Source: Flavobacteriales bacterium
Lineage (GTDB): Bacteria; Bacteroidota; Bacteroidia; Flavobacteriales_D; Crocinitomicaceae
Assembly (NCBI GenBank): GCA_947497485.1
Contig: CANMHB010000004.1
Coordinates: 124,001 to 188,000, forward strand
DNA: 64,000 bases
Direction of reading: 5' to 3'
In this document: in pieces, positions 1 through 64,000 of the stretch
How positions within the stretch are numbered: position 1 is the first letter of the stretch
How the letters are laid out: each line of letters opens with the position of its first letter
Notes under the pieces: generated by a model
The model's database searches: none
What the model was told of the DNA's origin: nothing
Seen by the model: the letters and a program-made list of their open reading frames with translations, nothing else
Made by a program: the position numbers and the translations under genes

Positions 1-594
1 AAAGAAGGTTTGGAAAAAGGCATCTCTGTCCGTGGACTTGGATTCAGTGATGAGGATATGGAAGTCATCCGAAGATTTAATCTAATCACCTCGAAACCTG
101 TCATGTACGTTTGTAATGTAGATGAGGCATCCGTAAAAACAGGTAATGAATATGTTGAAAAAGTGCGGCTGGCAGTTGCTTCAGAGAATGCTGAAGTTCT
201 TGTAATTGGTGCAAAAATCGAGGCGGATATTACGGAATTAGAAACGTATGAAGAGCGAAAAATGTTTCTAGATGAACTTGATTTGGAAGAGCCAGGGGTA
301 AATCGTTTGATACGTTCAGCTTATTCGCTTTTGAATTTACAAACCTACTTTACTGCTGGAGTGAAAGAAGTTCGTGCATGGACTATCCGTAAAGGAATGA
401 CTGCACCGCAAGCAGCAGGCGTTATCCATACTGATTTTGAAAAAGGCTTTATTCGCGCTGAGGTAATGAAATATCACGATTTTACGACGCTCGGTTCAGA
501 ATCTGCGGTGAAGGACGCTGGTAAGTTTAAAGTAGAAGGAAAGGAATATGTTGTTGAAGATGGTGATGTGATGCACTTTCGATTTAATGTTTAA
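1..594 (+). CDS. ychF: Redox-regulated ATPase/GTPase YchF (OLA1 family), 3' part only
   Basis: This is the C-terminal half of the Obg-related ATPase YchF, a cytosolic ribosome-associated P-loop NTPase. The reading frame is open from the first base of the window, so the N-terminal G domain lies outside it; the first in-frame TTG at position 10 is not a real start. Visible are the end of the nucleotide-binding domain with the motif PVMYVCNVDE, then a helical stretch, and the TGS-like C-terminal domain with LLNLQTYFTAG, KEVRAWTIRKG and the typical FEKGFIRAEV block. These strings are characteristic of YchF. Roughly 198 residues are present against a usual total near 363. A repeat-containing 98-bp gap separates it from fah, which is on the same strand. 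Confidence 0.95.
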   Translation, partial: KEGLEKGISVRGLGFSDEDMEVIRRFNLITSKPVMYVCNVDEASVKTGNEYVEKVRLAVASENAEVLVIGAKIEADITELETYEERKMFLDELDLEEPGVNRLIRSAYSLLNLQTYFTAGVKEVRAWTIRKGMTAPQAAGVIHTDFEKGFIRAEVMKYHDFTTLGSESAVKDAGKFKVEGKEYVVEDGDVMHFRFNV

Positions 595-600
595 TTAATT

Positions 601-690
601 TTAGAATTGCGAACGAATTAATTGCTAATTCTAATTACGAGAATAGACAATTTATTTCATTCGCAATTCGCAACTAAAAATTCATAATTA
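601..690. repeat. Dispersed GCAATTCGCAA-family intergenic repeat (copy 1)
   Basis: The gap between ychF and fah carries a left inverted word (GAATTGCGAAC near 604) and a right direct word (TTCGCAATTCGCAACT near 660). These could pair over about 10 bp across a roughly 46-base loop. The same words recur at 8.4, 17.4 and 49.9-50.2 kb in this window, always between genes. No promoter consensus is evident here. Confidence 0.6.
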
Positions 691-692
691 CT

Positions 693-1964
693 ATGATAAA
701 AGCAAATAACCCAGAATTAAAATCATGGATCTCAGTTCCTGAAAATTCTGATTTCCCGATTCAAAACATTCCATTTGGAGTAGTTAAAACAGCAGATTTG
801 ACCCCGTTTGTGGCAACGCGAATTGGAGATAAAGTAATTGATTTAAAGAATCTCTTTCAATTGGGATATCTAAGTAATTTAGGCTTTGAACTTGCAGATT
901 TTGACAATCAATATTTGAATTCTTTGATGAAACATGGCAAAGTTGCTTCGCGAAATCTTCGAAATAGACTTTCAGAATTATTTGATGTTAATTGTAACGA
1001 GTTGAAACAAAATGATGTTCATGTTCAAGAAGTATTGTTTGATATCAATGAAGTGGAAATGTGCATGCCAATCCAAATTGGAGATTATACAGATTTTTAT
1101 TCAAGCAAGGAACACGCAACGAATGTTGGAATGATGTTTCGAGATCCGGCAAATGCACTTTTACCAAACTGGTTGTGGATTCCAGTGGGGTATCATGGCC
1201 GTGCTTCCTCAGTAATTCTTTCTGGTCAAGACATTTACCGTCCGAAAGGTCAAATTAAACCCGTTCCAACCGAAGATCCAATTTATGCGCCTTCTCGGCA
1301 GGTAGACTTTGAATTGGAAATGGCGTTTGTAACTTTCGAAGGAAAACCTCTTGGAGATTCAATTTCAACAGCTGAAGCTGAAGATTATATTTTTGGAATG
1401 TGTTTGTTTAACGACTGGTCAGCGCGAGACATTCAAGCTTGGGAATATGTTCCACTTGGTCCATTTTTAGCTAAGAATTTTGCATCATCAATTTCTCCTT
1501 GGATCGTTACATTAGATGCTTTGGAGCCTTTTGCGGTTGAAACGACCAAACAAGATCCAAAAGTGCTTTCCTACCTTGAGTTCGAAGGGAAAAAATCATA
1601 TGATATTCATTTACAAGTTGCCATCGAACCCGAAAACTCAAAGGAAACGGTTATTTGTAATTCGAATTTCAAATACATGTATTGGAACATGGCGCAACAA
1701 CTCGCTCATCATACGGTGAATGGTTGTAATGTGCGTTGCGGAGACCTGATGGGTTCAGGAACAATTTCGGGTCCAACAGAAGATTCATATGGTTCAATGC
1801 TCGAATTAGCTTGGAGAGGAACAAAACCATTAAAAATGAACGATGGTTCAGAACGTAAGTTTATTTTAGATGGAGATACAGTTATCATGCGAGGTTATTC
1901 AGAGAGTAATGGAGTTCGAATTGGATTTGGAGAAGTGAAAGCAAAAATTCTTCCAGCTAAATAA
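693..1964 (+). CDS. fahA: Fumarylacetoacetase
   Basis: Fumarylacetoacetate hydrolase catalyses the last step of tyrosine degradation, splitting fumarylacetoacetate into fumarate and acetoacetate in the cytosol. The 423-residue length matches the eukaryote-like full-length family. Diagnostic blocks are DYTDFYSSKEHATNVG (from about residue 131, metal-binding Asp), the glycine/proline region NWLWIPVGYHGRASS, the metal-ligand segment RQVDFELEMAFV and FNDWSARDIQAWEYVPLG. The SAI-type N-terminal domain (about residues 1-120) is present. The start ATG at 693 agrees with the family N-terminus. Its stop codon overlaps the ATG of the following RelA/SpoT gene by one base (TAATG), so the two are probably translationally coupled, although no metabolic link is known. 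No other tyrosine-catabolic gene is in the window. Confidence 0.95.
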   Translation: MIKANNPELKSWISVPENSDFPIQNIPFGVVKTADLTPFVATRIGDKVIDLKNLFQLGYLSNLGFELADFDNQYLNSLMKHGKVASRNLRNRLSELFDVNCNELKQNDVHVQEVLFDINEVEMCMPIQIGDYTDFYSSKEHATNVGMMFRDPANALLPNWLWIPVGYHGRASSVILSGQDIYRPKGQIKPVPTEDPIYAPSRQVDFELEMAFVTFEGKPLGDSISTAEAEDYIFGMCLFNDWSARDIQAWEYVPLGPFLAKNFASSISPWIVTLDALEPFAVETTKQDPKVLSYLEFEGKKSYDIHLQVAIEPENSKETVICNSNFKYMYWNMAQQLAHHTVNGCNVRCGDLMGSGTISGPTEDSYGSMLELAWRGTKPLKMNDGSERKFILDGDTVIMRGYSESNGVRIGFGEVKAKILPAK

Positions 1965-4207
1965 TGCAAGAGTACGGGGCAAATATTGAAATAAACATTG
2001 AACTTGAACGCAAAGAAATTCTCAATGCATTCAAAGGTTTACTCCGAGCTCTAAAAGATCGCACAAAAGAAGATACACAGCTTATTCGAAAAGCTTTTGA
2101 CGTTGCGTTAGAAGCACACAAGGATATGCGCCGCAAATCTGGTGAACCGTATATTTATCATCCCATTGCAGTAGCCAAAATTTGTGCGGAAGAAATGGGA
2201 TTGGGAGCTACAGCTGTAGTTTGCGCTCTGTTGCATGATACGGTTGAGGATACCTACATTACCCTTCAAGATATTGAGGATTTGTTTGGTTCAAAAGTCC
2301 GTTTAATCATTGATGGATTAACAAAAATTCCTGAAGTTTTCGACGAAAATGCTTCAATTCAAGCAGAGAATTTCCGTAAAATGATTTTGACAATTTCCGA
2401 TGATTTTCGTGTTGTTTTAATCAAGTTGGCAGATCGCTTGCACAATATGCGAACATTGGGAAGCATGCGTGCAGACAAACAGCTTAAAATTGCTTCTGAA
2501 ACGAAATTTTTGTATGCTCCACTAGCACATCGCCTAGGTTTGTATTCCGTAAAAACGGAATTGGAAGATCTTTCAATGATGTACTGTGAAGCAGAAATTT
2601 ACAAGGACATTGAATCAAAATTAAAAAGCACTGCTGATGTGCGTAATCGATTCATACGAAGATTCACGGCACCAATTCGAGAAACATTGCTTCACGAGGG
2701 CTATATTTTTGATATTAAAGCGCGTACAAAGTCAATTTCTTCTATTTGGCGTAAAATGCAATCCAAAGGAATTCCGTTTGAGGAAGTTTTTGATGTATTT
2801 GCCATTCGAATCATCGTTGAAACTCCTCTTGAATTAGAAAAGCCGGATTGTTGGCGAATTTATAGCATTGTAACCGATTATTATCAGCCGAGTCCTGAGC
2901 GATTGAGAGATTGGATTTCGACTCCAAGGGCTAATGGTTATGAGTCGTTGCACACCACGGTCATGTCGCCAACTGGAAAATGGGTAGAAGTTCAGATTCG
3001 AACCAAGCGCATGGATGAAATCGCTGAACGCGGTCTCGCAGCGCATTATAAATACAAGGAATCAAAAAATGATGATAGTAAATTTGATCGTTGGATAGCG
3101 GAAATTCGTGAATTATTGGATAATCCCGAATCGAGTGCGTTGGATTTTGTGAATGATTTTAAATTGAATTTATTCAACGATGAAATCTACATTTTTACAC
3201 CAAAAGGCGAATTGCGTGTTCTTCCTGTTGGTTCTACGATTCTCGATTTTGCCTACGACATACATACGGATATTGGAAATAAATGTATTGGAGCCAAGGT
3301 AAATAATCGCTTGATGCCACTGAGTTATCAATTGAACAATGGTGATCAGTTGGAGATAATAACTTCATCGAAGCAAAAACCCAATGAGGAATGGTTGCGC
3401 TTCGTTGTTACAGCCCGAGCAAAACAAAAAATTAAGTCATCACTTAATGAAGAACGAAAACTAATTGCTCAGGACGGAAAAGAAATTTTAGAGCGAAAGT
3501 TCAAGCAGTTTAATTTACGAATGAACTCTGATAATATTTCTTTTTTAGAACGTTTTTTCAGTGTTGGAAGTGCAACTGAACTTTATTTCCGAATTGCGAA
3601 AGGAAAAATCGACTTATCTCGTTTACGTGAATTAGAACATCAAAATGGTACGATTCAACTTCCAAAAAAGGAAGTCGTAATCAAGAAAAATAAGGGTTCG
3701 GAAAATGGAGACAACATTCCTGGAATCGATACCAAACAGGATACAATTTTAATTGGTGATGACTTCAAAGGGTTTGATTATCAAATGGCAAAATGTTGTA
3801 ATCCAATTCCTGGAGATAAGGTTTTTGGTTTTATAACGATTGGGGAAGGAATCAAAATACATCGATTTAATTGTCCAAATGCTGTTCATTTGATGGGAAA
3901 AATGGCTTATCGTTGTATCAAAGCTCGATGGAAATCAGATCATTTAGTAGAGCGCATTGCAGCGATTCGAATTATAGGAATCGACCAGTTAGGTCTAGTA
4001 AATAAATTAACCGAGATTATTTCCAAGCAAAATAATGTCAATATGAAAAGCATATCATTTGACACAAATGATGGTGTTTTTGAAGGCAAAATCAAAGTAA
4101 TGGTGTATGACACTGAACACCTTGAGCAATTAACACGAAAATTTGAAGAAGTGGATGGTGTGCAGCGCGTTACTCGCTGGGATACAGAGGAAGAAAGTCC
4201 GTTTTAG
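1964..4207 (+). CDS. Bifunctional (p)ppGpp synthetase/hydrolase, RelA/SpoT homologue
   Basis: This 747-residue long RSH protein sets the level of the alarmone (p)ppGpp. The N-terminal HD hydrolase domain appears intact (YIYHPIAVAKI, CALLHDTVEDT at about residues 87-97, KLADRLHNMRTLGSM). The synthetase domain (about 240-370) has SISSIWRKMQSKG and DWISTPRANGYESLHTT. A TGS domain follows (DEIYIFTPKGELRVLP, about 405-465), then a zinc-finger-like region (AKCCNPIPGD) and a C-terminal ACT domain (about 670-745). The intact HD box suggests both hydrolysis and synthesis, as in SpoT/Rel enzymes. No second long RSH is in the window. It overlaps fah by one base and is followed by a perfect palindrome that probably ends the transcript. 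Confidence 0.95.
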   Translation: MQEYGANIEINIELERKEILNAFKGLLRALKDRTKEDTQLIRKAFDVALEAHKDMRRKSGEPYIYHPIAVAKICAEEMGLGATAVVCALLHDTVEDTYITLQDIEDLFGSKVRLIIDGLTKIPEVFDENASIQAENFRKMILTISDDFRVVLIKLADRLHNMRTLGSMRADKQLKIASETKFLYAPLAHRLGLYSVKTELEDLSMMYCEAEIYKDIESKLKSTADVRNRFIRRFTAPIRETLLHEGYIFDIKARTKSISSIWRKMQSKGIPFEEVFDVFAIRIIVETPLELEKPDCWRIYSIVTDYYQPSPERLRDWISTPRANGYESLHTTVMSPTGKWVEVQIRTKRMDEIAERGLAAHYKYKESKNDDSKFDRWIAEIRELLDNPESSALDFVNDFKLNLFNDEIYIFTPKGELRVLPVGSTILDFAYDIHTDIGNKCIGAKVNNRLMPLSYQLNNGDQLEIITSSKQKPNEEWLRFVVTARAKQKIKSSLNEERKLIAQDGKEILERKFKQFNLRMNSDNISFLERFFSVGSATELYFRIAKGKIDLSRLRELEHQNGTIQLPKKEVVIKKNKGSENGDNIPGIDTKQDTILIGDDFKGFDYQMAKCCNPIPGDKVFGFITIGEGIKIHRFNCPNAVHLMGKMAYRCIKARWKSDHLVERIAAIRIIGIDQLGLVNKLTEIISKQNNVNMKSISFDTNDGVFEGKIKVMVYDTEHLEQLTRKFEEVDGVQRVTRWDTEEESPF

Positions 4208-4291
4208 TGGATAATTGACGTATTATTTTAGGCAGGAAACCATTTTTTAATTGAAAATCATTGAAATGATTTTTGACTATGATTCAAATGC

Positions 4292-4323
4292 AAATAGGGT
4301 CGGGATTAATCCCGACCCTATTT
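4292..4323. terminator. Perfect 32-bp palindrome between convergent genes, probable bidirectional terminator
   Basis: The sequence is fully self-complementary: its left half is AAATAGGGTCGGGATT and the right half is the exact reverse complement. The outer bases are A-rich on the left and T-rich on the right, so either transcript would form a GC-rich stem followed by a short U run. It sits 85 bases after the RSH stop and 34 bases beyond the 3' end of the minus-strand LamG gene, the expected position for a shared terminator. Confidence 0.85.
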
Positions 4324-4356
4324 GGTAAAATATCAATCTAAAATGGTTTCAACCAT

Positions 4357-5721
4357 TTACTGCAAAACAATCTTCCTAACCGTCACCGTATTATTTTGCG
4401 GATCAATCAAATGAACGAAATACAATCCATTTCCTGACCACGTGCTTAAATCAACGTAAAATTGCTGTTGGTTGATGGCACTTTGAAATACCTGTTGTCC
4501 GGCATTGTTTTCTATTTTAATCGAGTATCCAGACATCGCCGAGTAATTTCCATTATCTATCGTAATGTGGTCACTGGTTGGATTCGGATAAATCAAAATC
4601 GTATTTTCGTTGTTTGGTGCAGGTAAGCCAAGTGATGTATTTATAACTAAAGTGTCAGTTACTGTCGTCAAAAGGGTGTCGTAAACCGTAACATTCGTAA
4701 TGCACGTATCAGCAATTTGGATGGTTGCAACGTTAGAGGTATCAGTACAGTTTCCTGAAGAGGCAATAACTCTAAATGGTTGGTTGTGGTTCGAAAGTTG
4801 AACATTAGAAACAGTTAATGTATTTGTGGTTCCTACTGAATAGTTAGTATTATTTGGAACATTTTGCCAACCATTATTTAGCGGATTGTTTTGCCATTGA
4901 ATGTTCTGAGATTGAGTGGGTGTTGAAATAGCAACATTTGAACCAATAGAAGTAGTTTGTGGATTAACTGTAATTAATGAATTAGAAATATAATTTAATT
5001 GTGAATGGAATAAATCCAAGATTTCACAATTTGAAATTGAACGATTCCAAATTGCAATTTCATCGATTGAACCATTAAAATTATTAGCGTTAACCGCTCC
5101 CCAAGTATCGTCACCAATTACGAGTGAAAGATTAGGATTTCCAACAAGGGCAGAGGGCTGAATTGAACTATTAATTAATAATGAATTAAAATAAACACTT
5201 TGAATTCCTCCCTCATATTGACATACAACATGATACCAATCATTTAAACTGACCGAATTATTTAACACACCAGAATAAGTTGTAGAACTTCCATTACCAA
5301 TTCTATAGTTTAATTTACCTGATGAAGAAACGGATATATTAAAACCAATGGCAGACGTACTTGAACTACTTTGTTGACTAATTAAAATTGATTCACCTGA
5401 AATTGGAAATGCATTTATTTTCACCCAAAATGATATAGCTTTTCCATTATTAAAATTAAAATTCGAAGAATTTTGCAATGATATAATATCATTTACCCCA
5501 TCAAAACCATACGCCTGATTCGCATTCCCAAATCTGTCCGTCGTCAACGTTGCCCCATTCACCGTTCCATTATTCCCATTACCACTTTCATCGTTGGCAT
5601 TTCCATTGAACGGCCACCAACCAACTAAGCCATTCGATGGTACATAACTTGGCACTTGCGCCATTAAATTCGTAGTGATACCAAGCCCAACGGCAAAGGC
5701 TGTAAATAAACTTTTCTTCAT
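4357..5721 (-). CDS. LamG-domain secreted protein with T9SS type A sorting domain
   Basis: The 454-residue protein starts with a Sec signal peptide (KKSLFTAFAVGLGITT, ending near AQ at about 22). A concanavalin-like laminin-G-3 domain spans about residues 25-235: GLVGWWPFNGNANDESGN is the classic start, followed by YGFDGVND and WNRSISNCEI near its end. A short Ig-like region (about 245-335) precedes a T9SS type A C-terminal sorting domain (about 375-454: IYPNPTSDHITI ... GLYFVHL ... KIVLQ). It should be exported through the outer membrane by the type IX system and either anchored or released. LamG domains usually bind glycans or proteins; the ligand here is unknown. It is transcribed alone, convergent to the RSH gene. 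The long inverted-repeat element at 5775-5930 lies just upstream of its start. Confidence 0.88.
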   Translation of the reverse strand: MKKSLFTAFAVGLGITTNLMAQVPSYVPSNGLVGWWPFNGNANDESGNGNNGTVNGATLTTDRFGNANQAYGFDGVNDIISLQNSSNFNFNNGKAISFWVKINAFPISGESILISQQSSSSTSAIGFNISVSSSGKLNYRIGNGSSTTYSGVLNNSVSLNDWYHVVCQYEGGIQSVYFNSLLINSSIQPSALVGNPNLSLVIGDDTWGAVNANNFNGSIDEIAIWNRSISNCEILDLFHSQLNYISNSLITVNPQTTSIGSNVAISTPTQSQNIQWQNNPLNNGWQNVPNNTNYSVGTTNTLTVSNVQLSNHNQPFRVIASSGNCTDTSNVATIQIADTCITNVTVYDTLLTTVTDTLVINTSLGLPAPNNENTILIYPNPTSDHITIDNGNYSAMSGYSIKIENNAGQQVFQSAINQQQFYVDLSTWSGNGLYFVHLIDPQNNTVTVRKIVLQ

Positions 5722-5774
5722 TTTTAAAGTTTCATTTTCACCCGCCCCGCAGTGAGTTTATACATAAAAAAAAA

Positions 5775-5930
5775 GCGTGGGACAGTTGCTTTACTCGTAA
5801 CAGAGGTCCGACCAAGAACCCGAAAACCAAGCAAAGCAACGCCCACACCGTAGCATGAGCGTTTTACTTTAACTTCCTGGTTTTCTTAGAAATTTGGTCG
5901 GTTTCCGTTACAGGTCGTTTAGCAAACGCT
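5775..5930. other. Nested inverted-repeat element, candidate structured RNA or palindromic mobile element
   Basis: The 407-bp gap between the LamG gene and higB contains two adjacent hairpins whose loops are complementary. Hairpin 1 pairs GTGGG/GTTGCTTT (5777-5792) with AAAGCAAC/CCCAC (5833-5846). Hairpin 2 pairs AGCGTTT (5858-5864) with AAACGCT (5924-5930). The loop of hairpin 1 contains GTAAC (5797-5801), CCGACCAA (5808-5815) and GAAAACCA (5822-5829). The loop of hairpin 2 contains, in reverse order, TGGTTTTC (5878-5885), TTGGTCGG (5894-5901) and GTTAC (5907-5911), the exact complements. No ORF is supported across it. It could be a two-hairpin kissing RNA, a 5' leader of the LamG gene, or a non-coding repeat. 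The remaining parts of the gap (5722-5774 and 5931-6080) are AT-rich with nothing recognised. Confidence 0.6.
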
Positions 5931-6081
5931 ATTTTTTAATATCCAATAAAATCCGTTTTTGCCGTTGCAAATGGATGTATAGCAAATGTATAAAAATTAT
6001 TTTTAATATCGAGGAAATTGAAAAATTACAACCTACGAAATGATTTTTTTTGTTAAATTAAAGTAGAAAATGATGTTTTTA

Positions 6082-6114
6082 TTGGTTCCCATTTTGGGAA
6101 AAATATTAATTTTG
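6082..6114 (+). promoter_or_regulatory. higBA promoter with inverted-repeat operator
   Basis: A Bacteroidota-type -7 element TAATTTTG lies at 6107-6114 and a TTG -33-like element at 6082-6084, 22 bases apart. Between them sits a perfect inverted repeat TTCCCA-TTT-TGGGAA (6086-6100). Its position inside the promoter and ahead of a toxin-antitoxin pair is what is expected for binding of the HigA-type antitoxin (autorepression). The leader to the toxin start would be under 10 bases. Confidence 0.6.
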
Positions 6115-6128
6115 AAAAAGAATAGGAA

Positions 6129-6422
6129 TTGAGAGTAATTGCGAAAAAGACGTTGAGGGACTTTTGGGAAAAGCATGCAGACTGTGAACAAGCGTTGAAA
6201 TCATGGTATCAGGAAATTACCAAAGCTAATTGGCAGAACGGAAATGAACTAAAAAATGACTTTCCAAGCGTAAGTATTTTGAATAATGGGCGTTATGTTT
6301 TCAATATTAAAGGAAATAATTATCGCTTGGTTGTAAAAATCAATTTCGAATTTCAACTGGTATGGATACGCTTTATCGGAACGCATGCCAAATATGACAA
6401 AATTAATGCAAACGAAATTTAA
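6129..6422 (+). CDS. higB: HigB-type mRNA interferase toxin
   Basis: The 97-residue product matches the HigB/RelE-fold toxins that cleave mRNA at the ribosome. The blocks TLRDFWEKHADCEQAL, LKNDFPSVSIL, RYVFNIKGNNYRLVV and VWIRFIGTHAKYDKI are typical of the HigB family found with upstream-toxin operons. The start is a TTG at 6129; no in-frame ATG gives the conserved N-terminus RVIAKKTLR, so the weak start is probably genuine and may limit toxin synthesis. The antitoxin gene starts 4 bases after the stop. The order toxin then antitoxin is the HigBA arrangement. Confidence 0.9.
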   Translation: MRVIAKKTLRDFWEKHADCEQALKSWYQEITKANWQNGNELKNDFPSVSILNNGRYVFNIKGNNYRLVVKINFEFQLVWIRFIGTHAKYDKINANEI

Positions 6423-6426
6423 CATC

Positions 6427-6783
6427 ATGAATATCAAACCAATAAAAACTGAACAAGATTATCAGGACGCCTTGAACCGTCTTGAAACGATTTTCGATGC
6501 GAAATCAGGAACATCTGAAGGTGATGAACTTGAAATTCTTGGTTTACTCATCGATGATTATGAAAACAAACACTTTCCAATCGACTTACCGGATCCGATC
6601 GAGGCCATTAAATTCAGAATGGAACAGTTAGGCTACACGCAAAATGACCTTTCGAAAATATTAGGTCAGAAAAGTCGCGCCAGTGAAATATTGAACAAAA
6701 AACGAAAGCTTTCTCTTGAAATGATTCGAAAACTGAATTTGATTCTTAACATTCCTACGAATGTCTTGATTCAGGCGTATTAA
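6427..6783 (+). CDS. higA: HigA-type antitoxin, HTH DNA-binding
   Basis: The 118-residue protein begins at ATG 6427 with NIKPIKTEQDYQDALNRL, the usual N-terminus of this HigA class; an in-frame ATG at 6385 inside higB would add 14 residues that are not family-like. The N-terminal half (DELEILGLLIDDYENKHF) is the toxin-binding part. The C-terminal half is an XRE-type helix-turn-helix (YTQNDLSKILGQKSRASEI, RKLSLEMIRKLN). It should neutralise HigB and repress the promoter at 6082-6114, which holds a matching inverted repeat. Confidence 0.9.
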   Translation: MNIKPIKTEQDYQDALNRLETIFDAKSGTSEGDELEILGLLIDDYENKHFPIDLPDPIEAIKFRMEQLGYTQNDLSKILGQKSRASEILNKKRKLSLEMIRKLNLILNIPTNVLIQAY

Positions 6784-6796
6784 AGTAAATAAAAAA

Positions 6797-7285
6797 TTAT
6801 TTTGAAATTTCCTTGAACAGTTCCCAGTGATAACCTTGTTCTTCCTGTTCCTCGTCTTGCCAGCCTTTGTGTACTGCTACGCCCTTTTTTGAAGGAGCTG
6901 CATAGAAATAGTCACCTGCACCTGCCCACCAAGAACCACATGAAGTTATCGAGTTTTTCCCTCCAATATCGTTCATTAAACTAGCTTCACCAACAACGCT
7001 CTCCAAAAATGTGATTTTACCATTTACCGAAATTGAAATATCGGAAGAAGGCATGTCGTCTTGAGATTTTGTTTTAAAAAGAAATTTCACTTCGAGTTTT
7101 TCTTCTTTTGGTTCTTCTTTCTCAACATCCTCAGATTCATCATTTTTTGTTGTTGAGGTTGAATCTGTATTTTTTGATTCAACTTTATCAGTAGGATTAG
7201 TTTTGTTTTCGGCTTGACCACCGCAATTGGCAAAGGTCAGAATGACTATCAAAGCAATTGAAACGAGCTTAAATAAATATTTCAC
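6797..7285 (-). CDS. Small putative lipoprotein of unknown function
   Basis: The 162-residue product has a lipoprotein signal peptide with a lipobox-like LTFANC, the lipidated Cys being residue 21. A low-complexity Lys/Glu/Ser/Thr linker (about 27-65) leads to a small C-terminal domain (about 68-160) that includes EVKFLFKTKSQDD, a Cys-containing ITSCGSWWAGAGDYFYAA and an acidic end QDEEQEEQGYHW. I do not recognise the family. It starts 11 bases after gcvT on the same strand and is probably the last gene of the efp-gcvT-lipoprotein transcript. Location: membrane-anchored, probably facing the periplasm. Confidence 0.75.
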   Translation of the reverse strand: MKYLFKLVSIALIVILTFANCGGQAENKTNPTDKVESKNTDSTSTTKNDESEDVEKEEPKEEKLEVKFLFKTKSQDDMPSSDISISVNGKITFLESVVGEASLMNDIGGKNSITSCGSWWAGAGDYFYAAPSKKGVAVHKGWQDEEQEEQGYHWELFKEISK

Positions 7286-7296
7286 AGCAAATTCTT

Positions 7297-8379
7297 TTAC
7301 TTCTTATAAAACGGCAATTTTACCACTTTCGCTTTTACGCCTTTCTCGCGTATTTCGATGAAAATTTCAGTATCCAAAGCTGAAAATTCTTTGGTAACAT
7401 ATCCTAAGCCGATTCCAACTTTCATGCTTGGAGACATCGTTCCAGAAGTTACTTTTCCAATGACATTTCCGTTTGAATCAAGAATCGGATAGTCGTGACG
7501 TGGAATTCCACGGTCGATCATTTCAAATGCAACTAATTTACGGGTAACTCCTTCTTCTTTTTGCTTTTTAAGAAAATCAGAATCTACAAAGTCTTTCGTG
7601 AATTTTGTAATCCAACCTAGACCAGCTTCAAGCGGCGAAGTTGTATCATCGATGTCATTTCCGTATAGACAAAAGCCCATTTCCAAACGTAACGTATCTC
7701 TTGCGGCTAAACCAATTGGTTTGATTCCAAAAGATTCACCAGCTTTGAAAACTTCATTCCAAACGTGCTCAATGTCTTGGTTTTTTACGTAAATCTCAAA
7801 ACCTCCCGAACCAGTGTAACCCGTTGCCGAAATCATCACATTGTCAACACCTGCGAATTTCCCATGTTGAAACGTGTAATAAACCATTTCAGACAAATTC
7901 ACATTCGTCAACGATTGCATTGCCTCTGCAGCTTTTGGTCCTTGAATCGCAAGAAGAGAATAATCATCTGAAACATTGTGCATTTCAACGCCTAAATCGT
8001 TCAACGAAGAAATCCAATTCCAGTCTTTGTCAATGTTTGAGGCATTTACAACAAGAAAATACTCATTTTCATTTACCCGATAAATGATCAAGTCATCTAC
8101 AATTCCACCTTTGCCATTTGGCATGCATGAATATTGTGCCTTCCCATCAAACAGAACTGAAGCATCATTTGAAGAAAATTTTTGAATCAACGCTAAGGCA
8201 TTTGGTCCTTTCAATATAAACTCACCCATGTGCGAAACATCAAACACACCAACACCATTTCTTACGATTTCGTGTTCTGCGTTAACGCCTTCGTATTGAA
8301 CAGGCATATTATATCCGGCAAAAGGAACCATCTTAGCTCCTAAGGCAATGTGTTTTTCAGTAAGGGCTGTATTTTTCAT
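7297..8379 (-). CDS. gcvT: Glycine cleavage system aminomethyltransferase (T protein)
   Basis: GcvT transfers the methylene group from aminomethylated H protein to tetrahydrofolate, releasing ammonia. The 360-residue length is typical. Family blocks seen include [73 protein letters not shown] (folate-binding region) and the C-terminal [21 protein letters not shown]. No other glycine-cleavage subunit gene is nearby, as is common in Bacteroidota. It follows efp on the minus strand after a repeat-bearing 114-bp gap and precedes the lipoprotein gene. Confidence 0.97.
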
Positions 8380-8394
8380 GTTTTTTAACTAAAT

Positions 8395-8493
8395 AATTAA
8401 TAATTGCGAGTTCCTAATTTGATATTCATCCGCAATTCGCAACTCTTCGTTCAAAATTAATCCGTTCGCAATTAATCCGTTCGCAATTCGCAA
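8395..8493. repeat. Dispersed GCAATTCGCAA-family intergenic repeat (copy 2)
   Basis: Between efp and gcvT lies another copy of the repeat family: an inverted word AATTGCGAGTTC near 8402, followed by the direct words CCGCAATTCGCAACTCTTCG (about 8430) and CGTTCGCAATTCGCAATTAA (about 8478), with ATTAATCCGTTCGCA occurring twice in a row (about 8457-8485). On the minus strand TAATTTTG (8459 down to 8452) matches the TAnnTTTG promoter element and could serve gcvT, but this is weak. Confidence 0.6.
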
Positions 8494-9060
8494 TTAACTC
8501 TTAACTCTCTCAACATAAACCCCCGTCCTCGTATCAATTTTAATCACTTCACCATTATCGATAAACAAAGGAACTTTTACTTCTGCTCCGGTAGCAATAG
8601 TTGCAGGTTTCATTGAGTTTGTAGCCGTATCTCCTTTTACTCCTGGCTCTGTATAGGTTACTTCGGAAATGATATACATTGGTAAATCAACAACAAGCGG
8701 TGCTTCTTCCTCAGCATGAAATAGAATATTTACAGTCATTCCTTCTTGCAAGAATCCAGGTTTTTCTACCATTTTTAATGGAATATTTACTTGCTCGAAT
8801 GTTTCATTATTCATGAATACATAATCGTCAGTTTCCTGATATAAGTATTGATATTCACGATTTTCAATTCGAACCGGATCGATTTTGTGTCCTGCTGAAA
8901 AGGTGTTATCAATTACTTTTCCTGTTTCAATTTGACGCATCTTTGTACGAACAAAAGCAGGGCCTTTACCAGGTTTTACGTGTTGAAATTCAATAATTTG
9001 AAATAATTTATCGTTGTGACGAATACACAATCCATTTCTGATATCTGCGGTAGTTGCCAT
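8494..9060 (-). CDS. efp: Translation elongation factor P
   Basis: EF-P enters the ribosomal E site and relieves stalling at polyproline stretches. The 188-residue reading from ATG 9060 (ATTADIRNGLCIRHNDK) matches Bacteroidota EF-P; an upstream ATG at 9078 would add six residues and overlap the promoter. Domain I (KOW-like) has FQHVKPGKGPAFVRTKMR; domains II and III (OB folds) include VMNNE-like FMNNETFEQVNI and the C-terminal GAEVKVPLFIDNGEVIKIDTRTG. The tip of the domain I loop is HVKPGKGPAF, with the usual Lys that is modified or functional. It is the first gene of a minus-strand group with gcvT and a lipoprotein gene. Confidence 0.96.
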   Translation of the reverse strand: MATTADIRNGLCIRHNDKLFQIIEFQHVKPGKGPAFVRTKMRQIETGKVIDNTFSAGHKIDPVRIENREYQYLYQETDDYVFMNNETFEQVNIPLKMVEKPGFLQEGMTVNILFHAEEEAPLVVDLPMYIISEVTYTEPGVKGDTATNSMKPATIATGAEVKVPLFIDNGEVIKIDTRTGVYVERVKS

Positions 9061-9075
9061 AAAATTTAATTTGCG

Positions 9076-9083
9076 CAAAGATA
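9076..9083 (-). promoter_or_regulatory. Promoter -7 element for efp
   Basis: Read on the minus strand the octamer is TATCTTTG, a full match to the Bacteroidota TAnnTTTG element. It lies 15 bases before the efp ATG at 9060, giving a short leader and supporting that start over the ATG at 9078. A clear -33 TTG was not seen. Confidence 0.6.
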
Positions 9084-9200
9084 ACGTTTTATTGAATTCT
9101 AAATGCGACCTATTTCAAAGCGCAATAAATAAGGCGTTTTTCAACTAAATTTAGTTCATAACTCAAGTTTATCTTATGTAAAAACAAGGCTACTTAACTT

Positions 9201-9208
9201 TAAATTTG
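9201..9208 (+). promoter_or_regulatory. Promoter -7 element for parE-parC
   Basis: TAAATTTG matches TAnnTTTG and lies 21 bases before the parE ATG at 9230. It makes the in-frame TTG at 9206 an unlikely start, since that codon would be inside the promoter element. No convincing -33 TTG is visible. Confidence 0.55.
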
Positions 9209-9229
9209 TTGGTTATCACAATTCAATCA

Positions 9230-11119
9230 ATGGCTGAAAATCAATATACCGAAGACAACATACGATCACTTGATTGGAAAGAGCACATTCGCTTACGTCC
9301 GGGAATGTATATCGGGAAGTTGGGAGATGGTGCAGCTGCTGACGATGGAATTTACATTTTAGTAAAGGAAGTTATGGATAACTGCATTGATGAATTCGTG
9401 ATGGGGAATGGTAAAAAAGTTGACATTAAGGTCAAAGACGGTAAGGTTTCTGTTCGTGATTATGGCCGAGGTATTCCATTGGGTAAAGTCGTTGAGGTTG
9501 TTTCCAAAATGAACACCGGTGGTAAATACGATTCAAAGGCCTTTAAAAAGTCTGTTGGATTAAACGGAGTTGGAACCAAAGCGGTGAATGCACTTTCTTC
9601 CTATTTTATGGTGTATGCCGTTCGTGAAGGAGAACTCAAAAAAGCAGAATTTAACAAGGGTGAATTAGTTAAAGAATATCCGCTCGAAAAAACAACGGAA
9701 GGCAATGGAACTTATGTAGAGTTCACGCCAGACGAAACGATTTTCAAAAAATATGCTTTCAAAACGGCGTATTTGGATAAAATGATGTGGAATTACTGCT
9801 ACCTAAATCGTGGTTTGACCATTCATTACAACGGTGAGCGATACAATTCCAAAGATGGATTGAAGGATTTGTTGGAAAACAACATGGATGGCGATCCGCT
9901 TTATCCTATTATTCATTTAGAAGACGAAGATATCGAGGTTGCTTTTACACACGGTCGAACTTACGGTGAAGATTATTACTCATTCGTTAATGGCCAGCAT
10001 ACGACGCAAGGAGGAACACATCAAAGTGCATTCAGAGAATCTGTAGCGAAAGTGATTCGTGATTTCTATAATAAGAATTATGAAGCTTCCGATATTCGGC
10101 AATCGATTGTTGCGGCGATTTCGGTCAAGGTAATTGAGCCGGTTTTTGAATCGCAAACAAAAACGAAATTAGGTTCGCAGGAAATTGAGCCGGGTGGAAA
10201 ATCCATGCGTGCGTTTATCAATGATTTTCTAAAAGATAAACTCGATAATTATTTGCATCGTCATCCAGAGGTTGCAGAAACAATTGAAAAGAAAATCAAG
10301 CAATCGGAGCGCGAACGAAAAGAACTGGCCGGAATCCGAAAGATTGCTCGTGATCGTTCCAAAAAAGCGAATCTACATAACAAGAAGTTACGTGATTGCC
10401 GCGTGCATTTAACTGATTTGAAAGATGACAAACGCGAGGCAACAACTTTGTTTATCACGGAGGGAGACTCAGCGAGTGGTTCAATTACAAAGTCAAGAGA
10501 CGTGAATACGCAAGCCGTTTTCTCATTGCGCGGTAAGCCATTGAATTGTTATGGCTTGACCAAAAAAGTCGTTTATGAAAACGAGGAATTCAATTTGATA
10601 CAAGCGGCGCTAGACATCGAAGAGGAAATGGATAACTTGCGATACAACAAGATTGTAATTGCAACCGATGCCGATGTCGACGGAATGCACATACGTATGT
10701 TGTTGTTGACATTCTTTTTGCAATTTTTTCCGGATTTGGTGAAACGAAACCACGTATATGTGTTGCAAACGCCTTTATTCCGAGTTCGTAACAAGAAGAA
10801 AACCATTTATTGTTATTCCGAGGAGGAACGCCGAAATGCGATTGCAGAAATTGGAAAAGCAGCTGAAATTACTCGATTCAAAGGGCTAGGGGAGATCTCA
10901 CCGGATGAGTTTATTCATTTTATAGGTGAAGATATTCGGTTGGAGCCAGTTCTTCTAACCAAAGATGCGTCCATTGATTCCATTTTATCCTACTTTATGG
11001 GTAAAAACACACCAGAACGACAAGACTTCATTATTGATAATTTACGTGTGGAAAAAGATTTAGCCGAGGAAACGACTAGCGAAGTAAATGATGCCGGCGA
11101 ATTAGATATTGCTTCATAA
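9230..11119 (+). CDS. parE: DNA topoisomerase IV subunit B (GyrB/ParE type)
   Basis: This is the ATPase subunit of a type IIA topoisomerase that decatenates and relaxes chromosomes. The start ATG 9230 gives [20 protein letters not shown]. The GHKL ATPase domain (about 1-210) has [22 protein letters not shown], the lid [20 protein letters not shown] and VGTKAVNAL. The transducer domain follows, then a TOPRIM domain with [13 protein letters not shown] and [19 protein letters not shown]. The 629-residue length lacks the long GyrB insertions. Assignment as ParE rather than GyrB rests on its immediate partner, which has a ParC-like C-terminus, and on resemblance to the Bacteroidota topoisomerase IV pair. 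Three bases separate it from parC. Confidence 0.9.
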
Positions 11120-11122
11120 GAT

Positions 11123-13807
11123 ATGGCAGAGGACGAAACAGAGGAAATAAACGACCAAAACGGCGAAGAGCATAATCCATTTGAGAATAAGCAAGTGGAT
11201 GAAAACATCATTCCCGTTGGTGGTTTGTATGAAAATTGGTTTCTGGATTACGCCAGTTACGTAATTCTTGAGCGCGCTGTTCCGTCGTTACAAGATGGAC
11301 TGAAGCCTGTGCAACGTAGAATCTTACATTCCATGAAAGAAATGGAAGATGGGCGCTATAATAAAGTTGCCAACATCATCGGAAATACGATGAAATATCA
11401 TCCGCACGGAGATGCTTCGATTGGTGATGCGCTTGTTCAGTTGGGACAAAAAGATTTACTAATTGATTGCCAAGGTAACTGGGGAAATACACTAACTGGT
11501 GATGGTGCTGCTGCTGCACGATACATTGAGGCGCGACTTTCAAAGTTTGCTTTACATGTTGCCTTTAATGCCAAAACAACGAATTGGCTTTCAAGTTACG
11601 ATGGTCGAAACAAAGAGCCTGAACAGCTGCCAATGAAATTCCCAATGCTTTTGGCGCAAGGTGCTGAAGGTATTGCAGTTGGATTGGCATGTAAGTTTTT
11701 GCCACATAATTTCATAGAATTAATTGAACAGTCGATTAACCATTTACGAGGAAAAAAAGTAGAGATTCTACCTGATTTTCCGAATGGCGGAATGGCCGAT
11801 TTTACTGGTTATAACGATGGAATGCGTGGCGGAAGAGTTCGGGTTCGTGCCAAAATCAAAAAAGTTGATAATAAAACGCTCATCATTCACGAGATTCCAT
11901 TTGGAACAACGACAAGTTCCTTGATTGAATCGGTAATTAAAGCGAATGATAAGGGAAAAATAAAAATTAAAAAGATCGAAGATAACACTTCGATGGAGGC
12001 GGAAATTATTGTGCACTTGTTCCCTGGAGTTTCTCCGGATAAAACAATCGATGCGCTTTATGCTTTTACGGATTGTGAGGTTTCAATTTCTCCGAATTCA
12101 TCGATTATTGACGGAGAGAAACCACGTTTCCTTGGAGTTTCTGAAATTTTAAAAATCAATACCGATAATACGGTTCGTTTGTTGAAATTGGAATTGGAAA
12201 TTCGTTTGGATGAACTCGAGCGTCAATGGCATTTTTCAACCTTGGAGAAGTTGTTCATCAACAATGAGATGTATATCGATTTCAAACATTATGGAGATCG
12301 AGAAGCACTTTATGAATACTTGTATAAGCGTTTTGAGCCATTCAAAAAGCAATTGATTCGTGAAATTACAGACGACGATCTTCATAAGTTGACGCAAATT
12401 CCGATGATTCGAATCACACGATTTGACTCAAGCAAGGCCGACGAAGCGTTGTTGAAAATCGAGGAGGAGATGAAAGTTGTCAAAGAACATTTGGCGAACT
12501 TAATCGAATTTGCGATTGAATATTTCAAAGACCTGAAAAAACGTTTTGGTGCCGGAAAAGAGCGTAAAACAGAAATCAAAGTTTTCGATACAATCAATGC
12601 AACCAAAGTTATCATTGCCAATAGAAAACTATATGTTGATTACGATGAGGGATTCATTGGCTATGGCTTAAAGAAAAATGAGCCAGTTAGCGATTGTTCG
12701 GAAATAGATGACATCATTTGTTTCTTCGCATCTGGTAAAATGATGGTTACCAAGGTTTCCGACAAGAAATTCGTTGGTAAGGATTTGATTTTCGCGAGTG
12801 TTTGGAAAAAAGGCGATACGCGAACAATCTACCATTTATTCTACCAAGATGGAATCGGCGGAGCAACGATGATGAAGCGTTTTTATGTGAATTCCATCAC
12901 ACGCGATACCGAATACGATTTGACGCGTGGAACCAAAGGCTCTAAAATGCTTTATTTTTCTGTTCATCCGAACGGGGAAAGGGAAGTCATAACAGTTCTT
13001 TTAAGACCACGTCCGCACTTGAAACGTTTAAGATTTGACGTCGATTTAGGTGAATTATTGATTAAAGGAAGAAATTCAGCAGGTAATCGCGTTACGAAAG
13101 AAATTATTCAGAAAATCGTTCAGAAGGAAGTTGGAGGTTCGACCTTGGCCGCTCGTAAAATTTGGTATGATAACATTGTTGGACGTTTGAATGACGAAGG
13201 ACGTGGTAAATTCCTTGGATCTTTTAAAGGAGATGATCGCATATTGACCTTGTATAAAAATGGGGAATATCGTTTGAGTTCTTTTGATTTAGCGACCCAT
13301 TTTGATGAAGACATGCTTCACATTGAAAAATGGATTCAGGATCGCCCAATTACGACGGTTTATTTTGATGCAGAGAAAGACATGCATTTTGTGAAACGAT
13401 TCTTGTGTGAGGTAACTTCCGACAAACGTGTAAGTTTCATTAGCGAAGGAGCTGGGTCATATATGGATTTGGTTTCAACGGCTTATCGCCCGGAAGCTAA
13501 AATCGTTTACAATAAACTATTAAAAGAGACCAAAAATTTACCTGATAATGTAGTTAATCTGGCTGACATGATTGATGTGAAAGGAATGAAAGCCCAGGGT
13601 AATCAAATGACCAAATTAAAGGTGAAAGAAATCGTTCTTACACACGCAATAGACGAAGGAAAAGAGCCTTGGCCTCAAGACGAAGTTGTAGAAATTGAAT
13701 CTGAGGAAAATGAAATAATTGATTCCGAGGATGGTGACTCACCGACAATGGAGTGGGATTTGACCAAGAAAGAGGATGAGGACGAAGATCAAATGAAGTT
13801 ATTTTAA
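11123..13807 (+). CDS. parC: DNA topoisomerase IV subunit A (GyrA/ParC type)
   Basis: This 894-residue DNA-cleaving subunit pairs with the preceding ParE. After an acidic N-terminal tail (about 1-30), the winged-helix domain carries DYASYVILERAVPSLQDGLK, KYHPHGDASIGDAL and the catalytic tyrosine in AAARYIEARLS (near residue 136). Next are the tower and coiled-coil regions with LEIRLDELERQWHFSTLEKL, then a degenerate C-terminal beta-propeller (about 500-800) in which I see no GyrA box, consistent with a non-supercoiling topoisomerase IV. The C-terminus is very acidic (SEENEIIDSEDGDS, KKEDEDEDQ). Expression should be coupled to parE. Confidence 0.9.
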   Translation: MAEDETEEINDQNGEEHNPFENKQVDENIIPVGGLYENWFLDYASYVILERAVPSLQDGLKPVQRRILHSMKEMEDGRYNKVANIIGNTMKYHPHGDASIGDALVQLGQKDLLIDCQGNWGNTLTGDGAAAARYIEARLSKFALHVAFNAKTTNWLSSYDGRNKEPEQLPMKFPMLLAQGAEGIAVGLACKFLPHNFIELIEQSINHLRGKKVEILPDFPNGGMADFTGYNDGMRGGRVRVRAKIKKVDNKTLIIHEIPFGTTTSSLIESVIKANDKGKIKIKKIEDNTSMEAEIIVHLFPGVSPDKTIDALYAFTDCEVSISPNSSIIDGEKPRFLGVSEILKINTDNTVRLLKLELEIRLDELERQWHFSTLEKLFINNEMYIDFKHYGDREALYEYLYKRFEPFKKQLIREITDDDLHKLTQIPMIRITRFDSSKADEALLKIEEEMKVVKEHLANLIEFAIEYFKDLKKRFGAGKERKTEIKVFDTINATKVIIANRKLYVDYDEGFIGYGLKKNEPVSDCSEIDDIICFFASGKMMVTKVSDKKFVGKDLIFASVWKKGDTRTIYHLFYQDGIGGATMMKRFYVNSITRDTEYDLTRGTKGSKMLYFSVHPNGEREVITVLLRPRPHLKRLRFDVDLGELLIKGRNSAGNRVTKEIIQKIVQKEVGGSTLAARKIWYDNIVGRLNDEGRGKFLGSFKGDDRILTLYKNGEYRLSSFDLATHFDEDMLHIEKWIQDRPITTVYFDAEKDMHFVKRFLCEVTSDKRVSFISEGAGSYMDLVSTAYRPEAKIVYNKLLKETKNLPDNVVNLADMIDVKGMKAQGNQMTKLKVKEIVLTHAIDEGKEPWPQDEVVEIESEENEIIDSEDGDSPTMEWDLTKKEDEDEDQMKLF

Positions 13808-13816
13808 ATATTATCT

Positions 13817-14072
13817 ACTTCCATCCTTGAGGAGGGACTAAGGGAGGTGAACTTCAAATTCGTATTCATTTCTGTTCTTAATCCCAATTCAATAAATTTA
13901 TTTAATCGAAGTAATTTAGTCTCTTCCCTTGAGGGAAGATTAAGAAGGGTGACCCTTCACGCTTTTTGATTTAGAAAAAATAACAATTTTAATTATTCTT
14001 GTTTCAAAGTGTATCTACTTCTCTACTTCCCTGTCCGCCGGCAGGTGGAAGCAGGGACTCAGGGAGAAGACA
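13817..14072 (+). repeat. Three palindrome-plus-tail repeats downstream of the DUF559 gene
   Basis: Three related units lie between parC and the DUF559 remnant: R1 about 13817-13854, R2 about 13919-13958 and R3 about 14021-14072. Each has a short hairpin (in R2 CTTCCCT-TG-AGGGAAG, 13923-13938) followed by a 17-base tail: R1 GACTAAGGGAGGTGAAC (13836-13852), R2 GATTAAGAAGGGTGACC (13938-13954), R3 a variant at 14056-14072. R3 seems to carry an inserted CTGTCCGCCGGCAGG palindromic block (14031-14045), and it supplies the last codons and stop of the DUF559 frame. Oppositely oriented copies lie beyond the gene at 14493 and 14558. Confidence 0.7.
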
Positions 14073-14435
14073 CTTTCAAACAAACAATCGCATAGTCGAT
14101 TCTTTCTTTTACTGAAGCAATATTTTGTATTACCTCTCCTTCTGAGAATCTCAAAATGATATATCCCAAATTTTCAAGTTTCGTTTGCCTGAAATAATCA
14201 TATTTTCCTTTATTTAAATGGGAACTTCCATCAATTTCGATAATTAATTTCAAATCAGGCGCGAAAAAATCTACTATGAAATTATCAATTGACCTTTGCG
14301 TAAAAAGCGTTCACCAGTTTGCTTTCTCGACAGTACAGCTTCCCAAATATATTTTTCAGCTTTTGAAACCGTTTTTGTTCTCAATTCGCGCGCAAATTCT
14401 TTTAAGTTTTTATTGTAATGATTGTTTGAATACAT
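14059..14435 (-). pseudogene. Frameshifted DUF559 endonuclease-like gene
   Basis: Reading the minus strand from ATG 14435 gives 46 codons (YSNNHYNKNLKEFARELR ... KAEKYIWEAVLSRKQTGERF, LR). After those the family sequence continues one frame away as RSIDNFIVDFFAPDLKLII, EIDGSSH and FRQTKLENLGYIILRF to the stop at 14059. Joining the two needs one missing base near 14293-14300 and yields about 125 residues, the normal DUF559 length. DUF559 proteins have a PD-(D/E)XK nuclease-like fold related to Vsr; the likely catalytic residues (VDFF Asp and EID) are in the downstream half. The gene is flanked on both sides by inverted copies of a palindromic repeat, one of which encodes its last residues. The break may be a real inactivating mutation or a sequencing error. 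Confidence 0.85.
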
Positions 14436-14492
14436 TAGTTGAATTTAATCATATTGAGATTAAAAAGCAAGTCATTCGATTTATTAATTTGG

Positions 14493-14588
14493 GGTCATCC
14501 TCCTCGGTCCTCCTTCAAAGGAGTAAGCTAATTAGCATAGCTGTCTTGAATTATTTAGGTCATCCTCCTCGGTCCTCCTTCAAAGGAG
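14493..14588 (-). repeat. Two identical 31-bp palindrome-plus-tail repeats upstream of the DUF559 gene
   Basis: Copies at 14493-14523 and 14558-14588 are identical over 31 bases and 34 bases apart. Read on the minus strand each has CTCCTTTGAAGGAGG followed by the tail GACCGAGGAGGATGACC. They are inverted relative to the units at 13817-14072, so the DUF559 gene lies between facing copies. The rest of the gap to the membrane-protein gene (14589-14720) is AT-rich with nothing recognised. Confidence 0.75.
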
Positions 14589-14720
14589 GAAGTTATTCTA
14601 TAAGATGGTTTCTAAAATAAGGTAATATGAAGATTAAAAAAACAATTTTCGCTGAGGATAATTATATTTGTCTAGGAAATTAATCAGAGTTAGCTTAAAA
14701 CCAATTTAATAATAAATCTT

Positions 14721-15980
14721 ATGCAGTTATCGAGCGAAGACAAAATCAATTTTTCAAATATAGGATTAATGTTAATCACAGCCGTCTGTGCTTATTTTTA
14801 TCCGTTTGAAACATTTCTTCTAGCTTATGCATATTTAGGCCCATTGCACTATTTAACAGAAATAAGTTGGTTACACGATCGGAACTATTTCTCGAAAGGG
14901 AAATACGACTTCTTGGTATTGTTGATTGTTGGCGTATTGTTATCAGTTGCAGCCTTTTCAAAGGATTTTGGATTTAACACAGCCTTCTATGATTCGTTTG
15001 TTTCTATGAATTTGTTTGATAAGTTGTTAGTTTTTGCCTTATTCAGCTCAATTTTATTTGCTTTAGTTCAAAATTTAATCATCAAAATAATTAGTATTCT
15101 TTTTCTTTATGTTTTTGTGTCTGGTTGGTTAAGTCCGGAGAATGCAGCTCAACAATCAGAAAATACTGCAATTTTTGCACTTACATCCTTGGTTCCAACG
15201 TTAATTCACGTCTATTTATTTACCGGTCTGTTTATGCTTTTTGGAGCCTTGAAGTATAGAAGTAAATCGGGTTTGTGGCAAATGGTTGGTTTTGTTGTAA
15301 TTCCGTTGATTTTAGTTTTCTATTTACCTGTAAACATCAAAAATTCGAATCTGACAGAATATGGTAAAAATGCTTATTACGCCAAAGGTGACGGCTTTTT
15401 TATGACAAATGTTTCCATCATGGATCATTTTAAATTAATCGACGAACCAAATCTTACTAATAAACAATTTTTAGACTCTGTTGTGAATAACAATAAATCT
15501 GGTTATCCTCCAGAACAAAGAGCGCGAATTAGTGATTCATTGAAAGGCAAATTGAATCAGGATTATATTGTTGAGAATTCAAGAAGTGAATATTTTGGTC
15601 GGTCAATACCTCTTAGATATGCTATTCCTGTTGATGTAAAAAATTATTTTTGGGATTCCGTATTTTTCTCAACTATTGGAATTATGTTGATGCGTTTTAT
15701 TGCTTTTGCCTACATGTATCACTATTTAAATTGGTTCAGTAAAACAGAAGTGATAAAATGGCATAAAGTTCCGAAAGTAAGGCTCATTGCAATTGTTGTA
15801 ATTTGGTTAGCCGCTAGTATTTTCTATGCTTATGATTATTCGTTGGGCTTGAGTTTACTATTTTTCCTAAGTTTTACTCACGTTTTATTGGAGTTTCCGT
15901 TGAATATTTTTTCAATTGTGGGTATCGGCAAGGAAACCATTTCGATTGCCAAGAATGGATTTTCATTGAAGGAGAAATAA
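14721..15980 (+). CDS. Uncharacterised multipass membrane protein
   Basis: I do not recognise this 419-residue protein. It shows about eight to ten hydrophobic segments, for example IGLMLITAVCAYFYPF near the N-terminus, FLVLLIVGVLLSVAAF (about 60-80), a cluster between about 90 and 210, and LIAIVVIWLAASIFYAY and LSLLFFLSFTHVLLEF near the C-terminus. The first loop has a conserved-looking LGPLHYLTEISWLHDRNYF with His, Glu, Trp and Arg that could be functional. A soluble, probably periplasmic loop (about 205-300) contains ENSRSEYFGRSIPLR. It stands alone between the DUF559 remnant and the ATPase gene; function and substrate are unknown. Confidence 0.8.
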   Translation: MQLSSEDKINFSNIGLMLITAVCAYFYPFETFLLAYAYLGPLHYLTEISWLHDRNYFSKGKYDFLVLLIVGVLLSVAAFSKDFGFNTAFYDSFVSMNLFDKLLVFALFSSILFALVQNLIIKIISILFLYVFVSGWLSPENAAQQSENTAIFALTSLVPTLIHVYLFTGLFMLFGALKYRSKSGLWQMVGFVVIPLILVFYLPVNIKNSNLTEYGKNAYYAKGDGFFMTNVSIMDHFKLIDEPNLTNKQFLDSVVNNNKSGYPPEQRARISDSLKGKLNQDYIVENSRSEYFGRSIPLRYAIPVDVKNYFWDSVFFSTIGIMLMRFIAFAYMYHYLNWFSKTEVIKWHKVPKVRLIAIVVIWLAASIFYAYDYSLGLSLLFFLSFTHVLLEFPLNIFSIVGIGKETISIAKNGFSLKEK

Positions 15981-16043
15981 TCGAGAATCAATCCTTAAGT
16001 TCAGATTTTTAAAGTCGAAATCATTATGTTTTATTGCTATTTC

Positions 16044-16112
16044 ATAATATCTTTCATTAGTAATGGATAATATCTTTCATTAGTAATGGATAATATCTTT
16101 CATTAGTATTGA
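16044..16112 (+). promoter_or_regulatory. Three 23-bp tandem operator-like repeats before the ATPase gene
   Basis: Three consecutive units (16044-16066, 16067-16089, 16090-16112) share ATAATATCTTTCATTAGTA and then TGG or TGA; the first two are identical and the third differs only at its end. Each contains the near-perfect palindrome CATTAGTAATG. The third unit pairs with the following ATGAAATATTAT (16113-16124) to form a larger inverted repeat overlapping the -7 element. The spacing of roughly two helical turns and the promoter overlap suggest binding sites for a regulator. Confidence 0.6.
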
Positions 16113-16121
16113 ATGAAATAT

Positions 16122-16129
16122 TATATTTG
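16122..16129 (+). promoter_or_regulatory. Promoter -7 element for the ATPase gene
   Basis: TATATTTG matches TAnnTTTG and lies 14 bases before the ATG at 16144, so the mRNA leader would be under about 10 bases. The third 23-bp repeat covers the expected -33 region, where no good TTG is visible, suggesting a regulated promoter. Confidence 0.6.
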
Positions 16130-16143
16130 TAAAAAATAAAATA

Positions 16144-17355
16144 ATGCTCACCCATAAAGAACTTATCGATGTAATCGAATTGCAGCAGTTAACGTTTCAA
16201 GCCAAGGCATCAAAAGTCAATCGTGAAGCCTTAACTAATGTCAAAGTATTGCCGTCGTTTGCAACAATAATCACTGGGCTTCGCAGGTGTGGTAAAAGTA
16301 CTCTAATGCTTCAGCTGATAAACAGTCAAAATGAGAAAATCCTTTATATAAATTTTGAAGACATTCGTTTGGCAGATTTTGATTCGAGTGATTTTATCCG
16401 ACTCCTCCAAGTAATTGACGAAATGGGAGCGAAAAAATTATATTTTGTTGAAATTCAATTACTTGAAAAGTGGGAGATTTTTGTCCATCAACTTCTTAAT
16501 CAAGAATATCAGGTTTTTATTACCGGTTCGAATGCTTCCTTATTGAGTAAAGAATTAGGAACCCATCTTACTGGCAGACATTTGTCTTACGAATTAATGC
16601 CCTTTTCTTTTTCGGAATTTCTCGACTATCATAATGAGCATCCAACAAGTGAACAATTCAAGAAATACGCAAGAATCGGAGGAATGCCTGAGTACGTAAA
16701 ACATGAAGAGTCAGAAATCATTTTGAATCTATTGAACGACATCCTATATCGAGATATTGCTGTTCGACATAGCCTTAGAGATATTGAAACACTTAAAAAG
16801 CTAACCATTTATTTATTGACAAACATTGGTAAACTCGTTTCTGCAAATAAACTCACAGATACGTTCGGTTTAAAATCTACGACAACAATACTCGATTATT
16901 TTGGCTTTTTATCCAATAGCTATGTTGTTGAATTTATGCCAATGTTCAGTTATTCCCTTAAAGTTCAAAATCGAAATCCGAAAAAAGTCTATTCCCTGGA
17001 TAACGGAATCACCAGTACAATATCGTTAAGTTTTTCGCAGGATAATGGAAGAAAACTTGAAAATTTGGTTTATCAGCAACTAAGAAGAAAAAACCAAGAA
17101 CTTTATTATTTCAAGGGCAAAAAAGAATGTGACTTCGTTGTTAGATCAAAAAATCAATCTATACAACTCATTCAAGTTTGCTATGATCTAACTATTGATA
17201 ACAAAGACCGAGAAATAAATGGGTTACTCGAAGCCATGGATTTTTTTGAGCTAAAAGAAGGGGTCATCGTCACTTTTGACCAACAAGAAGAATTCCAACT
17301 GAACGACAAAATCATAAAAGTAATTCCAGCGCATTTATTTTTGTTTCAGCATTAG
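16144..17355 (+). CDS. AAA_14/DUF4143 family ATPase
   Basis: The 403-residue protein has the two-part architecture of this family: an N-terminal AAA_14 P-loop domain and a C-terminal DUF4143 domain. Walker A is GLRRCGKSTLM (about residues 45-55). The segment ILYINFEDIRL and the sensor-like VFITGSNASLLSKELGTHLTGRH are typical, as are FSFSEFLDY, RIGGMPEYV and LYRDIAVRHSLRDIETLKKL. The DUF4143 part includes VYSLDNGITSTIS and YYFKGKKECDFVV, a restriction-nuclease-like ECDFVV motif. The Walker B site reads KLYFVEIQLLEKWE where the family normally has D-E, so the first acidic residue is Val, a single-base change from GAT to GTT. The biological role of the family is not firmly known. It stands alone behind an array of repeats. 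Confidence 0.88.
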   Translation: MLTHKELIDVIELQQLTFQAKASKVNREALTNVKVLPSFATIITGLRRCGKSTLMLQLINSQNEKILYINFEDIRLADFDSSDFIRLLQVIDEMGAKKLYFVEIQLLEKWEIFVHQLLNQEYQVFITGSNASLLSKELGTHLTGRHLSYELMPFSFSEFLDYHNEHPTSEQFKKYARIGGMPEYVKHEESEIILNLLNDILYRDIAVRHSLRDIETLKKLTIYLLTNIGKLVSANKLTDTFGLKSTTTILDYFGFLSNSYVVEFMPMFSYSLKVQNRNPKKVYSLDNGITSTISLSFSQDNGRKLENLVYQQLRRKNQELYYFKGKKECDFVVRSKNQSIQLIQVCYDLTIDNKDREINGLLEAMDFFELKEGVIVTFDQQEEFQLNDKIIKVIPAHLFLFQH

Positions 17356-17393
17356 CTGTAAGAAATAGTCTTCTTTAATTTCGAGCTATCATG

Positions 17394-17615
17394 GCTAACA
17401 CAGAACCATTAATTCGCAGCTCTTCCGTTCGCAACTAGCAATTAATGGTTCGCAACTCGCAATTCTTTGGTTCGCAATTCCCCATTCGCAACTCTAACGT
17501 TGGCAATTAGCAATTCTCTGGTTCGCAATTCCCCATTCGCAACTCTAACGTTGGCAATTAGCAATTCTCTGGTTCGCAACTCCTCCGTTCGCAACTCGCA
17601 ATTAATTAATTCACC
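17394..17615. repeat. Dispersed GCAATTCGCAA-family repeat (copy 3), with a 51-bp tandem duplication
   Basis: Between the ATPase gene and the giant surface-protein gene the repeat words return. A 51-bp unit beginning TTCGCAATTCCCCATTCGCA occurs twice in perfect tandem (17471-17521 and 17522-17572). It is preceded by GCTAACACAGAACCATT (17395-17411) and followed by further TTCGCAACTC words to about 17600. The left boundary resembles that of the array at 49904 (GCTAACGCAGAACCATT). An antisense frame through the unit translates as a repeat peptide but is only a by-product of the repetition. Confidence 0.75.
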
Positions 17616-17679
17616 ACTCGTGAAAAAGAAATCAACACAAAAACTTTTTTTCAACATAAGTGTTATTTTGACACAAAGT

Positions 17680-17711
17680 TTTGCAATTAAAATAAAAATA
17701 TAATATTTTAG
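17680..17711 (+). promoter_or_regulatory. Possible promoter of the 4025-residue protein gene
   Basis: TTTG at 17680-17683 is followed after 20 bases by TATTTTAG (17704-17711), which matches TAnnTTTG at all but the seventh base. The ATG at 17745 is 33 bases downstream. The rest of the gap (17616-17679) holds nothing else recognised. Confidence 0.35.
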
Positions 17712-17744
17712 ACAATTAAAACCTAGCGAAAAAACTCGGAAATA

Positions 17745-20700
17745 ATGAATATACATTTGTTACACAATTCCTTTTTATCCTTGAGAAAAATACAATTTTC
17801 TCTTTTTTTAATATTGTTTTCATTAACACCTTTTTTCAGTTTGAATGGGTGGGGGCAGACGACTGTCACATATACCATGCAGGATACATATTTTCCAACG
17901 CAATTCAATGATGGTGGCGATTTTTTTGACAATGGATCAACTGAACTTGGAATGTGGGCGAATACTGGAAACAAAAACACTGCCGCTTGGAGAACTTTTA
18001 GAATAGCAGGAAACAATAATGCCGCCACAGCAAGAACGCTCCGTGTTGGAGATGTTTTTAAAATCACTGTTAGCTGCACTCGAGCATTTGGACAAATTGG
18101 ATTTTCTCTAAACGCAGCAGGTACGCAAGGAACCTCTTACGCAAATAGAATAAGTGGATCAAGACTATATTTTAACACAGATAATTATGGTACTTGGTAT
18201 GTGAATAGAAGTGGTGGAAATACAAATTTCTCTTACACTCCAATACAATCAACATATAAAGACTACATTTTTACTATAAAAATTACTTCGTCAACGACTG
18301 CAGATGTTTTCTTAACAGTCGATGGCACAGATTATCGCGCCTACAATTTAACTATGAACGGAACTGGTAATATTGACGCTTTTTCAATTTATGGGTCAGA
18401 TTTGTGGGATGGTGATTCAAATGATAATGCCTACTGGAAGCAAACAGCATCGGTTACAAATTCAGGTAGTGTCGAATTAGGTTACTATTTGACATCTGGC
18501 ACCTATACTCCAGGACTTGTTTCTAATGGTTTGGCTGCAAATAGCACATCTACCAGTTCAACGAATAATGTATTAGTAGGTGGGGATGCTGGTTCCTCAG
18601 TAGTTTTGAATCAAGCGAATACTTACACAGGAACAACTACGGTTAATGCAAACGCTACATTAAAATTAGGAGTTTCATCAACATCTTCTACTACGGGTCC
18701 ATTGGGATCAACAACTGGAACGACAGTTTCTTCTGGTGGTGTTTTAGATATGAATGGCTTTTCACTAACATCCTCCGCAACAGAGGCATTAACATTAAAT
18801 GGAACAGGAATTTCAAGTGGAGGAGCTCTAACAAATACAAGCGGAACTTCTTCAACTTGGGCGGGAGCGATAGCAATGGGCTCGAACAGTTCGACAGGTG
18901 GTTCAGGAAATTTGACTATATCTGGTATTTTGTCAGGAGCATTTTCCCTGACTAAAGTAGGAGCAGGAACACTAACATTGTCTAATAGCTCCAATTCTTA
19001 CAGTGGAGGCACAGTAATAAGCGGAGGTACGGTTTCTATATCGAATGCAGGTCATCTTGGGAACACTAGCGGTGCAATTACCTTAGGTAGTGGATCTACA
19101 TCCGCTACACTAAATATCACTACGGGAATCTCAAGAACAGTACTCAATGTTACCGATGGATCATCAGCTGGTGTAATCAATGTTGCATCAGGACAGACAT
19201 TTACTTTGACAAACCTTAATACAGCCAGCGGAACAAACAATGCGACCAAAATCGGTAAGTCCGGGACGGGAACATTAACCTTATCTGGCGCAGGAACCTA
19301 TGTTGGTCAAATTCAAATAGGTGAAGGCAATGTTATAGTTTCAAATAACAGTGGATTAGGCACAAATAATTCAACTGTTGCAAGAGGAATTGATCTTGGA
19401 CTTAATGTTGGTGATGTTTCTCAAGCAAATAACGTTTCAGTATTAGCTACAACTGGAATAACAGTTCCTCAATCAATTTATGTTGCTCCCAATACAACTT
19501 CAGCAACACGAACTATCGGTCTAAGTGGAGCTTCTGGAACAGCAACCTACAACAATGAAATTTATTTAGATGGAAATCTAACTGTCTCAGGAACAGGAAC
19601 AGTAGTTCTTTCAGGTCGCTTAACTAATACCGGAGGATTAATTTCTAATGCTACCACTGTCAATTTACAACATAATGCTAATAACTACAGCGGGACAACA
19701 ACGATTAACGCAGGTTCAGAATTGAGATTAAACCCTTCGGCTAATGCTACATTTTCCTCACAAATTGTTTTGAACGGAGGAACACTAGGAACAACTGGTA
19801 TTACTGCTTCTAGAACTTGGACTAGTTCTTCAACTTTAAATGTTTCTGCTTCTTCAACTATAGCGCTGGAATCAGGAACAGCTCATACTTTAACAATTGC
19901 AGCGAGTAATGGTGTGTCTTGGACATCTGGAATATTTTTAACTATCACTAATTGGGCAGGTGCATACAATGGAACCTCAGGTACAGCAGGAAAAATATTT
20001 GTAGGAAGTTCAGCGACAGGACTAACTACAACTCAATTGTCTCAAATTATTTTCTATAATGGGACAAGTTATTATCAAGCAACTCTTCTGAGTACTGGGG
20101 AGTTAGTGCCAACTTCAACCATTGCAGCATTTTATTGGGGAGGTTCTGGAACTTGGACATCAGCAAACACATGGTCATTAACTTCGGGAGGCGCATTAAA
20201 TCAAACTTGGATTTCAGGAAGAGATGCGGTGTTTAATGTTGTTAATAGCACAATTACAGGTGCATCTACTAATGTTTCTTCGATTACGGCCAATGAAAAT
20301 GTTACGTTTACTGCTGGAGGTACATTGGCTTTTGGAACATCAGGAACAGGTATTGCAACTATTTCAGTTGCAAGTGGAAAAATATTCAATTTAGGAGGGC
20401 AAGGATTGACGACTTCTGCAACAGCAGGTTATATAAAAAACGGTCCTGGAACAATTCAAATTAACGGTTCTACATTTGCTGGTGGTGTAACCTTGAACGA
20501 CGGAATGATTGCAGCAGGTGGTATTAATGCAATGGGGGCAGGTGGTTCCTTAACGATAAATGGTGGAACAATAGCAGGAACAGCAAATCGATCATTTACA
20601 GGTAAATTTACAGGAGGAATTAATATTGGAGGTAATTTCACTTTGGGATCATCTACTTCTCCCGCCTTATCAACAGCGACACTATTATTTGACAATGCAA

Positions 20701-23700
20701 CATCTCTTGGTACTAATGCAACTAGAACAATTACCTTGGGAGGCACGGGAGTTATTTCTTGGAATGGAATTATAAGTGGAACTAATTCCAGTTTTGTTAT
20801 TAATTCATCCGTTGCAGGGGCTGTGATCTCATTGGGTGCAGCTAATTCCTACACTGGTTCAACAACTATAGGTTCAAATGCCACCATAAGATTAGGTGCT
20901 ACAAACGCTATTCCAGTTGGTGGTGTAGGACTAATTTTAAATGGCGGAACGTTAAGCACAGGCGCTACAACAGGCTTTTCCCTCGGTTCATCTCCGACAA
21001 ATGTTGGAACATTAGATTTAGCAGCTAATTCAACAATAGCACTTGGGACAGGAAATCACTCTCTTTATTTTGCTGCAAGTAATGGTGTGACTTGGAATGG
21101 TTCAACTCTTACAATAACTGGTTGGACAGGTAACGGTGGAGAATCTGGAACTGCTGGAAAAATTTTTGTGGGTAATAGTTCATCAGGTTTGACATCCGGT
21201 CAATTGGCAAAAATTACAATAAATGGTCAAGGGGTTACTCAACTCAGTACCGGTGAAATTGTACCACGAGCGACTATTTATCGTTCGGCTCAAACAGGAA
21301 ATTGGAGCTCGACATCAACTTGGGAAAGGAGTTTGGATGATGGTGCATCTTGGATAGCAGCAGTTGCAACTCCAACAAGTGCAGATGGAACGATAACAAT
21401 TAGAAGTAGTCACACTATAACTATTGCTGCATCAATTACAATTGATCAAACAACTGTTGATAATGGAGCAACAGTTATTCATTCTTCCGCAAATACTGTT
21501 ACACTTGCAAATGGCACAGGGACAGATTTGACAATAAATGGATTGTGGAGTCGGACAAGTTCAAACTCAATTACAATTAATGCCAGTGCAACAATTCAGG
21601 TTGGTTCAACAGGAATTTATGAGCATGCCATTAGTGCCTCTGGTGGATCTATTCCAATTGCAACATGGGATGCAAACTCAACATTAAAAATCGCCACAAC
21701 AGCCACAATGTCCTCATATCCAACGGGATTAGACCAAACATTTGGTAAAGTTGAAGTAAATTGTGCTAGTCAAACCTCTTCAAATGTTAATTTCTTTGTA
21801 ACTAATGCAGTTACTGAAGTGAAAGTCATTTCTACTGGTAGCGGTTCAATAGAGCTTAATAATGGTTCGAATGGAATAACCATAACAGGAAATTACATTC
21901 AAACTGGTGGAACTGTAAAAGTAAATTACTCTGGTAGCCTTGGCATAGGAAATGCTACATTTACCGTTGGTGATTTTTCTATTGAGGGTGGTACGTTTAT
22001 AATTTCGGACAATCCTGGTTCTTCATATTATGGACAGTTGATAGTAAATGGCAATTACAGTCAAAGCGGTGGAACCATTAATTTTCTAACGGGGAATGGT
22101 GCTACATACCTTGATGTTAAAGGAAATATGAGCCTTACTGGTGGAAATTTCACCACCTCATTTACTTCTGCAAATACAGGTATTTATTTTATAGGAACAG
22201 GGGCTCAGAGCCTAACTGTAGGTAATCTCTCTTCATACACTTCTGCATTAAACACTCGCTTTTATTATAAAACAAGTTCTGGTCCAACAGCACTGAATGA
22301 AACCTACAGTTCAACTTCATCTCAAAATACAATTAGCGGAACTACTGGAACAGCTAGAAGCGGTTTTACAGCATGGCCAACAAGTGGTTCTCTCATTAAT
22401 AATCTTACAATAAACAATAGTGCAGGAGTCACGCTTTCAACTGCAAAACAAGTAAACGGTGCATTAACGCTTACATCTGGAAAACTAACTACCAATGGAA
22501 ATGTCCTAACATTGATAAATACTTCAACTGGTTCATCATCCAGTTATGTTGTCGCCGATGCCACAGGTACAGTAACTATGAATGGCGTTTCCTCTGCTAA
22601 GACCATTCCTATTGGAACAGCAAGTTCTTATGCCCCATTAGTGGTTAGCGCAGGCTCTTCGACTAATTACTCAACATATGTAACCTCAACGTTACCTTGT
22701 GCAGTCGGAAATGCAAATCAAGTTGTTAACCTTGCTTGGGGTATCAATGGTTCTAACGTTCCATCAAATGTTGTTTTCCAATGGAATTCAACCAATCAAG
22801 GCAGCTCATTTAACCCAGCAAATACATGTGAAATTGGACAATATGGTTCTTCTTGTCCATACACTGCAACATCAATTGGAGTAGCATCAGGTTCGGGGCC
22901 ATATACATTGAGCGTAGGTTCAGGGTTAGCCTCCGGAAGTAATTTATACTCAGTTGGTAATCTAAATTCAATAGTTCCAGCTGGTCCATCTTTGAGCGCG
23001 GTTACCATGTCATCTGCTTTATCAACAACCTATGGAACTGCTTCGTCAGGAGTAAGTTTCACAGCAAATGGTACAAATCTTTCGACAAACATCACAGCAA
23101 CTGCTCAAACTGGTTATGAAGTTTCGACATCTTCTGGCTCGGGTTATGGTTCTTCGGTTACAGTAGCAAATGGAACTACGGTATGGGTTCGTTTAGCGGC
23201 AACTCAGGCTGCAGGAGACTATAATGGGGCATCTGCCGTTGTTTTATCGAGCACAGGTGCAACGAGTGTTAATGTTACAACTTCTTCAACTGGAAATTCT
23301 GTATCACAAAAAGCACTAACCATTAGTGGTCTGACCGCTAACAACAAAGTATATGATGCTACTACTTCCGTAAGTATAACTGGTTCAGCAGCATACTCGG
23401 GTCTGGTTAATGGCGAATCATTTTCAGTATCGGGAGCTCCAACATGGGCATTTGCAACCAAAACAGTCGGAACAGCAAAAGCAATTACCCAAACGGGTTC
23501 ATTTTCTGCCCCATCAGCAAATTATTCCATAACTCAACCAACTTATACGGCAGACATTACGTCAGCTTCACTTACAATTACGGGAGCAACGGCTTCTAAT
23601 AAAGTATATGATGGTACAACAACAGCTGCAATCTCTGGCGGATCATTAAGTGGAGTATTATTAACTGATGTTGTTACTTTAACTCAATCCGGAACTTTTG

Positions 23701-26700
23701 CATCCGCAAATGTTGCTAATGGAATAAGTGTGACTTCTACTTCTAGTATCTCCGGGGCAGACGCAGGAAACTACACGCTGACGCAACCTTCTGGATTGAT
23801 AGCGAATATTACGGTGAAATCTTTAACAATTACAGCAAATAATGTTACTAAGGTATTCGGAGCTGCATTAACGGGTGGTAGCGGATCAACTGCTTTTTCT
23901 TCTTCTGGATTGGTTGGAAGTGAAACGATTGGTTCAGTAACTATTGCCTATGGTTCGGGTGCATCTTCAGGTGATGCTACCGGAACGTACAGTGGACAGG
24001 TAACCGCATCTTCTGCCACCGGGGGAACTTTTAACGCTGGCAATTATTCCATTAGCTATCTTGCAGGAGATATTATTGTAGTTGATGTTATAGCAGCATG
24101 GGATTTTACGACTTCTACAGCATCTAGTTCAAATGTAAATATTACTGCCCCAGTCATTTCTCAAGGAAACAATAATGGCACAACAACTTTAATTACTTCA
24201 ACTTCTGCATCATCAGGATATACGGGGGCTTCTGGAGGAAATAATGCAGGTGCTGCAGCCCGGGCTGGATCGCTAAGTACAGCAAGTAATGGAAGTGCTT
24301 ATTTTGAATTTACTATCACTCCTAATTCTGGGGTTGAAGTTACAATCAAAGAAGTTTCTTTCGGCTCAAGGGGAACAGCAACAGCGCCTCAAAATTTCAC
24401 CCTTCGATCATCTTCAGATAGTTATTCCAATGATATTTTTACTGGAACTTTAAGTGCAACTAGCACATGGGAATTAAAGTCAAATACCACATCAATTAAT
24501 GAGGTAATAAACTCGGCTCGAACATATAGAATTTATGGATACAATGGCTCTGGATCACCTAGCGCAAATACGGCGAATTGGCGAATTGATGATATAAAAA
24601 TACAAGGATTTGTAAAATCTGTTCCTCAACTTTCAACACCAACTTCAACTTCCGTTGGTAATACTTCTGCATCGCTTGGAGCAACAATAACAAGTGATGG
24701 AGGAGCAACTATTACGGCGCGTGGTACAGTTTATGGAACTTCAGCATCACCTACGACTAATTCACTTGCAGAAGGAGGGACATCTGTCGCAGCATTTACT
24801 CATTCAAGAACTGGTTTAACAGCAAATACATTATATTATTATAGAGGTTATGCCACAAACTCTGTGGGAACTGGATATTCAGCAGATGGAACATTTACCA
24901 CTTTGCACAATGCGCCAACAGTTGGTTCTGGTAGCAATGCAACGGCTACATCAATTGATGCCTCTTGGTCAGCTCCTTCTGGTGGTAGTGAAACATTCAC
25001 GTATGAAATTCAAGTGGACAATGACAATGATTTTTCGTCACCCACCTTTACTCAAAGTGGAATTTCATCAGCAACAACTTCCATCACTGCAACTGGATTA
25101 ACTTCTAATACTACCTATTTCTTCAGAGTCAGAGCAAATAACGCTGGTGGAAGCTCAGCTTGGTCCTCAACTTCTACAGGATATGCTACTTTGGCAGCAG
25201 TAACACCGACATTGTCCGGAACTTTATTGACTGCTTTTGGGAATGTTTGTATTAATACGACAACCTCTCCGAATTCATTTACAATCAATGGTGCCACGCT
25301 TACAAGTGCTGATGTTACAGTATCATCGTTAAGTGGATTCACCTTTTCTACAACTGCAGGAGGAACTTATACCAGTTCACTAACACTTTCACAAGCAGGA
25401 GGAACCTATTCGCAAGATATTTATGTAAAATTCAATCCAACGGCTGTTCAATCTTATGATGGTAACATTGTTATTGGAGGTGGAGGAGCAAGTAGTGTAA
25501 ACGTTGCTGCTTCGGGAAGTGGAAATTCAGGATCTGTTTCTGTTACAACAACGGCTGCAAGTTCAATATATTCAACAGGCGCATCAACTGGTGGTAGTTC
25601 TATTTCAACATCATGTGGCACAATCACGTCAAAAGGTGTTGCCTATGGAACAAGTGCTAACCCAACCACACCAGTAACTTCGGATGGTACCGGAACTGGA
25701 GATTTTACATCACTATTATCCGGATTAACACCAAACACATTGTATAATTATCGTGCTTATGCTACCAATAGCAATTCAGTTACTAGTTACGGATCGAATT
25801 TAACATTTACCACCTTGCATAATGCGCCAACTGTTGGAACAGGTTCTAGTCCTGCGACCACAGGTTTCACAGCAAATTGGACCGCACCTACAGGTGGAGG
25901 AAGCGAAACTTTCACTTACGAAGTTGCAGTATCAACATCTTCTTCTTTTGCATCAACATTATCTAGTCAATCTGGGATTGCCTCCGGAACAACATCTTAT
26001 CAATTTACGGGATTAAGTAACGGAACAACGTATTATTTCAGAGTTAGGACAAACAATGCTGGCGGTTCATCGAATTGGTCTGCCATAAGTTCAGGCATAA
26101 CCACTTTAGCACCATGGGAGAATTTTGAGATTGGTTCTAAAGGTAGTTATACAGCAGGAAATGTAACATGTTCAGCAGGTAATTGGAATTTATCAGATGC
26201 GCTCATAGGTACTTCCTCAAATGACAGAAAATTAGGTTCTCAATCAGTTAGAATTCAAAGCACTGGAGTATTGTCTATGAATTTTGATGTTACAAATGGG
26301 ATTTCTACTCTTACGATTTACCATGGTTTGTTTAGTACCGATGCAAGTTCAACCTGGCGTCTGGAGGTATCTAACAACAATGGAAGTTCGTGGGATGCGT
26401 ATGTAAGTTCAGACATAACGACATCCTCAACAACTCTGACAGCTCAAACATTTAATATTGATTTATGTGGAACATTACGATTTAGAATTGTAAAACGAAG
26501 TGGAACAACTTCACAACGTATTAATTTTGACGACATTGTTTTAGTTGAAAAAGCAGCAACACCATCCGCCCCAACAACCTCGGCACAAACTTTCTGTTCG
26601 GCTTCATCTCCGACAGTTTCAAGTTTAACCGCAACAGGTACTTCAATTCAATGGTATTCGGCTGCTACTGGAGGTTCAGGATTAGCTTCAAATACCGCAT

Positions 26701-29700
26701 TAGTTGACGGGACCAGCTATTATGCTTCTCAAACTGTCTCGGGGTGTGAAAGTTCTAGGACAAGTGCAGCAATAACCGTTCGTTCAGAAGGAACTTGGAT
26801 TGGCGGCAATTCAACAGATTGGTCCAACGCTGCCAACTGGTGTGGAGGTGTTCCAACATCTTCGACAAATGTGACCATTCCATCCGGTACGGCAAATTCA
26901 GCTGTGATTTCTTCAAGCGTTAGTGTAAATACATTGACCATTAATTCTGGTGCGACCTTGTCAACTTCCGGAACACCAACGATTACAATTGCAAATAACG
27001 GATCATTTACAAACAACGGAACCTTCACAGCAGGAAGTTCAAAAGTGAGTTTCGCTGGAAATGGAACTGTTACAGGAACTGTTGCTTTCAATGATGTTGA
27101 CATTGCAGGAGGAGTAAATTTTGGAACGGCTTCAACTGTTAATGGAACTCTTAGCATGAATTCTGGAAGTTATATCAACACAAATGCACCAACGTATGGA
27201 ACTGGTTCAACTTTGAAATACAATACGGGTGGAACATACGGAAGATCAACTGAGTGGTCTACAACATCTGGAGCCGGCGCGCCATTCTCAGTTCAATTAT
27301 CAAATAACACCACATTGAATTATCCAAATTCTGCAAATGGAGGTGCTAATGCCTTTTCTACAAACCTTAGTTTAGGAGGAAATTTGACGATTGATAATGG
27401 TTCCGCCTTGTATATGGATTATGGAGGAAATGCAAATAAGTCAGGAAGACTAGATGTTTTAGGGAATATTTTATTGAATGGTAATTTATCACTTGGAAAT
27501 GCGAGTGGTGGAGACATCAAGGTAGGTGGCAATTGGACACGCAATTCTGGAAGTACATTCAATGCAAATGGTAGAGCTGTATTCATCAATGGAACCGGCA
27601 CAAGTATAATAACAGGAAATGGTGGTGAAACTTTCCCATATTTAGTAAATGATAAAACCAGCGGAACTATTCAGTTGGGTAGCAATGTAACTTTGACATC
27701 ACCAAGTGGAGGAAATGCCCTTACGCATAAATCAACAGCATCGTTGGATTTAAATGGATTCGACCTCACTTTTTCCGGACCGGCATCTACGACTATTTTA
27801 GCAAATGGTGCTTGTAACGTTACAGGAACAGGTAATATTTTTATAACGAATAATTCAAAAACATTAACGCAAAGCTCTGGTACGTGGACTTTTGGTTCTA
27901 ACGTAGTCTTAAGAATTCAAAATGGGTTGAATTTTGGAAACAATATTTCAACTGTAAATGGAACCCTTGAAATTAATAGTGGCGGTTATGTGACAAGTTA
28001 TGGTCCGAACTATGGATCAGGATCTCTACTTAAATACAATATAGGAAACGCATATGGTAGAAGTGTCGAATGGTATAGTGATGTTGTTTCTGGAACTGGT
28101 GTTCCATCTAATGTTTTAATTTCAAGTGGAACAACTTTAGATTTAGGTGCAAATGATAATAATGGTAGGGAAAGCTGGGTGACAGGAAACTTAACCTTAG
28201 ACGGAACCCTTTCACTGGCTGAAACAGATCAACTTGCGCCACTAAACGTTTCTGGAAATGTCATTTTCAATAACGGAACGTTGATATTGAGTACAACGGC
28301 TGGTGGAGACATTAAGGTAGGAGGCAACTGGTCAGGAACAGGTTCATTTACTCCTAACTCTCGTGCTGTATTTTTCAATGGAACTGGAAATCAAACAATA
28401 TCAAGAAACGATAATTTCCCTTACCTTTTCGTAAATAAATCTTCAGGAACTCTAACATTTGCAGGCGCTATTACGCTGAATAACAAATTAACTTATTCAA
28501 ATGGAACAATCGCTTTAGGAGTAGGTGGTAGCATAGATGCCTCTGGTGCCTCTGCTGAGGTTGAATTTGCAAATTCTAGCGTATATACCTTGCCAACTGG
28601 AATGTTTACAGGGAACGTAAATAAACTAACCTTGAATGGAAATGGAGGAGTGAATTTATCGGAGAATCTTACTGTTACAGGGAATTTAACCCTTACCAAT
28701 GGTGATTTAAATATCGGAGCAAATACTTTAACTCTTGGATCTTCTTCGTCGGTATCCTCTGGTTCGTCCTCAAGCCATGTGAATGCAACTTCAACTGGCG
28801 AGATAAGGAAAATTTATAGTTCGAATGCTTCATTTATTTTCCCTGTAGGAGACGGAACGAATTATACTCCTGCAACATTAAATTTCACTGCAGGAAGCTC
28901 TCTCACCGGAGCGTCTGATGACTTTGTTGGCGTTCGATTGAAAACCTCAAAAGTTACTGACATGAATTCAGCCAATACGACCTTTTTAAATCGATCTTGG
29001 TTTATTGAACCTGGAGCTGGATTGAGTGGCTATACTTATACAGTAAATTTGAAGTACGCTGACGCAGATGTGAGCGGAACTGAATCAAATATTAAACCTG
29101 TTAAGAAAAGTTCTGGTGTTTGGCATTATCCTGGTGATGCGTCATTTGAGTATGGAACCCAATTAACCGGAACAAGTACTAGCGGAACCGATTACAATAC
29201 AAATATTCTTGTTTGGTCTGGCTTAACTTCCTTCAGTGAATTTGGAGGTGGGGGACAAGGTGGTCCTCTCCCTGTTGAACTTATTTATTTCAACGCAATA
29301 TGCGAGGAAGATGTTTTAAAATTAAATTGGTCAACAGCGTCTGAAAAGAATTCTTCGCACTTTGATATTGAAAAATCACAAGACGGAATTGATTGGATAT
29401 TAATTGGATCTGTTCCGGCAGCTGGAAATTCAAATGAGGAAATCACATACTCTTTCCAAGATAATACGAAGTCATACCAAGAGTATTACAGATTGAATCA
29501 ATTCGATTTTGACGGAAAGAATAAAATTTACGGACCAATCTCGGCTGATTGTAAAAACGAAAACTCAGAGTTTATGACTTTCCCTAATCCGAGTGAAAAA
29601 AATGGTTTCTCAGTAGTTTTGAACTCAAACGAACTTTCTGGATTAGGTTCTATTTTGATGACAGATTCCAAGGGTAATCTCGTTTATCAAAAACAGGTTG

Positions 29701-29822
29701 AAATTCAAAAAGGCATTTCACTTTGGCAAATTAATGAATCCGATCTTGCTCCAGGAATTTATTTTATTAAGATAACTAATGGTTCAAATTCTACTAAAGT
29801 ATTAAAACATACTTTGAACTAA
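17745..29822 (+). CDS. Giant secreted multidomain T9SS cargo protein (4025 residues)
   Basis: A 12-kb single frame codes for a very large, Ser/Thr/Gly/Asn-rich exported protein, probably a surface adhesin or matrix component. A signal peptide (about 1-38, ending NGWGQ) is followed by a jelly-roll-like region (about 40-230) and long runs of autotransporter-associated beta-strand repeats (about 280-1150; for example LTKVGAGTLTLSNSSNSYSG). Next is a beta-helix-like stretch (about 1180-1740). Two YDG-type domains (about 1855-1940 and 1941-2023, NNKVYDATTS and SNKVYDGTTT) and one MBG domain (about 2024-2105, NVTKVFGAALTGG) follow. Two fibronectin III domains (from about 2389 and 2692) and an Ig-like domain (about 2938-3015) come next. 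Two related modules lie near 3125-3300 and 3400-3560. The C-terminus has LPVELIYFNA (about 3842) and a T9SS type A sorting domain (from about 3945: FPNPSEKNG to KVLKHTLN). No enzyme domain was seen. Start ATG 17745 fits the signal peptide. Confidence 0.9.
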   Translation: MNIHLLHNSFLSLRKIQFSLFLILFSLTPFFSLNGWGQTTVTYTMQDTYFPTQFNDGGDFFDNGSTELGMWANTGNKNTAAWRTFRIAGNNNAATARTLRVGDVFKITVSCTRAFGQIGFSLNAAGTQGTSYANRISGSRLYFNTDNYGTWYVNRSGGNTNFSYTPIQSTYKDYIFTIKITSSTTADVFLTVDGTDYRAYNLTMNGTGNIDAFSIYGSDLWDGDSNDNAYWKQTASVTNSGSVELGYYLTSGTYTPGLVSNGLAANSTSTSSTNNVLVGGDAGSSVVLNQANTYTGTTTVNANATLKLGVSSTSSTTGPLGSTTGTTVSSGGVLDMNGFSLTSSATEALTLNGTGISSGGALTNTSGTSSTWAGAIAMGSNSSTGGSGNLTISGILSGAFSLTKVGAGTLTLSNSSNSYSGGTVISGGTVSISNAGHLGNTSGAITLGSGSTSATLNITTGISRTVLNVTDGSSAGVINVASGQTFTLTNLNTASGTNNATKIGKSGTGTLTLSGAGTYVGQIQIGEGNVIVSNNSGLGTNNSTVARGIDLGLNVGDVSQANNVSVLATTGITVPQSIYVAPNTTSATRTIGLSGASGTATYNNEIYLDGNLTVSGTGTVVLSGRLTNTGGLISNATTVNLQHNANNYSGTTTINAGSELRLNPSANATFSSQIVLNGGTLGTTGITASRTWTSSSTLNVSASSTIALESGTAHTLTIAASNGVSWTSGIFLTITNWAGAYNGTSGTAGKIFVGSSATGLTTTQLSQIIFYNGTSYYQATLLSTGELVPTSTIAAFYWGGSGTWTSANTWSLTSGGALNQTWISGRDAVFNVVNSTITGASTNVSSITANENVTFTAGGTLAFGTSGTGIATISVASGKIFNLGGQGLTTSATAGYIKNGPGTIQINGSTFAGGVTLNDGMIAAGGINAMGAGGSLTINGGTIAGTANRSFTGKFTGGINIGGNFTLGSSTSPALSTATLLFDNATSLGTNATRTITLGGTGVISWNGIISGTNSSFVINSSVAGAVISLGAANSYTGSTTIGSNATIRLGATNAIPVGGVGLILNGGTLSTGATTGFSLGSSPTNVGTLDLAANSTIALGTGNHSLYFAASNGVTWNGSTLTITGWTGNGGESGTAGKIFVGNSSSGLTSGQLAKITINGQGVTQLSTGEIVPRATIYRSAQTGNWSSTSTWERSLDDGASWIAAVATPTSADGTITIRSSHTITIAASITIDQTTVDNGATVIHSSANTVTLANGTGTDLTINGLWSRTSSNSITINASATIQVGSTGIYEHAISASGGSIPIATWDANSTLKIATTATMSSYPTGLDQTFGKVEVNCASQTSSNVNFFVTNAVTEVKVISTGSGSIELNNGSNGITITGNYIQTGGTVKVNYSGSLGIGNATFTVGDFSIEGGTFIISDNPGSSYYGQLIVNGNYSQSGGTINFLTGNGATYLDVKGNMSLTGGNFTTSFTSANTGIYFIGTGAQSLTVGNLSSYTSALNTRFYYKTSSGPTALNETYSSTSSQNTISGTTGTARSGFTAWPTSGSLINNLTINNSAGVTLSTAKQVNGALTLTSGKLTTNGNVLTLINTSTGSSSSYVVADATGTVTMNGVSSAKTIPIGTASSYAPLVVSAGSSTNYSTYVTSTLPCAVGNANQVVNLAWGINGSNVPSNVVFQWNSTNQGSSFNPANTCEIGQYGSSCPYTATSIGVASGSGPYTLSVGSGLASGSNLYSVGNLNSIVPAGPSLSAVTMSSALSTTYGTASSGVSFTANGTNLSTNITATAQTGYEVSTSSGSGYGSSVTVANGTTVWVRLAATQAAGDYNGASAVVLSSTGATSVNVTTSSTGNSVSQKALTISGLTANNKVYDATTSVSITGSAAYSGLVNGESFSVSGAPTWAFATKTVGTAKAITQTGSFSAPSANYSITQPTYTADITSASLTITGATASNKVYDGTTTAAISGGSLSGVLLTDVVTLTQSGTFASANVANGISVTSTSSISGADAGNYTLTQPSGLIANITVKSLTITANNVTKVFGAALTGGSGSTAFSSSGLVGSETIGSVTIAYGSGASSGDATGTYSGQVTASSATGGTFNAGNYSISYLAGDIIVVDVIAAWDFTTSTASSSNVNITAPVISQGNNNGTTTLITSTSASSGYTGASGGNNAGAAARAGSLSTASNGSAYFEFTITPNSGVEVTIKEVSFGSRGTATAPQNFTLRSSSDSYSNDIFTGTLSATSTWELKSNTTSINEVINSARTYRIYGYNGSGSPSANTANWRIDDIKIQGFVKSVPQLSTPTSTSVGNTSASLGATITSDGGATITARGTVYGTSASPTTNSLAEGGTSVAAFTHSRTGLTANTLYYYRGYATNSVGTGYSADGTFTTLHNAPTVGSGSNATATSIDASWSAPSGGSETFTYEIQVDNDNDFSSPTFTQSGISSATTSITATGLTSNTTYFFRVRANNAGGSSAWSSTSTGYATLAAVTPTLSGTLLTAFGNVCINTTTSPNSFTINGATLTSADVTVSSLSGFTFSTTAGGTYTSSLTLSQAGGTYSQDIYVKFNPTAVQSYDGNIVIGGGGASSVNVAASGSGNSGSVSVTTTAASSIYSTGASTGGSSISTSCGTITSKGVAYGTSANPTTPVTSDGTGTGDFTSLLSGLTPNTLYNYRAYATNSNSVTSYGSNLTFTTLHNAPTVGTGSSPATTGFTANWTAPTGGGSETFTYEVAVSTSSSFASTLSSQSGIASGTTSYQFTGLSNGTTYYFRVRTNNAGGSSNWSAISSGITTLAPWENFEIGSKGSYTAGNVTCSAGNWNLSDALIGTSSNDRKLGSQSVRIQSTGVLSMNFDVTNGISTLTIYHGLFSTDASSTWRLEVSNNNGSSWDAYVSSDITTSSTTLTAQTFNIDLCGTLRFRIVKRSGTTSQRINFDDIVLVEKAATPSAPTTSAQTFCSASSPTVSSLTATGTSIQWYSAATGGSGLASNTALVDGTSYYASQTVSGCESSRTSAAITVRSEGTWIGGNSTDWSNAANWCGGVPTSSTNVTIPSGTANSAVISSSVSVNTLTINSGATLSTSGTPTITIANNGSFTNNGTFTAGSSKVSFAGNGTVTGTVAFNDVDIAGGVNFGTASTVNGTLSMNSGSYINTNAPTYGTGSTLKYNTGGTYGRSTEWSTTSGAGAPFSVQLSNNTTLNYPNSANGGANAFSTNLSLGGNLTIDNGSALYMDYGGNANKSGRLDVLGNILLNGNLSLGNASGGDIKVGGNWTRNSGSTFNANGRAVFINGTGTSIITGNGGETFPYLVNDKTSGTIQLGSNVTLTSPSGGNALTHKSTASLDLNGFDLTFSGPASTTILANGACNVTGTGNIFITNNSKTLTQSSGTWTFGSNVVLRIQNGLNFGNNISTVNGTLEINSGGYVTSYGPNYGSGSLLKYNIGNAYGRSVEWYSDVVSGTGVPSNVLISSGTTLDLGANDNNGRESWVTGNLTLDGTLSLAETDQLAPLNVSGNVIFNNGTLILSTTAGGDIKVGGNWSGTGSFTPNSRAVFFNGTGNQTISRNDNFPYLFVNKSSGTLTFAGAITLNNKLTYSNGTIALGVGGSIDASGASAEVEFANSSVYTLPTGMFTGNVNKLTLNGNGGVNLSENLTVTGNLTLTNGDLNIGANTLTLGSSSSVSSGSSSSHVNATSTGEIRKIYSSNASFIFPVGDGTNYTPATLNFTAGSSLTGASDDFVGVRLKTSKVTDMNSANTTFLNRSWFIEPGAGLSGYTYTVNLKYADADVSGTESNIKPVKKSSGVWHYPGDASFEYGTQLTGTSTSGTDYNTNILVWSGLTSFSEFGGGGQGGPLPVELIYFNAICEEDVLKLNWSTASEKNSSHFDIEKSQDGIDWILIGSVPAAGNSNEEITYSFQDNTKSYQEYYRLNQFDFDGKNKIYGPISADCKNENSEFMTFPNPSEKNGFSVVLNSNELSGLGSILMTDSKGNLVYQKQVEIQKGISLWQINESDLAPGIYFIKITNGSNSTKVLKHTLN

Positions 29823-29973
29823 TAAATGGACGATATTTTTTTTAGATTCCTCGAAATAGAATTCAATGTGAAACTATCCGAACAATTGATGTAACAAAGT
29901 TGTTAGAAACTCTATTCAGTTTGTATTTTAAAGCAACCTTCGGCTCATAAATTTCGTTTGAATAGTACTTGGG

Positions 29974-32900
29974 ATGAATTTACGGAAAAAGTTTAAATTT
30001 CAGTTTTATTGGTTAGTTTATACAATTGTATTATTCTTACCGATTTCCTTAAATTCTCAAATTGTCTATCCATTTAATATTCGTCATCAAGTAAATCAGA
30101 AGGGTGGCATTGTAATGCTATCAAATGTTGCTTTAACATGTAACGGAAACAATTCTAATTGCGCTGTTTATCAGGCTCAATATCCACCTAATGGGAATCA
30201 TAATCAAGATGGTGGAATAACCATGGGTTATGTCGATGTCGACACGGATGCATCAACTTGGATGTCGAGCAGCGATAGTCTTAACTTAGATGATTGTAGT
30301 CAGGTAACTTGGGCTGGATTATATTGGAGTGCTCGAATAACAACAAACACAACAAATTACGCTACAAGAAATACGGTTCGAATTAAAAGAAACAATGGTC
30401 TTTATCAAACGCTTTCGGCTGATCAAATTTTAGACGTTCAAAATATTCAAGGAAATCCCGGATTCAATATGCGCAGTTACTATTGTTTCAAAGATGTGAC
30501 CTCAATCATACAAGCTGCAAATGGTCACGGACGATTTTCAATTGCAAACATTGTTTCTCAAACTGGTTCCGAAAATCTTTTTGGAGCTTGGTCAATCATA
30601 GTTGTGTACAAAAATCAATTGGAGTCAATGCGAAATCTGACGGTTTTTGACGGGATGGCGTATGTCAGTAATAACAATAACCTTGATATTCCGATTTCAG
30701 GTTTTGTTACCCCTCAAGTTGGCCCAGTCAGTTTTGAACTTGGAGTTGTTGCTTTTGAAGGAGATCGTAGCATTGCAGGTGATCGATTGCAATTTAATGG
30801 AAATGGTACTTTTTTAAATGTGCCTGATCCTTTGCGTTCACCAACAGATTTTTTCAATAGCATATTGACTTATGATGGAGCTCTTACTCCATATCGCAAA
30901 CCAAACTACAATAATACACTCGGTTTTGACACAGGTATTTTTCTTCCTGATAACACCACCCAAAGTTATATTGGAAATAATGCTACCACTGCTACAGTGC
31001 GCGTTGCAACATCGCAAGATGCGATTATACCAAGAGTGATAACTTCGGCAATTGATATTTATGAACCCGACCTACGTGCCACAGTTTATATAAATGATTT
31101 GAATGGCGCACCTGCTCAACCAAATGATATTTTGGAATACACGGTTGTGGCTAAAAACATTGGCTCAGATATTTCTTTAAACACATATTTAGTTGATACA
31201 CTCGATATTCGCACGAATTATATTCCAAATACCATTAGTTATTTAAATGGTCCTTTTGTTGGGGCAAAAACCGATGCAATAGCTGATGACCAAGCTGAAT
31301 ATGATCCAGTTAGTCGAACAATAAAAGCGCGTGTAAGTGCAGGTGCTGATGCTTTACAAGGCGGATCTATGATCAACTCTTCGACAGGAATTGATAGTGC
31401 GGTTGTGCGTTTTCGAGTAAAAGTAGTGGATGATTGCGTTTTATTAAGCTGTGATAGCACACTAGAAAATAAAGCATATTTATTTGGTACAGGTGTGATT
31501 TCAGGAAATACGTTTAATAATGGAGGGGCGTCTGATTATTATGATGCAAATGGCTGTCCAACCTCTTCGAGTAATTTGATTTCTGTATTTGCACCCAATT
31601 GTCCTCCGATTGACATTACATACAATAATCCTCTGTGTTTTGGGGATTCGCTTAATCTGTCTGTACCATACTCTCTTTACGCAAATTATTCATGGACAGG
31701 CCCCAATGGTTTTACATCGAATTTAGCAAATCCATCTATTCCAAATGTCTCATTTAGCGATGCCGGAAACTACACAGCTTCAATTACGCTGCAAGATGGT
31801 TCATGTTCTTACGATAACTTAGTCGAGAATGTAGTTGTGAATCCCAATCCAACAGTTCAATTAAATTTTTTGAATAACGTTCAATGTTTCAATGCGGCAA
31901 ATGGATCGATTCAAGTTCAAGGATTAGGAAATTCACCTTTTACATATCAATGGACAAATTCGGCAACAAACACGAATTTTTCTTCGAGTAGTTCAATTTC
32001 TGGATTATCACCTGGTTCTTATGTTGTGACTATTCAGGATGCAAATACTTGTTTTGTAAAAGATACATTTGAAATAACTCAGCCAACTTTACTTGTGGCA
32101 AATGCAAGTATCACTTCTAATTACAATGGACAGAACATAAGTTGCTTCGGTGCATCAGACGGTTCTGCAAATGTTTTAATTTCGGGAGGGGTTTCACCAT
32201 ATAACATTCAATGGTCCAATGGAGCTAACACGGCAAATATTTCGAATTTAGCACCTGGAACATACACAGTAACGGTTACGGATTTTAATGGATGTGTTAA
32301 AACGAGTTCTGTTACTCTGACCCAACCATCTGCAATAAATTTAAGCGATACTAAGTTTATGGTTTCTTGTTTCGGAGGCTCAAATGGTTCAATTAACTTA
32401 TCCGTGACTGGCGGAATTCCTGGATATTCATATAGTTGGTCGAATGGACAAACCACTGAAGATATTTCAGGGTTAAGTGCTGGGACATATAGTGTATTGG
32501 TTACAGATTTAAATGGTTGCACGAAAACAAGATCTGTTTCAATAACTCAGCCTTTGGCACCGATAAGCTTAACTGAGACGCATATTAATGTTGCTTGTTT
32601 CGGAAATTCTACCGGTTCTATAAATCTTTCTGTTTCAGGAGGAACCGCTCCTTATTCTTATCTCTGGTCTAACGGTGCGACAACCCAAGATATTTCAAAT
32701 TTAAGTTCTGGAACTTATTCAGTCACGGTTAAAGATTCAAAAAATTGTCAAGAAATTATTTCGGTGATTATTTCACAGCCTTCTGCTCCACTTTCTTCAA
32801 CAGTATTAATTACGAATGTATCTTGTTTTGGAGGAACCGATGGTTCAGTTAATTTATCAATTACAGGTGGAACAATTCCTTATTCATTTTTATGGAACAA

Positions 32901-35900
32901 TGGTTTTACAACTGAGGATATTAGCGCCTTGAACAATGGTAATTATTCAGTAGTAATAACTGATTTTAATGGTTGCACAACCAATAATGCTGCGTTGGTC
33001 TCACAGCCTATGGCTCCACTAACTTATGCGTTTCAAATCGATCAACCAAACTGTTTTGGCAGTAGTGATGGCAGTATTGATTTAACGATAAACGGTGGAA
33101 CAGCTCCGTATCAATACACTTGGTCAAATGCCCAAATAACGCAAGATCTTTCCGCTCTAAATCAAGGTGTTTATTCTGTAATTGTTAGAGATGCTAATCA
33201 ATGCGAATTGCAAGCAGACACGAATTTAGTCCACCCTTCTCAATTGCAAATTCAATATACCAAGCTTGATGTAAAATGCTATGGCGAAGCAACCGGAACA
33301 ATTGATGTTTTAGTCTCCGGTGGAACTCCAAATTACACTTACTTATGGTCAAATGGTTCGACAACTGAAGATTTATCCGCTTTGGTTTTTGGAAATTATC
33401 AAGTTACTATTACCGACTCATTGGGATGTTCGATTTCTGAGCAAATTACAATATCTCAACCTTTGGCTCCAATTGTGTTGACTGAAGTCCATCAAGATGC
33501 ATTGTGTATTGGAGGTCAGCAAGGAAACATTGATGTTTCAGTATCAGGGGGAACGATGCCTTATATTTACAATTGGAATAATGGTCAAAATTCTGAGGAT
33601 GTGCAGAATTTAGTAGCAGGATTTTATTATTGTGTTGTTACTGATTTCAATCAATGTTCTGATACGATTGGTGTTACAATTCTTGATCCATCTAACACAA
33701 TGGTTCTAACAGAAATTCATTCGGATGTTTCTTGTTTTAATGGTTCAAATGGGGATATTAATTTAAATGTTTCGGCTGGTACACCTACTTATTCTTACAT
33801 ATGGAACAACGGTTCCAATTCTGAAGATATTAGTAATTTGACCTACGGAAATTACTTTGTGACTGTCACGGATTTAAATTCTTGTCAATCCTTTTTATCA
33901 GTGATGATTAATCAACCACCTGCACCACTTCAAATTTCTTTTCAAAAAAATGATGTTCTGTGTTATGATTTTGAAACAGGTACAATAGATATCACAGCCA
34001 CAGGAGGGACTTCTCCTTATCAATATTCTTGGAGCAATGGATCCACTGACGAGGATTTGTTTAACCTTGGTTCAGCTAGTTATGATATCACTTTAACAGA
34101 CAATAATGGTTGTATAGCGGATACATCGATTACGATAACTCAGCCTAATGAAATAATGATTTCAGAGGTTCATCAAGATGTTTCTTGTTATGGCGGAAAT
34201 GATGGTGTTATTGATATAACGATAACTGGTGGGGTGGCGCCTTACAACTATCTTTGGAGTAACGGAGAAACGACAGAAGACATTAATTCACTTTCATATG
34301 ACACTTACGAATTAATAGTAACGGACGCCAACAATTGCATTAAATCCATTTCAGTTTTAATAGATCAACCGGATGCACCACTTACTTTAGCTGCTGAAAT
34401 TGATGATGTTTCTTGCTTTGCAGGAAATGATGGGGCAATTAATCTTACGCCCTCTGGTGGCAATGGTTTTTACAACTACCAATGGAGCACGAATGATATC
34501 TCCGAAGACATTCAAGCGCTTGTAACTGGTTCGTATACAATTACTGTTACAGATATAAAAAATTGTTCTGCGACTGAAACCTATTTTGTCGCTCAACCTC
34601 TAACTCCAATATCAATTTCGACATCTTTTACGCCGGTTATTTGTTTTGGAGAATCCAACGGAACCGCAACTGTTAATATAAGTGGTGGAACGCCAGGATA
34701 TTCAATCAATTGGAGCAATGGTGAAATAACGAATACGGTTTCAAATTTGTTAGCAGGTGATTATGTTGTAACAGTTCTTGATACGAATCTTTGTTCAATT
34801 TCTGCAATTGTTTCCGTGCTTCAACCCGATGAATTAAATGTAAATGCGGATTCAACAAATGTCAATTGCTTTGGAGCGTCAACAGGATCGGTTACAGCAA
34901 TTCCGAATGGAGGAATTTCACCATATTCGTTTTTGTGGAATGATAATTCAATCACAAATTCGATTTCTAACCTAGCAGCGGGACAATACTCTGTTGTTAT
35001 TACTGATTTTAATGGATGTTTAGCATACGACACAACTTCTGTCAATCAACCAGCATTACCACTTCAAATCTCATTCGTAACTTCTGATAATATTTGTTAT
35101 GGAGCCTCTCAAGGAGCTATTGATGCAAGTGTTTTAGGAGGTACTCCTCCTTATAATTATTTGTGGTCAACAAGCGAAATTTCCGATATTATCTCTGATT
35201 TACCAGTTGGAAATTATTCTTTGAATATAACTGATGCGCTTGGCTGTGTGCTTTCAGCTGACACAACTATCGAAGAGCCAGACCAAATTCAAGCAAATTC
35301 CCAATTAACAATGGTGAGTTGTTTTAATGGAAGTGATGCTTCAATTAATTTAGATGTTTATGGAGGTGTGCAACCTTATGAATTTAGCTGGTCAAACGGA
35401 CAAATTTCTGAAGATATTTCAGGATTAATTCAAGGGAATTATTCAATAACAGTCACAGATTCTAACCTATGTGAAGTATCTTTTTCGTATGTAATTACGC
35501 AACCTGATACTTTGGAAATTAGCTATACACAAATACAACCTACTTGTTTTGGGTATTCAGATGGTCAGTTGATTGCAACGCCGTCAGGAGGAACAACTCC
35601 TTATTCTTATTTATGGTCAAATGGTGATAATTCCCAAGTAGCTGACTCGTTAATAACTGGAACTTATAATGTTTTAGTTAGTGACGCAAATAATTGTCAA
35701 ACAGAACTTCTTTGTACTTTAAATCAGCCTCCTCAATTGCAGGTTTCGTTTGATGTTGATACACTTGAGGGTTGTACTCCTTTTTTGGTAAATTTTCAAA
35801 ATACTTCTGATCCAAGCGTTTCTTGTTTGTGGAATTTTGGCGATGGACAATCATTTATTGGTTGCGATGAAGTTTCAAATAGTTATAATGAGGGTGGAAT

Positions 35901-36528
35901 TTACGATGTGTTCCTGACAATTATTGATGCGAATGGCTGTTCAAACAATGTCACTTACGACAATTTAATTACTGTGCATCAAACCCCACAAGCAGACTTT
36001 AATTTGGACCCTCAGCAGTTATTTTCTTTCTCGAACACTACCACTATTACCAACGAATCAATAGGTGGAGATTTTTACATTTGGAATTTGGGTGATGAAC
36101 AAGCGAGTCATCTTTATTTTGAGCCAGGCGAACATTCATATCCTATTAATATTTCAGATACGTTTTTAGTTTCTCTCATTGCACAAACAGTTGAAGGTTG
36201 CGCTGATACGGTTCGTAAAATAATTTTATTTAATAACGATCCATTTTATTACGTGCCAAATACATTTATTCCCGACGGTGATGGCAGAAATGACTTATGG
36301 AAACCTATTTTTTCCAATATCGAAAATATAAAGCGCTATTCTTTGCAAGTCTTTAATCGTTGGGGTGAATTAATTTTTAGTACTGATGATCCTAATATGG
36401 GATGGAATGGTTCATTTGGGGATCCTACAAATATGGTTCAGGATGGAACATACGTCTGGAAAATTCAATTTTCTTGGTTTGATTTTAAGGTATACACGGC
36501 AACGGGGCACGTGAATTTGTTGCGCTAA
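29974..36528 (+). CDS. SprB-repeat surface protein with gliding-motility C-terminal domain (paralogue A, 2184 residues)
   Basis: After a signal peptide (about 1-29) comes an N-terminal domain (about 30-350; QKGGIVMLSNVALTCNG, WAGLYWSAR, FGAWSIIVVYKN, MRNLTVFDGMAYV), then a DUF11-like segment (about 365-540; LEYTVVAKNIGSD). From about 629 to 1922 there are 17 SprB-type repeats of roughly 75 residues, each with a core like SCFGGSNGSINLSVTGG, YSWSNGQTTEDISGL, GTYSVLVTDLNGC and a TQP ending. A PKD domain follows (about 1929-2005; LWNFGDGQSF). The last 95 residues (from about 2089; YVPNTFIPDGDGRNDLW ... NRWGELIF) form the gliding-motility-associated C-terminal (CHU_C, T9SS type B) domain. SprB repeats are known from the Flavobacterium gliding adhesin SprB, so a cell-surface adhesin is likely. 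It is directly followed by a paralogue. Confidence 0.92.
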   Translation: MNLRKKFKFQFYWLVYTIVLFLPISLNSQIVYPFNIRHQVNQKGGIVMLSNVALTCNGNNSNCAVYQAQYPPNGNHNQDGGITMGYVDVDTDASTWMSSSDSLNLDDCSQVTWAGLYWSARITTNTTNYATRNTVRIKRNNGLYQTLSADQILDVQNIQGNPGFNMRSYYCFKDVTSIIQAANGHGRFSIANIVSQTGSENLFGAWSIIVVYKNQLESMRNLTVFDGMAYVSNNNNLDIPISGFVTPQVGPVSFELGVVAFEGDRSIAGDRLQFNGNGTFLNVPDPLRSPTDFFNSILTYDGALTPYRKPNYNNTLGFDTGIFLPDNTTQSYIGNNATTATVRVATSQDAIIPRVITSAIDIYEPDLRATVYINDLNGAPAQPNDILEYTVVAKNIGSDISLNTYLVDTLDIRTNYIPNTISYLNGPFVGAKTDAIADDQAEYDPVSRTIKARVSAGADALQGGSMINSSTGIDSAVVRFRVKVVDDCVLLSCDSTLENKAYLFGTGVISGNTFNNGGASDYYDANGCPTSSSNLISVFAPNCPPIDITYNNPLCFGDSLNLSVPYSLYANYSWTGPNGFTSNLANPSIPNVSFSDAGNYTASITLQDGSCSYDNLVENVVVNPNPTVQLNFLNNVQCFNAANGSIQVQGLGNSPFTYQWTNSATNTNFSSSSSISGLSPGSYVVTIQDANTCFVKDTFEITQPTLLVANASITSNYNGQNISCFGASDGSANVLISGGVSPYNIQWSNGANTANISNLAPGTYTVTVTDFNGCVKTSSVTLTQPSAINLSDTKFMVSCFGGSNGSINLSVTGGIPGYSYSWSNGQTTEDISGLSAGTYSVLVTDLNGCTKTRSVSITQPLAPISLTETHINVACFGNSTGSINLSVSGGTAPYSYLWSNGATTQDISNLSSGTYSVTVKDSKNCQEIISVIISQPSAPLSSTVLITNVSCFGGTDGSVNLSITGGTIPYSFLWNNGFTTEDISALNNGNYSVVITDFNGCTTNNAALVSQPMAPLTYAFQIDQPNCFGSSDGSIDLTINGGTAPYQYTWSNAQITQDLSALNQGVYSVIVRDANQCELQADTNLVHPSQLQIQYTKLDVKCYGEATGTIDVLVSGGTPNYTYLWSNGSTTEDLSALVFGNYQVTITDSLGCSISEQITISQPLAPIVLTEVHQDALCIGGQQGNIDVSVSGGTMPYIYNWNNGQNSEDVQNLVAGFYYCVVTDFNQCSDTIGVTILDPSNTMVLTEIHSDVSCFNGSNGDINLNVSAGTPTYSYIWNNGSNSEDISNLTYGNYFVTVTDLNSCQSFLSVMINQPPAPLQISFQKNDVLCYDFETGTIDITATGGTSPYQYSWSNGSTDEDLFNLGSASYDITLTDNNGCIADTSITITQPNEIMISEVHQDVSCYGGNDGVIDITITGGVAPYNYLWSNGETTEDINSLSYDTYELIVTDANNCIKSISVLIDQPDAPLTLAAEIDDVSCFAGNDGAINLTPSGGNGFYNYQWSTNDISEDIQALVTGSYTITVTDIKNCSATETYFVAQPLTPISISTSFTPVICFGESNGTATVNISGGTPGYSINWSNGEITNTVSNLLAGDYVVTVLDTNLCSISAIVSVLQPDELNVNADSTNVNCFGASTGSVTAIPNGGISPYSFLWNDNSITNSISNLAAGQYSVVITDFNGCLAYDTTSVNQPALPLQISFVTSDNICYGASQGAIDASVLGGTPPYNYLWSTSEISDIISDLPVGNYSLNITDALGCVLSADTTIEEPDQIQANSQLTMVSCFNGSDASINLDVYGGVQPYEFSWSNGQISEDISGLIQGNYSITVTDSNLCEVSFSYVITQPDTLEISYTQIQPTCFGYSDGQLIATPSGGTTPYSYLWSNGDNSQVADSLITGTYNVLVSDANNCQTELLCTLNQPPQLQVSFDVDTLEGCTPFLVNFQNTSDPSVSCLWNFGDGQSFIGCDEVSNSYNEGGIYDVFLTIIDANGCSNNVTYDNLITVHQTPQADFNLDPQQLFSFSNTTTITNESIGGDFYIWNLGDEQASHLYFEPGEHSYPINISDTFLVSLIAQTVEGCADTVRKIILFNNDPFYYVPNTFIPDGDGRNDLWKPIFSNIENIKRYSLQVFNRWGELIFSTDDPNMGWNGSFGDPTNMVQDGTYVWKIQFSWFDFKVYTATGHVNLLR

Positions 36529-36638
36529 TAAATTCATTAGTAGTTATTTATAATCTTGATAATTGTTCAAGCAACGAAAACGCTATCTAATCGTCTTAAA
36601 ATCCGTAACTTTAGCAATACTTTACCAATTTCTGAATC

Positions 36639-39600
36639 TTGAAATTCAGCCTTAGTATATTTATTATTTTAATCGTCAAGCTGACATTTGCTCAGTTGAT
36701 TCAACCTTTTGATTCGAGGTTTTCTACTTCTCAAAAAGGGGGCATACGCATCTTGTCAAATGTTTCGGTTTCTTGTAATTCAGGAGCAACATGCACATCA
36801 GCAACCTCTGAATTACCTCCAAATGGATCAAATTCAAACGGTAGTTTTACAATGAACTATGTTGATATAGATGGCAATTCATCCACGTTTATGTCTTCAA
36901 GTGATAGTTTGAATCTAGCAAATTGTAGCGAAATTCTTTGGGCGGGATTATATTGGAGTGGAAGAGCAACCTCAAGTGTTAACAATTGGAATATCAGAAA
37001 TCAAGTTCGTATTCGTATTGGGAATGGCATATACCAGAGTTTAACCGCTGATGAGTTAGTTGACGCTCAGTCGCTTGGAACACATCCAAGCTACCATTGC
37101 TTCAAGGATATTACGTCGATTGTTCAAACTGCAGGAATCAAAGCGCGATTTACTGTTGCAAATGTGGTAACACAAACGGGCGGATCAAATTATTGGGGTG
37201 GTTGGTCGATTATTGTTGTCTATAAAAATGTATTTCAATCGATGCGAAACTTGACAGTTTTTGATGGATTTGGAAATATAAGTGCAGGTTCTTTTTTGGA
37301 TATTCCGATCTCAGGTTTTGCAACCCCTCCTTCCGGGCCTGTAGGTTTTGAATTGGGTGTAATTGGATTCGAAGGAGATCGAGGTTCAACAGGAGATCAA
37401 TTGCAATTTAATGGGGCAGGAACGTTTGTGAATGTTTCAGATGCTTTGCATCCGACCACAGACTTTTTCAATTCAACAATTTCATACGGCGCCGCGGTTA
37501 CTACCTTTCGAAATCCTAATTTAAATAATACATTAGGTTATGATGCCAGCGTTTTTCTGCCGAATAATTCAACTTTTAGTTTTATTGGGAATAATGCTAC
37601 TTCAGCCACAATAAGGGTGACGACGAGCTCTGAAAATATTTTGGCAAGAGCTTTTACATCAGCAATTGATATTTATGAACCTGATTTAAGAGCTGATGTT
37701 CGAATAAATGATCTAAATGGTGGGTTAGTAGCTCCTGGAGATATTTTGGAGTATACCCTTATCGGAAAGAACATAGGTTCTGATGTTTCCATTAATACCT
37801 ATATGGTCGATACCTTGGATCCAAGAACAACCTATGTTCCTAATTCTATTTCAATCGTTCACGGCCCAAATTTAGGGGTTAAAACAGATGTCGCTAATGA
37901 TGATCAGGCGGAATATAATTCAACAAATAAAACCTTAAAATTTCGAATAGGAACTGGCGCTAACAACATTTTCGGAGGACAAGTTTTTGCTTCATCTTCT
38001 GGTTCCGATAGCACGGTCGTAAAATTTCGTGTTCAGGTAATCAACGACTGTTTAATGTTTCAATGTGATTCTACCTTGTCCCACGTGGCATATATTTATG
38101 GAACCGGAAATATTTCGGGTAATTCATATGATAACGGAGGAGCATCAGATACATACAACGCAAATGGTTGTCCATTGGAGGCAAGTAACGAATTAATTAT
38201 TGATGTTTCGGGGTGTCCGCCACCAAGTATTAACTATAATTCTCCTGTTTGTGTTGGAGAAAATTTAGTTTTAACAGCAACATTTTCTGCTTCCGCAAAT
38301 TATACTTGGACTGGTCCTGCTGCTATGCCAACAAATGGCAATTCGCAAACCATTTTAAATTCTACATTACTTAATTCAGGTTTGTATAATGTTCTAATCA
38401 CATTTTCAGGGTTGAATTGTTCTTTAAATGCTTCAACAGATGTTACTATACATCCAAATCCAACGATCAACTTAGATTCGTTAAAAAACATTACTTGTTT
38501 CAATGCAGCAAATGGTAAAATCTATGTTAGCACAACCTCAGGAACACCAAATTATCAATACCAATGGTCTCCAGGAGGGGCAACAAGTTCATCAGTGAAC
38601 AATTTATCTCCTGGAACTTATCAGGTGACTGTTACGGATGCAAATACATGTACCGATTCTGAATCCTATACCATCACACAGCCAACCGCCTTGCTAGCTA
38701 CAGCCTCTAAAACCTCAAATTACAATGGGCGAGATATAAGTTGTATAGGAGCGAATGATGGTTCTGCAAACGTAACCTTCAGTGGTGGTACAGCTCCTTA
38801 TCAGATTAGTTGGTCACCCGATGGTCAAACAACTGCTTCTATTAGTGGATTATCACCAGGAACCTACACGGCAACAATCACCGATGCGAATGGCTGCCAA
38901 AAAACGAGTAGTGTTACTTTGGCAAATCCACCTGCTTTGACCTCAAGTCATACCCAAATTAATGTATCCTGCTATGGTGGTTCGGATGGTTCAATCAATT
39001 TAACAAATGGCGGAGGAACCCCAGGATATACTTATAGTTGGTCAAATGGTCAAACCACCCAGGATATAACGAGTTTAAGTGCAGGAACATACACAGTAAT
39101 TATTTCTGATTTAAATGGTTGTACAAAAAATCACAGTGTTACAATTACGCAGCCATCAGCTCCTTTGACTTTAACTTCAACGCAAGTTGATGTATTGTGT
39201 TTTGGTAACTCCACAGGATCAATTGATATTTCTGTTAGCGGAGGTACTGCCGGATATACATACAGCTGGAGTAATAATTCTGTTTCTCAAGATATATCGA
39301 ATTTGGTTGCTGGAAGTTATACATTAACAACAACGGATTCTAAGAATTGCTCTACACAGATGACTATAACGATAAGCCAGCCAGCAGCTCCTTTATCAAG
39401 TAATATCATTGAAACGGACATTGATTGCTTCGGAGCATCAACAGGTCAAGTTGATTTAACTGTTTCTGGCGGAACAAGCCCTTATTTCTATTCTTGGGAT
39501 AACGCTGTTCAAACTCAAGATTTAAATTCACTATTACCTGGACAATATATTGTTACGATTACCGATAACAATGGTTGTTTGCATAAAGATACGGCTCAAC

Positions 39601-42600
39601 TTGTTCAACCTTCTGCGCCACTCATTGCAATTTTAAGTAAGTCGGATGCAACTTGTTTTGGATCTGCAAATGGAAGTTTAGATGCCACCATAAATGGAGG
39701 GACCGTCCCTTACACATACCTTTGGTCGAATGGATCTGTAAATGAGGATATTTCGGGCTTAATCGCCGGAGTATATTCTTTACAAGTTACAGATAATAAT
39801 GGTTGTCAATTTTTAATTGATACGGTAATTGAACAGCCTCAGGATATTCTCTTAAGTAGCAGTGAAGTTGATGTTCTATGCTTTGGTGAGCAAACAGGAA
39901 GTATAGATTTACAAATTGCAGGAGGTACGGCTCCTTTTCAGTTCCTTTGGTCAAATGCCTTATCGACTGAAGACATTAGCAATGTTGGAGCTGGTATTTA
40001 TGGGGTAATTGTTACTGATGCAAATGGCTGTTCAAAGAATTATTCAACAACAGTCTTAGAACCTTTATCCCCATTATCTTTGACGATTACTCATACCGAT
40101 GCTCTTTGTCTTGGAGGGCAACAAGGAACTACAAATCTCACCGCATCTGGAGGTACTGCGCCTTATACTTTCCTTTGGAATAATAATCAGCCAATTGAAG
40201 ATCTTACAAATTTAGTTACTGGATATTATTATTGCACAGTTACTGATGATCATGGTTGTTTTGATACCATTGGAGCTACAATTCTTGACCCATCAAATAC
40301 AATGCAACCAAGTATTTCACATACGGATGTATCTTGTTTTGCAGGAGCTGATGGTACAATTGATTTAAGTGTATCTGGCGGTTTACAACCTTATTTTTAC
40401 GGATGGAATAATGGAATAGGTTCTCAAGATTTAAGCAACCTAACAACAGGAAATTATTTCGTGACAATTACAGATGCGAATAGTTGTCAATCTTTTATTT
40501 CTGCCTTTGTAAATCAGCCTGAAGCACCACTTAGCTCTGTTGTTTCTATTCAGAATGTTCTGTGTTTTGGTGTTGCAAGTGGAAGTATTGACGTAACAAT
40601 TTCAGGAGGTACAGTGCCATATAGTTATAGTTGGAATAATGGTTCAATTACTGAAGATATTCAATCTGTGTTGGCAGGAAGTTATACTTTAACCATACGT
40701 GATTTTAACGATTGTGAACTTGTTTTGAGTAACCAAATTACACAGCCAGATGATATAGTTTTAGACGAATCGCATCAGAATATTAATTGTTTTGGAGACG
40801 CTTCTGGAACTATCGATCTCAGCGTTGCGGGTGGAATAGTCCCATATTCATTTAATTGGGATAATTCTCAAACGACAGAGGATTTAAGTTTGATTCCTGC
40901 GGGAAGTTATGAAATTATCGTAACTGATAATAATCAATGTAAAGACAGTTTAACAATTAACCTGACGGAGCCTGATGCGCCACTTAGTGTTTCAGCGATA
41001 CTTACTGATGTTCGTTGCTTTGGTGAAAGCACAGGTATTATTGATTTAACTGTAATTGGTGGAACAGCTCCTTATTTTTACAATTGGGGAAATGGTATTC
41101 TTTCTGAAGATGTCAATAATTTGCCTTTTGGAACATATCAAGTTGAAATAGAAGATAGTAAGGGTTGTACAACAAGTGGAACATATACCTTAACCCAACC
41201 CAACCAACCACTTAGCACTCAAATGAGTATGATTGAGCCGTTGTGCTTTGGTGATTCAAATGGATCAGCTTCGGTTTTAGTTAATGGTGGAACTCCCGGC
41301 TATGAATATCTATGGCAAAATTTGGCAGTAACAAGTGCGATTTCAAATATTCCTCAGGGAATGTATGTCGTTGAAGTTACTGATGCGAATGATTGTATGA
41401 TTTTGGATTCAATTTTTGTTACCCAACCACCAAAACTAATTGTGAATGCAGATTCTACATGGGTTAGTTGTTGGGGGTATTCAGATGGTGGTGTTCAAAG
41501 TATTGCCCAGGGAGGCGTTGGTTCTTACGATTACAATTGGCTTCCTATTAATGTGGTTACTCAAAATGTAAGCTCCCTTCCGGCTGGTATTTACGGAATA
41601 GAGGTAACAGATGACAACAATTGTGTTGCTTTTGACTCCACTGAAATATTGCAACCAGATTCTTTGTATGCACAAATTGAAATCACGAATGTGCTCTGCA
41701 ATGGCTTTACAACAGGGGTAATAGATGTAAATCCGATAGGGGGAACAGAACCTTATTTTGGAATTTGTGCTGGTTCCGCCGGATTTTTGGTAGGACTAGA
41801 TTGGGTGAATGGGGGTGCGGGATTATATCAATATTTCCTTTCAGATAACAATGGTTGCATTCATCCATATATTCTTGAAATAACCCAACCAGATGCTGTT
41901 TCTGTTGCTGATCAAATCATTCCAGTTAATTGTCATGCTGGTGCAGATGGTTCAATCGATATCTCGGTAAGTGGGGGAGTTACACCATACGCTTATGTTT
42001 GGTCAAACAATGAAAACACAGAAGATATAGATTCCCTTATTGCAGGAACTTACACTGTTCAGATTACTGATTCAAATAATTGCGTCAATAGTTTTAGTTT
42101 TGAGGTAACTCAGCCTTTAGCACCATTAACTTTGGCTATTTCACAATTGAATGTCGCTTGTTTTGGAGATTCTTCTGGTTCAATAAATTTGACAGTTTCA
42201 GGAGGTACACCGAATTACAATTATCAATGGACTTCAAATCAAATTTCCGAAGATATTTCAGATTTGGATACAGGTTATTACAAAGTATATGTCACGGATG
42301 CTAAAAATTGCTTGGATAGTATCTCTACTACGATTACACAACCAGCAGAACCTATTTCTATTACTGAAACACATGTTGATATCTTATGTTTTGGAGCTTC
42401 CACAGGAAGTATTGATATTGAAGTTTCGGGAGGAACACCTTCTCTACTTAATGGATATCAATATGATTGGTCAAATAGCGCTTCGATAGCTGATTTAACT
42501 TCTATATCTGCGGGTGAATATCAAGTTTTTGTCACAGATTCATTGCAATGTGTAGATTCATTGTCCATAATATTATTACAACCAGATGCTCCATTAGATA

Positions 42601-43838
42601 TTCTTTTTGACATTACGAATGTTAAATGTTTTGGCGATACGACGGGTGCAATAACAGCAACAATCAGTGGTGGAACAGTTCCATATACATATAATTGGTC
42701 AACTTTAGATTCTACTCTTTCTATAGATTCTTTAATTTCAGGTAATTATGAATTTTTTGTTTTGGATTCAAATAATTGTAACTATTCAGAAATTGCTTTG
42801 GTTTCTCAACCAATCGCGCCTTTATCTGCAGTCTATGCTGAAATTCAACCTCAGTGTTTTGGATATGGAGATGGTCAATTACTATTAACTCCCTCTGGCG
42901 GAACACCAGGTTATAGTTATCTTTGGACAACGGGTGATTCGACACAAAATTTAGATTCACTCTATACTGGAAATTACGCTGTAACCATAACAGATACAAA
43001 TAATTGTATTTTTAGCCTCGATTGTTTTCTGGGTGAACCTCCGCAACTTCAACCATCATTTGATGCCGATATTTTAGTTGGATGCAGTCCTCTAGTAGTT
43101 AATTTCACGAATACGTCAGATGCAACCTTTGATTGTGAGTGGGAATTTGGAGATGGGGGCGAATTTGACGATTGCGAAAATGTCAATCATACATTTGAAA
43201 GCGGTGGAGTTTTTGATGTAAGTCTCACAGTTTATGATGCCAATGGTTGTTTTAATGATATAACCTATGAAGATTTCATAACTGTTTATCAAACACCTAA
43301 TGCTTCTATAAATGCTGATCCATTAGTGCTTTATCCAGAGCAAGCGACTACAACAATTTTAAATAATTCCACAGATGGTGATTTTTACATTTGGAATTTA
43401 GGTGTTGGTCAGCAGAATGTTCTACAATTCGAACCAGGGCAATTTACTTATCCACTGAATTTAGCTGACACATTTTTAATTAGTTTGTTTGCCTCAACAG
43501 ATGAAGGTTGCGCTGATACAGCCTATCAAATAATTCTATTTAATAACGATCCGTATTGTTATGTGCCAAATACATTTATTCCAAATAATGATTTGTTGAA
43601 TGATATTTGGCATCCTGTATTTTCCAATCCAATGAATGTTAAAAATTATTTACTTCAAGTTTATAACCGCTGGGGAGAATTAGTTTTTGAAACAAAAGAT
43701 ATTTATTCAGGATGGGATGGCACAATTGATAATGGAAAAATTAATGTTCAGGATGGGACGTATGTATGGAAAATGCAATTTACGTGGATCGATTTTCGCG
43801 TGTATAACTATAAAGGACATGTGAATCTTTTGAGATAA
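36639..43838 (+). CDS. SprB-repeat surface protein with gliding-motility C-terminal domain (paralogue B, 2399 residues)
   Basis: This paralogue of the preceding gene has the same layout: signal peptide (KFSLSIFIILIVKLTFA), N-terminal domain (about 20-345; QKGGIRILSNVSVSCNSG, WAGLYWSGR), DUF11-like segment, 20 SprB-type repeats (about 610-2137), PKD domain (about 2143-2220; CEWEFGDGGEFDDC) and CHU_C domain (from about 2305; YVPNTFIPNNDLLNDIW). Repeat 15 (about 1690-1745) is abnormal: PYFGICAGSAGFLVGLDW replaces the usual Tyr-Trp-Ser core. The start is TTG at 36639, as no ATG gives the signal peptide; TAACTTTA (36606-36613) may be its -7 element. It is a probable T9SS-exported adhesin, encoded 110 bases after paralogue A. 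Confidence 0.92.
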   Translation: MKFSLSIFIILIVKLTFAQLIQPFDSRFSTSQKGGIRILSNVSVSCNSGATCTSATSELPPNGSNSNGSFTMNYVDIDGNSSTFMSSSDSLNLANCSEILWAGLYWSGRATSSVNNWNIRNQVRIRIGNGIYQSLTADELVDAQSLGTHPSYHCFKDITSIVQTAGIKARFTVANVVTQTGGSNYWGGWSIIVVYKNVFQSMRNLTVFDGFGNISAGSFLDIPISGFATPPSGPVGFELGVIGFEGDRGSTGDQLQFNGAGTFVNVSDALHPTTDFFNSTISYGAAVTTFRNPNLNNTLGYDASVFLPNNSTFSFIGNNATSATIRVTTSSENILARAFTSAIDIYEPDLRADVRINDLNGGLVAPGDILEYTLIGKNIGSDVSINTYMVDTLDPRTTYVPNSISIVHGPNLGVKTDVANDDQAEYNSTNKTLKFRIGTGANNIFGGQVFASSSGSDSTVVKFRVQVINDCLMFQCDSTLSHVAYIYGTGNISGNSYDNGGASDTYNANGCPLEASNELIIDVSGCPPPSINYNSPVCVGENLVLTATFSASANYTWTGPAAMPTNGNSQTILNSTLLNSGLYNVLITFSGLNCSLNASTDVTIHPNPTINLDSLKNITCFNAANGKIYVSTTSGTPNYQYQWSPGGATSSSVNNLSPGTYQVTVTDANTCTDSESYTITQPTALLATASKTSNYNGRDISCIGANDGSANVTFSGGTAPYQISWSPDGQTTASISGLSPGTYTATITDANGCQKTSSVTLANPPALTSSHTQINVSCYGGSDGSINLTNGGGTPGYTYSWSNGQTTQDITSLSAGTYTVIISDLNGCTKNHSVTITQPSAPLTLTSTQVDVLCFGNSTGSIDISVSGGTAGYTYSWSNNSVSQDISNLVAGSYTLTTTDSKNCSTQMTITISQPAAPLSSNIIETDIDCFGASTGQVDLTVSGGTSPYFYSWDNAVQTQDLNSLLPGQYIVTITDNNGCLHKDTAQLVQPSAPLIAILSKSDATCFGSANGSLDATINGGTVPYTYLWSNGSVNEDISGLIAGVYSLQVTDNNGCQFLIDTVIEQPQDILLSSSEVDVLCFGEQTGSIDLQIAGGTAPFQFLWSNALSTEDISNVGAGIYGVIVTDANGCSKNYSTTVLEPLSPLSLTITHTDALCLGGQQGTTNLTASGGTAPYTFLWNNNQPIEDLTNLVTGYYYCTVTDDHGCFDTIGATILDPSNTMQPSISHTDVSCFAGADGTIDLSVSGGLQPYFYGWNNGIGSQDLSNLTTGNYFVTITDANSCQSFISAFVNQPEAPLSSVVSIQNVLCFGVASGSIDVTISGGTVPYSYSWNNGSITEDIQSVLAGSYTLTIRDFNDCELVLSNQITQPDDIVLDESHQNINCFGDASGTIDLSVAGGIVPYSFNWDNSQTTEDLSLIPAGSYEIIVTDNNQCKDSLTINLTEPDAPLSVSAILTDVRCFGESTGIIDLTVIGGTAPYFYNWGNGILSEDVNNLPFGTYQVEIEDSKGCTTSGTYTLTQPNQPLSTQMSMIEPLCFGDSNGSASVLVNGGTPGYEYLWQNLAVTSAISNIPQGMYVVEVTDANDCMILDSIFVTQPPKLIVNADSTWVSCWGYSDGGVQSIAQGGVGSYDYNWLPINVVTQNVSSLPAGIYGIEVTDDNNCVAFDSTEILQPDSLYAQIEITNVLCNGFTTGVIDVNPIGGTEPYFGICAGSAGFLVGLDWVNGGAGLYQYFLSDNNGCIHPYILEITQPDAVSVADQIIPVNCHAGADGSIDISVSGGVTPYAYVWSNNENTEDIDSLIAGTYTVQITDSNNCVNSFSFEVTQPLAPLTLAISQLNVACFGDSSGSINLTVSGGTPNYNYQWTSNQISEDISDLDTGYYKVYVTDAKNCLDSISTTITQPAEPISITETHVDILCFGASTGSIDIEVSGGTPSLLNGYQYDWSNSASIADLTSISAGEYQVFVTDSLQCVDSLSIILLQPDAPLDILFDITNVKCFGDTTGAITATISGGTVPYTYNWSTLDSTLSIDSLISGNYEFFVLDSNNCNYSEIALVSQPIAPLSAVYAEIQPQCFGYGDGQLLLTPSGGTPGYSYLWTTGDSTQNLDSLYTGNYAVTITDTNNCIFSLDCFLGEPPQLQPSFDADILVGCSPLVVNFTNTSDATFDCEWEFGDGGEFDDCENVNHTFESGGVFDVSLTVYDANGCFNDITYEDFITVYQTPNASINADPLVLYPEQATTTILNNSTDGDFYIWNLGVGQQNVLQFEPGQFTYPLNLADTFLISLFASTDEGCADTAYQIILFNNDPYCYVPNTFIPNNDLLNDIWHPVFSNPMNVKNYLLQVYNRWGELVFETKDIYSGWDGTIDNGKINVQDGTYVWKMQFTWIDFRVYNYKGHVNLLR

Positions 43839-43896
43839 CTTCGTTTATTACATTCCCATTTCTTTTTACTTTTATCGATATTAATTCTTTTTGATA

Positions 43897-46359
43897 ATGA
43901 ACCTGCTAAAAACCATGTTATGTATGATTTTGATGACAGGAAATATGGTGGCTCAACGTTCACTGAGTTGGGAGTTCTACAACCCTAAAAAAAAGGTTTG
44001 GCAGAATTTTGGCTCCTATGGAAGCATTCAAGAAAAGTTGATTGAGAGCGGAGATTTGCCGAATCCATATGTTGGTTGTAATGAACAAGAATTTGATTGG
44101 ATTGAAAATGAAGTTTGGCCGTTAAAAGCTTCATTCTATTTAACCGAACAAGAGCACAATTCAGACAAATTAGAACTATATTTTCCGAACATTGATTGCT
44201 ATGCTGACATATTTGTTAATGGAGAAAAACTTGCAAGTGCAGATAATTTTTTTCATCCCCACGAAATAGATATTAAACAAAATATAGTTTGTGGTTACAA
44301 CGAAATAAAACTCATTTTAACCCCACCGATTCTTCATCACAAAGAACAATACGAAAACGAAAAATTCCATTTTCCAGCACCGAATGATCCGAATAAAATT
44401 AAAGCTGCTCCAATTACTCGAAAACCTCAGTACCAATTTGGTTGGGATTGGGCGCTAAGAATGAATACAATCGGATTAACAAAACCAGCTGAAATTCGAT
44501 TTGGAAAGGAAAATTCAATTTTAGGTTGTGTTTTCTCAACAAAGGAAATAGAGGAGAAATATGCTTGGATGACTGTTCGAATAAATCTCAAAAATCCGAC
44601 AAATGAATTCCTTTTGATTTCAGAGATCTTGGGAGCAATTTCAAATGAAGATATTTCTGTCAAAAACGGAGGATTTCAACTGGATGTAAAAATCAACAAT
44701 CCAAAATTATGGTGGCCGAAAGGTTTCGGTGAACAAAATTTATATCTCGATACGTTGAGGCTTTATGATAAAAATAAAAATTTGCTTGATGAGAAAATTA
44801 TTCGTTTTGGCATTCGCAAAGCAGAGCTTGTTCAGGAAAAAGACAACTGGGGAACTTCCTATCAAATCAAAGTGAATGGTCTTCCGATTTTTTGCAAAGG
44901 AGCAAATTACATTCCTCAATCCGTTTTTCCAGCTTCTGTAAAAAGTTCAGAAATAATCGAAATGATCGAACAGATGGAAGCCGCTAATTTCAATATGGTT
45001 CGCGTTTGGGGTGGGGGGTATTATCCGGATGATATTTTCTTTGAAACCTGCGATGAAAAAGGCATAATGGTTTGGCAGGATTTTATGTTTGCTTGCGCTA
45101 TGTATCCTGGTGATTCCGCTTTTCTTTCATCTGTGAAAAATGAATTGAATTATCAAATTCCTCGGATTTCCAGCCACCCGAGTGTTGTTTTATTCAATGG
45201 AAATAATGAAGTGGATGTAGCTTGGAAAAATTGGGGCTTTCAGAGTCAGTATAACTTAAAGGAAGAGGATCAGAAAATTATCGAAAAAGCATACCGAGAC
45301 TTGTTTCAAACTCTTATACCAAATGTGATTTCCAATTATACCAAAACAAACTATATTCATACCTCTCCATTAAGCAACTGGGGAAATGATGATTTTTACA
45401 ACCATGGATCTCAACATTATTGGGGTGTTTGGCACGGAAAAGACCCTATGTCTGATTTTTCAAAAAAGATTGGAAGATTCAACGCGGAATATGGTTTCCA
45501 AAGTTTCCCGGAGTATTCTACACTTTTGGCTTTTTCCGATATGAAAGATTGGGATTTGAATTCGATAGTTATGAAGCATCATCAAAAAAGCTACGTTGGT
45601 AACAACATGATTAAAAAACATTCGGATTTACTTTTTGGTAAAACCAATGATTTTCAGCGTTTCGTTTATTTATCTCAATTAACACAAGCATTTGCTGTTT
45701 CTTCGGCCGTTGCTGGTCATCGTTTGGATGCTCCTCGTTGCGCCGGGACCTTGTATTGGCAGCTGAATGATTGTTGGCCGGCTCCGACTTGGTCAAGTAT
45801 TGATTTTTACGGAAATTGGAAGGCTTTGCATTACGAGATGCGTGACGATTACCGCGATGTTGCCTTGCTTTCTCAATTGACCGAAAATGGTGAAGTAATC
45901 TGGTTGAAATCGGATTTAAATCAAAAAAAGAACTTTAAAGTGAAGGTCGAAACTTATTCGTTAGATGGTAAATTATTAGAAGTTTCTGAAAATCAATTAG
46001 AATTGAATTATCAGGATAAGAAAGAAGTCTGGAATAAATCCAAAAGCAAATTTTCTAAGGATGTTCTAATTCGAATCAGCATAGATTCAACTTATTCTAG
46101 GGATTTTTTAATATTTTCAAAAAAGAATTTCGGTAAACCAAAAGTTTCGATAAAATTGGAGCGAATAAATCCTTCAAATCAAACATTTGAGATTAAAGTG
46201 ACAAATTCTGCTTTCTGTGCTGATTTTTGGCTTTACTCCATGAAACAAGGCGTCCGATTCGAACGCAATTTTATTCATTTACTGCCGGGAACACACGTTA
46301 TCAAGGGTTCTTTTAAAAATGTTCCTCAGGAAGCTGACTTTGGGTTTATATTTCGATAG
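43897..46359 (+). CDS. Secreted beta-mannosidase, glycoside hydrolase family 2
   Basis: The 820-residue enzyme should release terminal beta-mannose from mannans or N-glycans. A signal peptide is present from ATG 43897 (NLLKTMLCMILMTGNMVAQ); a TTG two codons upstream is less likely. The GH2 sugar-binding domain (about 25-195) has VGCNEQEFDWIENEVWPL, YADIFVNGEKLASADN and QYQFGWDWALRMNTIGL. The Ig-like middle domain contains NPKLWWPKGFGEQNLY. The TIM barrel (about 305-640) has MVRVWGGGYYPDDIFFE, the acid/base Glu in LFNGNNEVDVAW (near 438) and the nucleophile Glu in FNAEYGFQSFPEYS (near 531). It lacks a T9SS C-terminal domain, so it is probably periplasmic. It lies after the SprB paralogues and converges on a radical SAM gene with three bases between. 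Confidence 0.93.
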   Translation: MNLLKTMLCMILMTGNMVAQRSLSWEFYNPKKKVWQNFGSYGSIQEKLIESGDLPNPYVGCNEQEFDWIENEVWPLKASFYLTEQEHNSDKLELYFPNIDCYADIFVNGEKLASADNFFHPHEIDIKQNIVCGYNEIKLILTPPILHHKEQYENEKFHFPAPNDPNKIKAAPITRKPQYQFGWDWALRMNTIGLTKPAEIRFGKENSILGCVFSTKEIEEKYAWMTVRINLKNPTNEFLLISEILGAISNEDISVKNGGFQLDVKINNPKLWWPKGFGEQNLYLDTLRLYDKNKNLLDEKIIRFGIRKAELVQEKDNWGTSYQIKVNGLPIFCKGANYIPQSVFPASVKSSEIIEMIEQMEAANFNMVRVWGGGYYPDDIFFETCDEKGIMVWQDFMFACAMYPGDSAFLSSVKNELNYQIPRISSHPSVVLFNGNNEVDVAWKNWGFQSQYNLKEEDQKIIEKAYRDLFQTLIPNVISNYTKTNYIHTSPLSNWGNDDFYNHGSQHYWGVWHGKDPMSDFSKKIGRFNAEYGFQSFPEYSTLLAFSDMKDWDLNSIVMKHHQKSYVGNNMIKKHSDLLFGKTNDFQRFVYLSQLTQAFAVSSAVAGHRLDAPRCAGTLYWQLNDCWPAPTWSSIDFYGNWKALHYEMRDDYRDVALLSQLTENGEVIWLKSDLNQKKNFKVKVETYSLDGKLLEVSENQLELNYQDKKEVWNKSKSKFSKDVLIRISIDSTYSRDFLIFSKKNFGKPKVSIKLERINPSNQTFEIKVTNSAFCADFWLYSMKQGVRFERNFIHLLPGTHVIKGSFKNVPQEADFGFIFR

Positions 46360-46362
46360 ATT

Positions 46363-47382
46363 TCAACTCCAAACCTGAGTGCCCTCAGAACAGTTTTTAC
46401 AAATATCAATTTCTTGACGGTTTTTCAGAATTGCTTGACGGAAAGCTCGGTATTTTTCTGATTTCCAAATGCTATCAAATGTATTTTCGGTAATTGAACC
46501 TAAAACGTGTTTGGCATCTTTATCAAAACAACAAGGAACGACTTTTCCATCCCATGTAAAAACACTTCCCGACCACATGCGCCAACAGTGATTTCCTGGG
46601 TTGCCCTTGATTTTATAAGTTCCATCTTTTCGTTTGGTGTAACGCGAATATTTTTCATTTTTCGGCATCAATGGATTTCCGTTTTCAAAGTCGTAAAGTT
46701 GAGCCGTTTTAATGCGGACTTCATCAATTCCGATATCATTCGCTAACTCAAAAACTTGAGGGATTTCATGTTCATTGGGCTTAACTGCTAGAAATTGAAA
46801 AATCAGATGAGGTGTCGTAGATTGTAATTTTCTTTTAGCCAAAACTAACTGTTTACTTGCCTCAATAACTTTCGATAAGTTTCCGTAAACGCGATATTGC
46901 TCATAGGTTTCTTGCGTTAATCCGTCAATGGAAATTATTAATCGATCCAAACCAGATTGAACAATTTCTTCGGCTTTTTTCTCGTCTATGAAATGAGCAT
47001 TCGTGGAGGTTGACGTATAAATTTTCGACTGCTTTGCTTGTTTGATTAACTCTAAAAATTGCGGATGTAAAAAAGGTTCACCTTGAAAATAATAGTTGAT
47101 GTAGAAAACACTTCTTTTTACTTGATTAAGCATGTTTTGATGAAGATTCAAGTCTATTTTTCCAGTAGGTCGGGTAAATTGTTTCAATCCGCTCGGACAT
47201 TCCGGGCAACCCAAATTGCAAGCCGTGGTTGGTTCGATACTTAACGATGCCGGATAACCAGCAGAGATTGCTCGTTTCGAAATTCTTGCCAAATAATAGC
47301 TGCTTCGCAAGAGGGCAAGATTCCAAATGCGAGGAAGTGTTAAGTGCTTCAGAATGCTGAGCGTATCAAAACGACTTGACAT
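46363..47382 (-). CDS. Radical SAM/SPASM domain protein
   Basis: The 339-residue protein has the radical SAM cluster motif CNLGCPEC (Cys 55, 59 and 62, CxxxCxxC) in SLSIEPTTACNLGCPECPSG, and a TIM-barrel region with FQGEPFLHPQFLELI and DRLIISIDGLTQETYEQYR. The C-terminal SPASM-like region has KVVPCCFDKDAKHVLGS and a final cluster IDICKNCSEGTQVW that probably binds an extra iron-sulfur cluster. The N-terminal 45 residues (LPRIWNLALLRSSYYLARIS) resemble those of radical SAM proteins near glycan or lipid biosynthesis genes, but the substrate cannot be told from the sequence. It is not obviously in an operon; it converges with the beta-mannosidase and diverges from the phosphoribosyltransferase gene. 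Confidence 0.85.
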   Translation of the reverse strand: MSSRFDTLSILKHLTLPRIWNLALLRSSYYLARISKRAISAGYPASLSIEPTTACNLGCPECPSGLKQFTRPTGKIDLNLHQNMLNQVKRSVFYINYYFQGEPFLHPQFLELIKQAKQSKIYTSTSTNAHFIDEKKAEEIVQSGLDRLIISIDGLTQETYEQYRVYGNLSKVIEASKQLVLAKRKLQSTTPHLIFQFLAVKPNEHEIPQVFELANDIGIDEVRIKTAQLYDFENGNPLMPKNEKYSRYTKRKDGTYKIKGNPGNHCWRMWSGSVFTWDGKVVPCCFDKDAKHVLGSITENTFDSIWKSEKYRAFRQAILKNRQEIDICKNCSEGTQVWS

Positions 47383-47480
47383 AATACGAAATTAGCTTAT
47401 TTCAATTCATAAACCGATTTTTCGAAAACATTGTTGATTTCTTTAATTTGAGGATAATCTGTTTTTCTTCGGAAACAAAT

Positions 47481-47488
47481 ATCTTTGT
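47481..47488 (+). promoter_or_regulatory. Promoter -7 element for the PyrR-like/murQ operon
   Basis: TATCTTTG matches TAnnTTTG exactly and lies 15 bases before the ATG at 47504. No -33 TTG is seen at the expected distance; the nearest TTTG (47447-47450) is too far away. Confidence 0.55.
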
Positions 47489-47503
47489 TTACATTCTTAA
47501 GCT

Positions 47504-47998
47504 ATGCAAGTTATTCTAGATCATCGGCAAATCGACCAGAAAATCACACGCCTTGGACATCAAATTCTTGAAAATTGTTTTGAAGAACAGACTATTTTCA
47601 TCGGAGGCATTGTTGGAAATGGTTCCATTTTGGCAAAGAAATTATCAGAAATCATCCGAGCGAATTCTAACATTGAAGTGGTCTTTTTTGAAATTGTAGT
47701 AAACAAAGAAGAACCCTGGAGTCAGCCGATTCAATTGAGTATCGATCAAAAAACGCTGAAAAAAGGCTATATCATTTTGGTTGATGATGTTGTGAATTCA
47801 GGTAAAACAATGCAATACGCCTTGATCAAATTTTTGGAACAGGCAACGAAAGCGATTAAAACAGTTGCCCTTGTTGATCGTCAACATCGACGTTATCCAA
47901 TCAAAACAGATTTTATTGGTTTGCGTTTGTCCACAACACTCAAAGATCGTATCGAGATCGATATGAAGTCATCAGAAATGAAAGCGTATTTGGTTTAA
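47504..47998 (+). CDS. Phosphoribosyltransferase, PyrR-like
   Basis: The 164-residue protein has the type I phosphoribosyltransferase fold. The PRPP-binding signature is [17 protein letters not shown] (about residues 90-107), and [17 protein letters not shown] near the C-terminus is like PyrR. PyrR proteins act as uracil phosphoribosyltransferases and, in Firmicutes, as pyr mRNA attenuators; in Bacteroidota the role is usually uncertain. The N-terminus ([19 protein letters not shown]) also fits PyrR. It is 17 bases upstream of murQ and shares the promoter at 47481, though no functional link is evident. A separate upp gene lies at 53.7 kb. Confidence 0.8.
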
Positions 47999-48015
47999 CT
48001 TTTAAATTCAAATTA

Positions 48016-48831
48016 ATGAAACGAATTACCGAGTCGAGCTCGAATTACAATGACCTTGAAAAAATGGCAACGAACGAATTGCTTCAAAACATTAATCGCG
48101 AAGATCAAACGGTTCCGCTTGCAGTTGAAAAAGAGATTCCGGCGATCGAGGCTTTTGTAGAAGCTTGTTATGAAAGAATGAAAAAGGGCGGACGTTTATT
48201 CTACATGGGAGCAGGAACCAGCGGACGACTTGGAATTGTCGATGCAAGTGAATGTCCTCCAACTTTTGGAATCGAGCATGGAGTTGTAGTTGGAATCATC
48301 GCAGGGGGAGATACGGCCATTCGTCGTGCTGTTGAATTTGCGGAAGACGATCGCGAACAAGGTTGGAAAGATTTATTAGAATATAACATCAATTCAAACG
48401 ATACTGTTGTCGGTATAGCAGCTTCAGGAACAACTCCATATGTTTTAGGTGCGCTAGAAAAAGCAAAGACGGAAGGTATTTTAACCGGAGGAATCTCGTG
48501 TAACCCTGAATCACCTCTTGCACAATTAGCTGATTTTCCAATGACGCCTGTTGTTGGGCCAGAATTTGTGACTGGAAGCACACGTATGAAATCGGGAACC
48601 GCACAAAAACTCGTTCTGAATATGATTTCTACTTCTTTGATGATCAAACTAGGTCGTGTGAAAGGAAATAAAATGGTCGACATGCAATTGAGCAACAATA
48701 AGTTAGTTGATCGTGGAACACGCATGGTTGCTGATGAACTTCAAATTGAGTATGATTTAGCAGCTGATTTACTTCAGAAAAATGGTTCTGTGCGAAAGGC
48801 GGTAGATTACTATAAAAGTTTAAATAAATGA
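48016..48831 (+). CDS. murQ: N-acetylmuramic acid 6-phosphate etherase
   Basis: MurQ cleaves the lactyl ether of MurNAc 6-phosphate, giving GlcNAc 6-phosphate and lactate during peptidoglycan recycling. The 271-residue protein starts [16 protein letters not shown] and has the SIS-domain blocks [40 protein letters not shown] and [17 protein letters not shown], the last carrying the family signature. The C-terminal helix region (VRKAVDYY) is short, as expected. Its TGA stop overlaps the ATG of the next gene by four bases (ATGA). The cytosolic enzyme is placed with an arginase-family gene rather than with other recycling genes. Confidence 0.96.
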
Positions 48832-49865
48832 CACAATTTGATCCAAATGGCGTTGGAATCGCTAATGGAAATATTTTTGGATTCCCATACACAGAGCAAG
48901 ATGCGGATATTGTTATTATTCCGATTCCTTGGGATGCTACTGCGTCTTATGGCAAGGGAACGAGCAATGGACCGCAAGCGATCTTAGATGCTTCAACTCA
49001 GTTGGATTTTTATCACCCAGAATTGGATAAAGCATACGACACCAAAGTTTACATGGCTCCGATTTCTAACGAATGGAAGGAAATCAACGATATATGTTGT
49101 GAAAAAGGCATGCGATACATTCATTTTTTAGAAGAAAACGGTGAAGAATTGGCTTTAGAGAAATTTAAATCGGATATCGATGAAATAAACGAAGCGCACG
49201 AGGCACTGAGGTCTAATTTAAAAGAACGAAGCCTTGAATTACTAAAAGCGGGGAAAATGGTTGCCGTTTTAGGTGGTGAACACTCAACTCCGTTAGGATT
49301 GATTGAAGCATTGAATGATACCTATTCTGATTTCGGAATCCTACAAATTGATGCCCATGCGGATTTACGTGATGCGTACGAAGGGTTTCATCAATCGCAT
49401 GCGAGCATTATGTTTAATGTTTTGAATCGTTGTGATAACATGTCGAAATTGGTTCAAGTGGGTATTCGCGATATTTCTGAGCGTGAAGTTCAGCTTTCTG
49501 ATCAACACAGCCGAGTAAAAACCTTTTTTGATTGGAATTTGAAGAATGAATCCTATACAGGTAAAACATGGTCGCAGCAAGTTGAAGAAATCATCGATTC
49601 ACTCCCAATAAACGTTTACATTTCTTTTGATATTGATGGTTTAAAACCGGAATTGTGTCCAAACACAGGAACGCCAGTAGCAGGTGGATTTGAACTTCAA
49701 GAAGTCAGTTATCTACTTTTTAAAGTAGTTGAATCGGGCAGAAATATTATCGGATTTGACTTAAATGAAGTTGCCCCTGGAAACGAAGGCGATTGGGATG
49801 CGAATGTTGGTGCAAGGGCCTTATGGCAATTGGTATGTGCTGCGGGGAAAAGCTTCAATCGATAA
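48828..49865 (+). CDS. Arginase/agmatinase/formimidoylglutamase family protein
   Basis: The 345-residue ureohydrolase should hydrolyse a guanidino or formimino group, binding two metal ions (Mn2+ in characterised members). Metal-ligand motifs are [29 protein letters not shown] and [20 protein letters not shown]. The N-terminal part has [20 protein letters not shown], typical of Bacteroidota agmatinase-like proteins. The exact substrate (agmatine, arginine, formiminoglutamate or another) cannot be assigned from sequence. It overlaps murQ by four bases, so translation is probably coupled. Confidence 0.9.
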
Positions 49866-49889
49866 CTTTTTGGTGGATTTTTAGAACTT

Positions 49890-50234
49890 TAAAATTGCGA
49901 ATTGCTAACGCAGAACCATTCTTGCTTAACTCGCAATTACTCCATTCGCAATTCTATAGTTCGCAACTCGCAATTATCCCATTCGCAATTCTATAGTTCG
50001 CAACTCGCATTCACCCCATTCGCAATTCTATAGTTCGTAACTCGCAATCACCCTATTCGCAATTCTATAGTTCGCAACTCGCAATCACCCCATTCGCAAT
50101 TCTATAGTTCGTAACTCGCAATCACCCTATTCGCAATTCTTCCGTTGGCAATTCGCAATTACCCCATTCGCAATTCTATAGTTCGTAACTCGCAATCACC
50201 CTATTCGCAATTCTTCCGTTGGCAATTCGCAACT
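49890..50234. repeat. Tandem array of eight 37-bp repeats plus flanking family words (copy 4)
   Basis: Units start at 49944, 49981, 50018, 50055, 50092, 50129, 50166 and 50203, with an exact period of 37 and no spacer. The typical unit begins ATTCGCAATTCTATAGTTCG and ends AACTCGCAATCACCCC. Units six and eight replace the middle with CTTCCGTTGGCAATTCGCAA, so variant units alternate. An inverted word AAATTGCGAATTGC (about 49892) lies at the left end. Together with the leader to about 50318 this is the whole 453-bp gap before the response-regulator gene. Frames open through it are an artefact of the repeat. Confidence 0.9.
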
Positions 50235-50262
50235 AACACAAAACTATTTCCCCTCAAAAATC

Positions 50263-50292
50263 TTGCACATTCAAATTCAGTTTCTATCTTTG
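50263..50292 (+). promoter_or_regulatory. Promoter of the response-regulator gene
   Basis: TTG (50263-50265) and TATCTTTG (50285-50292) are separated by 19 bases, a full match to the Bacteroidota -33/-7 pattern. It lies just after the 37-bp repeat array and 26 bases before the ATG at 50319, which supports that start over a longer frame beginning inside the repeats. Confidence 0.7.
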
Positions 50293-50318
50293 TCTTGTTT
50301 AAATTGATTCTAAATAAG

Positions 50319-51002
50319 ATGAACGTAATCCTCGCTGATAGCAATGACTTAATCCGTATCGGTTTAAGAACAATTTTGTCTGCGCAGCCTGATATTACGA
50401 TTAGTGGAGAAGCAATCAATAACGAAGAATTACTTGAACAAATTGGTGCTTTTGGAGCCTCAGTGGTAATAATCGATTACACATCTCCAGGATTTGATAT
50501 CAATATTGTTCCTAAAATACAGCAGAAACATAAACGTGTTCGCTTTTTAGCCATAACTCCAGAGCAAAGTGCTCAAACTTTGGTCGATGCCCTGCGTTCC
50601 GGAATTACGAGTTACGTAAAAAAGGATTGTGATCTATCAGAAATTGTAAATGCTGTTTCAGAAACCGCTCGTGGAAATAAATTTTTCTGCGGTCAAATTC
50701 TTGAGGCAATTCAAAAAGCCAATATTGATGTCAACGATTTAGATTTTGATTCATTTACCTGCGAGGCGGTAATTTTGTCCGAACGAGAAAATGAGATAAT
50801 CGTTCTAATTGCGGAGGGATATACCAATGAACAAATCGCCGAACAACTTTTTTTAAGTAAACATACGGTGAATACCCACCGCAAGAATATTATGGCTAAA
50901 CTGGGTGTAAATAACACGGCTGGAATAGTTATGTATGCTGTAAAAACGAATCTGGTTTCCCCAAATAAATTTCTTTTCGCTCCAGGTCTTAAAGCGATTT
51001 AA
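50319..51002 (+). CDS. NarL/LuxR-family response regulator
   Basis: The 227-residue protein is a two-component output regulator. The receiver domain (about 1-120) starts MNVILADSNDLIRIGL, has the phosphorylatable Asp 53 in VVIIDYTSPG, Thr 80 in LAITPE and Lys 101 in SYVKKD, so phosphorylation looks possible. The LuxR-type HTH (about 160-215) has LSERENEIIVLIAEGYTNEQ and LFLSKHTVNTHRKNIMAKLG. No histidine kinase is adjacent, so it is an orphan here. Start ATG 50319 was chosen because the longer frame runs through tandem repeats and across the promoter. It converges with the MFS transporter gene. Confidence 0.93.
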   Translation: MNVILADSNDLIRIGLRTILSAQPDITISGEAINNEELLEQIGAFGASVVIIDYTSPGFDINIVPKIQQKHKRVRFLAITPEQSAQTLVDALRSGITSYVKKDCDLSEIVNAVSETARGNKFFCGQILEAIQKANIDVNDLDFDSFTCEAVILSERENEIIVLIAEGYTNEQIAEQLFLSKHTVNTHRKNIMAKLGVNNTAGIVMYAVKTNLVSPNKFLFAPGLKAI

Positions 51003-51010
51003 CTATTGGG

Positions 51011-52318
51011 TTAGGATAATTCTTCAATGTAGTTTAAATCCTTCCCAAAGGTTTCCTTTAGTTTATAAATGCTCCATAATGCAAGGGAAATAATTGTTAG
51101 TCCAACTATTAAGGCAGAGAGTCCATCTTCAATATTCGAAGAAACTAAAAATGAGAAAAAGAGCACAACAAGATTTACTGATCCACGAACAAAATTAGGT
51201 ATCGTATTTGCGGCTGTCGAACGAATATTTGTTCCGAATTGCTCTGCTGCAATTGTTACAAAAATCGCCCAATACCCAGTCGAAGCACCCAAAAGGAAAC
51301 AATAAAAGTAATAAGTTCCTTCGTTGATATTTCTTGAACCAAAGAGAAATAAGGACGTAACAACAATCGTCATTGATAAAAAGATCATAACTACCTTTCT
51401 TCTGCTTTTTAATAGTTGACTCAAAAGACCTGCAACTAAATCTCCAACGGCAAGTCCGATGTATGAATACATGACAGCATATCCATTTTTTATAGTTTTC
51501 AATCCAAGCAATGGGCCAAAATTATCCTCTGAATTCATAATTAGAAGTCCAATAACAAACCAAATTGGAATTCCAATAATGATACACTGAATGTATTTGA
51601 TGAGGTTGGATCGCTTGAAAAAAATCAATTTTAAATCACCCCGTTTAACGCCCTCTTGATGCATTTGATGAAACATTCCAGACTCTAAAGTTCCCATTCG
51701 AATTAAAAGTAAAAGGAGTCCGAGAATTCCACCAACAATGTAGGCGACTTGCCAATTTAGAAGTGAAATACCAAAAATTGAATGAACAATTGAACTGAAA
51801 AAGTCACCCTTGTCATATACTAATTTTGCAAAAACTGCACCGAGAGCTCCAAAGCACACTATGATCATTGTGCCATAGCCGCGCTTTTCTTTTGGCATCA
51901 GTTCAGAAACGAGTGTAATTCCAGCTCCTAATTCACCTGCAAGACCAATTCCTGCAATTACACGAATGACACAATAACTTGGGATGTCAGTTACGAATGC
52001 ATTTGCAATGTTTGCAAGAGAGTATAAGAGAATTGATCCGAACAGAACCTTAACGCGTCCCTTTTTATCTCCTAGTATTCCCCACAATAATCCTCCAATG
52101 AACATTCCCATCATTTGTAAATTGAAAAGCATTTTCCCAATTGCACCGCGCGTTGCATCAGAAGCAAAAGGCAGAATACTTTTAATGCTGTCCGTTTTTA
52201 CAACTCCAAAGAGAACTAAGTCGTAAATATCTACGAAGTATCCCAATGAAGCAATAATTACAAGCATTAAGGATTTTCGGTTAAAAACTACATTTTCCAT
52301 CTGTTCGAAGATAATCAT
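51011..52318 (-). CDS. MFS transporter, metabolite:H+ symporter-like
   Basis: The 435-residue protein has about 12 transmembrane segments in two halves. The motif LLWGILGDKKGRVKVLFGS after TM2 is the MFS motif A, and GLAGELGAGITLVSELMPKE matches the metabolite:H+ symporter group (sugar, organic acid or osmolyte carriers). The second half contains LAVGDLVAGLLSQLLKSRRK, a degenerate motif A. The substrate is unknown. An in-frame ATG at 52300 would give a slightly shorter protein starting MENVVFNRKS and cannot be excluded. It diverges from the DctA-like gene 92 bases away, so the two may share regulation. Confidence 0.85.
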   Translation of the reverse strand: MIIFEQMENVVFNRKSLMLVIIASLGYFVDIYDLVLFGVVKTDSIKSILPFASDATRGAIGKMLFNLQMMGMFIGGLLWGILGDKKGRVKVLFGSILLYSLANIANAFVTDIPSYCVIRVIAGIGLAGELGAGITLVSELMPKEKRGYGTMIIVCFGALGAVFAKLVYDKGDFFSSIVHSIFGISLLNWQVAYIVGGILGLLLLLIRMGTLESGMFHQMHQEGVKRGDLKLIFFKRSNLIKYIQCIIIGIPIWFVIGLLIMNSEDNFGPLLGLKTIKNGYAVMYSYIGLAVGDLVAGLLSQLLKSRRKVVMIFLSMTIVVTSLFLFGSRNINEGTYYFYCFLLGASTGYWAIFVTIAAEQFGTNIRSTAANTIPNFVRGSVNLVVLFFSFLVSSNIEDGLSALIVGLTIISLALWSIYKLKETFGKDLNYIEELS

Positions 52319-52409
52319 ATTTATTTTTCAATGTTTCAAAAAGTATTCAGATAATTTTCTTTTGTTCTTCCGAAAGATTTGTTTCTTTGTAAGGAGCTAA
52401 AATCTTTTT

Positions 52410-53687
52410 ATGGATATTCATTCTGCTGAAATAACGTCTCAAAAAAAACCTTGGTATCGTCTATTGTATGTTCAGGTTATAATTGCAATTGTAATAGGAG
52501 TTGTTCTTGGTCATAATTGGCCTGAGCAATCCCAATCATTGAAATTGCTTGGTGATGGATTCATTGCATTGGTAAAAATGATAATTGCTCCTGTTATTTT
52601 CATTACGGTTAGTACTGGATTAGCATCAATGAATAACCTGAATACGGTTGGACGAGTTACCGGAAAGGCGATGCTCTACTTTATTACTTTTTCAACACTT
52701 GCCTTGGTTATTGGTATGGTTGTAGCCAATTTAATCAAACCAGGTTCAGGGATGAACATCGATCCAACATCTATTGATCCAAAATCAATCAAGGATTATC
52801 TGAGTGCAACAAAAGAACATACGCTAACCAATTTTATTCTTGATATCATACCAACTTCACTTTTGAGTTCTTTAACCGGTGATCGCATTCTTCAGGTTTT
52901 GTTCGTAGCAATTATATTCGGAATTGGACTATCCATGACACAGGAAAAAAGTAAACCCGTTATTGATTTTCTTCATGCCTTGGCACACCCAATTTTTAAA
53001 ATTGTGGAAATCATAATGAAACTTGCTCCTATTGGTGCTTTCGGAGCTATGGCTTTCACGGTTGGAAAATATGGTTTGGCTGTTTTGTGGAACTTAATCG
53101 GGCTTGTCGGAACCTTTTATGTTACTGCTATTTTATTTATTGTTGTTATTTTAGGATTGGTTGCGGCATATAATAAATTCAATATTTTCAAATTATTGAG
53201 GTACATTAAAGATGAACTTTTCTTAGTTCTTGCAACGAGTTCATCTGAATCTGCTTTGCCAAATTTGATGCGGAAATTAGAGAAATTAGGCTGCTCTAAA
53301 CAGGTGGTTGGGTTGGTTGTTCCCACAGGATATTCATTTAATTTGGACGGAACAAATATTTACATGACACTCGCCGCACTTTTTATCGCACAAGCTTGTA
53401 ATTTTCCACTTTCTTTGAATCAGCAAATACTGATTCTACTCATTGCTATGTTGAGCTCTAAAGGTTCTGCAGGAGTAACCGGAGCCGGCTTTATTACCTT
53501 GGCAGCGACCTTAGCAGTCGTGAAAGGTTTTCCAGTTCAAGGAATTGCTTTGATATTAGGAATTGATAAATTTATGTCTGAATGTAGGGCTTTAACAAAT
53601 TTCATCGGAAATGCTGTTGCAACCATTGTTGTGGCGCGATGGGATAAACAATTGGATGAATCCGTTCTGAAAAAAGAGCTTGGATAG
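52410..53687 (+). CDS. dctA: Dicarboxylate:cation symporter, DctA-like (DAACS family)
   Basis: The 425-residue membrane protein resembles DctA, which takes up succinate, fumarate and malate. It starts with a short cytosolic segment ([20 protein letters not shown]). Family motifs are [20 protein letters not shown] and the substrate-binding [40 protein letters not shown] and [20 protein letters not shown]. These match DctA more closely than the GltP glutamate carriers, but glutamate or aspartate as substrate is not excluded. It is divergent from the MFS gene and 55 bases upstream of upp. Confidence 0.85.
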
Positions 53688-53742
53688 GAATTTTTAACAA
53701 ATACAAAAGCAATTTAATCGATAAATTCGTAAAAACATTTTT

Positions 53743-54390
53743 ATGGTCCATAACCTATCTGAATCAGTTTCATTAATTGGAAATTATCTTTCTGAATTAC
53801 GTGATGTTAATATCCAGAAAGATGCGATGCGTTTCCGTTTAAATTTGGAGCGAATTGCTGAAATCATTGGATATGAGATTTCTAAGAAGCTTGATTATAA
53901 AATGATTCAAACTGAAACACCATTAGGCGTTTCTGAAGATAAGGTTCTTAAAGAAAACCCACTTTTAATTACCATTCTGCGAGCTGGGTTAGCTATGCAT
54001 TCTGGTTTACTTCGATACTATGATCGATCAGAAAGTGCTTATATTTCCGCTTATAGAAAACATACAACACCTGAAGAGTTTGAAATTTACGTTGAATATC
54101 TTGCTGCCCCAAATTTAGATGGTCGAGTTTGGATAATAAGCGATCCAATGTTGGCAACAGGAAATTCGATGGTGACTGTCTATAAAGCGCTTTTAAAGAA
54201 TGGTAAACCTTCCAAAATATACATAGTTTCGGCGATTGCTACGCCAGATGCAATTGAATTTGTAAAACGAAATCTTCCAGATACAACTGAAATATGGGTT
54301 GGTGCCATCGATAAAGAATTGACGGCTCAATCTTATATTGTTCCTGGACTTGGTGATGCAGGAGATTTAGCTTTTGGGGTAAAAGTTTAG
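53743..54390 (+). CDS. upp: Uracil phosphoribosyltransferase
   Basis: Upp makes UMP from uracil and PRPP in pyrimidine salvage. The 215-residue protein contains LITILRAGLAMHSGLL, the PRPP-binding motif WIISDPMLATGNSMVTVYKA and the C-terminal YIVPGLGDAGDLAFG (uracil-binding loop). The family's middle block reads AYISAYRKHTTPEEFEIYVE. It is followed after two bases by a small membrane-protein gene and then by a nucleotidase gene, so a pyrimidine salvage operon is likely. Confidence 0.95.
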   Translation: MVHNLSESVSLIGNYLSELRDVNIQKDAMRFRLNLERIAEIIGYEISKKLDYKMIQTETPLGVSEDKVLKENPLLITILRAGLAMHSGLLRYYDRSESAYISAYRKHTTPEEFEIYVEYLAAPNLDGRVWIISDPMLATGNSMVTVYKALLKNGKPSKIYIVSAIATPDAIEFVKRNLPDTTEIWVGAIDKELTAQSYIVPGLGDAGDLAFGVKV

Positions 54391-54392
54391 AA

Positions 54393-54857
54393 ATGAATTG
54401 GGCTGCTTTATCAAGTGTTTTTTTTGTTGCAACATTCAAATTTATGTTTGCTCCGTTTGCTGGTCCACATGTTGGATTGCCTTTTTATGAAACTTTTTTC
54501 GCAGCATTTTTGGGAGGTAGTTTAAGCTCTGCAATCTTCTATTTTGCGAGCGATTTTTTTATGGAATGGTCTCATAATCGTAGAGTAGAGAAAAATAATT
54601 TGCTTGATCAACAAGGACTTCCTGTTCCGAATAAAAAGAAGTTTACAAAAACAAATCGCATGGTCATTCGACTAAAAATGAAATTTGGTAAATACGGCAT
54701 TTGCTTTTGGGCACCATTTTTCTTTTCCATTCCATTTGGAAGTATTATTGTTGCGAAGTTTTATGGAAAGCTGAATGAAACCTATCCTTTAATTTTATTG
54801 GGAATGGCAATAAATGCGACAATAACAACTTTTCTAGCATATGTCGTATTCGGATAA
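54393..54857 (+). CDS. Small uncharacterised integral membrane protein
   Basis: The 154-residue protein has about four hydrophobic segments: about 5-25 (AALSSVFFVATFKFMFA), 33-52 (FFAAFLGGSLSSAIFYFA), 100-120 (ICFWAPFFFSIPFGSIIVA) and 130-150. The central cytosolic loop is basic (HNRRVEKNNLLDQQG, KKKFTKTNRMVIRLKMKFG). I do not recognise a named family. It is two bases after upp and its 3' end overlaps the nucleotidase gene by 17 bases, so all three are probably co-transcribed. Confidence 0.8.
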   Translation: MNWAALSSVFFVATFKFMFAPFAGPHVGLPFYETFFAAFLGGSLSSAIFYFASDFFMEWSHNRRVEKNNLLDQQGLPVPNKKKFTKTNRMVIRLKMKFGKYGICFWAPFFFSIPFGSIIVAKFYGKLNETYPLILLGMAINATITTFLAYVVFG

Positions 54858-55551
54858 GCACATTTTCTTCGACCTTGACAGAACTTTGTGGGATTTTGAT
54901 AAAAATTCAGAATTCGCTCTTAGAGAAATTTTGAAAGGGGAAAAGTTGGATAAAGTTTGTGGAAACTTCAATAATTTTCATCAAAAATATGTTCAGGAAA
55001 ATAAACGCTTGTGGCATGATTACGGTTTAGGCCTGCTTTCTAAGGAAGTTTTACGATACGAACGTTTTTACCAAACACTTTTGTTGTTTAATTTAGATGA
55101 TTTAGATCTGGCGAAAAGAATGGGTGATGCTTATGTTGATCTTTCACCTCGTCAAACGCAGTTATTTCCTAACGCCAAAGAAACACTTAATGAACTTCAA
55201 AACATTGGATTCCAGATGCACATTATAACAAATGGTTTTTCGGAAGTTCAATACATTAAACTCGAAAATTGTGGTTTAATAAAGTTTTTTGATGTCATTG
55301 TTTGTTCCGAAATCATCGGAAAAAATAAACCAGATCCAATGATTTTCAATCATGCTTTATCTGAAGCAAAAGCTGTTTCCTCTAATTCTTTGATGATTGG
55401 CGATGATTATCATGCCGATATAAATGGTGCTATTCAATCTGGAATGCAAGCTGTTCTTTTCGATCCGTTCGAAAAAGAGAATCCCGATTTTGAAAACAGA
55501 ATCAAAGATTTGTCTGAAATTCCCGAAATGGCTATAAAATTACTCCGATAA
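54841..55551 (+). CDS. HAD-family noncanonical pyrimidine nucleotidase, YjjG-like
   Basis: The 236-residue HAD hydrolase has the nucleophile motif HIFFDLDRTLWDFDKNSE (Asp 11 and Asp 13), motif II in MHIITNGFSEVQYIKLE, the Lys in GKNKPDPMIF and the acidic motif MIGDDYHADINGA. The N-terminal pattern RTLWDF and the helical cap with RYERFYQTLLLF match YjjG, which dephosphorylates nucleoside monophosphates, including noncanonical pyrimidine ones. Start ATG 54841 is inside the previous gene. Position after upp fits nucleotide salvage or cleanup. It converges with rlmB with no gap. Confidence 0.9.
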   Translation: MSYSDKHIFFDLDRTLWDFDKNSEFALREILKGEKLDKVCGNFNNFHQKYVQENKRLWHDYGLGLLSKEVLRYERFYQTLLLFNLDDLDLAKRMGDAYVDLSPRQTQLFPNAKETLNELQNIGFQMHIITNGFSEVQYIKLENCGLIKFFDVIVCSEIIGKNKPDPMIFNHALSEAKAVSSNSLMIGDDYHADINGAIQSGMQAVLFDPFEKENPDFENRIKDLSEIPEMAIKLLR

Positions 55552-56319
55552 CTAACTGTAAAGCTCTTGTCGTAATTTCTCATAAAGAACCATTCCAGTT
55601 GCCACACCAACGTTTAGCGACGAAATTTCTCCACGCATTGGAATTTTGGCTTTTATATCGGACATATTGATCAAATCCTGGGTAATTCCATTTTCTTCTG
55701 AACCCATTATGATTGCTACTGATCCGCGTAAATTTACTTGATAGAGTGGGGTAGCGGATTTTTCAGTACAAGCAACCAATCGAAGTCCACTTTGCTGAAG
55801 ATAGAACAAGCTATTTTTAAGGTCATCAGTTTTACATACTGGAATTCTATTTAAAGCTCCTGCTGAGGCTTTCATAGCGTCAGAAGAAACGAGAGCAGAA
55901 CCCTTGGATGGAATTAAAATTGCATCAACACCTTCACATTCTGCCGTTCTCGCAATTGCACCAAAATTTCGAACATCAGTAATTCTGTCTAAAACCAGTA
56001 TAGTTGGTTTTTTACCTTCTTCAAGCATTTGGTCAACTAGTGTCTCGATTTCCTTGTATTCAATAGGTGTCACAAAAGCTACAACACCTTGATGGTTTCC
56101 AGATGTTAGCGAATCGATTTTTTGAGCAGGCACAAATTGTAATTGAAAATGTTTACCAGTCAAGGCTTCTCGAAGTTCATTGAATACCTCCTTTTGAATA
56201 CCCTTTTGAATTAATATTTTATTAAGCTCTCGATCTGCTTTGATAGCTTCAATTACTGAATGAATTCCGTAGATAATATCCGTTCTTTCTTTTTTCTGGT
56301 AATGTTGTTTTCTTTCCAT
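55552..56319 (-). CDS. rlmB: 23S rRNA (guanosine-2'-O-)-methyltransferase, RlmB/TrmH family
   Basis: The 255-residue SPOUT-fold enzyme methylates a ribose in 23S rRNA (G2251 in E. coli). The N-terminal substrate-binding domain has YGIHSVIEAIKADREL. The catalytic domain has LVLDRITDVRNFGAIARTAE (motif 1, Asn and Arg conserved), AIIMGSEENGIT and SLNVGVATGMVLYE, which form the SAM-binding knot. It begins in the same TAATG as the osmC stop, so these two minus-strand genes are coupled. The assignment RlmB rather than another TrmH-like enzyme rests on domain layout. Confidence 0.92.
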   Translation of the reverse strand: MERKQHYQKKERTDIIYGIHSVIEAIKADRELNKILIQKGIQKEVFNELREALTGKHFQLQFVPAQKIDSLTSGNHQGVVAFVTPIEYKEIETLVDQMLEEGKKPTILVLDRITDVRNFGAIARTAECEGVDAILIPSKGSALVSSDAMKASAGALNRIPVCKTDDLKNSLFYLQQSGLRLVACTEKSATPLYQVNLRGSVAIIMGSEENGITQDLINMSDIKAKIPMRGEISSLNVGVATGMVLYEKLRQELYS

Positions 56320-56717
56320 TAAATAAAATTAAATTCCATCTCTACGTTTCCGTCAAGTGTTTTTGCAACCGGGCAAGCTTTACCTGCTGCAATTGCTTTT
56401 TCCAAGGTTTTTTCGTCCCAATTATTTCCTTTCAAATCAATATGCAGAACGATTTTATCAATTCTGCGTGGTCCTGAACCCATTATTTTTTGAACTGAAA
56501 CTTCACCGTTTGTAAATGGAATCTCGTGATTTTGACAATAAATCCCAATGATTGTTAACATACATGAGGCAAGTGAAGTCGCAACTAAATCAGTTGGTGA
56601 AAATGCTTCTCCTTTTCCAAAATTATCCAAAGGTGCATCTGTCAAAATTTTATTACCAGAACTCAAATGTTCACATGACGTTCTTAAATTTCCAAGGTAA
56701 GTTACTTTTGATGTCAT
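56319..56717 (-). CDS. OsmC/Ohr-family protein
   Basis: The 132-residue protein belongs to the OsmC family, whose members reduce organic hydroperoxides. The two redox-active cysteines are Cys 52 in SLASCMLTIIG and Cys 115 in GKACPVAKTLDGN. Other family blocks are AFSPTDLVATSLASC and GSGPRRIDKIVLHID. It is shorter than many OsmC proteins but complete. Its stop codon overlaps the rlmB start by one base. A TAnnTTTG element lies about 20 bases upstream. Confidence 0.92.
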   Translation of the reverse strand: MTSKVTYLGNLRTSCEHLSSGNKILTDAPLDNFGKGEAFSPTDLVATSLASCMLTIIGIYCQNHEIPFTNGEVSVQKIMGSGPRRIDKIVLHIDLKGNNWDEKTLEKAIAAGKACPVAKTLDGNVEMEFNFI

Positions 56718-56736
56718 CGTTAGATATGATTAACAG

Positions 56737-56744
56737 CAAAGTTA
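56737..56744 (-). promoter_or_regulatory. Promoter -7 element for osmC-rlmB
   Basis: On the minus strand the octamer is TAACTTTG, a full TAnnTTTG match 19 bases before the osmC ATG (56717). A clear -33 TTG was not found. Confidence 0.5.
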
Positions 56745-56817
56745 GCTATTAATTTGCTTTTCCTATACATGATTCATACAATGGAAAAATCTTAATGAAA
56801 GTTTTATTGAAATTGGT

Positions 56818-56825
56818 TATTTTTG
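56818..56825 (+). promoter_or_regulatory. Possible promoter of the 879/1360-residue gene pair
   Basis: TATTTTTG matches TAnnTTTG and lies 51 bases before the ATG at 56877. A second match, TAATTTTG at 56865-56872, is only four bases from the ATG and would leave no leader, so it is less likely. Confidence 0.4.
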
Positions 56826-56876
56826 GCTGCAACTAAAAACGATAGGATACGTCAATCTCATATCTAATTTTGAAAC

Positions 56877-59516
56877 ATGAAATTTTTAACACTGTTTACT
56901 TTTTCGCTTGTAATCATAACCAACATTTATTCTCAATCTGTTCCTTGTCCATTCGTTGATGCAGGACCAGATCAAACGTTTGACTGTTCTCAAAACTGCA
57001 CGAATTTAACGGCATCTTATTTAGATATTAGAGAGACTTCTTCCTACACGGTTGAGGGAATGCCACATACACCACCCATTGCGTACAATGCGCCAAATGG
57101 AACAGGAGTATCAGTAAATATAGATGATCGCTGGAGTAGTGTGATTACATTACCTTTTAACTTTTGTTTTTATGGAGTAACATATAATCAGTTGCTGATT
57201 GGTTCTAATGGAAATTTGAATTTTAGTTTGACAAGTGCGGGTGGATATTCCAATTGGTCTTTTACGGCAAGTTGTCCGTCTACTAATTTGGTTAGTGCAG
57301 GAAATATTTTTGGAATTTATCATGATATTGACCCGTCTGTGTGCGGCGACATTTACTATTACGTAATTGGAAATGCGCCATGTAGGCAATTCATTGTTTC
57401 ATACAATCAAATATGTCAATATAGTTGTAATTCTATTACAAGTAGGCATATGATGGTTTTAAATGAAACAACAAATTACATTGACGTCTACGTCGAGGCG
57501 AAACCTCTATGTTCTGGATGGAATTCTGGCAATGCAATTATTGGTTTACAGAATCCAGCAGGTACGGTCGGAATTACTGCACCTGGTCGAAACACCAATC
57601 CAGATTGGACAGTGACAACCCCGGAGGCCTGGCGATTTAAACCTGCAGGAAATCCTTTGTATACTTTTCAATGGTTAAATGGAACCACTTCTCTTGGATC
57701 TACAAACACTATTAATGTTTGCCCAACTCAAGCTACAACTTACACAACCGAGTTTATCTACACACCTTGTGGCGAGACGACACCGGTTACACTCACCGAT
57801 AATGTTACTGTAACTCCTGCCCCTGGATCAATGCAAGTAACCTCTGTTCTAAACCCATCAGTTTGTGGTCAATCAAATGGATCAGTCTCTTTAACAGCAA
57901 CAGGAGGAAGTGGTGTTTACCAATATTCGAGTGATAATATTACGTTTGGATCAAATGCTGTATTTTCTAATTTGTCAGCAGGCCAATACACGTTTTATGT
58001 GAATGACGATAATGGTTGTTCGGTAACTTATCCTGTAACTGTTTTAGATCAGTCAACCTTAGCGGCATCCTTCGGAGGAATTACGAATGTTAGTTGTTTT
58101 GGTGGTTCAGATGGTGAAATTATAATTAATGCAACTGGTGGAACTCAACCTTATAATTTTGTTTTAGGTACGGGATCTCCTCAAAACAATGGTCTTTACA
58201 ATGGATTGCAAGCTGGCTCGTTTGCATTTTCAATAACAGATGCAGAGGGATGCAGTTTCCAACTGGATACGGTTCTAACCGAGCCCGATGAATTAGAATT
58301 GTCATTTGTATCTGCAGATACAACTTTGTGTAATTTGGATAATGGTGCTTTAGAAGTTGCAAGTGTTGGCGGTACAGGAAATCCAATTTATTCAATAGAC
58401 GGTTTCTTAACTCAACAGGTTTCGGGTCTTTTTAGTTCCTTGTTCTCTAACTCTTACCTAGTTGAGGTTCAAGATGAAAATGGATGTCAAGATACATTAA
58501 CCGTTTTTGTTCCTGCGGATTCTTCTGTTCAAGCTGACCTGCTCGCGGCTATAGATATTTCATGTAATGGATTAAATGATGGAGCACTTTCGGTACAAGC
58601 ATCTATCGGCCCATTACCATATACCTATGCGATTAACAATGGTACTCCTCAAAATTTCTCCGTTTTTTCAAATCTCTCTCCAGGAAATTATACAATAACC
58701 GTTACTGATAATAATGGTTGCCAGGATACAGTTCAGGCAGCAATATCCGAACCATCTTTGCTAACAACTGATGCAACAATACCTCCCACGATATGCGCTG
58801 GAGATACTGTCCTGCTTTTTGCAAACATAACTGGAGGAACTCAACCTTACACGTTAATTTGGAATGGTAACATTACAGGGAACTCAGCCTTTGATTTCCC
58901 ATCTTTACCCACTACTTACAACTTAGTGGTAACGGATGCTTCGGGGTGTACGGCCAATGATCAAGTTTCAGTTGATGTCTTGACTGTACCTACTGCTCAA
59001 GCATTAATTAGTCCCTCAACTGGTTACCAACCGCTTTCAGTAGTGATTTCCAATATTTCTATCAATGCAAATTCGTATCAATGGGATTTCGGTAATGGCC
59101 AAACCTTAAATTCAGTTGATTTGAGTGCTATAAATATGGATTACATTTCCCCAGGAACTTATTATATAAACTTGAATGCATCAAATGGTTTGTGTTTTGA
59201 TAATTGGATTGATTCAATTATTGTACTTCCTTATGAAATACTTGAAGTAGATGTCCCGAATGTTTTCTCCCCAAATGGTGATGGTTCGAATGAAGGATAT
59301 TCAATTATTACCCGAAATGCAACCGCAATCGAAGCAGTGATTGTTGATCGATGGGGTGTTAAAATGGTTGAAATTGATGATTTGAGCTACAAATGGGATG
59401 GAAAAACTCCTTCAGGAAATGAAGCTACTGATGGGGTATATTTTGTAAAATATAAAGTCACTGGATTAAACAATCAGGAAATACAAGGACATACATTCTT
59501 CCATTTGATTAGATAA
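56877..59516 (+). CDS. Secreted protein with SprB-like repeats, PKD and gliding C-terminal domain (879 residues)
   Basis: A signal peptide (about 1-19) is followed by VDAGPDQTFDCSQNCTNLTA and a Cys-rich nidogen-like domain (about 25-270; WSSVITLPFNFCFYGVTYNQ, GNIFGIYHDIDPSVCG). Five degenerate SprB-like or Ig-like repeats follow (about 320-700), for example NVSCFGGSDGEIIINATGG and DISCNGLNDGALSVQ. A PKD-like domain (about 708-780; YQWDFGNGQ) precedes the gliding-associated C-terminal domain (about 790-879; VPNVFSPNGDGSNEGY, DRWGVKMVE, FFHLIR). A T9SS-exported surface protein is likely. It lies five bases before the next gene, which has a near-identical type of C-terminus, so they form an operon. 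Confidence 0.9.
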   Translation: MKFLTLFTFSLVIITNIYSQSVPCPFVDAGPDQTFDCSQNCTNLTASYLDIRETSSYTVEGMPHTPPIAYNAPNGTGVSVNIDDRWSSVITLPFNFCFYGVTYNQLLIGSNGNLNFSLTSAGGYSNWSFTASCPSTNLVSAGNIFGIYHDIDPSVCGDIYYYVIGNAPCRQFIVSYNQICQYSCNSITSRHMMVLNETTNYIDVYVEAKPLCSGWNSGNAIIGLQNPAGTVGITAPGRNTNPDWTVTTPEAWRFKPAGNPLYTFQWLNGTTSLGSTNTINVCPTQATTYTTEFIYTPCGETTPVTLTDNVTVTPAPGSMQVTSVLNPSVCGQSNGSVSLTATGGSGVYQYSSDNITFGSNAVFSNLSAGQYTFYVNDDNGCSVTYPVTVLDQSTLAASFGGITNVSCFGGSDGEIIINATGGTQPYNFVLGTGSPQNNGLYNGLQAGSFAFSITDAEGCSFQLDTVLTEPDELELSFVSADTTLCNLDNGALEVASVGGTGNPIYSIDGFLTQQVSGLFSSLFSNSYLVEVQDENGCQDTLTVFVPADSSVQADLLAAIDISCNGLNDGALSVQASIGPLPYTYAINNGTPQNFSVFSNLSPGNYTITVTDNNGCQDTVQAAISEPSLLTTDATIPPTICAGDTVLLFANITGGTQPYTLIWNGNITGNSAFDFPSLPTTYNLVVTDASGCTANDQVSVDVLTVPTAQALISPSTGYQPLSVVISNISINANSYQWDFGNGQTLNSVDLSAINMDYISPGTYYINLNASNGLCFDNWIDSIIVLPYEILEVDVPNVFSPNGDGSNEGYSIITRNATAIEAVIVDRWGVKMVEIDDLSYKWDGKTPSGNEATDGVYFVKYKVTGLNNQEIQGHTFFHLIR

Positions 59517-59521
59517 AATAT

Positions 59522-62500
59522 ATGAAAAAGCAGCTTTTTATTTTCTTATTTCTCTCCTTTTTTGAAGTGACTTTCGGTCAAAAAAATTGGAATTCAGATT
59601 ATTCGAAAAGAAAAGTCTTTGTAGAGAATATAGGACAATTTGATGAGTTTCAAAATCAGACCACAGGAAAAATCGATTTTGCCGCAGATTTTGGTCAATA
59701 CCGTGTGTTTTTCACTGAAAAAGGCCTTACATATTCATTTTTAGAATCGAAGAAAATTCCTCGAGAAGAACGAGAAAGACTTGCGATGTCTTTACCCAAA
59801 TCTTCCAATGAAGATTATAAAAATTGGGAAAGAATGGTTGGTAGGTTTCATTTTAAGTCAGAACAAGTTACAATGCTTTGGGGCAAATCTTCGAAATCTA
59901 AACTTTTTGGAAGGAACGTAACAAGTGATTACCACAGTTATACATACAAGAATAAAAAAGGTGAATATGTCAATGCAAACAATGTTCGAGGATTTGAAAA
60001 AATAGTTTATAAAAATATTTACTCAAAAATCGATGTTGAGTATACGGTACATCCCATCGAAGGAATTAAATATGCCATTGTTTTGCATCCTGGTGCTAAT
60101 CCAGATGATGTAGAGATGATCTATGACCATGACGTACGGATTGAAAGCGGACGCGTATTAATTAGTTCCGATTTTGGTGATATAACTGATCATGAACCTC
60201 TTTCTTTTTATTCGGATGAAAAAAGTCAAATTATTCATTCACATTTTGAGCAAATTGGAAATTCGATAAAATTTAAGCTTGCAAACTATGACAAAACAAA
60301 AGAGGTAGTTATTGACCCTTGGACTCAAGCACCAAATTTTGCGACCAATTGGGATATAGTTTGGGAGTGTGATCGAGACGCGGCCGGGAATGTCTACATT
60401 TTAGGAGGTATAATGCCGATGCAAGTCATTAAATATAACCCATCAGGAACAATTCAGTGGACTTACAACACACCATATGATACTTCTAATGTTTGGTTGG
60501 GCACTTTCGCAACGGATTTGTTAGGGAATTCATACATTACTGCGGGATCTACGGCTCAAATTCAAAAAATTGACAATAATGCATCATTGTTATGGAATAA
60601 TACAAGTCCAACAGGAGCTTTTTCAAATGGTGAATTTTGGACAATTACATTCAATTGTGACCAAACAAAATTGGTGGTTGGTGGAACTGGTGGTTCGGGT
60701 CTAAATTTGCTAGCTACGGTATATGATATAAATGTTGCGAACGGAAATATCATTACAAGTGCTAATCTTGCTCAGGGCAATGCTGATCCGTTCACAATGA
60801 CTGTCCAAGAGGTGAGAGCAATAAGTGCATCTCCAAATGGTAAATACTATTTTATGACGCAAGATACTGTTGGAGCTTTTAGTCAGAATTTTAATCTTTG
60901 TTCTGGAAGCCCATTGCAATACAAGATAGATAATTCATATGACTTAGGATATAAATGTGAGAACTTTCGCTATGACAATGCCGGAATTTGCGCAATCAGA
61001 GCAAACAATAGTTTTTATTACACGCAAAATGGCGCGAGTGTTCATAAGAGAAACATTCAAACGGGTGCAATAATTGCAACAGCAACTATTCCTGGCGGCG
61101 CCTCAACAACCGCACTTGGAGATTTTTCAGTAAGCAATAGTGGTATTGATCTCGACGATTGTGGAAATGTTTATGTCGGTTCATCAACAGGAGTTGTAAA
61201 GTTCGATGCCAACCTAATTCAACTTGCAACTTATCCAACTTCATTTAAAGTTTATGATGTTCATGTTTCTACATCTGGTGATATAATTGCATGTGGTGGA
61301 ACTGGAAACTCTTCGAATGCGACTCGAACTGGGGGTATTCAATCGTTTGCGGCAGGAGCATGCAGTCCTCTTGCAGCTAACTGTTGTGATGCAACAATTT
61401 GTCCAGTTCAAAGTGTTTGCCAAACCGATGCTCCTATTAATTTGACAGCAGCAACAGCTGGAGGAACTTGGTCTGGTCCTGGAATGAGTTCAAATGGCGC
61501 TTTTAATCCAGCAACAGCAGGGGTTGGAACACATACGATTACCTACACGCTTCCATGCGGATCAGAAACAACAACTATTGTTGTAAGCCCTTGTCAAGCC
61601 CTTACAGCTTGTATAGAAACGAATGGTTCTGTTAGTGTCTCAAATGGTGTTGCGCCATATACATGGTCTTATTATCAAGCTGCTACATCAACGCCAATTA
61701 CTACTCAAGCCCAATGCACTGCATGCGGGTATTCATGGTTTTTTGGACAATGTTTGAATGGGGTTACACCTGTCACATCTTGCAATTCTCCAGCTCAATG
61801 GACCAACTTTGCCACAGGAAACAACGCAACCCCACCAAATGGAGTAACGCAAGTTCAGGTTACAGACAATTCAGGTACGGTTACAACCTTTACTTTATCA
61901 AATTTAACTGCATGTAATAATGTTCCTTGTCCAACTATTGCGATTTCAAATGTAAGTCAAACCAATGTTTTATGTAATGGTTCTGCGAATGCTTCAGTAA
62001 CGGTTTCTGCAAATGGAGGATCCTCACCATATTCATACAATTGGTCACCAGGGAATCTTACTGGTGCTTCTCAAAATAATCTTTCAGCTGGAACTTATAT
62101 TGTAACTGCAACGGATAACGTAAACTGTTCGGGTACCCTGCAAGTTATCATTACTCAACCTACAGCTTTACAAGTTGCTCAGGGAAACCTTACGCCTGCT
62201 ACTTGTGGAAGTAACAATGGATCAGCTTCTGTAACGGTTTCAGGTGGAACAACTCCTTACGCATATGTTTGGACACCCAATGTTGGTAACACCGCAACTA
62301 TTTCCAATGTTGCGGGTGGAAGTTACACTGTGGTTGTGACAGATGCAAATAGTTGTTCTCAAACGCTAAACTTAACCGTTCCAACTGCTGGTGGCCCAAC
62401 AATATCGAGTGTTACACCAACCAATCCAACTTGTTCTGACCTAAATAGTGGTCAAATAGTTATTAATGCTACTGGAAATGGAACTTTGCAATACGCTTTG

Positions 62501-63604
62501 AATGGTGGTGCTAATCAAAACTCTGGAACGTTTACAGGGCTTCCTGCAGGAAATTATTCCATTACCGTCACAGATGCAAGTGGTTGTATTTCAACTTCCT
62601 CAACAACACTTACTGCCCCTCAGTCCTTCACGTTAAATGAGGGAGCGATTGTTGGATCGAATTGCGGAGCAACAAATGGTTCTGCTGAGGTAATTGTGAA
62701 TGGCGGTTCGGGTAATTTTCAGTATTCTTGGCAACCTGGTGGTGCAAATACCTTTAATGCATCCAATTTAGGTCCTGGAAATTATACTGTCTCCGTAGTA
62801 GATTTATCAACAGGTTGCACTGAGTCATTACAGCTGATTGTCCCTTCGATCGGAGGTCCAAGTATTTCAAATGTTATAACAAGTGACATTGCATGTTATG
62901 GAGATCAAACAGGTTCCGTTTCTTTTTCCGCGACGGGTGGAACTGCACCTTATACTTATTCGATAAATAATGGAATACTTCAATCAACTGCAACTTTTAC
63001 CAATTTAGCAGCAGGTGCTCATATAATTACCGTTTTTGATGCTACAAATTGTCCAAATTCTCAAACAATTAATATTAATGAACCGACTCAATTGATTGCA
63101 TATGCGGGTAATGACATTCAAGTTTGCGCTGGAGAGTCAGTTGTATTAACTGCAAATTCAACAGGAGGAACACTTCCAATCGCAGATTACATTTGGAATC
63201 AAAATCAGAATTCTTCAACAATACAGGTTTCACCAAATGTAACTTCAACATTTAATTTGGAGGTAACGGATAATAATGGTTGTAAAGCAACTGATATTGT
63301 TACCATAACTATTATTCCATGCGGTGATTTAGAAATAATTGTTCCAAATGTTTTTTCACCAAATGGAGATGGAGAAAATGAATCTTATGGAATTCAATCA
63401 ATAAATGCTGTTTCTCAAGAAGCAATAATAGTAAATCGTTGGGGTGTGAAAATGGTTGAATTAAACTCTCCAAATTCAACTTGGGATGGAAAAATAAGTA
63501 ATGGAACTGACGCTAGCGAAGGGGTATATTTCATAAAATATCGAATTGTTGGTCCCGATGGATCCGAAAAGATTGGTCAAACTTTCTTTCATTTGGTAAG
63601 GTAG
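59522..63604 (+). CDS. Secreted DUF7948/SBBP-like protein with SprB-like repeats and gliding C-terminal domain (1360 residues)
   Basis: After a signal peptide (about 1-19), the region about 25-260 matches the DUF7948-type N-terminal domain found before SBBP beta-propellers (FVENIGQFDEFQNQTTGKID, VEYTVHPIEGIKYAIVLHPG). A propeller-like stretch follows (about 275-620; DAAGNVYILGG, DLLGNSYITAG). Five SprB-like repeats occupy about 810-1195 (VLCNGSANASVTVSANGG and ACYGDQTGSVSFSATGG are examples). An Ig-like domain and the gliding-associated C-terminal domain close the protein (from about 1275; VPNVFSPNGDGENESYG, NRWGVKMVE, FFHLVR). Export by T9SS is likely; ligand unknown. It is the second gene of a two-gene operon, followed by a terminator-like hairpin. 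Confidence 0.9.
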   Translation: MKKQLFIFLFLSFFEVTFGQKNWNSDYSKRKVFVENIGQFDEFQNQTTGKIDFAADFGQYRVFFTEKGLTYSFLESKKIPREERERLAMSLPKSSNEDYKNWERMVGRFHFKSEQVTMLWGKSSKSKLFGRNVTSDYHSYTYKNKKGEYVNANNVRGFEKIVYKNIYSKIDVEYTVHPIEGIKYAIVLHPGANPDDVEMIYDHDVRIESGRVLISSDFGDITDHEPLSFYSDEKSQIIHSHFEQIGNSIKFKLANYDKTKEVVIDPWTQAPNFATNWDIVWECDRDAAGNVYILGGIMPMQVIKYNPSGTIQWTYNTPYDTSNVWLGTFATDLLGNSYITAGSTAQIQKIDNNASLLWNNTSPTGAFSNGEFWTITFNCDQTKLVVGGTGGSGLNLLATVYDINVANGNIITSANLAQGNADPFTMTVQEVRAISASPNGKYYFMTQDTVGAFSQNFNLCSGSPLQYKIDNSYDLGYKCENFRYDNAGICAIRANNSFYYTQNGASVHKRNIQTGAIIATATIPGGASTTALGDFSVSNSGIDLDDCGNVYVGSSTGVVKFDANLIQLATYPTSFKVYDVHVSTSGDIIACGGTGNSSNATRTGGIQSFAAGACSPLAANCCDATICPVQSVCQTDAPINLTAATAGGTWSGPGMSSNGAFNPATAGVGTHTITYTLPCGSETTTIVVSPCQALTACIETNGSVSVSNGVAPYTWSYYQAATSTPITTQAQCTACGYSWFFGQCLNGVTPVTSCNSPAQWTNFATGNNATPPNGVTQVQVTDNSGTVTTFTLSNLTACNNVPCPTIAISNVSQTNVLCNGSANASVTVSANGGSSPYSYNWSPGNLTGASQNNLSAGTYIVTATDNVNCSGTLQVIITQPTALQVAQGNLTPATCGSNNGSASVTVSGGTTPYAYVWTPNVGNTATISNVAGGSYTVVVTDANSCSQTLNLTVPTAGGPTISSVTPTNPTCSDLNSGQIVINATGNGTLQYALNGGANQNSGTFTGLPAGNYSITVTDASGCISTSSTTLTAPQSFTLNEGAIVGSNCGATNGSAEVIVNGGSGNFQYSWQPGGANTFNASNLGPGNYTVSVVDLSTGCTESLQLIVPSIGGPSISNVITSDIACYGDQTGSVSFSATGGTAPYTYSINNGILQSTATFTNLAAGAHIITVFDATNCPNSQTININEPTQLIAYAGNDIQVCAGESVVLTANSTGGTLPIADYIWNQNQNSSTIQVSPNVTSTFNLEVTDNNGCKATDIVTITIIPCGDLEIIVPNVFSPNGDGENESYGIQSINAVSQEAIIVNRWGVKMVELNSPNSTWDGKISNGTDASEGVYFIKYRIVGPDGSEKIGQTFFHLVR

Positions 63605-63628
63605 TCACTTTGCTTCATAATTTCTTTA

Positions 63629-63661
63629 TAATTTAGGGGGCATATTTAGAGCCCCTTTTTT
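63629..63661 (+). terminator. Intrinsic terminator hairpin overlapping a possible promoter
   Basis: GGGGC (63637-63641) pairs with GCCCC (63651-63655) across a nine-base loop, followed by six T (63656-63661), a compact terminator ending the 1360-residue gene. The next ATG begins one base after the T run. Just before the hairpin, TTTG (63609-63612) and TAATTTAG (63629-63636, one mismatch to TAnnTTTG) are 16 bases apart, so a new transcript could start inside the hairpin. Confidence 0.75.
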
Positions 63662-64000
63662 ATGAGAATTACTTTTATTGTATTGCTATTGTCAAGTTTT
63701 GTTTTTGCGCAAAAAAACACAAAAACTATAGAAAAACCCAAATTGCCTTTTGATGCGGGAACGGTTTCTTCATTGTCCTTTCGAATGGTTGGCCCTGCGC
63801 TTACATCTGGTAGAGTTGTCGACATTGCGGTTCATCCTAATAACAAGGATAAGTGGTATTTAGCTGCTGCATGCGGTGGCGTATGGACAACGGATAATCA
63901 TGGAATTACGTTTTCTCCAATTTTTGATAATTATGGATCTTATTCGATCGCTTGTGTTGAATTAGCTCCTTCGAATCCAAATACAGTTTGGGTAGGAACA
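63662..64000 (+). CDS. BNR/sortilin-like beta-propeller protein, 5' part only
   Basis: The first 113 codons are present and the gene runs off the window. A signal peptide (RITFIVLLLSSFVFAQ) is followed by LPFDAGTVSSLSFRMVGPAL, TSGRVVDIAVHPNNKDKWYL, AAACGGVWTTDNHGITFSPI and VELAPSNPNTVWVGT. These are typical of Bacteroidota WD40/YVTN/BNR-like repeat proteins (sortilin or VPS10-type propellers, often annotated as glycosyl hydrolases without evidence of enzymatic activity). The ATG directly after a T run is unusual, but the signal peptide supports it. Confidence 0.85.
   Translation, partial: MRITFIVLLLSSFVFAQKNTKTIEKPKLPFDAGTVSSLSFRMVGPALTSGRVVDIAVHPNNKDKWYLAAACGGVWTTDNHGITFSPIFDNYGSYSIACVELAPSNPNTVWVGT

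Follow-up and report, generated by a model that had tools for sequence, protein, structure and literature searches.

A stretch of 64,000 nucleotides from a Flavobacteriales (Crocinitomicaceae) genome, hereafter the window, contains a strikingly self-complementary segment in front of a minus-strand LamG gene. The first-pass annotation, made from the letters alone, had proposed that this segment folds either as two hairpins with complementary loops or as one long imperfect inverted repeat, and had offered three identities for it: a switchable leader of the LamG gene, a non-coding RNA, or a dispersed palindromic DNA element. We asked which of these it is. Comparison of its homologues indicates that the segment is the approximately 170-letter start of an mRNA, which can take the shape of one long hairpin (the rod) or a terminator-like shape.

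The gene-sense strand folds far more stably than chance predicts

Six complementary blocks in mirrored order had been described on the plus strand, and all of them are present at their reported positions: GTAAC at 5797, CCGACCAA at 5808, GAAAACCA at 5822, TGGTTTTC at 5878, TTGGTCGG at 5894, and GTTAC at 5907. Read in the sense of the gene, the minus strand carries a −7-like motif, a small hairpin (H0), the element, a U-tract, a second hairpin (H3), and the ATG at 5721, which lies 51 nt from the conserved 3′ end of the element (Table 1). The minus-strand fold reaches −67.6 kcal/mol, whereas its shuffled versions average −42.07 (z = −6.67; none of 200 as good), so the proposed excess of self-complementarity was real. 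The plus strand scored z = −2.99 as RNA and −2.78 as DNA, each matched by a single shuffle out of 200. An inverted-repeat search of the window listed nothing at the element, presumably because its arms are interrupted. In 11 copies, the single rod is worth −61.4 to −66.9 kcal/mol versus −47.1 to −58.7 for 2 separate hairpins. The gene-sense strand gives the more stable fold in 94 of 99 members of the family, and the rod in their alignment holds 549 G-U against 39 A-C combinations. Because G-U so greatly outnumbers A-C, the constraint acts on the RNA of the gene-sense strand; together with the fold scores, this ratio rules out the plus strand as the RNA.

Table 1. Features of the leader region in window coordinates.
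Feature	Position	Strand	Evidence
Promoter-like −7 motif TACATTTG, 52 nt before element	5983..5990	−	
Small 5′ hairpin H0 (ATCC...GGAT)	5951..5976	−	By eye; similar hairpins by eye in LamG copies
Structured leader element	5768..5938	−	R1 match 178.5 bits; 99-member covariation
a: 5′ arm, outer stem of rod; partner is end of b′	5926..5930	−	Rod helix 1 paired 92.7%
x1: hypervariable arm	5905..5912	−	76 distinct sequences in 99 members; helix 97.1% paired
y1: middle arm, strict Watson-Crick with y2	5894..5900	−	37 distinct sequences in 99 members; helix 99.7% paired
z1: hypervariable arm	5876..5886	−	82 distinct sequences in 99 members; helix 95.7% paired
a′: partner of b in rod (apical hairpin P3)	5852..5863	−	Helix 93.8% paired
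b: partner of a′ (rod) or of b′ (terminator-like stem)	5838..5849	−	
z2: pairs with z1	5821..5831	−	
Mini-hairpin GGTT...ACCT, loop holds y2 (5808-5815)	5804..5820	−	88.5% paired, covarying
x2: pairs with x1	5796..5803	−	
Bulge CTGTCCC, unpaired in rod; candidate pseudoknot with H3 loop	5779..5785	−	
b′: 3′ arm, terminator-like stem	5774..5781	−	b/b′ 97.7% paired, 99 members
U-tract 3′ of b′	5766..5773	−	Run of at least 4 T within 10 nt: 85/99 members, control 0.102
Hairpin H3, loop GGGGC (5744-5748)	5738..5757	−	
Downstream gene: 454 aa, Laminin_G_3 domain and T9SS sorting tail	4357..5721	−	

The element recurs across the class

BLAST found 3 copies in the window's genome, the window copy included, and matches in 5 of 60 genomes, the window's own counted, all of a single genus. 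A covariance model (R1), built from 11 LamG copies, added a fourth copy in the window's genome. Run over samples at three taxonomic levels, which overlap and each include the window's genome, it hit 23 genomes in the order sample (n = 299), 77 in the class sample (n = 395), and 34 in the phylum sample (n = 395). In the phylum sample, 2 of the 34 carriers lie outside the class. The class-sample carriers belong to 33 family codes and hold 1 to 7 copies each, a range that also covers the order and phylum tables. Since this breadth rests on R1, and R1 on LamG copies, distant members are probably under-detected.

Scanning named MAGs with a sequence pattern returned 27 stretches. A script recognized a LamG-type N-terminus after 23 of them, and L045 has one by eye; L038 ends too early, and L030 and L041 are followed by other genes. 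The L041 copy, with no LamG gene, sits between a recombinase-like ORF (by eye) and a gene of unknown kind. On viral contigs, 2 sequence patterns gave no match; another gave 3, of which R1 confirmed L146 and L147 and not L148. Both confirmed copies, on virus-classified contigs, lie near transposase-like and integrase-like ORFs (by eye). Among plasmids, queries with the window copy, L100, or L083 found nothing; those with L115 and L131 matched one plasmid of Rhizosphaericola mali B3-10, pB3-10 (also an R1 match), and that with L128 matched plasmid p1 of Chryseobacterium sp. JJR-5R (R1, 72.8 bits). Both strains are named and cultured, and the annotation listings of pB3-10 and p1 show no feature under the match. 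Phages queried with L115 gave no match. At L023 (4225-4309; also L010; G033:C51), a promoter and the element's 5′ portion (R1, 25.3 bits) continue directly into codons for a C-terminal sorting domain; either recombination that truncated the copy or an assembly error would explain this.

The arms of the rod covary strongly

For the structural analysis we aligned 99 members (alignment A6; 100 sources were entered and L073 fell below the cut-off). Left out were (near-)duplicates (those of L001-L023 with windows already represented, L052-L056, L058, L059, L074, L075, and L078), the truncated L035 and L047, the weak L072, L090 (where the antisense strand passed too), L045 (owing to a limit of 100 members), and L015, a distinct copy in genome G003. 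LamG copies are over-represented, because the search pattern and R1 both derive from them. In A6, which the covariance model fitted to the rod and which hence favors it, 94.6% of the cells of the 52-pair rod are paired and 48 of the 52 pairs have changed on both sides. The covariation score of the rod is 0.651 versus 0.203 when shuffled and at most 0.087 when slid, and sliding the partners by 1 to 3 columns lowers pairing to 33% to 45%; kinship among members inflates the covariation counts, and the shuffles leave that kinship in. A MAFFT alignment made without structure fitting (A2) was 98.9% paired with double changes in 14 of 56 pairs, the structure tested on A2 having itself been derived from it. 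When all column pairs of A6 were ranked by mutual information, the x, y, and z pairs came out on top. The first-pass annotation had named a covariance search as one way to check its proposal and had staked that proposal in part on homologues and covariation; the search returned homologues in many genomes and strong covariation.

Compensatory changes in the stems and in the loop blocks had been named as support for an RNA. Covariation is clear in the rod arms x, y, z, and a′/b and in the stem b/b′; a/a′ shows hardly any. The y pairing is the strictest, with 690 of 693 cells Watson-Crick and 1 G-U, and the share of G-U is 6.3% in x, 2.1% in inner z, 18.8% in a′/b, and 12.2% in b/b′. We guess that the near absence of G-U in y reflects a kissing contact that does not tolerate it. 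The location of y2 in a covarying mini-hairpin (Table 1) fits a loop-loop contact with y1.

The element precedes a co-directional gene

Of the 99 members, 94 have a co-directional ORF as their nearest downstream neighbor, 2 have an opposite one, and 3 have none. Upstream ORFs are mixed (39 on the same strand, 56 on the opposite one, 4 absent). This survey allowed open starts, so it was used for strands, and its distances are not distances to the ATG. A TAnnTTTG motif starts 26 to 60 nt upstream of the element in 61 of 98 members, against a control of 0.015 to 0.040 per 35 nt beyond 130 nt and 1 of 98 for the reverse complement; around −33, TTG shows no enrichment (18/75 versus control 0.19). 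We regard it as nearly certain, on comparative grounds, that the element is a conserved RNA near a transcript start before a co-directional gene, and that its main fold is the rod with x1/x2, y1/y2, z1/z2, and a′/b paired. Among the identities first offered, a switchable leader of the LamG gene is thus the best supported, given the homologues, the covariation, the co-directional genes, and the promoter motif. A dispersed palindromic DNA element is disfavored by the 1 to 7 copies per carrier, the fixed orientation to the next gene, and the tolerance of G-U.

Divergent from the leader promoter, at approximately 6134-6783 on the plus strand, lie a small ORF and an HTH_3 protein (6385-6783), which we take to be a candidate HigBA-type toxin-antitoxin pair.

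Arm b keeps 2 mutually exclusive partners

Arm b can pair with a′ in the rod or with b′ in the stem before the U-tract. Energy minimization yields the rod for 88 of 99 members and a fold containing b/b′ for only 4, so an unaided terminator is not favored; imposing b/b′ raises the free energy by a mean of 12.9 kcal/mol (range 0 to 29.2). The b/b′ stem is still almost always pairable and covaries across the 99 members. At alignment positions 88-95 of b, both partners are pairable in 76 to 97 of 94 to 99 members, and position 96 is pairable with a′ only. Where b departs from the consensus (positions 89-95; 16 gap-free places), both pairings were kept at 11. At 8 of these places, in 7 loci (L064, L068, L083, L088 twice, L095, L105, and L108), all 3 letters have changed and both pairings persist; at 3 others (L081, which is the window copy, L086, and L106), both are kept otherwise. 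One pairing is lost at the remaining 5 (L067, L079, L095, L105, and L107). These patterns make it likely that mutually exclusive pairing is a selected feature.

The proposal that the segment could adopt either fold stood in part. Both folds can be drawn, and the second hairpin (b/b′ with the y2 mini-hairpin) covaries; for a/a′, the outer stem of the first, the frequency of pairing is about what composition predicts, with one position excepted. Only the second hairpin is therefore independently supported. The hallmarks of an attenuator that we found are an alternative pairing that is conserved and precludes the terminator stem (with losses at 5 of the 16 variable places in b), a stem followed by a U-tract (b/b′ 97.7% paired; U-run in 85/99), and a 5′ leader position before a co-directional gene (94/99; −7 motif in 61/98).

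A candidate pseudoknot links the rod to H3

UGUCCC, the bulge that the rod leaves unpaired, is matched by a complementary loop just before the gene (GGGACA or GGGGC), and variant loops (GGAACU, GAGACUC, GGGCUC, GGGGUC, and GGGUUU) occur with matching bulge changes. Scores for bulge and loop in cis (mean 14.61) exceeded those of all 5000 permutations. Strict Watson-Crick matches of 5 letters occur in 50 of 99 members (permuted mean 34.3; 0/5000), of 6 letters in 28 (14.9; 1/5000), and of 7 letters in 13 (5.4; 1/5000). Among the 50 members without GUCCC, the corresponding counts were 29 versus 18.5 (2/5000) and 12 versus 5.6 (29/5000). The bulge-loop pseudoknot thus appears real in a subgroup of members and not universal; in the window copy, the pairing requires G-U. 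In many members H3 lies directly 5′ of the ATG, and the pseudoknot would form only once the U-tract has been passed. At L139 (approximately 6130-6170, on the Rhizosphaericola mali plasmid), we noticed by eye swapped letters, GGAACT before the stem end and AGTTCC after it, an exchange of sides that would keep the pseudoknot.

Downstream genes include predicted surface and DNA-modifying proteins

All 4 close LamG paralogues in the window's genome adjoin a copy of the element, and a weak fifth match (C9) does not. The LamG N-terminal motif is present in 27 of the 94 co-directional genes, a share inflated by the route by which copies were searched for. In the other 67 genes, Pfam recognized 9 TonB plugs, 6 N6_N4 methylases, 4 Laminin_G_3 domains, 2 response regulators, and others; among the first 25 of 129 PADLOC families listed, models of type III methyltransferases match 6 genes. 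Among the matches listed, several further downstream genes look lipoprotein-like by eye. In LamG loci of the same genus, DNA similarity spans the leader and the first part of the gene, as if gene ends had been exchanged between LamG copies.

Other observations concern these loci. The LamG genes at L024-L050 share a near-fixed N-terminal peptide, PSYVPTNGLVGWWPFNGNANDESGNGNNGTVNGATLTTDRFG, and differ in their middles. On the 3′ side of the window's LamG gene, a self-match revealed a 34-bp perfect palindrome (4291-4324), and other LamG loci have similar 3′ ends; it is perhaps the terminator of the gene. At the receptor loci L113, L115, and L120, the ATG comes some 220 to 230 nt after the element, and the interval contains a further sequence common to these loci, GGCCCTCTA...AGAGGACCGTAGCTAATCAAAT (by eye), perhaps another regulatory element. 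At L126, an ORF for an RVT_1 reverse transcriptase starts 449 nt past the element.

Discussion

We lean towards the view that the element is a cis-acting, attenuator-like 5′ leader transcribed with the downstream gene; whether its output is transcription termination we judge an even call from the sequence patterns. As the RNA emerges, a′/b would pair, followed by z, y, and x. By default, the rod would form first and block the b/b′ stem, and transcription would continue into the gene. A signal that blocks the rod (a protein, a ligand, or another RNA) would let b/b′ form and stop transcription before the gene. In members with the bulge-loop pseudoknot, H3 could use it to keep b′ out of reach once read-through has occurred. 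Since the U-tract lies at the end of the rod's outer stem as well, the contrast in termination between the 2 forms may not be clean.

A leader that does not switch would explain part of the data: the rod and H3 would protect the 5′ terminus or determine how stable the mRNA is and how well it is translated, and the stem at the U-tract would be incidental. The dominance of the rod (minimum-energy in 88/99, with a mean cost of 12.9 kcal/mol for b/b′) and the placement of H3 just 5′ of the ATG in many members agree with it, but a passive rod needs neither a b/b′ stem that covaries and is kept along with a′/b nor a U-run in 85 of 99 members, and we consider this unlikely. A quite unlikely reading is a leader of the riboswitch type or one that binds a protein: the rod would be the receptor, its conserved internal loops around y would recognize a ligand or an RNA-binding protein, and the output could be translation instead of termination. 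Conserved unpaired letters between variable helices (AAA opposite ACC, and AUUU opposite GGU) would suit a receptor; against it, the downstream genes share no common pathway. A NusG paralogue as the partner was not supported either, as only one NusG is encoded in 6 of 15 carriers; in the window's genus, 2 NusG proteins occur in 4 of 4 carriers versus 5 of 12 non-carriers.

The 2 remaining explanations detach the element from the mRNA. With its own promoter motif and a terminator-like end, it might be a separate trans-acting small RNA that lies upstream of the gene by chance synteny. The co-directional ORF downstream in 94 of 99 members, set against mixed upstream ORFs, the DNA similarity of LamG loci that extends from the leader into the coding sequence, and the intramolecular complementarity of the arms make this highly unlikely. 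A mobile or recombination-active DNA palindrome (a MITE, a REP pair, or an attC-like site) would account for conserved ends around variable complementary interiors, for copies on plasmids and virus-classified contigs, and for the near lack of G-U in y, as expected of DNA pairing. It is barely credible in view of the 549 G-U against 39 A-C, the fixed gene orientation, and the absence of a homology boundary at the element ends when LamG copies were compared; REP- or MITE-type elements have many copies in any orientation to genes, whereas the window's genome has 4 copies, carriers have 1 to 7, and orientation is fixed across the family.

The attenuator-like leader can be set beside several known systems. 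Classical attenuators of the trp type follow a 1-2-3-4 leader logic. The element resembles them in its 4 arms, in the exclusive pairings 2-3 (a′/b) versus 3-4 (b/b′ with the U-tract), and in its 5′ leader position; it differs in having no recognized leader peptide, in the hypervariable complementary arms joined to the antiterminator, and in the unrelated accessory genes downstream. CopA-CopT and RNA I-RNA II are kissing RNAs whose loop contact can spread into longer helices. A loop contact in the element could likewise extend into helices, but both its partners lie within one molecule. The EAR (epsC) and JUMPstart elements are described as antitermination leaders of surface-feature operons tied to transcription elongation, and both are in Rfam (PMC2864571). 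Our element also leads surface-type genes, and the known systems have that link to elongation; according to the table in that source, it differs in sequence and taxa (PMC2864571), and it has no Rfam match and no NusG-paralogue partner that we could find. No Rfam 15 family matched the element in the window at the gathering cut-off, and a search of 28 member loci with permissive E-values gave no hit covering the element, so membership of a known Rfam family was rejected. Palindromic Bacteroidetes candidates of 80 to 132 bp (HMP2_1032, HMP2_4205, and HMP2_1065), predicted to be terminators, one of them near TonB, are described in another source (PMC8040213). They share taxon and palindromy with the element, differ from it in length, and could overlap with it. 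Literature searches, at the level of result listings, returned no paper recognized as describing the element.

We put forward tentatively, as a possibility with the odds against it, that the leader carries a private address. Each copy would have its own x and z arms, complementary inside its own molecule, so that near-identical leaders in one cell fold on themselves and avoid cross-pairing. The strict y loop-loop contact would start the rod, and a dispersed set of adhesin, receptor, and DNA-methylase genes would be switched jointly by one shared signal that addresses the conserved regions. If true, this would amount to an RNA-based regulon across Bacteroidota that moves along with its genes.

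A large, strongly covarying RNA without an Rfam match, present in about one fifth of the class-sample genomes, would be a new class of regulatory RNA. Its conserved alternative pairings make the mechanism testable through a few base swaps. The apparent targets (LamG/T9SS proteins, TonB-type receptors, and type III methyltransferases) suggest common control of surface and defense genes in environmental Bacteroidota.
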